From: an uncultured Clostridia bacterium | GTDB lineage: Bacteria; Bacillota; Clostridia; Lachnospirales; CAG-274 | Assembly (NCBI GenBank): GCA_947585865.1 | Contig: CANPXH010000007.1 | Coordinates: 1-64,000, forward strand | Direction of reading: 5' to 3' | DNA length: 64,000 nucleotides | Shown: positions 1 to 64,000 of the stretch, piece after piece | How positions within the stretch are numbered: position 1 is the stretch's first letter | How the letters are laid out: the number at the start of each line of letters is the position of its first letter | Notes under the pieces: model-generated | The model's database searches: none | What the model saw: the letters and a program-made list of their open reading frames with translations, nothing else | Told to the model about the DNA's origin: nothing | Position numbers and translations under genes: made by a program

Positions 1-272
1 CGACGGCCGAAGGCCGGCTTTCGGCGAAGCCGAAAGTGCTGAACGTTTTTGGTACTTTTTTCGCAAAAAAGTACATATAAATTTACTTACTTTTTAAAGT
101 AAGATAAATAAAGTTTATATAAAAATATTGAAACTCCAAAACAAAAAGCTCTGAATGTTTTTGGTACTTTTTCAAAAGAAAATACAAATAAATTTGTTTA
201 CTTTTTAAAGTAAGCCAAATAAAAAATTAAAATTTAAATAAATTTTCTAACCTACTAAATTTCAGCAGTTAG

Positions 273-428
273 AACCTCGCCGCCGCAACGTGGCAAAAGG
301 CGAGGTTGAGACTCTTTTGGGGTCAAAAGGTATGAAATAAGATAATTATGTACCCCAAAAGCCGTTTAAGGGGTGTGGGGAGAATCGGAACTCCCCACGT
401 TTTTGGTACTTTTTTCGCAAAAAAGTAC
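273..428. repeat. Composite intergenic hairpin repeat, copy 1
   Basis: Outer stem aacctcgcc/ggcgaggtt around gccgcaacgtggc, then cttttgggg...ccccaaaag, gtggggag...ctccccac and gtacttttttcgcaaaaaagtac; the block 312-428 is nearly identical to 702-817. Confidence 0.85.
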
Positions 429-663
429 AAGAAATTTACTTACTTTTTAAAGTAAGATAAATAAAGTTTATACTACAAATATAGAAATAACAAAGTTAAA
501 AGTAATAAATGTTTTTGGTGCTTTTCTCGCAAAAAAGTGCAAATAATTTGCTTACTTTTTTAAAGTAAAACAAATAAGAAACACAAATAAATTTAACTAA
601 AAAATACAGGCGTGTAATGCACACTCCTACAAACGAAAAACTCAATATTTATGTGAAGTCTCA

Positions 664-817
664 CCTCCCACAGCCGCAACGTGGCTAAGTGGGAGCCCGA
701 TTCTTTTGGGGTCAAAAGGTATGGAATAAGATAATTATGTGCCCCAAAAGCCGTTTAAGGGGTGTGGGGAGAATCGGAACTCCCCACGTTTTTGGTACTT
801 TTTTCGCAAAAAAGTAC
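664..817. repeat. Composite intergenic hairpin repeat, copy 2
   Basis: Same order of hairpins as 273-428; outer stem sequence differs (ctccca/tgggag) around the same gccgcaacgtggc core. Confidence 0.85.
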
Positions 818-975
818 ATATAAATTTGTTTACTTTTTAAAGTAAGAAAACAAAAAATATTAAAAATATAGAAACAATAAAATCAAAAGCGTTGAATGTT
901 TTGGTACTTTTTCAAAAAAGTACATAAAATTTGCTTACTTTTTAAAGTAAGATAAATAGAAAAAAGGAGATCATT

Positions 976-2349
976 ATGCTTAAAATCAATCTATCCGACA
1001 CCATAGCCGCCATATCCACACCCATAGGCAGCGGCGGCATAGGCATAGTGCGCATAAGCGGCTGCAAAGCTATTGATATTGCAGAAAGCATTTTTGTATC
1101 TGCAAAGGGCAAAAAGCTGTCCGAGCAGAAGAGCCACACCATACATTACGGCAGCATAGTGTATGAAGGCAAGACAATAGACGAAGTGCTTGTATCGATA
1201 ATGAGAGCGCCCAACACATACACCTGTGAAGACATTGCGGAAATAAATACCCATGGCGGATACAGAGCTGTCACGGCAGTATTGAATGCCGTTATCAAAA
1301 AAGGCGCAAGACTTGCAGAGCCGGGAGAGTTTACAAAAAGAGCCTTCTTGAACGGCAGGATAGATCTGACTCAGGCAGAGGCAGTGATCGATATAATAAA
1401 CGCAAAAACGGATAAAAGCAGAGAGGCGGCAGTTATGCGCCTTGAGGGCAAGCTTTCCGCCGAAATAAAGCATATACGGGAAAATATACTTACAATGCTT
1501 GCTCATATAGAGACGGCTATCGCCTATCCCGAACACGATGACGAGACAATGACCTATGCAGCTATTGAAAAGGGCACAAAAGAGGCGATCGCCGATGTGG
1601 AAAGGCTTATTGCCACAGCCGATGCGGGAAAGATATATCGTGACGGCATAAAGACTGTCATACTGGGCAAGCCCAACGTAGGCAAGTCTTCATTGCTCAA
1701 CGCACTTTTGGAGGAAGACAGGGCTATCGTCACGGATATACCCGGCACGACCAGAGATGTTGTTTCCGAATTTATAAATGTGGAGGGGATACCTCTTGAT
1801 ATAACGGACACGGCAGGCATACGCAATACCGACAATGTTATAGAAAAAATAGGCGTTGAAAAGTCACGCTCCCTTGCGGAAAAAGCCGATCTTATACTTC
1901 TTATGTTTGACGGCAGCAGAGAGCTGAGCGATGAAGACAGGGAGCTTATAGAGCTTACAAAAAATAAGAAAACGATCGTTCTTGTGAATAAGCTGGATCT
2001 GGAACAGAAATTGGATATTGGAGACATTGGGATAGAACCTGTAAATATCTCAGTGAAAAACAATAACGGAATAGACGACATATATAAAAAGATAAAAGAA
2101 ATGTTTGCGATCGGCGGTATAGAGACCGATAATGAAGCGATAATATCCGGCGAAAGAAATAAGGCCTGCTTGTTTAAAGCGCTACAAAGCCTTGAAAATG
2201 TAATGGAGACCATTGAAAATACTATGCCCGAAGATTTTATCTCCATGGATCTTACCGCCGCTTATGAATCCCTTGGCGAAATAATAGGCGAATCCCTTGA
2301 AGAAGATATAATAGATAAAATATTCAGTGAATTTTGTTTGGGCAAGTAA
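976..2349 (+). CDS. mnmE: tRNA uridine-5-carboxymethylaminomethyl(34) synthesis GTPase MnmE
   Basis: 457 aa; TIAAISTPIGSGGIGIVRISG N-terminus, GKPNVGKSSLLNALL P-loop, DIPGTTRD, C-terminal FCLGK. Confidence 0.97.
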   Translation: MLKINLSDTIAAISTPIGSGGIGIVRISGCKAIDIAESIFVSAKGKKLSEQKSHTIHYGSIVYEGKTIDEVLVSIMRAPNTYTCEDIAEINTHGGYRAVTAVLNAVIKKGARLAEPGEFTKRAFLNGRIDLTQAEAVIDIINAKTDKSREAAVMRLEGKLSAEIKHIRENILTMLAHIETAIAYPEHDDETMTYAAIEKGTKEAIADVERLIATADAGKIYRDGIKTVILGKPNVGKSSLLNALLEEDRAIVTDIPGTTRDVVSEFINVEGIPLDITDTAGIRNTDNVIEKIGVEKSRSLAEKADLILLMFDGSRELSDEDRELIELTKNKKTIVLVNKLDLEQKLDIGDIGIEPVNISVKNNNGIDDIYKKIKEMFAIGGIETDNEAIISGERNKACLFKALQSLENVMETIENTMPEDFISMDLTAAYESLGEIIGESLEEDIIDKIFSEFCLGK

Positions 2350-2436
2350 TAAAAACCTCTCCTTTGTAAGGAGGCGCAGCCCGCAGGGCATCGGTAGGAG
2401 CAAATTAAAAACCGCTGCCGACAAGGAGGTAATCGT

Positions 2437-4317
2437 ATGAAAAAGCTATATACATCAGATGAAGCGGATATTTGTGTTATAGGTGCGGGTCATGCAGGCT
2501 GCGAAGCGGCATTGGCGGCAGCCAGAATGGGGCTGAAGACCATTCTTTTTGCCATAAATCTGGACAGCATCGCCATGATGCCGTGCAATCCCAATGTAGG
2601 CGGCAGTTCAAAGGGTCACCTTGTAAAGGAAATAGATGCCTTAGGCGGTGAAATGGGCAAAAACATAGACAAGACCTATATACAGACAAGGATGCTCAAC
2701 ACAGGCAAGGGCCCTGCTGTATACTCACTCAGAGCACAGGCGGACAAGGCGAAGTATCACACGCAGATGAAAAAAACTCTTGAAAATACAGAAAACCTTC
2801 TTGTGCGCCAAGGAGAGATCGTAGATATCATCACAAAAAACGGCAGTGTAACGGGAGTCGTTTCCGAAAGCAATGCCCTTTATAAATGCAAGGCTGCGAT
2901 AATATGCACAGGCACATATCTTAAAGCCAGGTGTCTTTACGGCGACACCATAACGGAAAGCGGCCCCAATGGCTTAAGGCGGGCAAACGGCCTGAGCGAC
3001 TGCCTTAAGAACCTTGGCATACGCCTTTTCCGATATAAAACGGGCACTCCTGCCAGAGTAGACAAGCGAAGTATAGATTTTTCAAAAATGAAGGAGCAGC
3101 CGGGAGATAAAAGGATTGTACCCTTTTCATTTGAAAACAGACCCGAGGACATAGAAAGAGAACAGGTGAGCTGCTATCTTACCTATACAAATGAAAAGAC
3201 CCATGAAATAATAAGAGCAAATCTTGACCGTTCACCTCTCTATTCGGGAGTGATAGAAGGCACAGGTCCACGCTATTGTCCGTCTATAGAGGACAAGGTT
3301 GTACGCTTTAGCGACAAAACACAGCATCAGATATTTATAGAACCCGAAGGCGAGGATACAAATGAAATGTATGTGCAGGGCATGAGCTCATCTCTTCCGG
3401 AGGATGTGCAGATAGCTATGTACAGAACGTTGCCCGGCCTTGAAAATGTCCGCTTTACACGTACTGCCTATGCTATAGAATACGACTGCATAGATGCCAA
3501 TCAGCTTAAGCTGACATTGGAGTTCAAAAACATAAAAGGCCTTTTCAGTGCAGGACAATTCAACGGAACCAGCGGCTATGAAGAAGCTGCCGCACAGGGC
3601 ATAATAGCAGGCATAAACGCCGCCGCCTATTGTAAGGGTATGGAACCCCTTGTGCTGGACCGCTCGCAAGGCTATATAGGAGTGCTCATAGATGACATAG
3701 TTACAAAGGAAAGCCGTGAGCCCTACAGGATGATGACGTCAAGAGCCGAGTACAGACTTCTTCTGAGGCAGGACAATGCGGATCTGAGGCTTACGGATAT
3801 AGGCTATAGATACGGCCTTATATCAGAGGAGAGATATCAAAAGTTTTTGGCCAAAAAAAGAGCTATCGAAGCCGAAACGGAAAGGATAAAGAAGATCAAT
3901 TTCGGCCCGTCTCAGGAGGTCAATTCGATGCTTATAAGCTTTGGCACAACTCCCATTTCCACAGGCGTCAATATGACGGATATAATAAAGCGCCCCGAAA
4001 TGGATTATGATAAACTGGCGCCTCTCGATCCCGACAGACCCGCTCTCGATGACGATGTGCGTGAGCAGGTGAATATACAGATAAAGTACGAGGGCTATAT
4101 CTCAAGACAAATGAAACAGGTGGAGCAGTTCAAAAAGCTGGAGGGCAGAAAGATACCCGAGGATATAGACTATGACGAGGTAAAGGGTCTGCGCCTTGAA
4201 GCCACTCAGAAATTCAAGGCGGTAAGGCCTGTAAATATAGGTCAGGCAGGAAGGATAAGCGGTGTTTCCCCTGCCGATGTAAATATGCTCTTGGTCTATC
4301 TGAATACACGATCATGA
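2437..4317 (+). CDS. mnmG: tRNA uridine-5-carboxymethylaminomethyl(34) synthesis enzyme MnmG (GidA)
   Basis: [22 protein letters not shown] motif, [35 protein letters not shown]. Confidence 0.97.
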
Positions 4318-5342
4318 AATACAAGGACATAGATTTTCTCAACAAAAAATATGAATATGTAAAAGGCGATATCACTCTTGAAAACGGCACAGTCACCGAC
4401 ATCACGGAAAAGGACCGTGCTCGGGGCGGCATACTTCCGCCCTTTGTGGACATACACATACACGGCGGATTCGGCACTGATATTATGCACGCATCCCCGG
4501 AGGAGATCGTCTGTCTCAGCAAAAAATTATACCGACACAAGGTTGGAGCATATATGCCCACAACAGTCGCAAAGGACAGAGACAGTATACTCAATATCGG
4601 AAAAAACGTGAGCAAAGCAGCTCGGTGCAATGAGGGAGCGGAAATAGTGGGCATACATATAGAAGGGCCTTTTATATCCAAAAAATATAAGGGTATAATG
4701 GAAGAAAAGTATATCTCTGCCTGTGATACAAGTCTTTTTGACGATCTCAGGGAAATAATGGGCGATCTAAAAATACGCTTTACCGTTGCTCCCGAAGCCG
4801 AAAATGCCGAAGCCTTCTGCAAATATGTAACAGAAGGGGGCGGCTATATCTCAATGGGTCACAGCGGCGCAGGCTATGAGCAATGTGCAAAGCTTAAGGG
4901 AGCCTCCTCCTATACTCATATTTTCAATGCCATGGCGCCCTTGCACCACAGAGAGGACAACATACTTTCCGCAGCCCTTACGGATGATCTTTATACCGAA
5001 CTCATATGCGACAACATACACGTTTCCCCTAAATGCGCCCAAATGCTGACACGTCTTAAGGGCAGCAAAATAATACTTGTGACCGATGCTCTCAAGGCTA
5101 TGGGGCAGGGAGATATCTCCTTTGAGTTCTGCGGCAAAATAATAAAGGCTGATAAAAACGGCGCAAGAGACAGCCGAGGCAGACTGGCGGGAAGTGTTTT
5201 GACTATGAAAAAAGCCTTTGAAAATCTTTTGGTTATATCAGATATAAAAACAGCGGTAAAAGCAGCCTGCGAAAATCCGTCAAGGCTATTGAGCCTGGAG
5301 CGCTTCGGCTGCATAGACATAGGAAAGAAAGTGGTATTATGA
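4314..5342 (+). CDS. nagA: N-acetylglucosamine-6-phosphate deacetylase
   Basis: [37 protein letters not shown] motifs; ATGA overlap with mnmG. Confidence 0.9.
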
Positions 5343-6319
5343 AAATAGGCAAGCTGCCAAATTCTCTATTGGACAAAATAATAATAGAGCCTGTCAATTC
5401 CAATGCACCCAACAGAGACGAGGTACTGTTGAAGCCCTCTATAGGAGAGGACTGCTCGGCTCTTGATCTGGGCGGGGATATCTGCATAATGTCTACCGAT
5501 CCCATTACGGGAGCGGTCAAGGATATAGGCAAGCTTGCCGTTCATATCAATATAAACGATATAGTCTCAGGCGGCGGAGAGCCTGTGGGCATTATGCTTA
5601 CGGCACTTTTGCCCCCAAGCATAACGGAAGATGAGATATCGGAAATAATAAAAGATCTGTACACCGAGGCAAATAAGCTGAACGTAGCCATACTTGGCGG
5701 GCATACGGAAATAACCGACGCCGTGACAAAGCCTGTTATAAACTGCACCGCCATAGGCAAATGCAAGCGCCTTATTTCCACAGGAGGTTCACAGCCGGGA
5801 GACTGGGTCATAATGACCAAGACTGCGGGGCTTGAAGGCACCGCTATATTTGCTAAGGACAAGCAAAAGCTTCTCAAAAATAAAATAAGCATGGATACCA
5901 TAAAAAAAGCCGAAGGCTTTTCGGAACATCTTTCCGTAATGAAGGAAGGTCTTATAGGAGCACGGTATAATGCTCACGCCATGCACGACGTGACGGAAGG
6001 CGGTATACTCGGCGCCTGCTGGGAGCTGGCGGAAAGCGCAGGCCTCGGCATAGAGATATATGAGGAAAATATACCCATAGCAGCGGAAACGGCAGAGATA
6101 TGTTCCGTTTTGGGCGTAGATCCTCTTCGCCTTATTTCAAGCGGTTCCATGCTCATCGTGTGTGAAAACACAGATATTTTAAAGGCTCTTGAGGAAGAAA
6201 ACATAAAAGCCGCCGTCATAGGCAGGATAACAGACAAGGGCAGATATATAATAAGAAACGGCGATAAAGTGCCCTTGAACGAGCCTGACAGCGATGAATT
6301 GTACAAGGTACATGGATAA
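5339..6319 (+). CDS. AIR synthase-related (HypE/PurM-like) protein
   Basis: IGEDCSALDLGGDICIMSTDPITG, HININDIVSGGGEPVG, GGHTEITDAV; PurM-like fold signature. Confidence 0.8.
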   Translation: MKIGKLPNSLLDKIIIEPVNSNAPNRDEVLLKPSIGEDCSALDLGGDICIMSTDPITGAVKDIGKLAVHININDIVSGGGEPVGIMLTALLPPSITEDEISEIIKDLYTEANKLNVAILGGHTEITDAVTKPVINCTAIGKCKRLISTGGSQPGDWVIMTKTAGLEGTAIFAKDKQKLLKNKISMDTIKKAEGFSEHLSVMKEGLIGARYNAHAMHDVTEGGILGACWELAESAGLGIEIYEENIPIAAETAEICSVLGVDPLRLISSGSMLIVCENTDILKALEEENIKAAVIGRITDKGRYIIRNGDKVPLNEPDSDELYKVHG

Positions 6320-6348
6320 ACAAACAAAAATACTTGCTTAAAAAAATC

Positions 6349-6382
6349 GGATCCGAAAAACAGCACATGGTTTTTCGGACCC
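6349..6382. terminator. Bidirectional terminator-like hairpin between convergent genes
   Basis: ggatccgaaaaa...tttttcggaccc, A-rich on left and T-rich on right. Confidence 0.75.
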
Positions 6383-6432
6383 GTTATTTTTATATTCAAA
6401 TATCTGTCATAAAGCATTTACTGCAAATGCTG

Positions 6433-8115
6433 TCAGGCCTTGGCAGCATTTACCTTTGCCGCAAGAGCCTTCAGACCGCTTATTGAAACGATTATACCAA
6501 GTATGAACAGAGCAACTGCAAAGGCAAGCTGTAATATATCTCCGCCCATATTATTGGTGGTCATAGCTATAACGCCTGTAAACTTAGTGTATATGGTGAT
6601 AGCAAGCATTGAAAGCGTAACTATGAGCATCATTATCATAGGTATCCAAAGCATCCAGCCTTGTCTGTTGGTCTTCTTAAAGAATACCGCACAGGCAATA
6701 AGAGCAAGAGCTGACAAAAGCTGGTTAGCTGAGCCGAACAGCGGCCATATATCCTTGTAGCCCACCTTGGCAAGAGCAAAAGCGACTGCAAGAGTTATGA
6801 TGGTAGAGAAATATTTATTGGTGCATACCTTGGCAACAGGACCCATACTTTCTTCATCTGTATCGGCGTCTACAAAGAATTCTTCAAAGGCAAGTCTGCC
6901 TATTCTTGCAACAGAGTCAAGAGAGGTAAGCGCAAAGGCTGATACTGAAAGAGTGATAAGGGTCATGCTTATTTCCTCCGGGATACCCAGCTTAACAAGG
7001 AAGCCGGCAACGCCTGTAGCAAATATAATAGGCTGAGTAGCATCGGGTATCACTCCGCCCTTGGCAACTGCGCCTACAGCTATAAGCGCTATGACCGCAA
7101 GCATACTTTCCATAAGCATTGCGCCGAAGGCAACGGGAAGCATATTTTTCTCATTCTTTATCTGCTTGGAGGCAGTACCTGAGGACACCAATGAGTGGAA
7201 GCCTGATACGGCGCCGCAGGCAATTGTTACGAAAAGGTATGGGAACAAGGTCTGTCCGTTGACTGTAAAGCCGTTGAAGGCAGCAAGCTCCATAGTCGGA
7301 TTGGCAACGAGTACGCCTAATACGGCTGCAACTATCATAGCTACGAGAAGGTAGCTGTTAAGGTAATCTCTTGGCTGAAGAAGTATCCATACGGGAGCTA
7401 TAGATGCAACTGCTATGTATAAGAAAACGATGATATGCCATGAGCCTGCACCGATATAAATAGGAAATGCAAGACCCAATGCTATACACACTACAAGGAT
7501 AACTATAGCAATGGCAGTGTTTATCCACTTGTTGAGCTTACTTCTTCTAAGAAATACACCGAGAGCAACAGCGGCAGCTATAAACAGGCAGCTTGTTGTA
7601 GCGACCTGACCGTTAGCCTTGACTGTCTCAAGACCATCGGCGGCAAAGCCGTTGAATGTCTGACAAACTACATCCGCAAAGGCAGCTATTACCAAAATAG
7701 AAAAGAGCCATGTAAATATCATAAACAGCTTTTTGCCGAACCTACCTATATAGAGTTCGATGATATAGCCTATAGTTCTTCCTTTGTTCTTTACGGAAGC
7801 ATACATAGATGCAAAGTCCTGAACTGCGCCAAAGAACACGCCGCCTATAAGTATCCACAGCAATACGGGAAGCCACCCGAAAACAGCAGCCTGTATAGGG
7901 CCGTTGATAGGACCGGCGCCTGCTATGGATGCAAATTGGTGACCGAATACCACATTAGTATCGGCAGGCACATAATCCACACCATCTTCAAGCTCGTAAG
8001 CAGGAGTTTTGGCATTTTCATCAATACCCCACAGATTTGCAAGGTATCTGCCGTAAATGACATATGCTCCAACCAGTACGATGATTGCAATGATCATCAT
8101 AATTAAACCATTCAA
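6433..8115 (-). CDS. cstA: Carbon starvation CstA family transporter
   Basis: 560 aa polytopic; NVVFGHQFASIAGAGPINGPIQAAVFGWLP, SGFHSLVSSGTASKQ. Confidence 0.93.
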   Translation of the reverse strand: MNGLIMMIIAIIVLVGAYVIYGRYLANLWGIDENAKTPAYELEDGVDYVPADTNVVFGHQFASIAGAGPINGPIQAAVFGWLPVLLWILIGGVFFGAVQDFASMYASVKNKGRTIGYIIELYIGRFGKKLFMIFTWLFSILVIAAFADVVCQTFNGFAADGLETVKANGQVATTSCLFIAAAVALGVFLRRSKLNKWINTAIAIVILVVCIALGLAFPIYIGAGSWHIIVFLYIAVASIAPVWILLQPRDYLNSYLLVAMIVAAVLGVLVANPTMELAAFNGFTVNGQTLFPYLFVTIACGAVSGFHSLVSSGTASKQIKNEKNMLPVAFGAMLMESMLAVIALIAVGAVAKGGVIPDATQPIIFATGVAGFLVKLGIPEEISMTLITLSVSAFALTSLDSVARIGRLAFEEFFVDADTDEESMGPVAKVCTNKYFSTIITLAVAFALAKVGYKDIWPLFGSANQLLSALALIACAVFFKKTNRQGWMLWIPMIMMLIVTLSMLAITIYTKFTGVIAMTTNNMGGDILQLAFAVALFILGIIVSISGLKALAAKVNAAKA

Positions 8116-8585
8116 AACAATTCCTCCTTATTAAATTTATATTTATATTACAATTAATTTTACAACTTTTTTCTTTGAAATACAATAATAAATTAAGTAA
8201 AAAAAGTAAATAAATTTTTTTGTGAACTATGCTGTAAAAACGTAAGTGCAAACTATGCAAATTTACTTTTTTTTCAATAAATTTAAACGTACAAAACATT
8301 TTTTGCTTAAAATAAAAACGCCGTGACGAAAAAATGCTGTAATAATTCGTCGGCTTTTCACCAAAAATTATGCACATTTTAAAAAAGGCCGTCACAATTT
8401 TTTGTTATTTACATATTTTTTGCGCTCATATCCCATTGCAATATTCCCCTCAATATATTTACGGCAAAAAATCCGCCTATGCAATGCATTGCTTTTACGA
8501 AGTTTATATTCGATATTAATTAAAAAGCTACCACTCAATAATGTGATAGCTTCTTTCTTTGATGCCTGACAAGGCGGACATAACA

Positions 8586-9458
8586 TCAATAAACGCCTGC
8601 GCCCTTGCCGCTAAGCCCTCTTAAAAGGCTTTCCACCAGCATATCCATAACGCTTTCGCCGTTGTTCTCCGTTATATTTTGGGTTATGCCGCCCATATTT
8701 ATATTTATTGTAGGATCGGAATAGCTGCTGCAGCTTGTGTTGTCTGCCGCTTCCTTTATATATTTATAGCTTTCCGAATTTTCCGATCTGTTGTTTATAT
8801 TGTGGATAAGCTGCGATTTTTCCTCTAAAGATACGCTTTTATCCCCAAAGTTATTTGCATTATCCGCAATATCGTAGTAAAAATCGGTGCTGCCGCCTAT
8901 ATTTTCAATTTCGGCATATATGTTTTTGTCATAAGGCGGACTTGATACCAATGGGTCTGTGTCGTTGACAAACAGAGGAGCGGCGCTGCTTTTTGGCAAT
9001 ATGTTTTCATCGATATGGGTTATCAACATATTATCCTCATATCCACAATAATTTTGTATATTTTTTTCACACACAAAATGTTTGTTATCCATATGCAGTA
9101 TATCGCCGCCTCTGTCGATATTGCCTGCATCCGCATAGGATATTAAAGCGTACTTTTTATCATTGTATATGCTCAAAATATCTGCGCCGCCGTTATATAT
9201 ACTGCCGTATGCTCCTTCTGTGACATTCGGCATGCCGCCGTAAATGCCTTCGATATCACCATGCACCGGGTAAATGTAGTTGTCATATATATTTTTGTAA
9301 ATGCCTTTGCTGTCTTTGCCCCTGCTGCCTATGCTGTTTTTGCCGCTGCTGTCTATGTTATCTTTGCCGCCGCTGTCTTTGCCGCCAAGGGCATTTTGTG
9401 CATTGCCGATATGGGTGAGATATGCTTTTTCGTTGTACATATCCTCATACACGATCAT
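8586..9458 (-). CDS. Hypothetical protein, possible phage-tail-associated C-terminus
   Basis: 290 aa; repetitive GGKDSGGKDN N-terminal part; C-terminal ININMGGITQNITENNGESVMDMLVESLL resembles phage tail-module proteins. Confidence 0.6.
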   Translation of the reverse strand: MIVYEDMYNEKAYLTHIGNAQNALGGKDSGGKDNIDSSGKNSIGSRGKDSKGIYKNIYDNYIYPVHGDIEGIYGGMPNVTEGAYGSIYNGGADILSIYNDKKYALISYADAGNIDRGGDILHMDNKHFVCEKNIQNYCGYEDNMLITHIDENILPKSSAAPLFVNDTDPLVSSPPYDKNIYAEIENIGGSTDFYYDIADNANNFGDKSVSLEEKSQLIHNINNRSENSESYKYIKEAADNTSCSSYSDPTININMGGITQNITENNGESVMDMLVESLLRGLSGKGAGVY

Positions 9459-9517
9459 ATCAGCACCCTCCGTTATATTTTCTATAAGCTCTATAAGGTT
9501 TCTTATAATATCACCTC

Positions 9518-10147
9518 CTAGGGAATGATAAGCGCCATTCCCGCTTTTATTTTATTTGGATCTGCAACAGATGACTTGTTTGCCTCATATATTTCCCGCC
9601 ACCTGCTGCCGTCACCGTAATATTTCTTGGCTATCATCCACAGGCTGTCGCCGCTTGCCACAATATAAGATGAAGCCGAGGGGGCGTTTATGCTTTGTCT
9701 TTCCGTGCTGCCGCTGTCTTTGAATATTGCGCCGAAGCTGCGGTATTCCCTGAGCGTAACGGCTATCCTGAGATCATAGCCTTCTCCTGCATTTTCTATG
9801 AATTTATAATCCTCCAATGTGGAGCTTATATCCGTATAGTTGAATACCTTGTTTCCCATTACCCTTGTTATTACAAAGGAGATCACCCTTTTGTCGGTTT
9901 TGAGCTTTGCAATTGCATCCTTATAATAATCCGCATCCTTGAATTCATCATAGAGATAGCTTGCAAAGGGATATCTCACATTGGGTATAAGAGCCTCAAA
10001 TGTTACCACCCTGAGCTTAGGCGATCTTAAAAGATTTATTTCGCCGCCTTCCACAAGAGTTATGGTTTCATTCAGGGAGCCTGTTGAGATAGTTATTTTT
10101 TCGGGGGCTACGGGCAGCTTTATTTCTCCCAGCCATATTTCATACAT
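9518..10147 (-). CDS. LysM-domain phage tail-type protein (XkdP-like)
   Basis: MYEIWLGEIKLPVAPEKITISTGSLNETITLVEGGEINLL plus C-terminal LysM YIVASGDSLWMIAKKYYGDGSRWREIYEANKS. Confidence 0.8.
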   Translation of the reverse strand: MYEIWLGEIKLPVAPEKITISTGSLNETITLVEGGEINLLRSPKLRVVTFEALIPNVRYPFASYLYDEFKDADYYKDAIAKLKTDKRVISFVITRVMGNKVFNYTDISSTLEDYKFIENAGEGYDLRIAVTLREYRSFGAIFKDSGSTERQSINAPSASSYIVASGDSLWMIAKKYYGDGSRWREIYEANKSSVADPNKIKAGMALIIP

Positions 10148-10172
10148 ATTTTTCCTCCTTTCGTTGTGCTTG

Positions 10173-10904
10173 TCAGGCGTTGAGCCTTTTCATCTCGTCT
10201 ATGTTTTCATTTCTTTTGCGGGCAAGAGACATTCCGTACAGAGTACAGTTCAGCTTATCGAGTGTTTTGAGCTCCTCCGAATATCTTTCCAAGAGATGAT
10301 CACGTCTTGCCGTTCTGTAAGCAAGCTCCTTTTCTATATCCGTATATCTCTTGTCCGTCTCCACAGACAGAGGTCTGTATTCCTCAAGCGCACGAAGTCT
10401 TGCCCTTTGCCGCAGAATATCAAGGTCTGCTGTGTTCAGCTCCTTTTCCAGGCGTGCCGCTGCGGCTTTCATATCAGCTGCCGCTCCCATAGAGGACTTT
10501 AGCTTGATATTAAGCTCTCTTTCTCCTTGAGCATCATCGCTGCCCTCGCTCTCCAAGGCTATTATGGAATCGGCAGTCTTTCTGCTTGCTTCCATGAGCC
10601 TTTCATGCTCTTCCTTTAAAAGCGCCAGCCTTTTTCTCAGTATCTTTGCCGTGCTTTCCAGCCGCAGTATATTTTCTCTTGTTCTTTCCGCTTCTCTTTC
10701 GTTTTCCTCAGCCGCCTTGTCATTGGCCTCTTCCAGTTCTCTCCGCCTTTTGGAAAGCATAGTTTCTGCCTGAGTGAGCTTTTTCTGATTTTTGCCCGAA
10801 AGAAGGAAGCCCTTTATTTTTTCAATGCGCTCTGTGGTTTTTTCGATCCTTGTTTTTATGCTGTCCTCATCCCTACAGGACAGCCTTGTGTCGTTTTCTT
10901 TCAT
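10173..10904 (-). CDS. Coiled-coil hypothetical protein
   Basis: 243 aa, long K/E/R-rich heptad-like sequence; co-directional with the LysM gene. Confidence 0.6.
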   Translation of the reverse strand: MKENDTRLSCRDEDSIKTRIEKTTERIEKIKGFLLSGKNQKKLTQAETMLSKRRRELEEANDKAAEENEREAERTRENILRLESTAKILRKRLALLKEEHERLMEASRKTADSIIALESEGSDDAQGERELNIKLKSSMGAAADMKAAAARLEKELNTADLDILRQRARLRALEEYRPLSVETDKRYTDIEKELAYRTARRDHLLERYSEELKTLDKLNCTLYGMSLARKRNENIDEMKRLNA

Positions 10905-11102
10905 ATTTCGACCCTCCCGTTTAAATTATCTTGAAAGGAGAATAACACAAAAAGTGCGACAAAGTGCGACAAACTCACACAGCGATACCGAAAAATTTAA
11001 GAAAATATTAAAAAACGAAGTTTTGATTTGCCATAATTACAGATTTGTAGTATCATATATATAGCATTTATCTGTAAATATATGAATAAAGGGGTAATAG
11101 CA

Positions 11103-12098
11103 TTGATAGAGGTAAAAGATCTGACCAAGAAATTTGGTCCTCATATTGCTGTAGACAACATTTCATTTACCGTAAACGACGGCGAGATAGTTGGCTTTTT
11201 AGGCCCTAACGGCGCCGGCAAGACGACCACCATGAATATGATGACGGGGTTTTTATCAGCGACCGAGGGCAGCATCAGAATAAACGGATACGATATACTC
11301 GACGAACCTATAAAGGCAAAGAAGCAGCTTGGCTATCTGCCTGATGTGCCGCCTGTGTACGGAGATATGACAGTGGAGGAATATCTCAGCTTCGTATGCG
11401 ATCTGAAAGGCATAAAAAAATCAAAAAGAGCGGATATGCTCAATGAGATAGCCTTGACCGTACAAATAAAAGACGTATACAAAAGGCTTGTAAAGAATCT
11501 TTCAAAAGGTTACAGGCAAAGAGTAGGTCTTGCTCAAGCCCTTGTAGGCTTCCCGGAGGTGCTCATACTTGACGAGCCTACCGTGGGTCTTGATCCTAAG
11601 CAGATAATAGAGATGAGAGCTCTTATAAAGAAGCTGGGAGAAAAGCACACCGTTATACTCAGTTCCCATATATTGAGCGAGGTAAGCGCAGTGTGCGACA
11701 GAGTAATGATAATAAACAAGGGCAGGATAGTGGCTACGGATACCACAGAGGGGCTTTCAAACAAGGCAGGCAATTCCATGCAGCTCGTGACGATAAAGGG
11801 CGATGGATACACGGCATGTGACAAGCTCGATGAATGGGCGGATATAAAAAGCGCCCGTGTCGTTTCGGACAACGGCGACGGCACATTTGACATAAAGGTG
11901 ACAGGCAGGGAAAGCATCGATATAAGAGAGCTTATTTTTAACACCCTTGCCAACGAAAACATACCCATACTGTGCCTCAAACCCACCGCTCTCAATTTGG
12001 AGGAGGCTTTCCTTAAGGTCATAAACGGAGAGCTTGAAGACAGCGAAGCTCTCAATGTCCATATGGTGGAGGGCACCGATGAAAGGGAGGCGGAGTAA
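11103..12098 (+). CDS. ABC transporter ATP-binding protein (Gld/NatA-type)
   Basis: GFLGPNGAGKTTTMNMM, LSKGYRQRVGLAQAL, LILDEPTVGLDP; TTG start at 11103 after aaagggg fits better than ATG 11082. Confidence 0.9.
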   Translation: MIEVKDLTKKFGPHIAVDNISFTVNDGEIVGFLGPNGAGKTTTMNMMTGFLSATEGSIRINGYDILDEPIKAKKQLGYLPDVPPVYGDMTVEEYLSFVCDLKGIKKSKRADMLNEIALTVQIKDVYKRLVKNLSKGYRQRVGLAQALVGFPEVLILDEPTVGLDPKQIIEMRALIKKLGEKHTVILSSHILSEVSAVCDRVMIINKGRIVATDTTEGLSNKAGNSMQLVTIKGDGYTACDKLDEWADIKSARVVSDNGDGTFDIKVTGRESIDIRELIFNTLANENIPILCLKPTALNLEEAFLKVINGELEDSEALNVHMVEGTDEREAE

Positions 12099-12962
12099 AT
12101 GTCGGCTATTTTCAAAAAAGAGATAATGACCTATTTCAAGACCGTTACGGGCTATGGATTTCTAGGCTTTTTTGTTCTTATAACAGGTTATTTCTTCGTA
12201 TCTCAGAACATCGTTGCGGCTAACGCCAATTACAACGAGACCCTTGCAGGCTCAATGATAATGTTCCTTATACTGGTGCCTGTGCTCACAATGCGTCTGT
12301 TTGCCGAAGAAGCAAGGCAGAAAACGGATCAGCTTCTTTATGCTGCGCCTATAAAGGTGACGGACATAGTCATTGGCAAATTTTTGGCAGCGGCTGCCCT
12401 TATGCTCATAGGCATAGTCATAACCCTTGTTTTCCCATATCTTCTTTCCCGTTCCGGCCAGCTTGCCTGGGGCATGACATTTGTGGGTATGCTGGGCTAT
12501 TTTATGATGGGTATGTGTCTGATAAGCGTAGGTATTTTCATTTCCGTGCTCACGGACAATCAGATAGTGGCGGCGGCAGCTACATTCGCATCTGTATTTT
12601 TGCTGCTTATGATGGATAATATATCCTCCTCCGCTCCCATAAGCGTGGGATCATCTGTTGTGTTTTTGGCTCTTGCGGTGGCGGCAATAGCTCTCACGGT
12701 ATATTCCGGCACCAAAAACATAACCGTATCGGGCATATTTGCCATAATAGGCTATGTTATAATGGGCGTGCTCTATTTTATAAATCCCAATATTTACGAC
12801 GGCGTTATTGTAAAGGTGCTTAGCTGGTTTTCCGTACTCAGCCGTTTTGAAAATTTCTATATGGGCATATTGTCTGTTTCCGATGTCGTGTATTATATCA
12901 CATTTACCTGTGCCTTTTTGTATTTTACGGTAAATGTAATAGAGAAAAGAAGATGGAGCTAG
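12099..12962 (+). CDS. ABC transporter permease (GldF-like ABC-2)
   Basis: Polytopic, MSAIFKKEIMTYFKTVTGYGFLGFFVLITGYFF; follows ATPase gene directly. Confidence 0.85.
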   Translation: MSAIFKKEIMTYFKTVTGYGFLGFFVLITGYFFVSQNIVAANANYNETLAGSMIMFLILVPVLTMRLFAEEARQKTDQLLYAAPIKVTDIVIGKFLAAAALMLIGIVITLVFPYLLSRSGQLAWGMTFVGMLGYFMMGMCLISVGIFISVLTDNQIVAAAATFASVFLLLMMDNISSSAPISVGSSVVFLALAVAAIALTVYSGTKNITVSGIFAIIGYVIMGVLYFINPNIYDGVIVKVLSWFSVLSRFENFYMGILSVSDVVYYITFTCAFLYFTVNVIEKRRWS

Positions 12963-12974
12963 GAGGAACAGACT

Positions 12975-14393
12975 ATGAAAAAGAGCAAAAATATATTTAA
13001 CGACAAGCGTTTTAAATACGGCACATATTCTGTGGTGGTCACCATAGTTTTCATTGCCATACTTGTGGTATTCAATCTTGTGGTAGGCCGATTCGACCGC
13101 TCCTTTGACTTTACAAAAGACAATGTGTTCTCTCTTTCCGATGAAACAAGGACCATGCTCGATGGCATGAAGAACGATGTAAAAGTGTATACGCTTTTCA
13201 GAACAAGTGAAAACGATGCCATTGTCGGCAGAGTAGAGCAGGTGCTGGATCAGTATGTGCAGCACAGCGGCCATATCAAGACTGAAAATATAGACATATA
13301 TCTGCATCCCGATTTTACGTCAAAGTATTCCTCCGAGGGAAATACCGTTGGCGTAAACGGTCTTATCGTGGAGCAGGGGGATAAATTCAGACTCATAAAT
13401 TATGAGGATTATTTCAACGATGAGGGCAGATTTTCTCTTGAAGCCTGCCTTACAAGCGCCATACAATATGTAAATATGGATGTCAGGCCCCGGGTCTGCT
13501 TTGTGACGGGGCACGGCGAGGCAGACAGCAAAAGCTACACCACTCTTAACGAAAGCCTTAGACTCGCCAATTACGATCTGAAAGACATAAACCTTTTGGA
13601 AAGCGACATACCCGAGGAGTGCTGTGTGCTCCTCATTACGCCTACGGCAAGGGATTACTCCCAAGAGGAAGCCAAAAAGGTGCTGGATTATCTTGCGGAT
13701 GACGGCAGAGCCTATATGATAATAGGCGGCACGGACACAACCCGGTTCACAAACATATCCTCCATAGCTTCGGCTTACGGAGTCACGCTGGAAAAGGGCT
13801 ATGTATATGAAGGCGATGAGGCTTCTTATATGATGTATCCTTATGCCATTCTTCCCAAGCTGAACGACCATGATATCAACGCTTCGCTCAAGGCCAATGA
13901 CTACAAGGTAATTACCGTTGCCTGTCAGGCGCTGGGCAGGACCGAAATAAAAAAACAATCCCTTGATATAGTGCCTATACTGAGCACCGGCGACAAGGCT
14001 TATATTAAAAAGGACGGCAACACCTCGGCCAACAAAGAAGCCGGAGATACGGAAGGGCCCTTTGACATAGCGGTGGCGGTAACGGATTCCACCTATACCG
14101 ATAAGGCACACGATACAAAGCTTATAATAACAGGCGCAAGCTATTATCTCATAGAGCCGAACACAGACGCTATGGTGAACAATGCCGATTCCACATTTGT
14201 GGTAAACGGTATAAATTGGCTCAATGACAAAAGTGAAGACAGCGTAGTCATACCTTCAAAAAGTCTTAATGACAGTTCCATAGTTGTAGATGCATCTACG
14301 GCAGGTATCATAAAGCTTGTAAGCTGGGGCATAATACCCGGAGCAATATTCCTGACAGGCTTTGCGGTATGGCTCATAAGGAGAAGAAAATAA
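12975..14393 (+). CDS. GldG-like ABC system substrate/auxiliary protein
   Basis: N-terminal TM, FTKDNVFSLSDETRTMLDGMKNDVKVYTLF; C-terminal TM; operon context. Confidence 0.85.
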   Translation: MKKSKNIFNDKRFKYGTYSVVVTIVFIAILVVFNLVVGRFDRSFDFTKDNVFSLSDETRTMLDGMKNDVKVYTLFRTSENDAIVGRVEQVLDQYVQHSGHIKTENIDIYLHPDFTSKYSSEGNTVGVNGLIVEQGDKFRLINYEDYFNDEGRFSLEACLTSAIQYVNMDVRPRVCFVTGHGEADSKSYTTLNESLRLANYDLKDINLLESDIPEECCVLLITPTARDYSQEEAKKVLDYLADDGRAYMIIGGTDTTRFTNISSIASAYGVTLEKGYVYEGDEASYMMYPYAILPKLNDHDINASLKANDYKVITVACQALGRTEIKKQSLDIVPILSTGDKAYIKKDGNTSANKEAGDTEGPFDIAVAVTDSTYTDKAHDTKLIITGASYYLIEPNTDAMVNNADSTFVVNGINWLNDKSEDSVVIPSKSLNDSSIVVDASTAGIIKLVSWGIIPGAIFLTGFAVWLIRRRK

Positions 14394-15805
14394 TGAAGAA
14401 AAAGCTTATGCTTCTCGGAGCGGCCGTAGCGGTACTGGCAGTGCTTTTGGGCATATATGCCTTTATGGGAGACCGATCCGACAAAAGCAACGAAGAAGAA
14501 GCTTCCCCCCTTGAAATGCCGGGAGAAAATATAGCAGATCTGGATGAAGTAAAGAAATTCAGCGTTGAAAACAGCAGCGGCAGTTATACCTTTGTCAAAA
14601 AGGGAGAAAGCTGGCAGGCTGAGGGCTACAGCAATAAGCTGGATCAGTCGGCTGTGAACAGAATGGCGACAGTGTTCACCGCTCTCTATTCGGAGGAGAC
14701 CGTTGAGGAGGATCCTGCCGATCTTTCAAAGTACGGACTTGACAAGCCTGCGGCAATCGGCACATCAGAAAACATTACGGTAAAAATGGGCGCTCTCACA
14801 TCCGATGAAAAATACAGATATGTACAGGTAAGCGGGAGCAATGCCGTATATATGGCAGATGCAGGCTTTTGCAAGAGCCTTGACTTCGGTATGAATGATT
14901 TTATAGACAAGGCCATAGCAAAGATCAGCACCGACAGCATACAGGAAATGGAAATAAAAGTAAGGGATAAAGAGGACATATATGTCAAGTATGACCCGGA
15001 CAATCCCATAGCAAGAGATTATGCCGAAGCAAACGGGCTTGCCACTCTTGTTATGCTGCGCCCCGTGGAAAATATGCTGGTATATCCCTACAGCCTTGAA
15101 AATTCGGTGCTGCGCAATATAGATAATCTGAACATATCGGAGCTTGCCGATCCTGCGCCTTCGGATCTTTCCAAATACGGTCTTGACAAGCCTCTTGCAG
15201 AAATAATGATAAGAGACGATAAAAACAAAATAACAATAAAAGCGGGAAATAATGCGCCTGCCAAAGGTATCACGGAATATATCTATGTGCAGATAAACGA
15301 CAGGCCGGAGGTATTTACCATGGATCTCAGAAATATAGAACCGTTTATCGATGCATCCATTGCCGATTTTTCCGAAAAATTCGTAAGCCTGTATCAGCGC
15401 TCAAAGGTAAATTCCATAGAGATAAAGGGCGCCGATACTTATAAAATAGACTTCCGTTCCGAAGGAGACAATACATTCGTACAGGAGGACGGCGTAAGAA
15501 GAGACCGCCGCAACACATATATAAACAACATCCCTGTGGACAGAGATACCTTTACCGATTTTTATGAACAGCTTGTGGCCATAGGTTTTGATGATTATGA
15601 TACCAATGCCGAGGCCAAGGGCGCTCCTGCCGTCACCATTACATTCAAGCTTTCCGACGGAAGCAGCGATGCGGCGGAATACTATGATTACAACAGTGAT
15701 TTCTATGTTGTAAAGAAAGGCGACAATACATCAATGCTCGTAAATAAACAGACTGTAACAAAGGTATTGAACGAAGCCAAAAAGCTGACGGAGAAAAAGA
15801 GCTAG
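14393..15805 (+). CDS. DUF4340 domain-containing lipoprotein/membrane-anchored protein
   Basis: Signal/TM N-terminus, repeated DLSKYGLDKP motif; end of Gld-type operon. Confidence 0.8.
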   Translation: MKKKLMLLGAAVAVLAVLLGIYAFMGDRSDKSNEEEASPLEMPGENIADLDEVKKFSVENSSGSYTFVKKGESWQAEGYSNKLDQSAVNRMATVFTALYSEETVEEDPADLSKYGLDKPAAIGTSENITVKMGALTSDEKYRYVQVSGSNAVYMADAGFCKSLDFGMNDFIDKAIAKISTDSIQEMEIKVRDKEDIYVKYDPDNPIARDYAEANGLATLVMLRPVENMLVYPYSLENSVLRNIDNLNISELADPAPSDLSKYGLDKPLAEIMIRDDKNKITIKAGNNAPAKGITEYIYVQINDRPEVFTMDLRNIEPFIDASIADFSEKFVSLYQRSKVNSIEIKGADTYKIDFRSEGDNTFVQEDGVRRDRRNTYINNIPVDRDTFTDFYEQLVAIGFDDYDTNAEAKGAPAVTITFKLSDGSSDAAEYYDYNSDFYVVKKGDNTSMLVNKQTVTKVLNEAKKLTEKKS

Positions 15806-16114
15806 GCTCCTTGGCAAATGGCATAGCTTGGCGGATACAGCGGCAAATAAGCCCTATCGCTTTGCCCCTTCAAGGACAGCAGCTTTTCTGCGGTCTTGGA
15901 GCTAAGCGCCGAAATTTCGTAAAACACGTCAGCACTTTCACTCTGTGAAAGCCAGCCTTCGGCTGTCCGATAAATCTTTCGGTGCAATTCCGGTTCCCGC
16001 CTTGATTCAACCGAAAAAAATGCAGGCGTTTATTTCAAGCGTATTGGCTTTATCGACACACTGAAAGTGCTGCCGATCCTTACATTGACCCAAAAAATAT
16101 AATTATTTCTTTCA

Positions 16115-16139
16115 AGCGTGCCGACTTTATCGGCACGCT
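16115..16139 (+). repeat. Isolated terminal hairpin of the dispersed hairpin element
   Basis: agcgtgccgactttatcggcacgct, covarying version of agcgtgtcgactttgtcgacacgct at 22376-22400. Confidence 0.75.
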
Positions 16140-16326
16140 GAGCTCGGCAGCAGACCGCCGAGCTTTTTTTATTGGATATATCACAGGCGTCATCATCTCA
16201 AAGTGCATATAGGCACGCCAATATTTTGTCGAAAAATGTATATTGGTGTTGCAATATGATAGAAAATATGCTATTATAATATTATAGTATTCTTTTATTA
16301 ATACTATGCACAATGAATAATCTATC

Positions 16327-16355
16327 TTGACAAACATTTGTTCTAATGATACAAT
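16327..16355 (+). promoter_or_regulatory. Consensus-like sigma-A promoter with LexA-box-like sequence in spacer
   Basis: TTGACA - 17 nt - TACAAT; spacer contains AAACATTTGTTCT. Confidence 0.6.
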
Positions 16356-16432
16356 AAAAATATCCCAAATTGAGGATAATTTTTCGAACATTTTTGAAAA
16401 TATAGATATAAAACACAAAGAGGTGAACATAT

Positions 16433-16906
16433 TTGACGGAAAAAGAAAAAGAAGAACTAAAAAATCTTATGCATCTTTGGGGCAGCTATAAATACATACT
16501 GAGCGTGGAGAAAAGTGAATTGGCAAGCATACAGGACATATGCTCCGCCATGAAGGATATAAAAACGATGACCTGTGATGCCCTGCCTAAATCAGCCAGA
16601 ATAAGCAAGCCCGTAGAGGAAAATATGGTAAATTCCATAACTCTGTGCGAAGGCCGTATAGAAAAGCTGAATTCTCTTATAAAGGAAAATATGCTGCTTA
16701 AGCAAAAGATAGACAAGATCGTAGATACCCTTCCCCATGCGGAGCAATATATATTAAAGGCACGATATGTTGAAAATATGTCTTGGGAGATGATGCCTTT
16801 GCGCATACCCTTTGAAATGAGCAAAAGACATTGCCAAAGATTTCACAACAACGCCCTTGAGACCATATATGATAAACTACACAAAACCGATGAAAATGAG
16901 GAATAA
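16433..16906 (+). CDS. Phage-type sigma-like/ArpU-RinA-like regulator (DUF1492-like)
   Basis: 157 aa, YILKARYVENMSWEMMPLRIPFEMSKRHCQRFHNNALETIYDKL sigma region 4-like helix-turn-helix; TTG start after gaggtg. Confidence 0.5.
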   Translation: MTEKEKEELKNLMHLWGSYKYILSVEKSELASIQDICSAMKDIKTMTCDALPKSARISKPVEENMVNSITLCEGRIEKLNSLIKENMLLKQKIDKIVDTLPHAEQYILKARYVENMSWEMMPLRIPFEMSKRHCQRFHNNALETIYDKLHKTDENEE

Positions 16907-17191
16907 AACCTGCTGATATTGATTTTAAACCGTGTTTATATACAAAAAAGCGGGCAATCATTGTATATAATGTTGTTAAAGCTGTCTTTTTACTATTATT
17001 TTTGTAAAAAACTACCTATTATTTTAATTATCAGCTTTAAAATTTGTAGTAATTGTGTATAAATTTTGTTACAAAAAATTCATTTTTTCATAATTCTTAG
17101 CGTTTTGCATAAATAATTTTTGCCTAATTTGTTTAAATATGATATAGATTGAAAACAGGAAAAATAGTATTATATTAATTAAGATTACAGA

Positions 17192-17235
17192 GGTGGGCAG
17201 GTAATGCCGCTTAGGTGGGCAGGTAATGCCGCTTA
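17192..17235 (+). repeat. Perfect 22-bp tandem duplication upstream of MsmK-type ATPase
   Basis: ggtgggcaggtaatgccgctta x2. Confidence 0.95.
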
Positions 17236-17284
17236 GGCAGTCGACTCCCTGCCGCAATACCTAAATTTAAGGAGGAATAATTAA

Positions 17285-18397
17285 ATGGCAGAACTTAAGT
17301 TAAAAAACATTGTAAAGAAATATCCTAACGGTTTCGTAGCTGTTAAAAACTTCTCTCTTGATATTGAAGACAAGGAATTCATCATCTTCGTAGGTCCTTC
17401 CGGCTGCGGTAAGTCTACCACACTTAGAATGATCGCAGGTCTTGAAGATATATCAAGCGGCGAGTTATGGATCGGCGACAAGCTGTGCAACACTGTTGAT
17501 CCTAAGAACAGAGATATAGCAATGGTTTTCCAGAACTATGCTCTTTATCCCCACATGACAGTTTATGACAACATGGCTTTCGCTCTTAAGCTCAGAAAGA
17601 CTCCAAAGGCTGAGATAGACAAGAAGGTAAGAGAAGCAGCTAAGATCCTTGATATCGATCACTTGCTTGACAGAAAGCCAAAGGCTCTTTCAGGCGGTCA
17701 GAGACAGAGAGTTGCAATGGGTCGTGCCATTGTACGTTCTCCTAAGGTATTCCTTATGGATGAGCCTCTTTCAAACCTTGATGCCAAGCTGAGAGTTCAG
17801 ATGAGATCTGAGATATCAAAGCTTCATCAGAGACTGCAGACAACCTTCATCTACGTTACTCATGACCAGACAGAGGCTATGACTCTCGGTACTCGTATCG
17901 TAGTTCTTAAGGACGGCGTTATACAGCAGGTAGATACTCCTCAGAACCTTTACAATAAGCCGCAGAACTTATTCGTAGCAGGCTTCATCGGTTCTCCTCA
18001 GATGAACTTCATCAACGCTACGGTAGGCAAAGACGGCAGCGACATCTGCCTTAAGTTTGGCGAGTATTCCATCAAGCTTCCCGAAGCTAAGGCTAAGGCT
18101 TGTCTTGACGGCGGCTATGTAGGCAAGGAAGTTATATTCGGCGTAAGACCCGAAGATGTACATGATGAGGAAATTTTCCTTAATACATCCAAGGATTCTA
18201 TCGTTAATGCAGACGTAGAGGTTACTGAGCTTCTCGGTGCCGAGACTAACCTGTTCCTTATCATAGGCGGTCAGAACGTAACTGCAAGAGTAGACTCCAG
18301 AAGCACTGCTAAGATCGGCGACAATATCAAGGTTGCTTTCGATGTTAACAGGATCCATATCTTTGATAAGGCTACAGAGCTTACTATCTGCAACTAA
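17285..18397 (+). CDS. ABC transporter ATP-binding protein, UgpC/MsmK family
   Basis: [54 protein letters not shown]-terminal MalK-type regulatory domain. Confidence 0.93.
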
Positions 18398-18411
18398 TAT
18401 TGAACATTCGA

Positions 18412-18437
18412 CCCCTCCCTTTTGGGAGGGGATTTTT
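18412..18437 (+). terminator. Rho-independent terminator
   Basis: cccctcccttttgggaggggattttt. Confidence 0.85.
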
Positions 18438-18669
18438 CTTTCTTAAAACGCACACTTTCCGACCCATTGACTTTATATGGAAGTCATTCACTGCTTTTTG
18501 ACACCTTCACATCAAGGTTCAATTCTTATTCGCCGCCGTTACTTTGTAACGTTTTTACTTTCGGTACATTCATATTTTTAAAAAGGATCCGTATGTCTGT
18601 ACAAGCAGGCATTTTTTATTTGCCAAAATTGCCATATAGTAGTATACTAATACCTAGAGGTGATAAAAT

Positions 18670-19515
18670 ATGCAATGCAGACTTGTTGTAAACGGCTTTC
18701 TCAGCAGCAGCAAGTTCAGTGAAATATACGCTTGGCTCAAGGCCGCCTTTGAAAAAAGAGGCCATGATATGACCGTATGCACCAACATAGAGCTTGCCTT
18801 TGAAAAAACCGCCGTCACCGAACCGATACTTTTTTGGGATAAAGATGTTACGCTTGCCAAAGGTCTTGAAGCTATGGGGCTCAGGCTCTTTAACAGCAGC
18901 CGTGCCATAGAGTATTGCGACAACAAGGCTCTTACATATATTGCTCTTAAGGACAAGGTGCCTATGCCCACGACCATACCTGCGCCTATGACATACAGAA
19001 ATATAGGCTATACCCACACGGAATTTGTGAAAAAAGCAGGAGATCTTTTGGGTTATCCCTTTGTTATAAAGGAATGCTTCGGCTCCTTCGGTCAGCAAGT
19101 ATATTTGGCAAAAGAGCCAAGTCAGGCTATGTCCATTGTCAAGAACACAAGAGAACCTCTTGTATTTCAAAAATTCATAGCCGAAAGCCAAGGCAAGGAC
19201 ATACGCATAAATGTTGTCGGCGGCAAGGCTCAGGCGGCCATGCTGCGCAGAAACGAAAAAGATTTCAGAGCAAACATCACAATAGGCGGCAAAATGGAGA
19301 AATACACACCTTCCGCCGAGGAGATAAATATTGCCGAATATGTATGCGATATACTGGGCTTGGATTTCGGCGGTGTAGACCTGCTTATTGGCAGCAGCGG
19401 GCCTCTTGTATGCGAGGTCAACTCCAACGCCCATTTTAAAAATATATATGACTGCACCAATATAAATATAGCAGATAAAATAGCGGAGCATATAGAAAAA
19501 TGTATGGATATATAG
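18670..19515 (+). CDS. RimK-type ATP-grasp ligase
   Basis: YPFVIKECFGSFGQQVYL, ASMIVK-like loop, DIRINVVGGKAQAAMLRRNEKDFRANITIGG, GVDLLIGSSGPLVCEVNSNAHF. Confidence 0.85.
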   Translation: MQCRLVVNGFLSSSKFSEIYAWLKAAFEKRGHDMTVCTNIELAFEKTAVTEPILFWDKDVTLAKGLEAMGLRLFNSSRAIEYCDNKALTYIALKDKVPMPTTIPAPMTYRNIGYTHTEFVKKAGDLLGYPFVIKECFGSFGQQVYLAKEPSQAMSIVKNTREPLVFQKFIAESQGKDIRINVVGGKAQAAMLRRNEKDFRANITIGGKMEKYTPSAEEINIAEYVCDILGLDFGGVDLLIGSSGPLVCEVNSNAHFKNIYDCTNINIADKIAEHIEKCMDI

Positions 19516-20285
19516 TATATGAAAAAGCTGCCGCAATAAAAAACAGCACATATATACAGTGGTATATAGACAAATTCAAAAAAAAGGGCGCAGAACTAGA
19601 GCTTATATACACAGAGGATGTTGAAAAAGCAGGCAAGGCGGACTTTGCCATAGTCCGTGCCATTGCCCCGGATATCACCAAATACCTTGAAGGCTCGGGT
19701 ATTCGCTGCTTTAATAATTATTTTGTATCCCATATCACAAACGATAAGGCGCTTACATACAAATACGTATCCGAAAACGGCATAGAAATAATGGATGTTT
19801 ACGATACTGATGATATACCTGCATTTCCTGTGGTCATAAAGCCGCGCAGAAGCCACGGCGGAGACAGGGTATTTATGGTGCATTCCCTAAGCGAGCTTAA
19901 AGAAAAGCTCCCTCTTTATGAGGATAACGATATTGTTATACAAAAGGCAGCGTCGGATATAGGCAGGGATGTAAGAGTGTATATGATAGGCAAGGATATC
20001 ATATGCGCAATGCTAAGGCAATCGGACAGCGATATCAGAAGCAATTTCTGTCTCGGCGGAAGGGCTTCGGTATACGCCCTTTCAAAAAGCGAGACCGCCC
20101 TTGTCAGACGCATAGCCGGTCTTTTCGATTCCGATTTTATAGGCATAGACTTTGTTTTTAACAAGGGCAAGGCCGTGTTCAACGAAATAGAAGACGTGGT
20201 GGGCAGCCGTATGGTATATAGCTGCACAAATATAGATATAGTCCAATTATACGTAGAATATATATACAAGGAGATGACAACATGA
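19500..20285 (+). CDS. RimK-type ATP-grasp ligase (second, paralogous)
   Basis: FPVVIKPRRSHGGDRVFMV, DVRVYMIGKDIICAMLRQSDSDIRSNFCLGG, FIGIDFVFNKGKAVFNEIEDVVGSRM. Confidence 0.85.
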   Translation: MYGYIVYEKAAAIKNSTYIQWYIDKFKKKGAELELIYTEDVEKAGKADFAIVRAIAPDITKYLEGSGIRCFNNYFVSHITNDKALTYKYVSENGIEIMDVYDTDDIPAFPVVIKPRRSHGGDRVFMVHSLSELKEKLPLYEDNDIVIQKAASDIGRDVRVYMIGKDIICAMLRQSDSDIRSNFCLGGRASVYALSKSETALVRRIAGLFDSDFIGIDFVFNKGKAVFNEIEDVVGSRMVYSCTNIDIVQLYVEYIYKEMTT

Positions 20286-21355
20286 AAATAGGTATGTTAA
20301 CAAGCGGCGGTGACTGTCAGGGTCTGAACGCCACAATGAGAGGTGTTGCCAAAACGCTTTATGACAAGCTGGGAAAGGACATTGAGATATACGGTATTCT
20401 TGACGGCTACAAGGGTCTTATAGAAGGCAATTACAAGAAACTGAAAAGCAGGGATTTTTCGGGCATACTTACATTGGGCGGAACTATATTGGGCACATCC
20501 AGAAAGCCTTTCAAAAAGATGACCATAATAGAAGATGACGGCATAGATAAAGTGAAGGCAATGAAGGAAAACTACAAAAAAATGGATCTTGACTGCCTTG
20601 TTATACTTGGAGGAAACGGCACGCACAAGACAGCCAATCTCCTGAGCCAAGAGGGTCTTAATGTAGTTACGCTGCCCAAGACTATAGACAACGACCTTTG
20701 GGGCACAGACATTACATTCGGCTTTAATTCGGCGCTTGATGTGGCGACAGACGTTATAGACAGGATACACACCACCGCCACATCTCACGGCAGGATATTT
20801 GTAATAGAAATAATGGGTCACAAGGCTGGCTGGCTCACGCTTTATGCAGGCGTGGCAGGCGGCGCAGATATCATACTTTTGCCCGAGATACCATACGACA
20901 TAAAGAAAATAACCGATGAAATAGACAACCGTACAAAAGAAGGAAAAGGCTTCTCCATTATTGCCGTTGCCGAAGGCGCAATATCCTTGGAGGAAAGCAA
21001 AATGAACAAAAAGGAGTTCAAGGCACACAGAGCGGTTATGCCTCAGCCTTCTATATCCTACAGGGTAGCCGACGAAATAGCCGCCGCTTCCAGCCATGAA
21101 GTGCGGGTCGTGGTTCCCGGTCATATTCAAAGAGGCGGTGCGCCTAACGCCTATGACAGAGTATTGTCCACAAGATTCGGCGCAGGCGCTGCAGAGCTTA
21201 TTATGAAAAAACAATACGGCTATATGGTCGGTATGAAAAACGGCAGTATAGTTTCCGTTCCCCTTGAAGAGGTCGCAGGTAAGCTTAAAAATGTTCCTGC
21301 CGACAACGAGGTCATACTTACGGCAAGACATATAGGCATATCTTTCGGCGATTAA
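20282..21355 (+). CDS. pfkA: 6-phosphofructokinase
   Basis: MLTSGGDCQGLNATMRG, LGGNGTHKTA, LPKTIDNDLWGTD, GHIQRGGAPNAYDR. Confidence 0.93.
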   Translation: MKIGMLTSGGDCQGLNATMRGVAKTLYDKLGKDIEIYGILDGYKGLIEGNYKKLKSRDFSGILTLGGTILGTSRKPFKKMTIIEDDGIDKVKAMKENYKKMDLDCLVILGGNGTHKTANLLSQEGLNVVTLPKTIDNDLWGTDITFGFNSALDVATDVIDRIHTTATSHGRIFVIEIMGHKAGWLTLYAGVAGGADIILLPEIPYDIKKITDEIDNRTKEGKGFSIIAVAEGAISLEESKMNKKEFKAHRAVMPQPSISYRVADEIAAASSHEVRVVVPGHIQRGGAPNAYDRVLSTRFGAGAAELIMKKQYGYMVGMKNGSIVSVPLEEVAGKLKNVPADNEVILTARHIGISFGD

Positions 21356-21413
21356 AAAAGATTTGAAAAAGTTGTCGTAATGTGTTATCATTAAGGTTAA
21401 GGGAGGCGTTTAT

Positions 21414-21797
21414 ATGGCTATTCAGGAATCGGGAGAAAATTATCTTGAAGCTATACTGATATTAAAGGAAAGAAACGGTTACGTTCGTTCCATAGATGTG
21501 GCTCATGAGCTGGGATTTTCAAAGCCCAGTGTAAGCCGTGCCATGTCTATACTCAAGAAGGAAGGACATATCGAAACTGACGGCCTTAACCAAATATTGC
21601 TTACGGAAAGCGGAAGAAAAATAGCCGAAACCATTTATGAAAGGCATCAGGTTCTTTCAAAGCTTCTTATCTCCCTCGGAGTTGATGAAAAAACCGCTGT
21701 TGCCGACGCCTGCAGGATAGAACACGTCATAAGTGCGGAATCCTTCGATAAGATAAAAGAAAGGTTCGATCTGTCAAATAAACGGCAGAATGAATAA
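21414..21797 (+). CDS. DtxR/MntR family metal-dependent transcriptional regulator
   Basis: ESGENYLEAILILKERNGYVRSIDVAHELGFSKPSVSRAMSILKKEGHI. Confidence 0.9.
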   Translation: MAIQESGENYLEAILILKERNGYVRSIDVAHELGFSKPSVSRAMSILKKEGHIETDGLNQILLTESGRKIAETIYERHQVLSKLLISLGVDEKTAVADACRIEHVISAESFDKIKERFDLSNKRQNE

Positions 21798-21841
21798 AAC
21801 AATCATTTTCTGATAAAACTAATGAAAAGAGAGGTGTTTTG

Positions 21842-22147
21842 ATGAGCGTTGTTGCTTTAACAAAGGATAATTTTGATGCGGAAGTGCTTAAGTGTGATAA
21901 GCCTGTGCTTGTGGACTTTTGGGCTGCATGGTGCGGACCCTGCCAAATGCTTTCTCCCGTCGTAGATAAGATCGCCGATGAAACCACAGCTATAAAAGTC
22001 GGCAAGGTAAATATAGACGAACAGCCTGAGCTTGCTCAACAATTCGGCGTTATGTCAATACCTACTCTTATTGTTTTCAGAAACGGCAAGCTTAGCAAAA
22101 AAAGTATAGGCGTTATTTCAAGAGAAGAAATTTTAAATCTCATATAA
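21842..22147 (+). CDS. trxA: Thioredoxin
   Basis: VLVDFWAAWCGPCQMLSPVVDKIADE, cis-Pro SIPTL. Confidence 0.96.
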   Translation: MSVVALTKDNFDAEVLKCDKPVLVDFWAAWCGPCQMLSPVVDKIADETTAIKVGKVNIDEQPELAQQFGVMSIPTLIVFRNGKLSKKSIGVISREEILNLI

Positions 22148-22164
22148 AAAGGGCTCAGCCCTTT
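22147..22164. repeat. 18-bp direct repeat flanking hairpin element A, left
   Basis: aaaagggctcagcccttt, identical to 22402-22419. Confidence 0.95.
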
Positions 22165-22401
22165 CATACTGTAAAAAAAGTAAAATTTGACTCAAAATAT
22201 GAATTATCAAAGTAAACAGTTTGCAAAATGCGTCGCAGACTTTTATCCGCAGGAGGAATTCACTTCCTCCGAGGACAGGAACTTTACTTATATTTTGGCA
22301 AATATGCCAAAATATAAGTAAACACGGCTGGTTCCTACCTTAGCTAAACTGAAAGAAATGCAAGCATTTCTTTCAAGCGTGTCGACTTTGTCGACACGCT
22401 G
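22165..22401 (+). mobile_element. Dispersed non-coding hairpin element, copy A (MITE-like)
   Basis: Conserved modules GCGTCGCAGACTTTWATCCGCAGGAGGAATTCAYTTCCTCCGAGGACAGGAACTTT - variable hairpin - AAACACGGCTGGTTCCTACC ... AGCGTGTCGAYTTTRTCGACACGCTG; shared with 30996-31245 in opposite orientation; flanked by 18-bp direct repeats. Confidence 0.75.
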
Positions 22402-22419
22402 AAAAGGGCTCAGCCCTTT
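22402..22419. repeat. 18-bp direct repeat flanking hairpin element A, right
   Basis: aaaagggctcagcccttt followed by T-tract; also terminator-like. Confidence 0.95.
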
Positions 22420-22637
22420 TTTTATTTTGGCTCGGTATTAGCGACCCCACCGACAGCCCTGCGGGCTGCCGCCTTACCTTACTAAGGAAACCGTTGTTGC
22501 GCCGAAGGATATATCGATCGGCCGAGGATTTCATCAAAGCTTAAAATACCCAAGTCTGAAAGACCGACAAAATACCCGTCGACCAAAATTACATAACAAA
22601 AAAAGAACCCCGATGTATTCATCGAAGCCCTTTTTAC

Positions 22638-22723
22638 TGCTCGAGACCGGAATCGAACCGGTACGGGATTTAACTCCCGCAGGATTTTAAGTCCTGTGCG
22701 TCTGCCAGTTCCGCCACTCGAGC
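22638..22723 (-). tRNA. tRNA-Leu (anticodon TAA)
   Basis: Reverse complement GCTCGAGTGGCGGAACTGGCAGACGCACAGGACTTAAAATCCTGC...GGTTCGATTCCGGTCTCGAGCA; class II variable arm. Confidence 0.95.
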
Positions 22724-22759
22724 GTAAGCATAAAGAAAAATAATTCTTTATGCTAAAAA

Positions 22760-22832
22760 TGGGAACAACAGGGCTCGAACCTGTGACCCTCTGCTTGTAA
22801 GGCAGATGCTCTCCCAGCTGAGCTATGCTCCC
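22760..22832 (-). tRNA. tRNA-Val (anticodon TAC)
   Basis: Reverse complement GGGAGCATAGCTCAGCTGGGAGAGCATCTGCCTTACAAGCAGAGGGTCACAGGTTCGAGCCCTGTTGTTCCCA. Confidence 0.95.
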
Positions 22833-22837
22833 ATATA

Positions 22838-22914
22838 TGGCGACCTGGAAGGGGCTCGAACCCTCGACCTCTGGCGTGACAGGCCAGCGCTCTAACCAGC
22901 TGAGCTACCAGGCC
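22838..22914 (-). tRNA. tRNA-Asp (anticodon GTC), genome-encoded CCA
   Basis: Reverse complement GGCCTGGTAGCTCAGCTGGTTAGAGCGCTGGCCTGTCACGCCAGAGGTCGAGGGTTCGAGCCCCTTCCAGGTCGCCA. Confidence 0.95.
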
Positions 22915-23099
22915 ATATATTGACTAACAACATAATCTAGTATAATGCAAAATTTGTATTTTGTCAAGCTTTTTTTATATTTTTCCTACATATATTTTTT
23001 TGCGATCCGCTAAGGATCGTTTCTTCCGATACTCTTTTAATGCTTTGATATTCAGGCATATTGCAAATGCCAAAGCATTATTGATGAGATGAGTATATA

Positions 23100-23318
23100 T
23101 TACATCATCTCATCAATAACATTGTGCAAATGACATGGATATACCTTGTTTTCGCTGAGGCATTTAAAAATTCTGCAGGCCTCATCAAAGTTATCGGTTA
23201 TCCCTTTTGTTTTGGCGAATTCCACTACCTTGCCCTTATCTACGAGAGCTGATGAAAAACAAAACACATCTTCTTCATTATGCATAGAGATAAATACGCC
23301 AATATCTTCCTTTTCCAT
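23100..23318 (-). CDS. Hypothetical small protein
   Basis: 72-aa ORF between tRNA cluster and AI-2E gene; coding-like composition only. Confidence 0.45.
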   Translation of the reverse strand: MEKEDIGVFISMHNEEDVFCFSSALVDKGKVVEFAKTKGITDNFDEACRIFKCLSENKVYPCHLHNVIDEMM

Positions 23319-23483
23319 TTTGCATCATGTGCCCCCCTACATTTTCACTTTTGTAGTTCGTAATATATTTATATTTACTTTATATCATATATTATAACTT
23401 AATTAGGGGGTGATTTCATCATAAAACGTAAGTAAAAATACGACATAATTTTCTATATATAGTGTTTTAAGTTTTAAAAACTA

Positions 23484-24635
23484 CTACATATAGTTATTAA
23501 CATTTATATCCTTTTTATTTATTCGATTCCTTACCCAATCTCTCAGCAATGAATATACCACGGAGGATATTGGTATGAACACAAGCATACCGACTACTCC
23601 GAAAAGATTTCCGCCTATGGTGACTGCTACCAGCACCCATATAGACGGCAGTCCTACAGAATTGCCGACTACGTGGGGATATATAAGATTGCCCTCTATC
23701 TGCTGCAATATTATGAACACCACAAGGAAAATAAGCGCCTTTACGGGGCTTACCATAAGTATGAGAAAAGCGCCTATAAAGCAGCCTATAAATGCTCCTA
23801 CAAGCGGTATAAGGGCGGTAAAGCCTATTACAACTCCCACAAGAAGAGCATATGGCAATCTTATTATGCTCATTACCACAAAGAACAGTGTGCCCAAAAT
23901 AATAGCTTCCACGCACTGACCCGTTACAAATCTGTTAAAGGTCCTGCTTACAAGAGCGCCGATATAAAATATCCTTTTGCTTTTTTCTTCGGAAAACATA
24001 CAAAGTATAAGCTTTTTACACTGAACATGGAGCCTTTCCTTTTGAAGCAAAATATATACGGAAAATATAAACGCAATAACTACATTTACTGTAGTTGAAA
24101 AAATATTTGTAACAACGCCCAGAGTAGACGAAAGCATATCGCCTCCGCTTTTGAAAAACGAGCCTAAATAATTTGTGACTGAGCTCCAATCAAACTGATT
24201 AAAAAGATCTCTGACTTGCTTTTTAAAGTAATCATTATTTATTATATTGAGTATCCATGCCTCGGCTTTCGGCAAAAAGCGATATACCGTTGTTCCCAGC
24301 TCCTTTACGGTATCGGTAAGCTGAGGTACGACTACGGTAAACACGCCTGTGACCACCGCCGCTATTGCCGCAACGGAGAGCACAAGAGAGCACGGCCTTG
24401 CCAATTTTTTGATCAATTTGTTTTTCCTGTTTTTAAATATGACCCTTTCAAAAAATACCATGGGAATGTTCAGCAAAAACGCAAAAACTCCGCCCAATAT
24501 AAAAGGAAATATTATTTTGAATACCATTAATACATATATCGTCAATGTACCCAAATTTTGAAAAGCAGCCCATATCAAAGCAATAATAAAAAATATAAGA
24601 ACAATGCTTTTTATTGTTTTTTTATCTAAAGTCAT
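23484..24635 (-). CDS. AI-2E family transporter
   Basis: 383 aa polytopic; ALLVGVVIGFTALIPLVGAFIG, IEGNLIYPHVVGNSVGLPSIWVL. Confidence 0.92.
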   Translation of the reverse strand: MTLDKKTIKSIVLIFFIIALIWAAFQNLGTLTIYVLMVFKIIFPFILGGVFAFLLNIPMVFFERVIFKNRKNKLIKKLARPCSLVLSVAAIAAVVTGVFTVVVPQLTDTVKELGTTVYRFLPKAEAWILNIINNDYFKKQVRDLFNQFDWSSVTNYLGSFFKSGGDMLSSTLGVVTNIFSTTVNVVIAFIFSVYILLQKERLHVQCKKLILCMFSEEKSKRIFYIGALVSRTFNRFVTGQCVEAIILGTLFFVVMSIIRLPYALLVGVVIGFTALIPLVGAFIGCFIGAFLILMVSPVKALIFLVVFIILQQIEGNLIYPHVVGNSVGLPSIWVLVAVTIGGNLFGVVGMLVFIPISSVVYSLLRDWVRNRINKKDINVNNYM

Positions 24636-24847
24636 GGCTTCACCTTTTCTATCTTAGTTTCGTTTCCTTCATCGTCAACGTAATACATATTATCAAGGTA
24701 ATCCTTCTTGAATCCTGCTCTGAAAAGCTCAAGATATTCTTTTCTCAAAGCGGCTCTTTCCTCAAGCTCATCCTTTGTAAGCCCTTCCGACTTATTCTTG
24801 GCAGCAAGCTCGTTTATTCTTTTTATAAGCTCATCCATCCTGCTCAC
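24632..24847 (-). CDS. DUF896 (YnzC family) protein
   Basis: RINELAAKNKSEGLTKDELEERAALRKEYLELFR. Confidence 0.92.
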   Translation of the reverse strand: MSRMDELIKRINELAAKNKSEGLTKDELEERAALRKEYLELFRAGFKKDYLDNMYYVDDEGNETKIEKVKP

Positions 24848-24856
24848 AACATCACC

Positions 24857-26143
24857 TTATTTCGTCGGCTTAAGTATGGTCTTGCCGCCCATATACGGCT
24901 GCAATGCCACAGGTATATTTACAGAACCATCTTTGTTCAAATTATTTTCAAGGAAAGCTATAAGCATTCTTGGAGGAGCAACGCAGGTGTTATTAAGAGT
25001 ATGAGCAAAATACTTGCCGTTTTTGCCGTGTACTCTTATCTTAAGACGTCTTGCCTGTGCGTCTCCCAAATTAGAACAGCTTCCCACCTCAAAATATTTC
25101 TGCTGTCTGGGAGACCATGCTTCCACATCAACGCTTTTTACCTTAAGATCGGCAAGGTCGCCTGAACAGCACTCCAGTGTCCTTACGGGTATATCAAGTG
25201 TCCTAAAGAAATCAACGGTATTCTGCCAAAGCTTGTCAAACCACATTTTGCTGTCCTCAGGCTGGCATACCACTATCATTTCTTGCTTTTCAAACTGATG
25301 TATTCTGTATACTCCTCTTTCCTCGATACCGTGTGCGCCCTTCTCTTTTCTGAAGCACGGAGAAAAGCTTGTGAGCGTCTGGGGAAGATCCTCGTCTTTA
25401 AGTATGGTATCTATGAACTTGCCTATCATAGAATGCTCGCTAGTGCCTATAAGATAAAGATCCTCGCCTTCTATCTTATACATCATGGAATCCATTTCGG
25501 CAAAGCTCATAACTCCGGTCACAACATTGCTTCTTATCATATACGGAGGAATACAATAGGTAAATCCTCTGTCTATCATAAAATCTCTGGCATAGGCTGT
25601 AACTGCGGAATGGAGCCTTGCTATATCTCCCATGAGATAATAAAATCCATTGCCCGCTACCTTGCCGGCGGAATCCAGATCTATACCGTTAAAGCTCTTC
25701 ATTATATCTGTGTGATATGGTATTTCAAAATCCGGCACAACAGGCTCTCCGTATCTCTGTACCTCTACATTCTCGCTGTCGTCTTTTCCTATAGGCACAC
25801 TTTCATCTATAATATTGGGAATAGTCATCATTATTTTAAGTATGTCGGCCTGTAATTTGGTTTCGTCTTCCTCAAGCTCTGCAAGTCTTTGTGCCTGAGC
25901 ATTCACCTGAGCCTTTACCTCTTCCGCCTCTTCCTTTTTGCCCTGACCCATAAGAGCGCCTATTTTCTTTGAAAGCTGCTTTCTGTCCGCTCTGAGACTG
26001 TCGGCTTCCTGCTGGGCGGCTCTTGCCCTGGCATCCAGTTCGATCACTTCATCAACAAGAGGAAGCTTACTATCCTGAAATTTTTTTCTGATGTTTTCCT
26101 TAACAACATCCGGGTTTTCTCTTAAAAATTTAATGTCGATCAT
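24857..26143 (-). CDS. serS: Serine--tRNA ligase
   Basis: MIDIKFLRENPDVVKENIRKK, FRKEKGAHGIEERGVYRIHQFEKQEM, CSNLGDAQARR. Confidence 0.97.
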   Translation of the reverse strand: MIDIKFLRENPDVVKENIRKKFQDSKLPLVDEVIELDARARAAQQEADSLRADRKQLSKKIGALMGQGKKEEAEEVKAQVNAQAQRLAELEEDETKLQADILKIMMTIPNIIDESVPIGKDDSENVEVQRYGEPVVPDFEIPYHTDIMKSFNGIDLDSAGKVAGNGFYYLMGDIARLHSAVTAYARDFMIDRGFTYCIPPYMIRSNVVTGVMSFAEMDSMMYKIEGEDLYLIGTSEHSMIGKFIDTILKDEDLPQTLTSFSPCFRKEKGAHGIEERGVYRIHQFEKQEMIVVCQPEDSKMWFDKLWQNTVDFFRTLDIPVRTLECCSGDLADLKVKSVDVEAWSPRQQKYFEVGSCSNLGDAQARRLKIRVHGKNGKYFAHTLNNTCVAPPRMLIAFLENNLNKDGSVNIPVALQPYMGGKTILKPTK

Positions 26144-26154
26144 TTATATCCTCC

Positions 26155-26460
26155 TTAATAATAAAAACCCAATATAACACAAGCTTTGCAAAATACGGCT
26201 CAAAGACGAATGATCATTTCTCTGCAGCTGTTGTTTTATAAAACTCAAGTAATATTGGGACGAATTTACCGTGTTGCCACCCAAATTGCAAGCAATGCCT
26301 GCCACTCATTACTGCTGTAAGGGGCTTACCCCTCGGCTCATCACCGAAAGCCTGCTATGCTCGAAAGGTGGAGAGCTGTATTCAATAACTGCCTTGCACC
26401 CGGCGGCAGCTCTCTGTATATCTACTACAGCTTATTCTTTCTCAAAGGCTTATATATAAG
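26155..26460 (-). promoter_or_regulatory. T-box leader upstream of serS
   Basis: Minus strand contains CAATTTGGGTGGCAACACGGTAAATTCGTCCC (T-box antiterminator motif) and stem I AGAGAGCTGCCGCCGGGTGCAAGGCAG...CAGCTCTC. Confidence 0.9.
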
Positions 26461-26505
26461 AGTATAACACAGATTGAAATTTTTTCAAGTATAAATTTCC
26501 ATATT

Positions 26506-27321
26506 TCATCTCTTTTTAAGCACAAATTTTTCTATGACCTCCGCTACGGCGCCTTCATTATTTGTCTTTTCCGTAATATAGTCGGCTTCTTTTTTTATTT
26601 CATCGGTACCGTTTCTTACGGCAACACCAAGGCCTGCCTTTTTCACCATTGATATGTCGTTCATATTATCCCCTATGGCTATTATATCTTCTTTGTCGAT
26701 GTTTAATATTTCGGATAATTCCTCGAGAGCCGTGCCTTTATCTATATTCAAAGGATTGAATTCATACAGATCGGAGGCTGAAAAAAATGTTGTCATATCC
26801 TTGTCAAGACCTGTGCTGTATACCTCTTTTTCTATTTCACAGAGAATTGAATTTCTTCCTATTATAATGACCTTGGATACATCATTTATACATATGCTTT
26901 CAAGATCATCGAGACATATGGGTATGAGCTTTGATCGTGCGGCATATGTGTCTATTCTTTCGGAAGGCTTTTCATAATACAGCCTTTCATTATAATATAC
27001 CATAAGATCCACATTATATTTTCTGCAAAGCTTTATCGCCTTAACGGCAATACATCCTTTAAGAAGATGCTCAGACAACACCTTTAAAGTATCCGCCTCA
27101 TATATTATACCGCCGTTATACCCTATACAATAGCATCCCTTTTTATCAAGACCTATAGTTTTGTTAAAGTTATTAAGACTCATATTGGATCTGCCGCTTG
27201 ACAGCACAAAATGACATCCGCTCTCAACAGCCTTTTTTATAGCAGCTATGTTTTCATATGGCATATTTTTATTGTCGTCAAGTAAGGTTGCGTCAAGATC
27301 GCACAAAATAAGTTTATACAT
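26506..27321 (-). CDS. Cof-type HAD hydrolase
   Basis: LILCDLDATLLDDNKN, IAIGDNMNDISMVKKAGLGVAVRNG. Confidence 0.92.
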   Translation of the reverse strand: MYKLILCDLDATLLDDNKNMPYENIAAIKKAVESGCHFVLSSGRSNMSLNNFNKTIGLDKKGCYCIGYNGGIIYEADTLKVLSEHLLKGCIAVKAIKLCRKYNVDLMVYYNERLYYEKPSERIDTYAARSKLIPICLDDLESICINDVSKVIIIGRNSILCEIEKEVYSTGLDKDMTTFFSASDLYEFNPLNIDKGTALEELSEILNIDKEDIIAIGDNMNDISMVKKAGLGVAVRNGTDEIKKEADYITEKTNNEGAVAEVIEKFVLKKR

Positions 27322-27349
27322 AAATTCTCCTTACACAAAGGACCTGTAA

Positions 27350-27365
27350 TGTTTCACGTGAAACA
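27350..27365. promoter_or_regulatory. parS: parS site
   Basis: TGTTTCACGTGAAACA, exact match to the bacterial parS consensus; within imperfect 42-bp palindrome 27337-27378. Confidence 0.95.
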
Positions 27366-27383
27366 ATACAAGTCCTTTTATGC

Positions 27384-28265
27384 TCAATTAAATTTTTCTT
27401 TTATCATTCCGACTATCCTGTCAAGATCGTCTATGGAATTGTATTCTATCTCTATCTTGCCTCTGTTTTTGTTGTTTTTTACATTTACCTTTGTGCCGAA
27501 TATAGTTCTGAGATCCTTAGCTATTCTCATACATTCCCTTGCTACTTCAGGATTTCTCACAACCTTTTTTTCTTCCGGTACATTTGGATTGTTTATATTT
27601 TCAACAGTTGTTTTTACAAGCTCTTCGGTCTCCCTTACGCTCATATCGTCTTCTATTATTTTTTCCGCAAGCTCAAACTGCAAATCGCCGTTATCAATGG
27701 CAAGCAGCGCTCTTGCGTGACCGTTGCTTATTTTATATTCCTTCACGAACACCTGCACTCTTTTATCAAGATTGGCAAGACGCATAGCATTTGCAACGGC
27801 AGAACGGCTTTTGCCTACCTTCTTTGCAATTTCCTCTTGATTGAGATCAAATTCTTCCTTGAATTTTATATAAGTAAAAGCCTCTTCCATAGGGTTAAGG
27901 TCTTCTCTTTGTATATTTTCTACAAGAGCGGCTTCAAGACTTTTAAGATCGTCAAATTCCTTTATTATCACAGGAACCTTTCTCAAGCCTGCTATCCTTG
28001 CGGCTCTCCATCTTCTCTCGCCTGCGATTATCTCATAATGATCATCGTTTTTCTTTACAGTAAGGGGTTGAAGTATGCCCATCTCCTTTATTGACTGTGC
28101 AAGCTCATCCAACGATGTGTCGTTAAATATATTTCTGGGCTGGTTTCTGTTGGGAGTTATTTTATTTATGTCTATTTCCAATATGTTATTTTCCTGCGGT
28201 ATATCATTGCTTGACATAAGAGCACCCAAGCCCTTGCCTAAACCGCTTTTTTTCTGAGCAGCCAT
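27384..28265 (-). CDS. parB: Chromosome partitioning protein ParB/Spo0J
   Basis: GLGKGLGALM, YEIIAGERRWRAARIAGL, ALVENIQREDLNPMEEA. Confidence 0.97.
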   Translation of the reverse strand: MAAQKKSGLGKGLGALMSSNDIPQENNILEIDINKITPNRNQPRNIFNDTSLDELAQSIKEMGILQPLTVKKNDDHYEIIAGERRWRAARIAGLRKVPVIIKEFDDLKSLEAALVENIQREDLNPMEEAFTYIKFKEEFDLNQEEIAKKVGKSRSAVANAMRLANLDKRVQVFVKEYKISNGHARALLAIDNGDLQFELAEKIIEDDMSVRETEELVKTTVENINNPNVPEEKKVVRNPEVARECMRIAKDLRTIFGTKVNVKNNKNRGKIEIEYNSIDDLDRIVGMIKEKFN

Positions 28266-29045
28266 TTAATTTTCCCCCTTTTCTATAATTCCGTCTGCCA
28301 ACATTTCATAAGCCTCTGAGCCCTTGCTTTTTCTGTCATAGAGATTAATGGGCAATCCGTGGCTCGGAGCTTCGCTAAGACGTACATTTCTTGGTATTAT
28401 ACATTTAAAAAGATCCGCACCTAAATAATTTGTCACTTCTTCGACCACCTGCATAGATAAATTTGTCCTTGCGTCGAACATTGTAAATACTATTCCTTCA
28501 ATTTCTATATCACTGTTCATTCTTTCCTTAACAAGCTGATATGTATGAAGAAATTGACTTAATCCCTCAAGAGCCAAAAATTCACACTGCAAAGGAATGA
28601 GCACAGAATTTGCAGAGGTCAAAGCATTGAGAGTAAGTATATTAAGTGACGGAGGACAGTCTATAAGTATGTAATCATAATTATCTCTTACATTATTGCT
28701 GTCTATAATATCCTTTAATATATATTCTCTTCTGTCAAAATTAATAAGCTCTATTTCTGCGCCTGACAATTGTATGTCCGTAGGCAAAAGATCCAGGCCG
28801 AATTCATCAAACTCAGCCCTGTTAAGCGTGCTGTTAAAATCCGATTCACCCATTATAAGGTCATAGAATGTGTTTTCAACATTGTTTTTATCTATGCCCA
28901 AGCCCGTTGTGGTATTGCCTTGGGGATCTGAATCTATTACAAGCACCTTTTTTCCTTTTTCAGCCAAAAAAGCGGCTAGATTTATAGCAGTTGTAGTTTT
29001 GCCTACGCCACCCTTCTGATTGGCTATAGCTATTACTTTTCCCAT
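28266..29045 (-). CDS. parA: Chromosome partitioning ATPase ParA/Soj
   Basis: [39 protein letters not shown]. Confidence 0.97.
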
Positions 29046-29176
29046 TTTTCATACCTCATTTTGTATCTGTTGTAAACCATATCTCAAAGAAAGTCATTTA
29101 CATTTTTTCTGTCTTTTATACTGCTGAATATATTTTACCACATATTGATATAAAAATCTACACTAAATTAATAAAA

Positions 29177-29210
29177 GGTGTAAAATGTTTCACGTGAAAC
29201 ATTTTACACC
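29177..29210. promoter_or_regulatory. parS: parS site at center of a perfect 34-bp palindrome
   Basis: GGTGTAAAATGTTTCACGTGAAACATTTTACACC; parS core 29186-29201. Confidence 0.95.
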
Positions 29211-29216
29211 CTTGCC

Positions 29217-30920
29217 TTACATTGCTTCGGGAGCCTTTAACCCTATAAGCTCCAGTCCTGCCTTTATATTATCTCTTACAGCTATCACCACCGCAAGTCT
29301 TGTATCCTTCACGGCGCCCTCACTGTTCATAATATTATTTTCATTATAGAATTTATTAAAAGCCTTGCACAATTCTATAATATGTCTCGTGACTATATAA
29401 GGTTCGTTTTTATCGGCAGCCTCTTTTATTTTGTTGGAAAATTCATTAAGCACCTTGAAAACGCTTATGCTTGCATCATCACATATAAGCTCGGCATCTA
29501 TATTTATAAGATCGGAATAATCTTTTATTCCCGCCTTTTTTATTATGCTGCAGGCTCTTGCATGGGTATATTGTGCATAGGGGCCTGTTTCTCCGTCAAA
29601 ATTAAGCATTCTTTCCAAATCGAACACCACATTTTTTATTCTGCTGTTATACAGATCGTCAAATATAATAGCTCCGATGCCCACATCCTCCGCTACCTTA
29701 TCTTTGTTTTCAAGGTCGGGATTTTTATCTTCTATTATTTTTTTTGTTTTCTCAACAGACATATTGAGAATATCTTCCATAAGTACAACATGACCCTTTC
29801 TCGTGCTTAGCTTGCCATCGCCAAGACTTACAAGACCGAAGGGTACATGTATAAGCTTGTCCGCCCAATCATATCCCATAAGCTCTATGACCTTGAACCA
29901 CTGGGCAAAATGAAGATTTTGATCAAGAGCCGTAACATATATACATTTATCAAAATCATATGTGTTCATTCTGTATATTGCTGCGGAAATATCTCTCGTG
30001 GGATAGAGAGTACCGCCGTCGCTTCTGAGTATAAGACAAGGCGGCATATTATACTTTTCAAGATCAACTATCTGTGCTCCACGGCTTTCCGTGAGTAAAT
30101 TTTTTTCTTTAATCTCATCTACCACAGCAGCCATTTTGTCATTATAAAAGCTTTCTCCGGCATAGCTGTCAAAGCTTATGTTGAGCCTGTCATATATCCT
30201 GTTGAATTCCTTCATACTGATATCGCAGAACCACTTCCAAAGATCAAGAGCCTCTTTATCACCCTTCTGCATTTTAACCAGCCAGCTTCTTGCTTGGTCG
30301 TCAAGAGACGGATCCTTTTCCGCTTCCTCATGGAATTTAACATATATCCTGCTCAGTTCTTTTATGTCATTTTTTTCCACAGCCTCTTTGTTTCCCCACA
30401 TTTTATAGGCAACAATAAGCTTGCCGAATTGAGTTCCCCAGTCGCCCAAGTGATTTATACCCACCACATTGTAGCCTAGAGCCTCATATATATTATAAAG
30501 AGAATTTCCTATTACCGTAGAACGAAGATGTCCGACATGGAAAGGCTTTGCAATATTTGGAGACGAATAATCTATAACTATCGTCTTTCCTTTGCCGATA
30601 TCTGACTTTATAAAATCCTGTCCTTTTTCAATAATGCTGTTTAAAACGCTTTTTACAAAAACACTTTTATCCACATAAAAGTTTATATATGCGTTTACAA
30701 CTTCAATTTTGCTCACAAAGTCAGGCTTTTCTATTTTTTCGGATATCTCCTTTGCAATAAGCGGAGGCGCCTTTCTCATGAATTTGGCAAGCCTGAAACA
30801 TGGAAAAGCATAATCGCCCATTTCCGCCTTGGCAGGTATCTCTATATTTTCAATTATATCATTTATTTCTATACCCGAAGCTTTTGAAACAGCTTCTGCA
30901 ATGCCTTGTATATAGTCCAT
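29217..30920 (-). CDS. argS: Arginine--tRNA ligase
   Basis: DYSSPNIAKPFHVGHLRSTVIGNSL, KLSTRKGHVVLM. Confidence 0.97.
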   Translation of the reverse strand: MDYIQGIAEAVSKASGIEINDIIENIEIPAKAEMGDYAFPCFRLAKFMRKAPPLIAKEISEKIEKPDFVSKIEVVNAYINFYVDKSVFVKSVLNSIIEKGQDFIKSDIGKGKTIVIDYSSPNIAKPFHVGHLRSTVIGNSLYNIYEALGYNVVGINHLGDWGTQFGKLIVAYKMWGNKEAVEKNDIKELSRIYVKFHEEAEKDPSLDDQARSWLVKMQKGDKEALDLWKWFCDISMKEFNRIYDRLNISFDSYAGESFYNDKMAAVVDEIKEKNLLTESRGAQIVDLEKYNMPPCLILRSDGGTLYPTRDISAAIYRMNTYDFDKCIYVTALDQNLHFAQWFKVIELMGYDWADKLIHVPFGLVSLGDGKLSTRKGHVVLMEDILNMSVEKTKKIIEDKNPDLENKDKVAEDVGIGAIIFDDLYNSRIKNVVFDLERMLNFDGETGPYAQYTHARACSIIKKAGIKDYSDLINIDAELICDDASISVFKVLNEFSNKIKEAADKNEPYIVTRHIIELCKAFNKFYNENNIMNSEGAVKDTRLAVVIAVRDNIKAGLELIGLKAPEAM

Positions 30921-30981
30921 TTTAATTACTCCTTATTACAATATTTCATCATTATAATTGTATCACCAAATACTGTAAAAT

Positions 30982-30995
30982 ACAAGTATTTTATT
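30982..30995. repeat. 14-bp direct repeat flanking hairpin element B, left
   Basis: acaagtattttatt, identical to 31246-31259. Confidence 0.9.
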
Positions 30996-31245
30996 CAGCG
31001 TGTCGATAAAATCGACACGCTTGAAAGAAATGCTTTTTGGCATTTCTTTCAGTTAACTGTGGTAGGAACCAGCCGTGTTTTCTGTAATTTAGGCATAAAT
31101 GCTTAAATTACAGAAAAGTTCCTGTCCTCGGAGGAAATGAATTCCTCCTGCGGATTAAAGTCTGCGACGCTTTTTTTCACACCATTCTTATTGATTATTT
31201 CTTTTTGGGTTTTAAATTTTATTTTTTCGATAGTACGAGTAAAAC
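30996..31245 (-). mobile_element. Dispersed non-coding hairpin element, copy B (MITE-like)
   Basis: Reverse-complement copy of 22165-22401 with a different central hairpin (31082-31113) and flanking 14-bp direct repeats. Confidence 0.75.
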
Positions 31246-31259
31246 ACAAGTATTTTATT
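31246..31259. repeat. 14-bp direct repeat flanking hairpin element B, right
   Basis: acaagtattttatt. Confidence 0.9.
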
Positions 31260-31323
31260 GTATTTATATGTGTTTTATGGTAAAATATAATTAGCTTTGA
31301 AAAAATATATAGGAGGTATTTAT

Positions 31324-33267
31324 ATGAAAAAATTATTGGCATTGATATTATCGGCTGTAATGCTGACATCCTTTAATGTATATGCTCAGAATGAAGAATA
31401 TGAGCAGGTAGTATCAAAAGTAAAAAATGTACTGGATATAGGAAATTACGACAATTTTGAATGTACGGAATATTCTGACAAAGGCAAATTATTTCTCAAT
31501 ATGAGCTGGAGCAATAAAGACAATAATAGTTCCGTAGATGTTAACTGTGACAATGAGGGAAATATATATAATTACTATATATATGACAATAACGAAAATA
31601 AAACCCAGATATACAATGAAAACGAATGCAAACAAACTGCCGATGCTTTTCTTAATAAAATACTCGGCGAAAAATATAGCAGCATAAAATATATGGATTA
31701 TTATTTGAATTACAATTCATATTCTTATACCTACAATATCGTAAATAACGGTATACCTTTTTCATCGGACAAAATAAATATAAATGTTAATAAATATACG
31801 AATACTGTTATGAATTCAAGTATACCTTATTTTCTTTTTAATATCCAAACGGATAATTTTTCTTCCGCAATAGGAACGGAAAAGGCAAATGAAATTTTAA
31901 AAAATAAATTTGATATGGTATATATCACAATATACGACTATGAAAACGAAAAATACAATATCATTCCCGCTTATGCACCGAAATACTACCATATGGATGC
32001 CATAACAGGAGAAAAATTCGATAATGATTTCTTTCATTATGACTACGGCACAACAGAAGCGGCAGCTTCCGGAAATGCTAAGGCTATGAGTTCAAAAGAT
32101 GAGGAATATATAAACCTTACAGAAGCGGAGAAAAATGAAATAAATGATCTTAAATCTATAATTAAGCCTGAATATGCTGTAAATAAACTCAATTCACTTT
32201 TCGGCTTAAATATAAATGCATCGGATATAAATTATAACTATTATAAAAATAAAATAGAAAATAAAAATTATTATAATTTAAATATAAATTACAATAAGGA
32301 TATGGATATATATGCTTCCTTTGATCAAGAAGGAAGACTCATAAGCTTTAATAAATACATGGATTATGAAAATAATGAAAATGCAGACAGAAAAATTCTT
32401 AGGGAAAAGGCTGAAGCTATTATAAAAAGCAACTATCCCTCCCTTGATTTTGCTCTCAGAGATGAAAATAACGAAAGGCCTGTATTTAATTTTGACGTTT
32501 TCAGAAACGGTATATTATCCGTAGATGAAGGTATAAGAATAGAATTCAACGGTGATTCCCAGGTAATGTATGCCGATTTTAATATTAAAAGCTATATAAA
32601 TTATCCTCCCGTAAATGCCGCCGTTACAAAGGATGAGGCCTTTAATAAGGCAATGAGCGAATTTCCTCTTGAAATGTCATATTTTGTCGTTTTTAACAAT
32701 AGCTCAGGCATATATAATGTATACGATATATATAATATAAACGCTTCATATGCCGTAGACGCAATGACGGGAGATATTATAAGCATAGAAAACGGAAGAC
32801 CAATTTCAAAAAACAATAACAAAATAAATGCATATAAGGACATAAGCGACCAATGGTATGCCGATATGGCCACAAAGCTTCTTTATATGGATTTTCGTTT
32901 TGAGGGAGATAATTTTGAAGGTGACAAACCTCTTACATTTGCGGATTTTGAAAAATTTTATTTTAAGGATAACAATATAAAATATGCTATGGAAAATAAA
33001 AACAACTATGACAAATATTCAAAGGATCCCAACAGACCTCTTACACGCTATGAATTTGCTGAAATTTTCAGCGATATTTTAGGCTATGGCAAAATAACAG
33101 GTCTCGATATTTACAAGCCGCCTTACAATGATATTGAAAATAACGGAAGCGTAGCAATATTAAAGGGTCTAGGACTTTTGGACAATGCTGACGAATACAA
33201 CGGAAACAATATTATTACAAGAGCGGAAGCCGCAAATATTGTTTATAAAAACATTATAAACAACTGA
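31324..33267 (+). CDS. Secreted YcdB/PepSY-like repeat protein with C-terminal SLH region
   Basis: Signal peptide MKKLLALILSAVMLTSFNVYAQ; repeated YxVDAxTGxI motifs; SLH-like C-terminus. Confidence 0.8.
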   Translation: MKKLLALILSAVMLTSFNVYAQNEEYEQVVSKVKNVLDIGNYDNFECTEYSDKGKLFLNMSWSNKDNNSSVDVNCDNEGNIYNYYIYDNNENKTQIYNENECKQTADAFLNKILGEKYSSIKYMDYYLNYNSYSYTYNIVNNGIPFSSDKININVNKYTNTVMNSSIPYFLFNIQTDNFSSAIGTEKANEILKNKFDMVYITIYDYENEKYNIIPAYAPKYYHMDAITGEKFDNDFFHYDYGTTEAAASGNAKAMSSKDEEYINLTEAEKNEINDLKSIIKPEYAVNKLNSLFGLNINASDINYNYYKNKIENKNYYNLNINYNKDMDIYASFDQEGRLISFNKYMDYENNENADRKILREKAEAIIKSNYPSLDFALRDENNERPVFNFDVFRNGILSVDEGIRIEFNGDSQVMYADFNIKSYINYPPVNAAVTKDEAFNKAMSEFPLEMSYFVVFNNSSGIYNVYDIYNINASYAVDAMTGDIISIENGRPISKNNNKINAYKDISDQWYADMATKLLYMDFRFEGDNFEGDKPLTFADFEKFYFKDNNIKYAMENKNNYDKYSKDPNRPLTRYEFAEIFSDILGYGKITGLDIYKPPYNDIENNGSVAILKGLGLLDNADEYNGNNIITRAEAANIVYKNIINN

Positions 33268-33294
33268 TAAAATCAAGGAGATAACAATTATTTA

Positions 33295-34053
33295 ATGAAA
33301 ATAACAGACTTTCACGTACATCCTTTTTTAAAACAATCCCAAAACAGTTGTTTTTACAAGGATATAATAAACACTACGGAACAATTTAAAAGCGATATCA
33401 TAAGCTCAGGGATCACCCATATATGCGGTTCCGTCATAGAAAAAGTACAGGACTTTGACTCTATACACAAGCTTAATATGACAGCCCTTGAGCTTAAGGA
33501 AATGTGGGGAGATTTTTACACTCCCGGCATACACATACATCCCCATTATGTAAAAGAATCTATAGAAGAGCTTTACTTTATGTATAAAAGGGGAGTAAGG
33601 CTTGTGGGAGAGCTTGTTCCTTATTATAATGGCTGGGAAAGCTATTATGATGATAATATGCACCAAATATATGAGGTAATATCCGAGCTTGGAATGATAA
33701 TTTCAATACATACGCAGGATAATAAAGGTATAGAAAAGGCTCTTAAAGAATTCCCAAATATAATATTTGTAGGAGCTCATCCCCGTGACAAGGAGGATTA
33801 TGCCGATCATATATACAGACTTAAAAAATATGACAATTATTATATGGATCTGAGCGGAACAGGTTTATTTCGCTACGGAATGGTAAAAAATACCATAAAG
33901 GAAACAGGCAGCAGCAAAATACTTTTCGGTACGGATTACCCAATATGCAATCCAAAAATGTATGTACAGGCAGTTCTTTTTGAAAAGATATCACAAAGAG
34001 ATAAGGAAAATATACTATATAAAAACGCCGAGAGCTTATTAAAAAATTTATAA
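33295..34053 (+). CDS. Amidohydrolase/TatD-like metal-dependent hydrolase
   Basis: MKITDFHVHPF, GIHIHPHYV, IFVGAHPRDKEDY, ILFGTDYPICNPKMYV. Confidence 0.85.
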   Translation: MKITDFHVHPFLKQSQNSCFYKDIINTTEQFKSDIISSGITHICGSVIEKVQDFDSIHKLNMTALELKEMWGDFYTPGIHIHPHYVKESIEELYFMYKRGVRLVGELVPYYNGWESYYDDNMHQIYEVISELGMIISIHTQDNKGIEKALKEFPNIIFVGAHPRDKEDYADHIYRLKKYDNYYMDLSGTGLFRYGMVKNTIKETGSSKILFGTDYPICNPKMYVQAVLFEKISQRDKENILYKNAESLLKNL

Positions 34054-34169
34054 AATTTTATAAAATAATTGTAGAATTATTCCTTTTATTATGGTATAAT
34101 ATTTAAGGTTGTATATCCAAAAAATAAGCCAATTTTATTAACATTTTGTTGATAAGTATGTGTATATCC

Positions 34170-34290
34170 TGTTATTTATTCACAAAATTTCTTTATTTTA
34201 CTTTAAAATCCATACTTATCCACAATTGTTAATAAGTCCAAAATATATACAATTTTTATATATAATAATAATGCGAAAGGAATAAAATTT
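34170..34290 (+). other. oriC: Predicted oriC segment upstream of dnaA
   Basis: DnaA-box matches TTATTCACA (34176-34184) and TTATCCACA (34216-34224) in AT-rich DNA. Confidence 0.7.
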
Positions 34291-34294
34291 TATG

Positions 34295-35626
34295 ATGACA
34301 GCTAAGCAATATTGGCAGAAGGCTCTTGAGATAATAATGACCGAATTAAATGATGTGACATATACCACATTTATAATACCTATAGAGCCTGTAAGCTATA
34401 CCGACAATATGTTCATATGTACATTGAGCATAAATATAAGAGCCTATAAAGATATGATAAAAAAATATTCTTCCACCATAGACAAGGCTCTTACTCAAGT
34501 TTTCGGCAAAAAGATGAGGTTTGTTATAGATTCCGATCTTGAAGAGGAAGAAAAGGAAAATGAAGGAAACATAACTCCCTTTAAAAAATCAAGGGTAAGG
34601 GAAAACGGACTTATAGATAACTATCGTTTTTCAAATTTCATAGTAGGTCCTTCCAACAATATAGCTCATGCAGCGGCTGTGGCTGTGGCCGACAATCCCG
34701 GTGAAGACGATACATACAATCCTCTTTTTCTATACGGAGGAGTAGGTCTCGGAAAGACACACCTTATACACGCCATAGGCAATCACATATGTGAATATAA
34801 TCCAAATGCAAACATACTTTATGTCTCCTGCGAAAAATTTACAAATGAGCTTATAGAGGCTATAAAGTACAAAAAAACATTGGAATTCAAGGAAAAATAC
34901 AGAAATCTTGACGTTCTTTTAATAGACGACGTTCAGTTTCTTTCCGGCAAAGAAGGCGCTCAGGAAGAATTTTTCCATACGTTCAATTCCCTTGTGGATG
35001 ACAAAAAGCAGATAGTTATGTGTTCGGACAGAAAACCCTCCGAAATACAAACTCTTACCGACAGACTTGTTTCACGTATGTCAAAAGGACTTATATTCGA
35101 TATTAAATTTCCCGACTTTGAGACCAGAACAGCCATACTTGAAAAAAAGGCTGAAAGCAAAAACATATCCATACCAAAGGACATACTTCAATACATAGCT
35201 TATTCCATAACATCCAATATAAGAGAAATGGAAGGAGCCCTTAATAAAATAATAATGTATGCCCGTTTCAACAACAGGATAATAGACATGGAGCTGGCTG
35301 AAGAGGTCATAAAGGAAACCATAAAAACAAACAAGAACAATATAACCGTAGAATACATACAGCAGACTGTGGCGGATTTTTACAAGGTAACCGTGGAAGA
35401 GCTGGTATCCAAAAGAAGAACACAGCCTCTCACCACATACAGACATATAGCGATGTATCTTTGCAGGAAATTTTTGGAGGACAGTCTTGAAGTGGTCGGT
35501 TACAAATTCGGAAAAAGAGACCATTCAACAGTTATGAACGGCTGTGACAGAATAAGCGCCCTTATAGAAGTAAATGAAGAAAGGGCAGGGGAGATAGCCG
35601 CTATAGAAAAAAGGATAACAGGCTAA
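34295..35626 (+). CDS. dnaA: Chromosomal replication initiator protein DnaA
   Basis: NPLFLYGGVGLGKTHLIHAIGN, DVLLIDDVQFLSGKEGAQEEFFHTFN, GKRDHSTVMNGCDRI; ATGATG start. Confidence 0.98.
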   Translation: MTAKQYWQKALEIIMTELNDVTYTTFIIPIEPVSYTDNMFICTLSINIRAYKDMIKKYSSTIDKALTQVFGKKMRFVIDSDLEEEEKENEGNITPFKKSRVRENGLIDNYRFSNFIVGPSNNIAHAAAVAVADNPGEDDTYNPLFLYGGVGLGKTHLIHAIGNHICEYNPNANILYVSCEKFTNELIEAIKYKKTLEFKEKYRNLDVLLIDDVQFLSGKEGAQEEFFHTFNSLVDDKKQIVMCSDRKPSEIQTLTDRLVSRMSKGLIFDIKFPDFETRTAILEKKAESKNISIPKDILQYIAYSITSNIREMEGALNKIIMYARFNNRIIDMELAEEVIKETIKTNKNNITVEYIQQTVADFYKVTVEELVSKRRTQPLTTYRHIAMYLCRKFLEDSLEVVGYKFGKRDHSTVMNGCDRISALIEVNEERAGEIAAIEKRITG

Positions 35627-35629
35627 CTT

Positions 35630-35868
35630 ATATGTTGATAAGTTGATAATTATATGTTGATATATGTAAATAAATTCCTCTTCCAAATTTTACCATGTTG
35701 ATATATGTTTATATTTACATATTTATAAACAGCTTTACAACATATGATGTGAATAATTTTTATCTTTATTTATAAGGCTTAAGCTTACTTATATACTTTA
35801 TCCCCACCGCCTACTACAACTACTACTATTTATATTATTATATCATATATATAAAGGAGATCTGAAAG
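35630..35868 (+). other. oriC: Predicted oriC/unwinding segment between dnaA and dnaN
   Basis: Repeated (a/t)tgttgata(tatg) motifs at 35632, 35654, 35695, TGTGAATAA (35748-35756), TTATCCCCA (35798-35806), very AT-rich. Confidence 0.65.
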
Positions 35869-36981
35869 ATGCGTATAGAATGCAACAAACAAAATTTGAT
35901 AAATGCCATTAACACAGTTTCAAAGGCAGTCACTTCAAGATCCACACTGGATATATTGAGCTGCATACTTCTTATAGCGGACAGAAAAGGCTTCAGACTT
36001 ATAGCCAACGATCTTAAGCTGAGCATAGAAACATCAGAAATAGAATCTGAATTATATGAAAAGGGTGCAGTAGCCTTAGATGCAAGAATATTTTCGGAAA
36101 TAATAAGAAAGCTTCCTACAGATTATGTTACAATAAAAGTAGATGAAAAATACAGATGTGAAATATCATCGGGAAAATCCAAGTTTAACATAAACGGAAA
36201 CGATCCTCAACAATTCCCTATGCCGGAAGAGCTTAAAAATAATTCAGTTTCAATAGAGATAGGCTCATTTAATTTTAAAAATATGATAAAAAAGACTATT
36301 TTCTCCATATCTACAGAGGAAAACAGACCTATACTCAGAGGTGAACAGATAAAGTTTGACGAGGGTTATATAAATATAGCGGCAATAGACGGATGCAGAG
36401 TAAGCTGGAGAAGGAAAAAGGTGGACTATAACGAATATAATGAATTCGTAGTTCCGGGAAAGGCTCTTAATGAACTTTGCAGGCTTCTTCCCGATGATGA
36501 TGGCATACCCTTGAAAATAACCTTTTCTTCAATGCACGCCATGTTTGAACTGGAGCAGTGTAAAATCGTTTCAAGACTGTTAGACGGAGATTTCCTAAGC
36601 TATGAAAATCTTTTCAATTCTTCTTCATCACTTGAGCTTACCGTAAATACATCCGATCTTTTAAATGCTCTTGAACGCTCAATTATAGTGTCCGATGATA
36701 CAAGAAAAACAGATATAAAGCTTACAATAAAAAATAATTTTATAAATATAATATCCTCTTCTTCTATGGGAAAAACGGAAGAGGATGTACCGGTGAATAT
36801 AGAAAAGGGAGAAGAAATAGTTATAAACTTCAATGCAAGATTTTTGATAGACGTAATGTCTGCCTGTGAAGAGGAATATGTAAAGATATGCTTCAACACA
36901 AATAAGTCACCTTGTATAATAAAGGGAGTTGCCAACAATGATTATCAATATCTTGTTCTTCCCGTAAATCCGAGAGGCTGA
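35869..36981 (+). CDS. dnaN: DNA polymerase III beta subunit
   Basis: MRIECNKQNLINAINTVSKAVTSRSTLDILSCILL, C-terminal YQYLVLPVNPRG. Confidence 0.96.
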   Translation: MRIECNKQNLINAINTVSKAVTSRSTLDILSCILLIADRKGFRLIANDLKLSIETSEIESELYEKGAVALDARIFSEIIRKLPTDYVTIKVDEKYRCEISSGKSKFNINGNDPQQFPMPEELKNNSVSIEIGSFNFKNMIKKTIFSISTEENRPILRGEQIKFDEGYINIAAIDGCRVSWRRKKVDYNEYNEFVVPGKALNELCRLLPDDDGIPLKITFSSMHAMFELEQCKIVSRLLDGDFLSYENLFNSSSSLELTVNTSDLLNALERSIIVSDDTRKTDIKLTIKNNFINIISSSSMGKTEEDVPVNIEKGEEIVINFNARFLIDVMSACEEEYVKICFNTNKSPCIIKGVANNDYQYLVLPVNPRG

Positions 36982-36985
36982 TGCT

Positions 36986-37228
36986 ATGGAAAAAATATAT
37001 ATAAATACAGAGTACATAAAGCTCCAGCAGGCGCTTAAGCTTGCCAATATAGTTTCACAGGGATCTGATGCAAAGATGATAATAAAAGAAGGCTTTGTAT
37101 ATGTAAATGACGAAAAGTGTACTATGAGAGGAAAAAAGCTGAGAAACAGCGATGTTGTTAAAATAAAAGGCGAATTGTTTGAAAAAGATGAAGATACAGA
37201 GTTTATGATATGTGATCATGATAATTAA
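36986..37228 (+). CDS. yaaA: S4-domain RNA-binding protein YaaA
   Basis: INTEYIKLQQALKLANIVSQGSDAKMIIKEGFVYVNDE; between dnaN and recF. Confidence 0.92.
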   Translation: MEKIYINTEYIKLQQALKLANIVSQGSDAKMIIKEGFVYVNDEKCTMRGKKLRNSDVVKIKGELFEKDEDTEFMICDHDN

Positions 37229-38288
37229 AAGCTTACACCTTATAAATTACAGAAATATAGAAAATTTGGATATAGAATTCGACCAGGGTATAAATATACT
37301 TTACGGCAATAATGCCCAGGGCAAAACAAATATATTGGAGTCTATATATATGTGTGCGGCAGGAAGAAGTCTGAGGACACATATATCAAAGGAATTGATA
37401 AAATTCGGCAAGGATTCCGCCCATATTCAGCTTATAGTGAGCAAAGGTGTTTTTAAGGACAAAATAAATATACATATAAGAAAAAACAACAAAAAGGGAA
37501 TAGCCGTAAATAACGTTCATGTTAAAAATATAAACGATCTTTTCGGTACGGTTAATATAATATTGTTTTCACCGGAGGACCTTATGCTTGTGAAGGAAGG
37601 ACCTTCCGGCAGAAGACGTTATATGGATATGGAACTTTGTCAGATAAACAGACTTTATGCCGATGATCTCAGCAGATACTACAGGCTCCTTAGGGAGAGA
37701 AACACTCTTTTGAAGGATGAAAAAGCCGATGATGTTACCCTTGATGTGTATGACGAACAGCTTGTGAGATACGGCATAAGAATAATGGATGAAAGGCAAA
37801 AGTTCATAAATGAAATAAATTTAAAGGCAGATTTAATACACAGAGATATCACCAAGGGAAAAGAAGAGCTTGAAATTAAATATATACCCGATGTAAGCTC
37901 GGACAAGTACGGCAAAAAAATGCTTGAGAGCAGAGAAAGGGATATTTTGTACAAGTCTACGAATGTAGGCATACATAGAGACGATATGTCCTTTAACATA
38001 AACGGATACAACGGAAGGGAATACGGTTCACAGGGCCAGCAAAGGACAATATGTATATCTCTTAAGCTGGCGGAGGTCGAATTTGTAAAGGAAAAAATAG
38101 GATATTCTCCCATACTTCTTCTTGACGACGTATTGTCCGAGCTTGACAGGAGCAGGCAGATGTATATATTAAATTCCATAAAGGATATACAGACTATAAT
38201 AACTTCCACAGGCATAGACGATATAGCGGACAATATAGGAAAAAGAGCAAATATAATGTATGTGGAAAATGGAGATATAAAAAAATAA
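37218..38288 (+). CDS. recF: DNA replication/repair protein RecF
   Basis: LINYRNIENLDIEFDQGINILYGNNAQGKTNILESIY, LLLDDVLSELD. Confidence 0.96.
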   Translation: MIIKSLHLINYRNIENLDIEFDQGINILYGNNAQGKTNILESIYMCAAGRSLRTHISKELIKFGKDSAHIQLIVSKGVFKDKINIHIRKNNKKGIAVNNVHVKNINDLFGTVNIILFSPEDLMLVKEGPSGRRRYMDMELCQINRLYADDLSRYYRLLRERNTLLKDEKADDVTLDVYDEQLVRYGIRIMDERQKFINEINLKADLIHRDITKGKEELEIKYIPDVSSDKYGKKMLESRERDILYKSTNVGIHRDDMSFNINGYNGREYGSQGQQRTICISLKLAEVEFVKEKIGYSPILLLDDVLSELDRSRQMYILNSIKDIQTIITSTGIDDIADNIGKRANIMYVENGDIKK

Positions 38289-38439
38289 TATATTTTATAA
38301 ATTTTATTTATTAATATATAAATGTATCAAAAATAAAAGCTATATAAAACAACAAAAACACAAAAACCTCTTTTATTTTCTTTTAATTTGTGTTATAATG
38401 GTTTTATTAATGGTAATGTATACCTGTACGTTGATATGA

Positions 38440-40413
<1,974 letters not shown>

Positions 40414-40425
40414 GAGGTAATAACA

Positions 40426-42924
40426 ATGGATGAAAACAGACAATTTGACAAAATAGTCACTGCGGAGATATCCGAGACTATGAAAAGTTCATATATAGAT
40501 TATGCCATGAGCGTTATTGTTGCAAGAGCGCTGCCCGATGTAAGAGACGGTCTTAAACCCGTTCACAGAAGGATACTTTATTCTATGAATGAAATGGGCC
40601 TTGAGCCGAACAAGGCTCATAAAAAATGCGCCCGTATCGTCGGCGATACCATGGGTAAATATCATCCTCACGGAGATGCTGCCATATATGATGCTCTTGT
40701 AAGGCTGGCACAGGATTTCTCTATGAGATATCCGCTTGTAGACGGTCACGGCAATTTCGGTTCCATAGACGGATATCAAGCTGCCGCTCCCAGATATACA
40801 GAAGCAAGGCTTTCAAGAATATCTCTTGAGATGCTTGCGGATATAGATAAAAATACAGTTGATTTCCAGCCTAACTACGACGGAGATTTTATGGAGCCTG
40901 TGGTGCTTCCTTCAAGGATACCCAACCTTCTTGTAAACGGCTCCAGCGGTATTGCCGTAGGTATGGCAACTAATATACCTCCTCATAATCTTTCAGAGGT
41001 AATAGACGGTATAGTAAAGATAATAGACAATAAAATACAGGAAAACAGAGAAACCGATATAGATGAGATAGTAAATATAATAAAAGGCCCCGATTTTCCT
41101 ACAGGCGGAAATATACTCGGCAAAAGCGGTATATTCAATGCCTACAGAACAGGCAAGGGTAAAATAAAGGTAAGAGCCGAAGCAAATATAGAAACTCTGC
41201 CTAACGGAAGAGAACAGATAGTCATTACGGAAATACCTTATCAGGTAAACAAATCCCGTATGATAACAGGTATAGCCGACCTTGTCAAGGAAAAGAGGAT
41301 AGAAGGCATATCCGGCATACAGGACAATACCAATGACAGAAACGGTGTCCATATAGTAATAGAGGTAAAAAAGGATGCCTCCGCCGAGATAGTTCTTAAT
41401 CAGCTTTTCAAATATTCACAGCTTCAGGAATCCATAAGCATAAATTTCCTTGTGATAGTAAAGGGCGTGCCAAGGATACTGAACATAAAGCAAATACTTG
41501 AAAACTATATAGAGTTCCAGGAAGACGTTATAACAAGACGTACCAAATTCGATCTTGACAAGGCTTTGAAGAGACTTCATATTTTGGAAGGATTTTTAAA
41601 GGCTCTCGACAATATAGATGAGGTAATAAATATACTGAGAGGTTCCGTTACCACAAATGAGGCTAAAGAAAAGCTTATTGATCGCTTCGGCTTTACTCCC
41701 GAGCAGGTAAATGCCATATGCGAAATGCGTTTCAGGTCTCTTGTAGGCATGGAGAGAGAAAAGCTCTTAAACGAATTCAACGAGCTTACGGCCTTTGCCG
41801 AGGAAATGAGAGCTATACTTGCCGATGAGAACAAGCTCTATGAGGTAATAAAAAATGAAATACTTGAGATAAAGAGAAAATACGGTGACGAGAGAAAGAC
41901 AAGGATAATACAGGATATGGGAGAAATAGACATGGAGGATATAATAGCCGATGATATGTCTGTTATAACCATGTCTCATCTCAATTATATAAAGAGGATA
42001 TCCCTTGACAATTACAAGAGCCAGAACAGAGGCGGCAAGGGTATCATAGGTATGCAGACAAGAGATGAGGATTTTGTACAAAAGCTTTTCTTAAGCTCCA
42101 ACCACAGCTATATACTCTTCTTCACAAGCAAGGGCAAGGTATACAGAATAAAGACTTGGGAGATACCGGAAGCGGGAAGAAATGCAAAAGGTACCCCTAT
42201 CATAAATGTTATACAGCTTGACGAAGGAGAAAAAATAAACGCCGTCATACCTATAAAAGAATTCGGCATAGACCAATATCTTATGATGATAACAAAGCAT
42301 GGCGTCATAAAGAAAACTATGGCTCAGGCATTTAACAACATAAGAAAAGGCGGACTTATAGCAGTGGGTCTCAAGGAAGAAGACGAGCTTATATCTGTTT
42401 TCCTTACAAACGGAGACAATGAGGTATTAGCCGCCACTCACAAGGGTATGGCTATAAGGTTCAGCGAAAATGACGTAAGAGCCATGGGCAGGACTGCCGC
42501 CGGTGTCAAAGCTATAAAGCTGGATGAAGATGACTTTGTAATAGGTGCGGAAATAGTCGATGCCGATCACAAGGTGCTCATAGTCAGCGAAAAGGGCTTC
42601 GGCAAGTGTACCGAAATAAATAATTTCAGAATACAGTCCAGAGGCGGCAAGGGTCTCAAGGCATATAAGATAACCGAAAAGACAGGAAATATAATAGGTC
42701 TTGCCATGGTAAAGGATACCGAAGAACTTATTATGGTAACAAGCGAAGGCATAGTTATCAGAATAAGGATAAAGGATATCTCTACGGTAGGCCGTGTAGC
42801 TCAGGGCGTCAAGCTCATAAACCTTGACGAGGGCGTTACCGTTATGAGCATGGACAAAATAACCGAAGATAACGTATACGAAGTATCCTCAGAAACGGAA
42901 GAAACAGAGGAAACTGAGGAATAA
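40426..42924 (+). CDS. gyrA: DNA gyrase subunit A
   Basis: [66 protein letters not shown]. Confidence 0.98.
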
Positions 42925-42925
42925 A

Positions 42926-42951
42926 AACTGCTGCCTGTGCGGCAGTTTTTT
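42926..42951 (+). terminator. Terminator after gyrA
   Basis: aactgctgcctgtgcggcagttttttat. Confidence 0.75.
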
Positions 42952-43117
42952 ATATTGTTGTATACATACTTTTTATATTATATAATGGCATAAAAATATA
43001 AAAACAGCCTGTAAAATATCCATATAAAAAATATAAACAGTTGAAGTAGCGGAGAAAATATAGTATAATAATATAAATGGTCAAAAATAAGAACCTTTTT
43101 AAAGGAGAATGATATAT

Positions 43118-45001
43118 ATGTGTGGCTTTTGCGGATTTACGGGAAATATTGAAAACAGAGAAGAGATCATAAAGAATATGATGGACAAAATAGTCCACAG
43201 AGGGCCCGACAGCGGCGGTATGCACAGCGAGGACAAGTTTACATTCGGTTTCAGACGACTCAGTATAATAGGTCTTGAAGACGGATCTCAGCCTATATAC
43301 AATGAGGACAAGTCAGTTGTCATTGTGTTCAACGGCGAGATATACAATTATAAGGAGCTTAAGGAAGGACTTACAGAAAGAGGACACGTTTTCTCAACCC
43401 ATGCGGATACCGAGGTCATAGTGCATCTTTATGAAGAGAAGGGAACAGATCTTCTCAACGATCTGAGAGGTATGTTTGCCTTTACCATATATGACAAAAA
43501 TAAGGATATGCTTTTCGGCGCAAGAGATTTCTTCGGCATTAAGCCCTATTACTACAGCGAAATAGACGGCGAGCTTCTTTTTGGTTCTGAAATAAAGAGC
43601 TTTTTGCCATATCCCAAATTCAAAAAAGAGGTAAATACCGTTGCTCTTGAAAATTATCTTACATTCCAATATTCCGTACTTGACGAAACATTTTTCAAGG
43701 GCGTGTATAAATTAAAGCCCGGACATTATATTACATTCAAAGACGGTGTGCTCAATATAGAGAGATACTTCCAGCCTAAATTCGAGCCTGAAAAGGACAT
43801 TGTTGCAGACAGCAAAAACGGCATAAAGCTCCAGGATGCCATAAAGAAGGTGGAGGATGTGCTTCTTGATTCCGTAGGTATGCACACGGTAGTCAGTGAT
43901 GTTGAGGTTGGTTCGTTTCTTTCAAGCGGCGTGGATTCCAGCTTTGTTGCGGCTACGTTCCGCCGTGGTATGGACAAGACTCATGCCAAGACCTTCACCG
44001 TAGGCTTTGACTATGAGAAATACAATGAAATAGGCTATGCACAGGCTCTTTCAAAGCATGTGGGGATAGAGAGCAATTCAAAAATAATATCTACGGATGA
44101 ATACTGGGAAAGCCTGCCAAAGGTACAATATCATATGGACGAGCCCTTGGCGGATCCTTCTGCGGTAGCTCTTTATTTTGTAAGCAAGCTTGCAAGGGAA
44201 AAGGTAAAAGTAGCGCTTTCGGGAGAAGGAGCAGATGAATTTTTCGGCGGCTACAATATATATGAAGAACCCATGGCTCTTGCACCCATGCACATATTTC
44301 CCAAGTCCGTAAGAAAATTTATAGCAAAGGCAGCTTCTCTTATTCCCTTTAACTTCAAGGGCAAAAATTATTTCAGAAGAGCCGCTCTTGACATAGAAGA
44401 ACGTTTTTACGGCAACGGCAATCAGATGTTCAGCAAGGAAGAAAGGGAAGCCATACTTAAAGCTCCCAGCGGCAAATACGATCATACAGAGATAACAAAG
44501 CCGTATTACGACTTTTGCCAAGGTCTTGACGATGTTACCAAAATGCAGTTTATAGACCTTAATCTTTGGATGGTGGGAGATATACTTCTTAAGGCGGACA
44601 AAATGAGTATGGCAAATTCTCTTGAGGTAAGAGTGCCCTTCCTGGACAAGGAGGTATTCGAGGTGGCAAGGCATTTGCCTTCCGACTACAGGGTGAACAG
44701 ACGTGCCACAAAGTATGCCTTCAGAATGGCAAGCAAAAAATATTTGCCTGAGAATGTGGCAAGCAAGAAAAAGCTTGGCTTCCCCGTGCCTACGAGAGTA
44801 TGGCTCAAGGAGGACAAGTATTATAATATTATAAAAGAGGCTTTCACCGGCCCTACAGCGGAGAAATATTTTAATACAGACAAGATAATGGAATATCTTG
44901 ACGGACACAAGGCCGGCAAGGGCGACTACAGCCGTAAGATATGGACAGTATATATGTTCCTTGTGTGGCATAAGGAATTTTTTGAAAAGGAGGCGGTATA
45001 A
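43118..45001 (+). CDS. asnB: Asparagine synthase (glutamine-hydrolysing)
   Basis: MCGFCGF N-terminal Cys, RGPDSGG, FLSSGVDSSFVAA; start 43118 required for Cys2. Confidence 0.95.
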   Translation: MCGFCGFTGNIENREEIIKNMMDKIVHRGPDSGGMHSEDKFTFGFRRLSIIGLEDGSQPIYNEDKSVVIVFNGEIYNYKELKEGLTERGHVFSTHADTEVIVHLYEEKGTDLLNDLRGMFAFTIYDKNKDMLFGARDFFGIKPYYYSEIDGELLFGSEIKSFLPYPKFKKEVNTVALENYLTFQYSVLDETFFKGVYKLKPGHYITFKDGVLNIERYFQPKFEPEKDIVADSKNGIKLQDAIKKVEDVLLDSVGMHTVVSDVEVGSFLSSGVDSSFVAATFRRGMDKTHAKTFTVGFDYEKYNEIGYAQALSKHVGIESNSKIISTDEYWESLPKVQYHMDEPLADPSAVALYFVSKLAREKVKVALSGEGADEFFGGYNIYEEPMALAPMHIFPKSVRKFIAKAASLIPFNFKGKNYFRRAALDIEERFYGNGNQMFSKEEREAILKAPSGKYDHTEITKPYYDFCQGLDDVTKMQFIDLNLWMVGDILLKADKMSMANSLEVRVPFLDKEVFEVARHLPSDYRVNRRATKYAFRMASKKYLPENVASKKKLGFPVPTRVWLKEDKYYNIIKEAFTGPTAEKYFNTDKIMEYLDGHKAGKGDYSRKIWTVYMFLVWHKEFFEKEAV

Positions 45002-45408
45002 TGGATTGTATTTTCTGTAAAATAGCAAATGGAGACATTCCATCCACAACGGTTTATGAAGATGACGATTTTAGAGTGATAATGGATATAAACCCTGCAA
45101 ATCTTGGACATTGTCTCATACTTCCCAAGACTCATGCGGCAAATATATACGATATCAGCGAAGAGCTTACGGGCAAGGCATTTACGCTTGCCAAGAAGAT
45201 AGCCAAGGCAGTGCAGAAGTCAACGGACTGTGACGGAGTCAACATACTTCAAAACAACGGAGAAGCTGCAGGGCAGACTGTTTTTCATTTTCATATTCAT
45301 GTCATACCAAGGCTCAAAGATGACGATGTTAAAATGAGCTTCGGTTCATTTAAGACAGACAGCGAAAGCATCGCCGCTATTGGCGAGAAAATAAAGAACA
45401 GTTTATAA
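45001..45408 (+). CDS. HIT family protein
   Basis: CIFCKIANGDIPSTTVYEDD, HFHIHVIPR. Confidence 0.95.
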   Translation: MDCIFCKIANGDIPSTTVYEDDDFRVIMDINPANLGHCLILPKTHAANIYDISEELTGKAFTLAKKIAKAVQKSTDCDGVNILQNNGEAAGQTVFHFHIHVIPRLKDDDVKMSFGSFKTDSESIAAIGEKIKNSL

Positions 45409-45423
45409 GAAAGGGTGTAAAGA

Positions 45424-47324
45424 ATGAAAAAAGCATTGGCGGCAATACTGGCGGCAGCTATAGTATTTTCCGCTGTTCCCGTATTTGCTCTTGATACAAC
45501 TGTTCAAGCGATCCTATTGAAATAGGCGAAGAGACCACAACGGAGGAAACAACGGAGACGACTACCGAGGTCAATACCGAGGAGACCACTCAGGCAGTGA
45601 CAGAGAAGCCAGCCGAGGCTAAAACGGAGAAGCCTACCGAGGCTAAGACCGAAGAGACCACTCAGGCAGTAACGGAAAAACCAACCGAAGCTACCACAAA
45701 GACTCCCGCTGCACAAAAGCCTGCGGGAGATACCGATCCCATAAAGGAAGGCCATCCTCATGAGGTAAACATTCATATAAATGCCACAACAGACGGTAAA
45801 TACGGCACAAATGACAGTGATTATATATATGCCTCCGACTATATAGACATAGATCCAAGGGATCTTGACTGGAGCTCAGACAATGAAAAGGTGGCAGCCG
45901 TGGACAGCAGAGGACGCATCAGCACATTAAGAGCAGGCCATGCGGTAGTTACAGGCAGCGGTACCGTAAAGTATATGTTCCACATAACCGTAAAAGAAAT
46001 AGCTACGGAGGACAAGGACATCACTCTTTACGAAGATGAAAAGATCGATCTGAGCAAATATGTCAAGAAGGGCAATATCGACTATTACGACTGGAGCTCA
46101 GACGACCGCAGCATCGTTACGGTAGACGATGAGGGCAACGCACGCTCAAAGGATAAAGACGGTCACGCCGTTATCACCGCAGACAATGAAAAGGAGCACG
46201 AAATATACAAATTTTATATAAGGGTAAGAAAAACAGCCAACGATCACCCGGTAGACCACAATTTCATAGAAGAAGATATGCCCTTGTATATGAGCGGCGG
46301 TGACAGCGCAGATGTTTCAATCTTCTTAGACAAGGCGGCAGACAGCTATAAGTGGTATTCAGACAATACATCTGTGGCAAGAGTCGACGGTGACAACGGT
46401 GTTATCACCGCAAGGAATGAAGGCACGACCACAGTTCATGCTCATGGTACGTTATACGATTATTGCTTTAAGGTAATGGTCGATGACAATTACTCCATAG
46501 ACAGCAGAGAAATGAATATAGAAGAGGTATTTGACTACGGCAAGTATATCGACGGCAAAATAAACGATGCCGAAGCCTATTCCTTCAAGGGTCATATATT
46601 GGATGTATACAACGGAAAGATAGAAGCAAGGACAAAGGGCGCAGGCTATGTGATATTCAAGAGCGCCCATGATGAGGTACATCAGCTTCTTGTCAATGTC
46701 AAAGAGGATCATACAAGACACAGCACAGAGACTGCTACAGAGGCTGTAACGGAAAAAACTACCGTGGATATAAACTTTACCGATATATCACACAGACCAT
46801 GGGCAGGCCCTGCTATTAAGAATATGGCGGCATCGGGCTTTATATCAGGCAGAGGAAACGGTATATTCGCTCCCGATGACGGCTGTACAAAAGCTGATTT
46901 TACCATTGTTTTGGTAAGGATGCTGGGTCTTGATTCTATGGCGCCGAGCGGAAATTATGCAGATGTTTTGCCAAACGCTTATTATTACAACTATGTGTCT
47001 ATAGCAAGAAACAACGGCCTTACGGTAGGTGTTGACGGCGATAGCTTCCATCCGGCTCAAAATATTACAAGAGAAGAAATAATGGCTATGGTATACAACG
47101 GCCTTGCACTCAAGGGTGTCGATATGAATATAAAGCAGTCTGTATTGAGCAGCTATTCCGACGGCTCACTCATAAGCCCGCAGTACCGTGACGCTGTGTC
47201 AGCACTCCTTAATATGGGTGCCGTACAGGGTACGTCTGCCACTACAATAGACCCCAAGAGTTCCGTTACAAGAGCTCAGATGGCAGTGCTTCTCAATAAT
47301 ATTTATACAACTGTTTTAAAATAA
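45424..47324 (+). pseudogene. S-layer homology domain surface protein, frameshifted after signal peptide
   Basis: Signal peptide MKKALAAILAAAIVFSAVPVFA (frame 1) ends at TAG 45523; remainder SSDPIEIGEETTTEETTE...SLH repeats is open in another frame from 45495. Confidence 0.75.
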
Positions 47325-47555
47325 ACCTTTGTTTCATCTGTTTCCCGATTTTGCAAAGGTCGGTTTGCAAAGCTGTTTTTACGATATTCATAACGCTGTG
47401 ATTATATGATGATACACGTTGGCATTATAAAAAACGATCGTATACGAAACATCAGAATACAACAATTCTGCTAAATATTTTCAGATTAAAAAACTCCTTA
47501 TATGACAAAATAATATTGTAACATGGTTACTAATATAAATAAGGAGGAAAATAAA

Positions 47556-47825
47556 ATGTCATCTAGTTCAAGCAGCAATAAGGTAAACATTCCTGAAGCA
47601 AGAGAAGCGATGGACAAGTTCAAGTATGAGGTCGCAAGCGAGATCGGCGTACCTTTAAAGAAGGGCTATAACGGCGACTTAACATCTGCTCAGAACGGCT
47701 ATGTAGGCGGTTATATGGTCAATAACGTGTTAACGAGACGGAGCAAGGAATTTCAAAGAACTACAGGGTGCGTAAACGGCGAAGTTTATTCTGTAAATTA
47801 CATATGTAATGTAGTGTTTGTATAA
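47556..47825 (+). CDS. Alpha/beta-type small acid-soluble spore protein with aberrant C-terminus
   Basis: NIPEAREAMDKFKYEVASEIGVPLKKGYNGDLTSAQNGYVGGYMV is SASP-like; tail NNVLTRRSKEFQ... is encoded by the 99-bp repeat. Confidence 0.8.
   Translation: MSSSSSSNKVNIPEAREAMDKFKYEVASEIGVPLKKGYNGDLTSAQNGYVGGYMVNNVLTRRSKEFQRTTGCVNGEVYSVNYICNVVFV
47721..47819. repeat. 99-bp direct repeat, left copy
   Basis: 98/99 identity to 52821-52919 (difference at 47757/52857); contains palindrome attacatatgtaat. Confidence 0.95.
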
Positions 47826-47899
47826 CACAAATTAAAAGACGTATTGGTTACTGATATTTTGATATATATCTATGAAGATAAAAGGCTATTCCAAATACC

Positions 47900-47930
47900 A
47901 AAAGCGGCATTGGGGATAGCCTTTTTGCCT
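47900..47930 (+). terminator. Rho-independent terminator-like hairpin
   Basis: aaggctattcc...ggatagccttttt (stem arms around 47881-47928). Confidence 0.6.
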
Positions 47931-48029
47931 AAATATAATATGTTGCTAAAGTATTATATTGAGCTTTAGACTCAAATATGTTATACTATCATAAGGGTTC
48001 TTAATTTTACGAGGAAGAAGGTGATAATT

Positions 48030-49068
48030 GTGGATATGTATATTATGAGTGGAAATAAAATTGTTGCGGAATATATAGGGAATTCTTTCAAAATCATAGA
48101 TAAAAAAACTTTGTCCGCTGTATCTTCTGAACACAGGAAATGTAGAGCATTGGCTTGAAATACATGCCATAGATTATCACCGAGCAAATTCAAGGCTTCT
48201 TAAAAAGACATTGAGACTTAAGGAACGTGATGACATAAGCACAGTTATGAGCGTAAATGTCGTTACGATAACGGATAATTATTGGGTAAAGCCTGTTGAA
48301 AGTCATTTGACATACAATGATGTGCGTTTTGACAATGACTATTTTTCAAACCTTGCACTTAAGGGAAACTACGGCAGCTTTAACAAGGCTATGAACAGTA
48401 AGCAAAGCAAGACCCCAGAGCTTACAAATACAGGCAGCTTTGAAAAGTGTTGGAAACTTAAAAACGGTGAGTGGTGGATGTACAAAAAGGCAGACCATAA
48501 CCGGCAGTTTACGGAGATATTTATAAGTCGCCTTGGCTTAAGGCTCGATATGAATATGGCAGTGTATGAAAGAGGAGAAAAATGTGTAAAAACAAAGGAT
48601 TTTACAAATAATGACAAAGTGAATTTTGAGCCTGCATACAGCTTTATGAACGATAACGAGGACTATATAGATGTGTATGAAGGTCTTAAAAAAATTGCAC
48701 CCCATACAATACCCGATTATATCAAAATGATATTTATGGACACTATTATGGCAAACCCCGACAGGCATACCTTTAACTTTGGTTTTCTGAGAAATATCAA
48801 GACCGGCTCTGTTATTGGACTTGCACCTAACTTTGATAATAATATGGCTCTTATAGCAAACGGTTATCCTGCAAATACACAGAGAAAAAACGATGCTTTT
48901 GTAAGGATATTTAATGAGTTTATGGAATATGATACTTCCCTTAAAAAATATATTCCTGTTCTTACCGAAAATGACGTAAAGGATACTATATTAGATATTA
49001 ATATGAAGGTCAGAACAAATGCTATTGTTGAATTTGTTTTGAATGGATATAAGCAGATTGATAAATAG
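48030..49068 (+). pseudogene. HipA-like kinase-fold protein, frameshifted at A7 tract
   Basis: GTG start with gaggaagaaggtg RBS; frame lost at A7 (48102-48108); downstream ORF KLKNGEWWMYKKADHNRQFTEIFISRLG...FMDTIMANPDRHTFNFGFLRN...PNFDNNMALI is HipA-C-like. Confidence 0.7.
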
Positions 49069-49417
49069 CATATATTTCAGACCTTGGCATTTATATGTGT
49101 AAATGAAAATCCTATATATCTGTAAAAATGAGAATAAACATAAATGGAAGTATTATTATAACAATTAAAGCTTTAAAGTAGCACAATTACCGAAATCTGA
49201 TTATATTATAGATGGCATTTGAAAAGTTGACGATATTAGATGGTATTTTATTTTTTCAAAATCTTCACCTTATATCTGATATCCTATTTTCAAAAAATAT
49301 TACTAATTATTTCTATCTTAACAATATAATAATATTAATAATTAAAAAAACTCTTGAAATAGTTTTATTTTTAGGTTAAAATATATATGATAGTTTCTTA
49401 GTATTAAAAGGAGTTAA

Positions 49418-49822
49418 ATGGTTATGAATGATCCTAAAATATTATTTGTAAAACAATTTTTGGCAATATTATCCAATAATAATCTAAATACTATACCTAT
49501 AAATAATAATTTATTTAAAATGGGCGTAGATAATATGTCAAGATATTTTAGAGAAAATAAAGCTAGTTTTGGACCATATGCAGATAAAATAGAGTTGCTT
49601 TTCCTCAAATATAATACTAAAGGGGATTATGCGCAGTTTTCTAAAGCAATTGAAGGGTTTAATGGTCGAATTGTAGCTTTAGAAAATCCACGATACATTA
49701 AAGCTTACATTAAATTGGAAAAGCCGTATATGAAAGAATTAATAAATAACAAGGAATTAGAAATAGAGCCAAATGTTATGTCAAATATAGTAAATTGTTT
49801 TATAAATGGTGCTTACATTTAA
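49418..49822 (+). CDS. Hypothetical small protein, first gene of HD/PRTase-like operon
   Basis: 134 aa; aaaaggag RBS; 26 bp upstream of HD gene. Confidence 0.65.
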   Translation: MVMNDPKILFVKQFLAILSNNNLNTIPINNNLFKMGVDNMSRYFRENKASFGPYADKIELLFLKYNTKGDYAQFSKAIEGFNGRIVALENPRYIKAYIKLEKPYMKELINNKELEIEPNVMSNIVNCFINGAYI

Positions 49823-49848
49823 ATTGCATATTAACAGGAGATATAATA

Positions 49849-51060
49849 ATGTCATTTTGTAGTTTATTTAATACAGACGATTTTAAATATGTATTTGCCG
49901 AAATTGAAAATTTTACTTATAAAAAGTTAAAGAATTATAATGACTACTTAGAAACTATTAATCTAAGTAAAAGAAATAAGGAAATATTTGATGCTGTATG
50001 GGGAAATATTGAATTTTCAGCAGGAGAAATATATATACTTGATTCTCCTCTACTTCAAAGATTGAGAAAAATTAAGCAATTAGGTTTAGCATCTTTTGTA
50101 TATTGTGGCAGTGACTACTCCAGATTTTATCATACCATAGGAGTAGTTTTTTTAGCGGATAGAATGGCTGAAGCATTAAATAAATGTGATATGAGTATAG
50201 AAATAAATAAACCATATTTTAAATCTGTTGTTAGATTGGCGGCAATTTTCCATGACATAGGGCATATGTTTCTCAGTCACGTTTCAGAACATTATTTTGG
50301 CAAGAGTCCATTATATCCTCGTAATGAAACTATAAGCAATATGCTTGAGACATTTGAAAAACATGCATGTAAAAGAGTTGCTTTGCATGAGCTTTTAGGC
50401 TGTATGATGGTTAATACCTCTGAAGTAAAACGTTTGATTATGATTGTCAAAAACAGAATTAATGCAATTCCTCTAAATGATAATAATGACATAGATACAT
50501 TAATAGAATACATCTCAGGATTAATAGTAGGTGTACCTGTGGACAGAACCATGCTTCCATATAGTAACATTATAAACGGTCCTATTGATGCAGATAAATG
50601 CGATTATTTATCTAGAGATTCCCATGTAACGCGCGTACCGGTTGCTGTAGATATTTCCAGATTAACACAGAAATTAAGCGTAGTACCCACTAAGGATATT
50701 AATATGTCTAGTTTATGGCACACCGAATCTGATTCTAATATACCATATTATGAATTAGCTATGTCTGATTCAGCTGAAAAAGCTTTATTTCAGTTGTGTA
50801 TTGCTAGAACTATTATGTTTGATAGTGTATATTATCATCACAAAGTACTTACAGCAGAAACAGAATTAAGGGAATTGTTAAATCAGTTGTCTAATATGGA
50901 AGAACCTATATTTACTTCCTTTAATGAAATACTTGAGTATGCTGATGATGATTTTAATAAATATTTTTTTGAAAAAATACAAAAATCTCGAAATGACAAA
51001 GATAAAAAAACTATTTCAGAAGTGCAAAAAAATTCGAAAAATTATATGAACGTAATCTAG
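49849..51060 (+). CDS. SAMHD1/dGTPase-like HD-domain phosphohydrolase
   Basis: LDSPLLQRLRKIKQLGLASFVYCGSDYSRFYHTIGV, AAIFHDIGHMFLSHVSEH, GPIDADKCDYLSRDS; ATG 49849 with aggag RBS. Confidence 0.85.
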   Translation: MSFCSLFNTDDFKYVFAEIENFTYKKLKNYNDYLETINLSKRNKEIFDAVWGNIEFSAGEIYILDSPLLQRLRKIKQLGLASFVYCGSDYSRFYHTIGVVFLADRMAEALNKCDMSIEINKPYFKSVVRLAAIFHDIGHMFLSHVSEHYFGKSPLYPRNETISNMLETFEKHACKRVALHELLGCMMVNTSEVKRLIMIVKNRINAIPLNDNNDIDTLIEYISGLIVGVPVDRTMLPYSNIINGPIDADKCDYLSRDSHVTRVPVAVDISRLTQKLSVVPTKDINMSSLWHTESDSNIPYYELAMSDSAEKALFQLCIARTIMFDSVYYHHKVLTAETELRELLNQLSNMEEPIFTSFNEILEYADDDFNKYFFEKIQKSRNDKDKKTISEVQKNSKNYMNVI

Positions 51061-51080
51061 CAAAAAGGATTATTTGTATT

Positions 51081-52556
51081 ATGCCCGACTTCCTTGAGGG
51101 AACTCAAAGCAATAAAGAAAAATTATTTGATGATATATTAACCTCCTTAAATTCTAAGCAAGAAAAAAATTTACAGAATAATATTATTGAACAATATAAA
51201 CAAATATGTGATATATTGGACAAAACTGATTTTATTGATGATGATTGTTCTGTTTTCATTATACAATCTCCAACAAATGTATATGGACACAGTAATATTC
51301 AAGTGCCAATAAATTTATATAATGGAAACAAAAGAGAATTTAGAGGATATGAGCTCGTTAACAGTCGAGATATTAGTAGTTCTGCTTCATATATTGTTGC
51401 AAATTCAAGAGATAATCTTATTGTTTTTATGGCTACAGAAAAAGTGCTTTATCAAACGTATCATATAAAATTAAAAGCTGAAAGCAGTGCTTGTGGAAAG
51501 TTTGATATAAAATTAGAAAGAGAATATTATGATAAACTAATAAATGCTGGTTATTATAACGATACACCAGATTTAATAAAAAAATCTATTCTTCGTAACT
51601 ATATTTCGGACAATAAAATTAAAAATATTAAAGATAAGTTTTCTTCATATGAAGGACCAAATGGTTATAAAATAAATGAGGAAGAAATTTCTTATTTTTT
51701 TAAACAAATTCTTTGTTTATGCGAAACTGCAACAAAAGCCCGTATAATTATGAATGGAATATATGAAATGTTAATTAAGGCAAATTTTATTAATAGATTT
51801 TTCTTTTCACAAAGTTTTTCGAGCTTTTTGGAAACCAATGGACTTTCTTCTCATAAACTTACAGTAGTTCCATTAGGTGGTTCAAAAGACAGCGCAAAAC
51901 ATTTAATGTATTATTTCAATGATGTTAATCAAAATAACCTAGAAATAAAAGAAAGCTTAAAAGAAGCCCTTGAAGAAGATAATAACAATATTTTAGTTTT
52001 TTACGACGATGGTTCATACTCTGGAAAGCAAATGATATCTATAATGCAAGAATATATGGACATACCAATTGAAAAGCGGTCTACTCACGAACATCATGTA
52101 AAACCTTTAGATGAAGAGCTTAAAGACAAATTGAAGGAAAAAACAATCATTTTTTATTTTCTTTTGTTTAATTCAGAGAATCTGGAAAGTACAAAAAAAC
52201 AATTAGAAGAAATTGGCTTAAAAAATATAAGGTTTGCGTTTTCACAAAATATGGATAAAAAAATATTTGAGGATGATATATTATTTACCGATGAAGACCA
52301 AAAAACAATGGTAAAAGATTTTTTAAGTGAAATCGGATATGCTGTATTAAAATCATCAAAATGTAAAAATGGCACATATAGTAAAGGTTGGGATGAGGAA
52401 AGGATTTGCCTTTCGGCTTTAGGATATAATGATTCACAGCAGATGGTATTCCTGCAAGCAAGTGTTCCCACATATACTATTACGGCATTTTGGCAAGAAG
52501 GAATTTATAATAGTTTAAAATGGAAGCCATTATTTCATCGAACTAAAAAAAAATAA
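51081..52556 (+). CDS. Phosphoribosyltransferase-like protein (possible PRTase-CE-type)
   Basis: 491 aa; NILVFYDDGSYSGKQMISIMQEY resembles the PRPP-binding loop (hhhhDDxxxTGxT) preceded by LTVVPLGGSKDS. Confidence 0.6.
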   Translation: MPDFLEGTQSNKEKLFDDILTSLNSKQEKNLQNNIIEQYKQICDILDKTDFIDDDCSVFIIQSPTNVYGHSNIQVPINLYNGNKREFRGYELVNSRDISSSASYIVANSRDNLIVFMATEKVLYQTYHIKLKAESSACGKFDIKLEREYYDKLINAGYYNDTPDLIKKSILRNYISDNKIKNIKDKFSSYEGPNGYKINEEEISYFFKQILCLCETATKARIIMNGIYEMLIKANFINRFFFSQSFSSFLETNGLSSHKLTVVPLGGSKDSAKHLMYYFNDVNQNNLEIKESLKEALEEDNNNILVFYDDGSYSGKQMISIMQEYMDIPIEKRSTHEHHVKPLDEELKDKLKEKTIIFYFLLFNSENLESTKKQLEEIGLKNIRFAFSQNMDKKIFEDDILFTDEDQKTMVKDFLSEIGYAVLKSSKCKNGTYSKGWDEERICLSALGYNDSQQMVFLQASVPTYTITAFWQEGIYNSLKWKPLFHRTKKK

Positions 52557-52685
52557 ATTTAATTTTTCAAAATAAAAAGATATGCAAAAGCAGAGTTTTT
52601 TATGTATGTATCCAATATTCAAAGTTCATCCTAAAGATTTTAAAACGACAAGGAGAAAAAGAAATGAAAGTCTTACAGGATAGGA

Positions 52686-52813
52686 ATTAAAATAAATAAT
52701 GTCAGTGATTTTCAAAAATACTTTAGGCAGCAGAGACTTGGTGAGTATTTTGGTTATTCCAAGTATAAGTACAATTACAGAAATAAAGATACAAACAACA
52801 GTTACAATGGATA
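52686..52813 (+). pseudogene. Gene 3' remnant immediately upstream of right 99-bp repeat
   Basis: Open reading IKINNVSDFQKYFRQQRLGEYFGYSKYKYNYRNKDTNNSYNG* without start. Confidence 0.35.
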
Positions 52814-52820
52814 AAGTAAA

Positions 52821-52919
52821 AATAACGTGTTAACGAGACGGAGCAAGGAATTTCAACGAACTACAGGGTGCGTAAACGGCGAAGTTTATTCTGTAAATTA
52901 CATATGTAATGTAGTGTTT
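52821..52919. repeat. 99-bp direct repeat, right copy
   Basis: aataacgtgttaacgagacggagcaaggaatttcaacgaactacagggtgcg... Confidence 0.95.
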
Positions 52920-53139
52920 ATGCAGTATGCACAGGAAATGTAACAGACATATTTGTCACTGATATTTGATTATATATCTATAAATTTGGGGAGCAATTAT
53001 ATCAAAATTGCTCCTTTAAATTTTGGAATTATAAGTCGGAAAATATATTATTTTGAAAGTTTTAGAATTATAAGTCTAAAACTATTGACTTTTTTTAACT
53101 CTTAGATTATAATGAAATAAAAATTTCGTGAGGTGTATT

Positions 53140-54369
53140 ATGGCAGAGCTTATTGACCGTCCGCAATATTTAAATCAGCTTATAGAAAACAAGGATGTAG
53201 ACTTGGTAAAGATAGTTACGGGTATACGCAGATGCGGAAAGTCCTCGCTTCTTGATCTGTTTCATAGGTATCTCATTGAAACAGGTGTTCCGGAAGAAAA
53301 TATTATTCACATGAACATGGAATCCCTGCAATATAGAAAACTTACAGGCTACATTGATTTTTACGATTATATCAGCAGGAATGTTTCAAGGCAAGGGAAA
53401 ACATACCTTATATTTGATGAGCTTCAGGCTGTGGAGCATTGGGAAAAGGCGGTAGAATCCTTCCGTCTTGATTTTGATGTGGATATATATATAACAGGCT
53501 CCAATGCCTACCTCCTGTCCACAGAGTTTTCTACATTGCTTTCGGGCAGATATGTAGAGATAAAGGTGTTGCCCTTGTCTTTCAAAGAGTTCCTGACTTT
53601 CTATGAATTTGCCCCCGAGATAACGGTAGAGGAGAAGTTTCAGAAGTATTTGCAGTTCGGCGGTATGCCCATACTAAGAGAGTATCGATTTAACGAGGCA
53701 AGGAGCAATCAGGCGCTGGAGGGCATTTATTCCACAGTTATACTGAGAGATATTCTGCAGCGCAACAATCAGGTCGACCAAAATACTCTGCATAAGATAA
53801 TACTTTTTCTTTGTTCCAATTTAGGCAGTATAACATCTCCCAATAGCATTGGCAACATTCTTTACAATGAGGGAGATATTCGGAAAGGCAAAAGGAAAAA
53901 TGTTGCAGGCAAAACCGTGGATAAATATATATCTATGCTGCGTAGCGCCTTTGTGTTTTATTCCGTAGGTCGATATGATGTAAAGGGAAAACAGCTCCTT
54001 AAAACACTTGGCAAAAATTACATTGTAGATCTGGGCTTTCGCAATATGCTTCTGGGCTACAGGGATGCCGACAGAGGGCATATTCTTGAAAATATTGTAT
54101 TTCTGGAGCTTATTCGTCGGGATTATCGTGTTTATATAGGTAAGGTAGGAGAAACAGAGGTTGACTTTGTTGCAGAAAAGCCTGATGATAAGCTGTATAT
54201 ACAAGTTACCGAAAGTATGCAGACTCCCGAAACAAGAGAACGTGAGCTGCGTCCTCTGCGTATGATAGCCGACAACTATGAAAAAATAGTACTGTCAATG
54301 GACAGAAGCTATATAAATTCCTATGACGGAATAAAAGCTCTGAATATTATTGACTGGCTACTGTCATAA
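53140..54369 (+). CDS. AAA ATPase with DUF4143
   Basis: IVTGIRRCGKSSLLDLF, YLIFDELQAVEHWEKAVESF, YITGSNAYLLSTEFSTLLSGRYVEIKVLPLSFKEF. Confidence 0.9.
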   Translation: MAELIDRPQYLNQLIENKDVDLVKIVTGIRRCGKSSLLDLFHRYLIETGVPEENIIHMNMESLQYRKLTGYIDFYDYISRNVSRQGKTYLIFDELQAVEHWEKAVESFRLDFDVDIYITGSNAYLLSTEFSTLLSGRYVEIKVLPLSFKEFLTFYEFAPEITVEEKFQKYLQFGGMPILREYRFNEARSNQALEGIYSTVILRDILQRNNQVDQNTLHKIILFLCSNLGSITSPNSIGNILYNEGDIRKGKRKNVAGKTVDKYISMLRSAFVFYSVGRYDVKGKQLLKTLGKNYIVDLGFRNMLLGYRDADRGHILENIVFLELIRRDYRVYIGKVGETEVDFVAEKPDDKLYIQVTESMQTPETRERELRPLRMIADNYEKIVLSMDRSYINSYDGIKALNIIDWLLS

Positions 54370-54540
54370 AGAGTGGATTTGCTTATTTATGTAATTTGGT
54401 TTTTATCCAAAAACAATAGTTAGTCTTGAAAATATATGTAAATACAAGAGTTTCATTATAAAATAATGTGCTTACTACACCATTTTTTGAAAGAGCTTTG
54501 ATTTGACATTTTTTACAACTTAATATTAATTTTTAGTGAT

Positions 54541-54575
54541 AAGAGCAATTATGTATATAGTTGCTCTTTTTTTAT
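54541..54575 (+). terminator. Terminator
   Basis: aagagcaattatgtatatagttgctcttttttt. Confidence 0.75.
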
Positions 54576-54604
54576 ACAAATTTTTATGAACATAGGAGGT
54601 AATT

Positions 54605-54844
54605 ATGATTTTACAGATGGACAAAGACCTGACACTTGAGGAAATGGGTGTTGTTGCAACAATGATAAATCTGCCTGTGGCTGATTACGCAACAGCCGAG
54701 TATCTTGCTGAACTAAGCACAGATAGCGTTGAAAAAATCAACAGGATATTGGCTAGTCTTATGGAAAAAGGCTATGTACTCAGTATAGAGGGTAAGTATG
54801 CTGTAAACAAAGAAAAAATACCGCAAATGGCAAGGAGGCAGTGA
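54605..54844 (+). CDS. Hypothetical small winged-helix-like ICE protein
   Basis: 79 aa; RBS ggaggt; directly upstream of replication gene. Confidence 0.6.
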   Translation: MILQMDKDLTLEEMGVVATMINLPVADYATAEYLAELSTDSVEKINRILASLMEKGYVLSIEGKYAVNKEKIPQMARRQ

Positions 54845-54845
54845 T

Positions 54846-55733
54846 ATGTCAGTATTCAGAGTGGAAAAGACCAAGAATTATACGGTAATGTCAAACTATC
54901 ATCTGAAAGATACAAGTCTGTCATATAAGGCTCGTGGGATATTGTCAACTATATTATCTCTACCCGATAACTGGGATTATACCCTTACAGGCTTGGCAGC
55001 AATATCCAAAGACGGAGTTGCTTCTGTGAGAGCAGGCATAAATGAACTGGAGGCTGCCGGATACATAGTCAGGATGCAGAGCAGAGATAGTAAAGGACTT
55101 TTTGACAAGAATGTATACAATGTTTATGAAATTCCACATAAAGAGCCAAAGCCTTTGGAAAATAAGGATATACAACCGTTATGCGAAAATCACACAACGG
55201 AGGTTTCACCGTCATGCGATTTTCCGATAACGGATAATCCGTCAACGGGAAATCCGTTGTCGGAAAACAGCACACAATTAAATATTAATATATCAAATAC
55301 AGATAAATCAAATACTGAAGTATCAAATACTCAATCTATCTTATCTTATCCTGATGGGATAGATATGATAGAAAAGTATACCGAGCTAATCAAACAGAAT
55401 ATTGACTATGCAGCTCTTACTTCTCACGAAAATCAGAGCGACAAAGAAAGGGTAGATGAGATTGTCAGCATTATGGCTGAAACAGTTGCTTTTAGCAACA
55501 AATCCATATACATAAACGGGAACATCATTCCTTCGGAAGTTGTAAAAAGCAGGCTGCTTAAATTAGATTTTGATGATATTCAGTATGTTTTGATAGCCCT
55601 TTCACGCTGTACCTCAAAAATAGGCAATATAAAAGCCTATCTACTGACAACATTATACAATGCCAAGTCTACAAGAGCAAATTATTACAGTACGGAAATA
55701 CAGAGGGATTTGTTCGGTTCAAAGTCTACCTGA
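54846..55733 (+). CDS. ICE/plasmid replication-type helix-turn-helix protein (DUF6017-like)
   Basis: VMSNYHLKDTSLSYKARGILSTILSLPDNWDYTLTGLAAISKDGVASVRAGINELEAAGYI. Confidence 0.8.
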   Translation: MSVFRVEKTKNYTVMSNYHLKDTSLSYKARGILSTILSLPDNWDYTLTGLAAISKDGVASVRAGINELEAAGYIVRMQSRDSKGLFDKNVYNVYEIPHKEPKPLENKDIQPLCENHTTEVSPSCDFPITDNPSTGNPLSENSTQLNINISNTDKSNTEVSNTQSILSYPDGIDMIEKYTELIKQNIDYAALTSHENQSDKERVDEIVSIMAETVAFSNKSIYINGNIIPSEVVKSRLLKLDFDDIQYVLIALSRCTSKIGNIKAYLLTTLYNAKSTRANYYSTEIQRDLFGSKST

Positions 55734-55770
55734 CTTGCTCTGAATACAAAAATTACAAGGAGGTGTTGGC

Positions 55771-56223
55771 TTGTTCAGTATAGATTTTTTGATAACACGA
55801 AATATAGAATACCTGCTTAACAAAGCTGAAAATATTGTGGATAAAACCGAGATATTGCTGCAACTCATAGAGTTTCCGAGATATTTTTCGGAATATATGC
55901 AGGAAATAAGTGAAAAGTGGTATATACATACAAACACAAGGTATAACGAGGAGGAGTATATTATACCTGATGACGATATGAATTTCATACGGGAGTATGC
56001 CGATAAAATCAACAACATTACAAAGGTCAAAGAGCTTATAAACAAGCTCGCAAGCCTTAAAGACGGTGTATATGATTATGATGCAATAATGGCAGAGGCA
56101 GAGAACGATATTTCTCTCTTTACTCACATAGATGATTTTAATTTTACAGGCAGCAATACTTCAAAGAGAAACAAAAAGCCAAGTATAACTTCTCTGCTTA
56201 AATCTATGCCGAAGCATACTTAA
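55771..56223 (+). CDS. Hypothetical ICE protein
   Basis: 150 aa, TTG start after aaggaggtg. Confidence 0.6.
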   Translation: MFSIDFLITRNIEYLLNKAENIVDKTEILLQLIEFPRYFSEYMQEISEKWYIHTNTRYNEEEYIIPDDDMNFIREYADKINNITKVKELINKLASLKDGVYDYDAIMAEAENDISLFTHIDDFNFTGSNTSKRNKKPSITSLLKSMPKHT

Positions 56224-56355
56224 ACAAAAAATCTTTTATATATACAACATTTGCTAAGGGCTTGCAATATAAAGCCATTCAACATATCTTGACATTTCAT
56301 CGTACTTATAATAAAATAAATATACAGAAGAATACAGTTATATGAGGGTAAAAAT

Positions 56356-57288
56356 ATGGAAACAAACACACCTGTTTCAAAAACAATAGATACAGCCTAC
56401 AGAAATCCAAAACTTGACGAAGCCTGCAAAAAGGTTTTGTCCTTCAAAATAATACTGGCTCACATTCTGAAGGGCTGTCTTGAGGAATTTAAGGACATAG
56501 ATGTAAACGACATAGCGGAAAAGTATATTGAGGGAAAACCTCTTGTATCGAAAGAAGCCGTACATCAAGACGAAGGCATCGTGATAGACGGCAAAAACAC
56601 CGATGACAGCTCCATAGACGAGGGTACGGCAAGATATGATATTCTTTTTGATGTATTTGTCCCCGTATCAAATGAACAAGTAAAATTAATCATTAATATA
56701 GAAGCGCAGAGCCGGATAACGTCTCTGGATAATCTTCTCAGACGTGCAAGATATTACTGCGCACGTATGCTGTCGCATCAGTACGGCAGAGAATTTATGA
56801 AAAGCGAATACGAAAATATCAAGAAGGTATTTTCCATATGGGTGCTTACTGATCCCCGTGTGGAAATGAGAAATACAATTAAGAGGATCTATCTTACGGA
56901 AAAAAATTTGGTGGGTAATGCGCCGAACCTCAGAGAATATTACGACACAGACGAGGTTATCCTTGTCGGTCTCGGCAGCGAGAAGGACGACAACTATTCG
57001 GGACTTCTCAAAATGCTTGACGTTCTGTTTTCCGAAAGCGTAAGCATAGATGCAAAGAAAAAAATTTTGGAAAATGAATATAATATAAAAATGAGTGAAG
57101 AAATGCAAACGGAGGTGTATGAAATGTGTGATTACAGCTTAGGTGTATATGACAGAGGCGTGGAGAATGCTAAATTGGCAGATATAAAAAATGTTATGGA
57201 AGGTTTGAGTATGTCTTTGGAAAAAGCACTTGAACTTTTAAAGATTCCGAAATCAGACTATGCAAAGTATGAGGAATTGCTCAAATAA
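56356..57288 (+). CDS. Rpn-type PD-(D/E)XK nuclease family protein
   Basis: ARYDILFDVFVPVSNEQVKLIINIEAQ PD-(D/E)XK core; C-terminal MCDYSLGVYDRGVE...YAKYEELLK. Confidence 0.85.
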   Translation: METNTPVSKTIDTAYRNPKLDEACKKVLSFKIILAHILKGCLEEFKDIDVNDIAEKYIEGKPLVSKEAVHQDEGIVIDGKNTDDSSIDEGTARYDILFDVFVPVSNEQVKLIINIEAQSRITSLDNLLRRARYYCARMLSHQYGREFMKSEYENIKKVFSIWVLTDPRVEMRNTIKRIYLTEKNLVGNAPNLREYYDTDEVILVGLGSEKDDNYSGLLKMLDVLFSESVSIDAKKKILENEYNIKMSEEMQTEVYEMCDYSLGVYDRGVENAKLADIKNVMEGLSMSLEKALELLKIPKSDYAKYEELLK

Positions 57289-57335
57289 AAGAACACTAAA
57301 AGGCAGGGCAGTATGTTCTGCCTTACTTTATATCT

Positions 57336-57638
57336 TAAAGTGTAAGCATAAATACCAAGAAACTGGTACTTGAAAGTGAATATGATATAAAGATGAGTGA
57401 GGAATTGCAAACGGAGGTGTATGAAATGTGTGATTACAGCTTAGGTGTATATGATAGAGGTGTTGAGAAAGGTATAGCTCAGGGTATGGCTCAGGGTATG
57501 GCACAGGGTATAGAAAATGCTAAATTGGCAGATATTATGAGTATTATGAAAAATTTGGGAATGTCATTAGACAAGGCTTTGGAGGCTTTAAATGTTCCAA
57601 AGTCCGACTATGCAAAGTATGAGGAATTGCTCAAATAA
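57336..57638 (+). CDS. Duplicated C-terminal fragment of Rpn nuclease (81-aa ORF from 57393)
   Basis: MSEELQTEVYEMCDYSLGVYDRGVEKGIAQGMAQGMAQGIENAKLADIMS...YAKYEELLK; homology to the upstream gene starts around 57337. Confidence 0.75.
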
Positions 57639-57815
57639 AAGAGCGCAATAGGGCAGAGCATAATAATATAATGTTCTGCTTTGCTTTTTATACACATCAA
57701 AAATAACGTGATTTTATGAACACTTTTGGAAAAATCCGAAAGTGTTTTTTTATTTGAAGAAAGGAAATGATGAAATGCGTGTCATTAGACCACCCTGAAA
57801 CAATATTACAAGGAG

Positions 57816-58280
57816 GTGATTACTTTGTTAGAAGAACAAGGTAACAGCTTATTAACTAACTCGGCTAAAAACTTATTGAGATTTTTAAGCAGACATACAG
57901 GGAATATTATAAGATATTCAACCCGAAAGGCTGTAACACACTATTCCGAAACAGGAAAAAAGAGTGTTAAAAATCTGGTCAGGAAAGGGCGTGACTTGGA
58001 ACTGACACAAGAAATTGAATCCAAAGAAAAACTGAAAGCTATATGCAGTCAATGTAAGCGGCAAAACATAGCCTTTGCAATAAAAAAGACTGAAAATGGG
58101 TATCAACTATTGTACCAAAAGAAGGACAGCTCATTGGTCAATGACAGCCTTAACAGAGTATTGGCAAAGCAAATGAAGTCTAAAAGTCCACTTAACAAGC
58201 TCCTGCAAAGCTATCAGAAAATTAAACCGCAGCACAACAGGGCAGCTCATACCAAGCAAAGGGAGAAGAACAGCCGATGA
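57816..58280 (+). CDS. PcfB family protein (DUF3801)
   Basis: 154 aa basic, IKKTENGYQLLYQKKDSSLVNDSLNRVL; 4-nt overlap with virD4. Confidence 0.75.
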   Translation: MITLLEEQGNSLLTNSAKNLLRFLSRHTGNIIRYSTRKAVTHYSETGKKSVKNLVRKGRDLELTQEIESKEKLKAICSQCKRQNIAFAIKKTENGYQLLYQKKDSSLVNDSLNRVLAKQMKSKSPLNKLLQSYQKIKPQHNRAAHTKQREKNSR

Positions 58281-60124
58281 AAAAAAGCAATATCATATTT
58301 TTAGCTGTTATTGCCCTTTTGGTCTTTTATGTGGCTGACCGATGTTACGAGATATATTCTCTATCGGCATACACCACAATGCTTGATAAGTTGAACGATA
58401 TGGCGGAAAACTACAATGTTATGTTTAGCAAACCGTATATAAGTTTTGAAAAAAATGCGATGCTATGCGGTTTTGTCGGTGTTTTTTGCTATTTCCTGGC
58501 TGTCGTATATTATATATTCGGCAGAAAAAACTATATGCAGGGTATAGAACACGGCTCTGCAAAATGGGGAACAGCATCTGACATTGGCAAATACATAGAT
58601 AAGTCTTTTCAGAACAATATGCTTTTCACAATGACCGAAAGAATGAGCCTTAATACAAGGAAAACAATGCATAACAACAATGTTCTTGTAATAGGCGGTT
58701 CAGGCAGCGGTAAAACAAGGTTTTTCTTAAAACCAAATCTTATGCAGCTCCATTCAAGCTATGTGATAACCGATCCGAAAGGTACGGTATTGAACGAAGT
58801 AGGACAGCTTTTTGCAGATAACAGATATGTCATAAAAACATTCAATACTGTGGATTTCAATAAGTCTATGCATTATAATCCATTCGGATTTATTAAAAGC
58901 GAGGCAGATATAAAGGTTTTTACAGACTTGCTTATAACAAGCACAAAGGAAAAAGGCGAAAAGTCTGCCGACCGGTTTTGGGAAAACTCCGAAAGGCTTT
59001 TGTATATGGCTCTTATCGGCTATATATACTATGAACTGAACGAGGAAGAACATAACTTTGCATCGCTTATTCGTATGATAAACTCTATGGAAGTACGGGA
59101 GGATGACGAAACCTTTAAAAATCCTGTTGACTATATGTTTGAGGAACTGGAGATCGGAACAGAGGAGTTTTGCAGAAAATATGAACTGCAAATTGAGCCT
59201 GACCGAGAGATAAAGCCTCCGCAGCCCGAACACTTTGCCCTTTCTCAATACAAAAAATACAAACTTGCCGCAGGAAAGACAGCAAAGTCAATACTTATTT
59301 CGTGCGGTGTCAGACTGGCTGCCTTTGATGTAAAGCAAGTAAGAGATATGACAATGTATGATGAAATGGAATTAAGCAGCATAGGCGACAGAAAAACAGC
59401 CTTATTCATAATAATCGATGATAAGGTATCTACGTTTAATTTCCTTGCAGCTATGATGTATTCACAGCTTTTCAAAGAATTATGCGATAAAGCCGACAAT
59501 GTATATGGCGGAAGACTGCCTGTTCATGTAAGATGTATGCTTGACGAATTTGCAAATATAGGACAGATACCGAACTTTGAGAAGATCATATCTATAATCC
59601 GTTCAAGGGAAATATCTGTAGATGTAATTGTGCAGAATATGGCACAGATAGAAGCCATATACGACAAGCAAGCAGGAACTCTTGTTGGTAACTGTGATAC
59701 TACTCTGTTTCTTGGCAGCGGAGAGGACAAGACAATGAAGTCCATATCCGAGAGAGTTGGAAAAACAACTATAGACCACAGGGGAACAAGCACTACCAAA
59801 GGGCAGCAAGGCAGTTACAGTCTGCAAGACCAAATTTTAGGGCGAGATCTTATAACTGCTGATGAAGTAGGCAGGCTTGATAATGAGGAGTGTATTTTAT
59901 TCATACGAGGCTTAAGGCCTTTCAAGTCAAGAAAGTACAATATAAAATCACATCCAAACTACAAAAAATCCGCCGACTACGATAAAAGCAAGCTGTTTGA
60001 TATAGTGGAATACAATAAACAATTAGCCGAAAAAGAGAAATCAGATAATGAAAACTTTAACATTGAGGAATACATACTTGATGATAAGGATTTAGAAATC
60101 CTTGAAATTCAGGGCTTGTTATAA
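58277..60124 (+). CDS. Type IV coupling protein VirD4/TraG family
   Basis: NVLVIGGSGSGKTRFFLKPNLMQ, MLDEFANIGQIPNFEKIISIIRSREISVDVIVQ. Confidence 0.95.
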   Translation: MKKSNIIFLAVIALLVFYVADRCYEIYSLSAYTTMLDKLNDMAENYNVMFSKPYISFEKNAMLCGFVGVFCYFLAVVYYIFGRKNYMQGIEHGSAKWGTASDIGKYIDKSFQNNMLFTMTERMSLNTRKTMHNNNVLVIGGSGSGKTRFFLKPNLMQLHSSYVITDPKGTVLNEVGQLFADNRYVIKTFNTVDFNKSMHYNPFGFIKSEADIKVFTDLLITSTKEKGEKSADRFWENSERLLYMALIGYIYYELNEEEHNFASLIRMINSMEVREDDETFKNPVDYMFEELEIGTEEFCRKYELQIEPDREIKPPQPEHFALSQYKKYKLAAGKTAKSILISCGVRLAAFDVKQVRDMTMYDEMELSSIGDRKTALFIIIDDKVSTFNFLAAMMYSQLFKELCDKADNVYGGRLPVHVRCMLDEFANIGQIPNFEKIISIIRSREISVDVIVQNMAQIEAIYDKQAGTLVGNCDTTLFLGSGEDKTMKSISERVGKTTIDHRGTSTTKGQQGSYSLQDQILGRDLITADEVGRLDNEECILFIRGLRPFKSRKYNIKSHPNYKKSADYDKSKLFDIVEYNKQLAEKEKSDNENFNIEEYILDDKDLEILEIQGLL

Positions 60125-60247
60125 ACATACTCTGAAATTATGTTGAGTGAAGTTGCTATATATAACAAATATCAGTCCGATTGAAATGTTTTAGGATATG
60201 TGGTATAATGATATAAAATATAATCGGGCTTAGATGAGAGGTGTATT

Positions 60248-61117
60248 ATGAGTAATAATTCTATTCAGCTTTTTGAGGATAAGGCAATAAGAACCGCTTG
60301 GGATGAGGAAAAGGAAGAATGGTATTTTTCTGTTGTAGATGTTGTCGGTGTTCTGACAAATTCCGAAAATCCAAGAAGGTACTGGAGCGACTTAAAGCGA
60401 AAACTGAAAATGGAAGGAAGTCAGTTGTACGAAAAAATCGTACAACTGAAAATGAAGTCATCTGACGGTAAATATTATAAAACCGATGTAGCCGATACAG
60501 AACAGCTTCTCCGTATTATCCAGTCAATACCGTCACCAAAGGCAGAGCCTTTCAAAATGTGGCTCGCACAGGTAGGCAGAGAAAGAATAGAGGAAACCAT
60601 TGACCCTGAGCTTGCAATGGACAGGGCTTTTCTTACATATCAGAAAAAAGGGTACAGTAATGAGTGGATACAGCAAAGGCTGTTGTCCATACGGATAAGA
60701 AACAATCTTACCGAGGAATGGGACAAGCACGGTGTAACAAAAGGCAGAGAATATGCTATTCTGACAGACGAAATAACAAAGGCTTGGTCAGGAATGCGAA
60801 CCCGTGAGTATAAAAGATTGAAAGGTTTGAAAAAAGAAAATTTGCGTGACAACATGAGCGATATGGAATTGGTACTCAATATGCTTGCGGAAGCAACCAC
60901 AACAGAGCTTTCAAAGGTTGCCGATCCAAAATCCTTTAAAGAAAATGTGGCTGTAGCCCGTCAGGGAGGCAATATAGCAGGAAACGCAAGAAAGGAAATA
61001 GAAAGCTCAACAGGAAAGTCTGTTATAACATCGGAAAATGCAATACAGCTTAATGAAGTTGTTGTAAATACCATTGAGGGCGTTATAGATGCAGACAATG
61101 AAAAAAATAATAATTAA
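60248..61117 (+). CDS. BRO-N domain antirepressor-like protein
   Basis: FEDKAIRTAWDEEKEEWYFSVVDVVGVLTNSENPRRYWSDLKRKL. Confidence 0.85.
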   Translation: MSNNSIQLFEDKAIRTAWDEEKEEWYFSVVDVVGVLTNSENPRRYWSDLKRKLKMEGSQLYEKIVQLKMKSSDGKYYKTDVADTEQLLRIIQSIPSPKAEPFKMWLAQVGRERIEETIDPELAMDRAFLTYQKKGYSNEWIQQRLLSIRIRNNLTEEWDKHGVTKGREYAILTDEITKAWSGMRTREYKRLKGLKKENLRDNMSDMELVLNMLAEATTTELSKVADPKSFKENVAVARQGGNIAGNARKEIESSTGKSVITSENAIQLNEVVVNTIEGVIDADNEKNNN

Positions 61118-61167
61118 GATATTGGGAGCAATCAGAAAGATTGCTCTTTTTTATTTGGAGGGATTAT

Positions 61168-61509
61168 ATGAAAAAGTTTTTAATCAATGAAAAGAGAAAC
61201 AAGAAAAGATTAAGTGCTATGCTCAGAAGTATAGTTATGACAGCAGTTATGACCGTATCGGCAGGAATATCCTATTGCTATGCTGCAAGTGGCGCAGATG
61301 CTATAAATACGGCTAAAAGCCTTTTATCAAAGGGTGCGACCGCAGGCGGCGGTTTATGGGCTGTATGGGGACTTGTTCAGCTCGGTATCGGTATAAAGGA
61401 CCACAATGGTCCCGGTATACAGGGAGCTATATGGCAGATCATAGGCGGTGCAATTATTATTGCAGCAGGAGCAGCGGTAGCGGCTTTGGATTTATCTATA
61501 ACTGCATAG
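61168..61509 (+). CDS. Maff2-type/VirB2-like small membrane protein of conjugative element
   Basis: Two TM; LLSKGATAGGGLWAVWGLVQLGIGIKDHNGPGIQGAIWQIIGGAIIIAAGAAV. Confidence 0.75.
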   Translation: MKKFLINEKRNKKRLSAMLRSIVMTAVMTVSAGISYCYAASGADAINTAKSLLSKGATAGGGLWAVWGLVQLGIGIKDHNGPGIQGAIWQIIGGAIIIAAGAAVAALDLSITA

Positions 61510-61554
61510 TTTGCATTACCTTAACTTTATGTAAGGCTAATTATGGAGGTAATT

Positions 61555-62400
61555 ATGAGTTTTATAGAAACTATGATTTCAGACCTTTGTAATCTTGCAT
61601 TGGAAGCCGGATTTGCAGGTTCTTTGACTAAGACGCTTGCACAGTACAATCCAACTACAAATAACACAATAATAAATCTTATGAAAAACAGCGTGTTTGC
61701 TATTGGTGCATCTCTGCTTACATTGTTTATGCTTATAGAACTTGTAGCTATGGTAAACAGGTCATCAGGCGATAATGGACTTGGAAGTATAAAACTGCCT
61801 GTCAATATACTTATTAAGTTTGGCATATTCGCCTTTTTGTTCTGTCATATACCTCAGATTTTAACAGCTATTGAGGAAACAGCCGTCAATGTGGGCAATG
61901 GTATGATTACGGGTGCAACATATACATTTGGTGTGGGAGTAAGCACAAGTCAGGTAACAATGATAGCGAATGCTATCGATAATCTTGACTTTTTTAATAA
62001 GATATTCACCTACATAGTTGTATTTGTGTGTTGGATTTTTATCCACCTTGTAGAAGCGATAATAAGCATTACTACTGTTTTCAGGGTTTTTGAGCTTTGG
62101 CTGTTACTGCTGTTCTCACCTATTCCCCTTTCAACATTTGTAAGTCAGGAATTCAGACCTACGGCATTGAATTTTCTCAAAAATTTTACTGCCGTATCCT
62201 TGCAAGGAACAGCGATAATAGCCTGTTTTATGATATATCATGCTCTTATTGCATCATTTATAATTGATTATGATCCTGCAACAGATATAAGTAAGTTTAT
62301 AAATTCATTTCTGCTTCAAAACATCATATATACGGCGGTTCTTGCTGTTTCGATATTTTCAAGCGGCAGAATCATAAAGCAGATAATGAATGCTGTGTAG
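61555..62400 (+). CDS. VirB6/TrbL-like conjugal transfer membrane protein
   Basis: Polytopic; RVFELWLLLLFSPIPLSTFVSQEFRPTALNFLKNFTAVSLQG. Confidence 0.85.
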   Translation: MSFIETMISDLCNLALEAGFAGSLTKTLAQYNPTTNNTIINLMKNSVFAIGASLLTLFMLIELVAMVNRSSGDNGLGSIKLPVNILIKFGIFAFLFCHIPQILTAIEETAVNVGNGMITGATYTFGVGVSTSQVTMIANAIDNLDFFNKIFTYIVVFVCWIFIHLVEAIISITTVFRVFELWLLLLFSPIPLSTFVSQEFRPTALNFLKNFTAVSLQGTAIIACFMIYHALIASFIIDYDPATDISKFINSFLLQNIIYTAVLAVSIFSSGRIIKQIMNAV

Positions 62401-62620
62401 AGGGAGTATTAATATGCTTTAGAAAAGATAAATATATGCGAAAGAAAAGAGCCACTGTCGTGACTCTTTTCGGTTCGACCCGCTAGGGGTAAAATATAAT
62501 AATGTTTGACCCATAAGGGTAAAATTATTTTACAATTTTAAAGCCTCATTACCATTCGCTTAAATTATATCATTTATTAGTACACTTTGCAACAAATTTG
62601 TGTAGAGGGAGGTGTGATAT

Positions 62621-63217
62621 ATGTCAATAGAAGTACGAGTACCGGAGGAAATAGAGGACTACAAGGAAAGTATAGTTGCAGGTTTATCTGTAAGACAGCT
62701 TGTGTGCAGCGGAATTGCTTTGTTATGCGGAATACCTACATTTCTTCTTCTAAAAAATATCAATGCCGATTTAGCAACATATTCAACAATGATAGTGGTT
62801 GTTCCTGCTTTTTGTGTGGGATTTATAAAGAAAGACGGCTATAACTTTGAAACATATCTCAAAATAAGGCTTTATAATCTTTTAAGTAAACCGCAGCGAG
62901 GATATGAAAGCAATCCCGATGAAAATGTTCTGCCCATAGAGGTTGAGGAATACAGAGCTGCAATACAAATTGTGCAAAAAGAGGAAATAAAGCAGGTAGC
63001 GAGCAATGCAGATAAAAAGAAAAGAGGTGAGAAATTTGTTTTATTCAAAAAGAAATGTCAAAATAGAAAAGTTAAAGCAACAGCAAGGTATGAATATGAC
63101 CTTGCTGAAATCTCAGCGAAAAGCATTAAAAGAAAGAGAAAGGCAGCGTACAAAAGCATTAAAGCAGCAGAAGGATACCATAGAGAGAAAAAACAAAAAG
63201 AAGAAAAAACAGCTTAA
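62621..63217 (+). CDS. PrgI family (VirB3-like) protein
   Basis: IEVRVPEEIEDYKESIVAGLSVRQLVCSGIALLCGIPTF. Confidence 0.85.
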   Translation: MSIEVRVPEEIEDYKESIVAGLSVRQLVCSGIALLCGIPTFLLLKNINADLATYSTMIVVVPAFCVGFIKKDGYNFETYLKIRLYNLLSKPQRGYESNPDENVLPIEVEEYRAAIQIVQKEEIKQVASNADKKKRGEKFVLFKKKCQNRKVKATARYEYDLAEISAKSIKRKRKAAYKSIKAAEGYHREKKQKEEKTA

Positions 63218-64000
63218 AATGAATGCTACACCAAAGAGTTGTCAGCAGACCCTGAATTATAAATATCTTTTTCAGAATGGTATATGTCAGGTAGGAGATA
63301 ACTTTTTCTCCAAAATGTTGAAGTTTTCGGATATAAATTATCAGGTTGCACAGCGTGACGAGCAGATAGAGATTTTTTCAAAATATTGTGAACTTCTCAA
63401 CTACTTTGATTCTTCGGTTAATATTCAGATAAGCGTTCACAACAGACGTATTGATAAGGCTGAGTTTGAAAATCAGATGTTATTGCCTATGCTTGATGAC
63501 GATAAGAATGAGCTTAGAGCAGAATATAACAAAATGCTTGAAACAAAGGCTTTACAGGGACAGAACTCTCTTATAAGAGAAAAATACATAACCTTTGGTA
63601 TTGAAGCAGAAAATTATGATGCTGCCTATCCTGCGCTTATGCGACTTGAAACCGATGTTACAAGCCTTTTTAAATCTTTGGGCTGCGATGTTATGAGCGT
63701 AAGCGGTGAAGAAAGATTGAGCTATATGAACAGTATTCTCAATCCTTCCGAAAACCTCAAATTTGATTATGATTATCTTGTGGGAACAGGATTGTCTACA
63801 AAGGATTTTGTATGCCCGTATTTCTTTGATTTCAAGGTGGATAATAAAAGGACAGTATTTGAATTCGGGGATTATTTCGGACAGGTCCTTATGATAAAGA
63901 AATTTCCTACAGACTTGTCCGATAAGCTGCTTAATGCTCTTTCGGAAATCCCCTGTAACACTACCATAAATATTCATTCCAACTCAACGGATAATGCCAA
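63036..64000 (+). CDS. VirB4-like ATPase, partial (runs off window)
   Basis: Open frame from TTG 63036 (gaggtg RBS): YKYLFQNGICQVGDNFFSKMLKFSDINYQVAQRDEQ...KKFPTDLSDKLLNALSEIPCNTTINIHS. Confidence 0.85.
   Translation, partial: MFYSKRNVKIEKLKQQQGMNMTLLKSQRKALKERERQRTKALKQQKDTIERKNKKKKKQLKMNATPKSCQQTLNYKYLFQNGICQVGDNFFSKMLKFSDINYQVAQRDEQIEIFSKYCELLNYFDSSVNIQISVHNRRIDKAEFENQMLLPMLDDDKNELRAEYNKMLETKALQGQNSLIREKYITFGIEAENYDAAYPALMRLETDVTSLFKSLGCDVMSVSGEERLSYMNSILNPSENLKFDYDYLVGTGLSTKDFVCPYFFDFKVDNKRTVFEFGDYFGQVLMIKKFPTDLSDKLLNALSEIPCNTTINIHSNSTDNA

Follow-up and report, generated by a model that had tools for sequence, protein, structure and literature searches.

The three closely spaced reading frames at positions 49418 to 52556 of the window (the whole stretch of 64,000 nucleotides that we analyzed) are more appropriately described as two genes. 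Judged by comparison with its relatives, the unit is a two-gene system, in which a small gene, whose product has 125-150 aa, is followed by a gene for an HD enzyme fused to a PRTase-CE domain. We interpret it as two genes rather than three because the HD and PRTase parts occupy one ORF in relatives, and it is the large gene that is split in the window. On balance, we think it probable that the window holds an acquired copy, with its frame broken, of a two-gene system that is widespread and whose intact relatives protect against phages. We infer this anti-phage role, which is the most likely one, from sequence comparisons, and the same holds for the enzyme activities and for what the small protein does.

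The sequence-only reading that preceded this work proposed an operon of three genes in which the PRTase is a partner protein of its own. The three co-directional ORFs, the gaps of 26 and 20 bp between them and the motifs quoted from them are all present. However, the independent partner must be given up, as relatives carry HD and PRTase as one protein. The relevant features of the window are as follows.

47721..47819, + strand: left 99-bp direct repeat, at the end of a SASP-like ORF
47820..52820, no strand: inserted island that carries the operon together with a HipA-like gene (GC 0.289; G006 and G008 have the empty site)
49418..49822, + strand: small protein, 134 aa, homologue of the conserved small partner (profile linkage, AlphaFold, weak winged-helix match)
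49849..51060, + strand: SAMHD1/COG1078-type HD core ORF, 403 aa from the ATG at 49849 (Pfam, PDB profiles, tblastn)
50251..50256, + strand: predicted HD catalytic pair H135-D136 (kept in 80/81 sequences)
50587..50607, + strand: DADKCDY motif including D249 (D249 kept in 80/81)
51025..51033, + strand: A-rich stretch with the -1 frame change that splits the fused gene (frames, tblastn)
51081..52556, + strand: 491-aa ORF, the second half of the fused gene, with the rest of the HD C-lobe, a linker and PRTase-CE
51765..52541, + strand: PRTase-CE domain, residues 229-487 (Pfam, PADLOC)
51990..52034, + strand: PRPP-loop-like segment ILVFYDDGSYSGKQM (alignment)
52821..52919, + strand: right 99-bp direct repeat, 1 mismatch to the left repeat

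The split large gene and its domains

In about 30 relatives, including ones from Clostridia, the HD and PRTase halves lie within a single ORF of ~900-945 aa. When one of these proteins (L058, fused, 903 aa) is compared to the window using tblastn, residues 1-394 align to positions 49849-51024 in one frame and residues 397-901 align to 51030-52544 in the -1 frame; the homology of the 403-aa HD ORF to the fused protein stops at about 51024. Translation of the other frame across this junction yields a close homologue of the fused relatives, and a run of seven A nucleotides (51026-51032) is located at the point of the frame change. The segment that follows the HD core, here called the C-lobe, includes residues 1 to about 143 of the 491-aa ORF and is also found in relatives that have no PRTase (profile comparison, HHalign E 1e-18 to 1e-20). 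It is therefore the HD enzyme itself that is interrupted, and not a junction between two enzymes. In relatives the HD core and C-lobe form one polypeptide, an arrangement that the frame change disrupts in the window, and this genome probably has an impaired system. Other members of the PRTase class are also broken, by frame changes (L085, L048), an internal deletion (L065) or truncation (L067).

Two alternatives would leave the system active. It is conceivable, though improbable, that the split is functional, with the halves either translated separately and then reassembling, or produced as one chain through -1 ribosomal slippage on the A run. The 491-aa ORF does have its own ATG at 51081 behind an AAAAGGA-like sequence that by eye is a plausible ribosome site, and the A run coincides with the frame change. 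However, about 30 relatives are fused, the cut falls within the C-lobe, and the HipA-like gene of the same island is frame-changed as well. We rejected programmed frameshifting, for which the RNA structure downstream of the run is no better than expected by chance (z -0.23). We also doubt that the frame change is a sequencing or assembly error in an organism whose fused gene is intact, even though it sits in a homopolymer of a draft genome with 81 contigs. A/T runs of at least 7 nucleotides occur 38 times in intact ORFs of the window (a set biased to intact ORFs), the alignment of the flanking element with G008 has 3 gap openings in 4.35 kb, and the island contains a second frame change, in the HipA-like gene.

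The 403-aa ORF matches the Pfam HD family (PF01966) with 35.1 bits, where the cut-off is 22. In a profile search of PDB, the solved structures nearest to the HD core are the bacterial COG1078-type protein 2hek (5.7e-46) and SAMHD1 (about 1e-37), which upholds the earlier assignment to SAMHD1-type HD enzymes. The residues H95, H135, D136 and D249 are conserved in 80-81 of 81 sequences; based on the motif alignment, D249 presumably corresponds to the metal ligand D311 of SAMHD1. Thus both the sequence relation and the catalytic H..HD..D set of SAMHD1/COG1078 dNTPases are found, and we predict that the HD core is a SAMHD1-like dNTP triphosphohydrolase.

The 491-aa ORF scores 97.5 bits with the Pfam PRTase-CE family (PF24390), whose cut-off is 27, so the PRTase identification is right and not a chance match. 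Residues D309, D310 and G315 of the PRPP-loop-like segment are invariant in an alignment of 30 sequences. The AlphaFold model of this ORF (pLDDT 88.5) resembles orotate and hypoxanthine PRTases in Foldseek, with modest significance (best E 2.8e-3). The PRTase-like domain suggested earlier is thus genuine and a PRTase fold is seen; what does not stand is its description as a separate protein, because it is the C-terminal module of the HD protein. Phosphoribosyltransferase activity of PRTase-CE is predicted from this relationship.

As a single-sequence query, the PRTase ORF found no match in contigs representing one genome per species, where the HD alignment did succeed. The PRTase alignment had no match in viral contigs, and the PRTase profile gave nothing useful against PDB sequences. 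A search with PF24390 in the class returned mostly ordinary PRTases of low score, and only five genomes besides that of the window stand out. The PRTase ORF was not found in the 47 other genomes of the family. The 853-aa protein L046:2088-4649, whose architecture is unrelated, also contains a PRPP-loop-like segment (VILDDFIGSGKS).

The small partner and the family

Searches of Pfam, PADLOC and NCBIfam gave no match at E <= 1 for the 134-aa protein. Its AlphaFold model is confident (pLDDT 94.9), and the best PDB matches to this model are winged helices of ORC1 and MukE. Because these matches are weak (E 0.15, TM below 0.5), we treat "winged-helix-like" only as a lead. Foldseek comparison of the model with viral models gave nothing significant, and the profile gave nothing useful against PDB sequences. 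A DNA-binding role is not favored, since most of the small homologues are acidic (median net charge -4); the window protein, at +4, differs from this majority.

An alignment of the HD protein detected 326 relatives in the one-genome-per-species contigs, 80 of which were retained for analysis. Using an iterated profile, we found a homologue of the small gene at 74 of these 80 HD-first loci, one at each, and no others in the total of 3,637 ORFs. At the 74 loci it is mostly directly upstream of the HD gene, with a few cases downstream or divergent. The small profile matches all seven plasmid and viral members of the HD clade, versus none of seven more distant HD loci. The reverse test used three surveys of about 395 genomes each. 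In the 14 genomes obtained (the window's own excluded), all 14 small genes detected by the small profile alone adjoin an HD gene. A conserved small partner is therefore supported by linkage in both search directions, and the genes do co-occur in other genomes.

Four of the 14 small-first genomes have a truncated or frame-broken HD gene, although two of these contigs are only about 2 kb long. Such breakage is what would be expected of a costly effector. In all four (L166, L167, L168 and L169) the adjoining small gene is open, and it is possible that the HD gene is recurrently inactivated or that these cases reflect assembly gaps.

Based on length and tail, the 80 relatives comprise 33 with PRTase-CE, 10 of about 820 aa with a nuclease-like tail, 13 of about 570 aa and 24 of about 510 aa. 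The nuclease-like assignment derives from a GGxxDLI...ENK pattern seen by eye in tails that have no Pfam match. To judge from these sequences, the family is an HD chassis with exchangeable tails, which are plain, nuclease-like or PRTase-CE. On a tree of the HD proteins, the window copy clusters with PRTase members of Lachnospiraceae (100/99 support), and the PRTase class forms more than one group. HD relatives occur in Bacillota, Actinomycetota, Pseudomonadota, Planctomycetota, Chloroflexota, desulfobacteria and others, and members of the chassis are also carried on plasmids and viral contigs. The pair is present in only about 1-2% of surveyed genomes.

The insertion island and its neighborhood

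The window copy was horizontally acquired, in a recent insertion. In the congeners G006 and G008 the 99-bp repeat is single and its flanks are contiguous, i.e., these are empty sites of a 5.1-kb insertion. In two other congeners, G005 and G007, homology ends at 47725, where the repeat starts. The repeat also makes the C-terminal end of the SASP-like ORF (47523-47825). The flanking block encodes replication-initiator-like and DUF3801 proteins, as detected with profiles, along with coupling-protein and T4SS-like ORFs recognized by inspection, and on the basis of these genes it is a conjugative element. This element spans 47447-64000 with the SASP-like gene at its edge, and blocks about 91-97% identical to it are present in G006 and G008 without the cargo. 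The GC content is 28% in the operon, versus 37% in the conjugative element and 40% in the rest. Mobility of the candidate system is thus supported by both the empty sites and the conjugative element.

The HipA-like gene that shares the island (48030-49068) matches PADLOC PDC-M03A at 2e-9 and has its frame change near the 5' end, around 48110-48117. Just downstream of the island, an AAA_14/DUF4143 ATPase gene (53128-54369) strongly matches PADLOC PDC-S01 (5.8e-154) and is also present in the empty-site congeners. At 56356-57638, a 310-aa ORF is followed by an 81-aa ORF that repeats its C-terminal end, by appearance a partial duplication.

Defense genes are close to some of the relatives. The surroundings of plasmid relatives include integrases, a Septu ATPase and a CBASS cyclase with ThiF, and CBASS or Septu genes are near an HD relative at two plasmid loci. 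Because the matches to defense genes among 120 scanned neighbors were scattered and the scan had no control set of neighbors, we do not claim enrichment. For the closest Lachnospiraceae relatives, direct neighbors are nearly devoid of PADLOC matches, again with no control set.

Proposed function and relation to known systems

Several observations led us to favor an anti-phage role for the intact relatives: the fusion found in relatives, the two-way linkage of the small and HD genes, the relation to SAMHD1 with conserved catalytic residues, the PRTase domain shared with type III-A retrons, the sporadic spread, the occurrence on plasmids and viral contigs, the recent insertion, the low GC content, the proximity to CBASS and Septu at two plasmid loci and the broken HD genes in four of 14 genomes. 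We counted against it the near absence of PADLOC neighbors in Lachnospiraceae and the weak fold match of the small protein. In such a system, the small protein would sense infection or restrain the HD enzyme, whose core, once released, would hydrolyze dNTPs. PRTase-CE could be a second effector, with PRPP and bases or nucleotides as its substrates, or could bind PRPP as a sensor. This attack on the nucleotide pool would stall both phage replication and the cell.

It is important to consider that the pair might instead be an addiction module resembling a toxin-antitoxin system, in which the HD-PRTase protein is the toxin, the small protein is the antitoxin, and mobile elements are stabilized rather than phages stopped. 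The two-gene order with the small gene first, the mobile location and the fact that the large gene is often lost from beside an open small gene all agree with this idea. However, the swapping of C-terminal effector modules is seen more often in immune effectors, and CBASS and Septu genes are nearby, so we regard an addiction module as rather unlikely; the toxin-antitoxin and immune readings do overlap. Far less plausible still is a housekeeping enzyme for dNTP control with a PRTase fusion. In its favor, HD proteins of the COG1078 type are common and have known dNTPases among their relatives. However, the rarity of the pair and its sporadic, mobile distribution, the absence of the PRTase ORF from those 47 family genomes, the recent insertion and the lack of the small gene beside distant COG1078 members make this explanation highly improbable.

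Among characterized systems, Clover, which consists of the dGTPase CloA and the nucleotidyltransferase CloB, with the dGTPase restrained by its partner's nucleotide signal (PMC12265719), seems to be the closest documented functional analogue of the anti-phage system that we propose. Both combine an HD dNTPase with a regulatory partner in two genes. However, the HD enzyme of the window belongs with COG1078/SAMHD1 and has the extra PRTase-CE, while the small protein matches no nucleotidyltransferase or other family in Pfam, PADLOC or NCBIfam and has a winged-helix-like model. With SAMHD1/COG1078 dNTPases, the family shares the HD core and catalytic residues, to which it adds a dedicated small partner and C-terminal effector modules; no SAM domain was found. 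The C-terminus of the RT_UG10_large model (DRT7/UG10) resembles PRTase-CE (E 4.4e-7), but only this part of the model matches, and the window protein lacks the RT part. HD-CE (PF24391) is an HD family with a sister name. It has no match at E <= 1 to the window HD, and a weak, sub-threshold match to L084 (19.3 bits, cut-off 27).

The names PRTase-CE and HD-CE come from comparative-genomics work on conflict systems. The domain families are already known and named, while PADLOC 2023 contains no model for the two-gene organization with its exchangeable tails. The small-HD pair falls outside those models, despite 326 HD relatives in one genome collection and a small gene at 74 of the 80 examined. 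Our literature search found no paper on the pair, although subscription papers could describe one; it found none mentioning PRTase-CE, and nothing relevant when HD-CE was included. We raise, tentatively, the possibility of an undescribed immune family that is built on a SAMHD1-like dNTPase chassis with a small winged-helix-like governor and a second effector that can be exchanged (nuclease-like, the PRTase of type III-A retrons or none at all). If this is true, the PRTase version would couple two active sites, e.g., by converting PRPP and HD products into an unusual nucleotide that serves as poison or signal.

The effector of type III-A retrons has the same domain as the window protein. PADLOC PRTase_III-A matches residues 179-491 of the window's 491-aa ORF (E 6.8e-15) and L058 (E 1.9e-18), and the retron effector and the window protein have a PRPP-loop-like DD motif in common. 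In the window, however, this domain has a SAMHD1-like HD enzyme as its fusion partner and a small gene upstream, and no retron RT was found by translation and Pfam among ORFs at 44-58 kb. One polypeptide of the family would unite SAMHD1-type dNTP destruction with the type III-A retron effector, in many phyla. We found no account in the literature of how the retron PRTase acts, and the intact HD-PRTase-CE protein is a handle for learning what PRTase-CE does. By contrast with the window, an RT_III-A gene does come after the PRTase-CE gene in L042, which is from the same class. This locus (L042:8369-11646) appears to be a type III-A retron, with PRTase-CE, a 750-bp gap, RT_III-A and a 191-aa ORF that has no PADLOC match.
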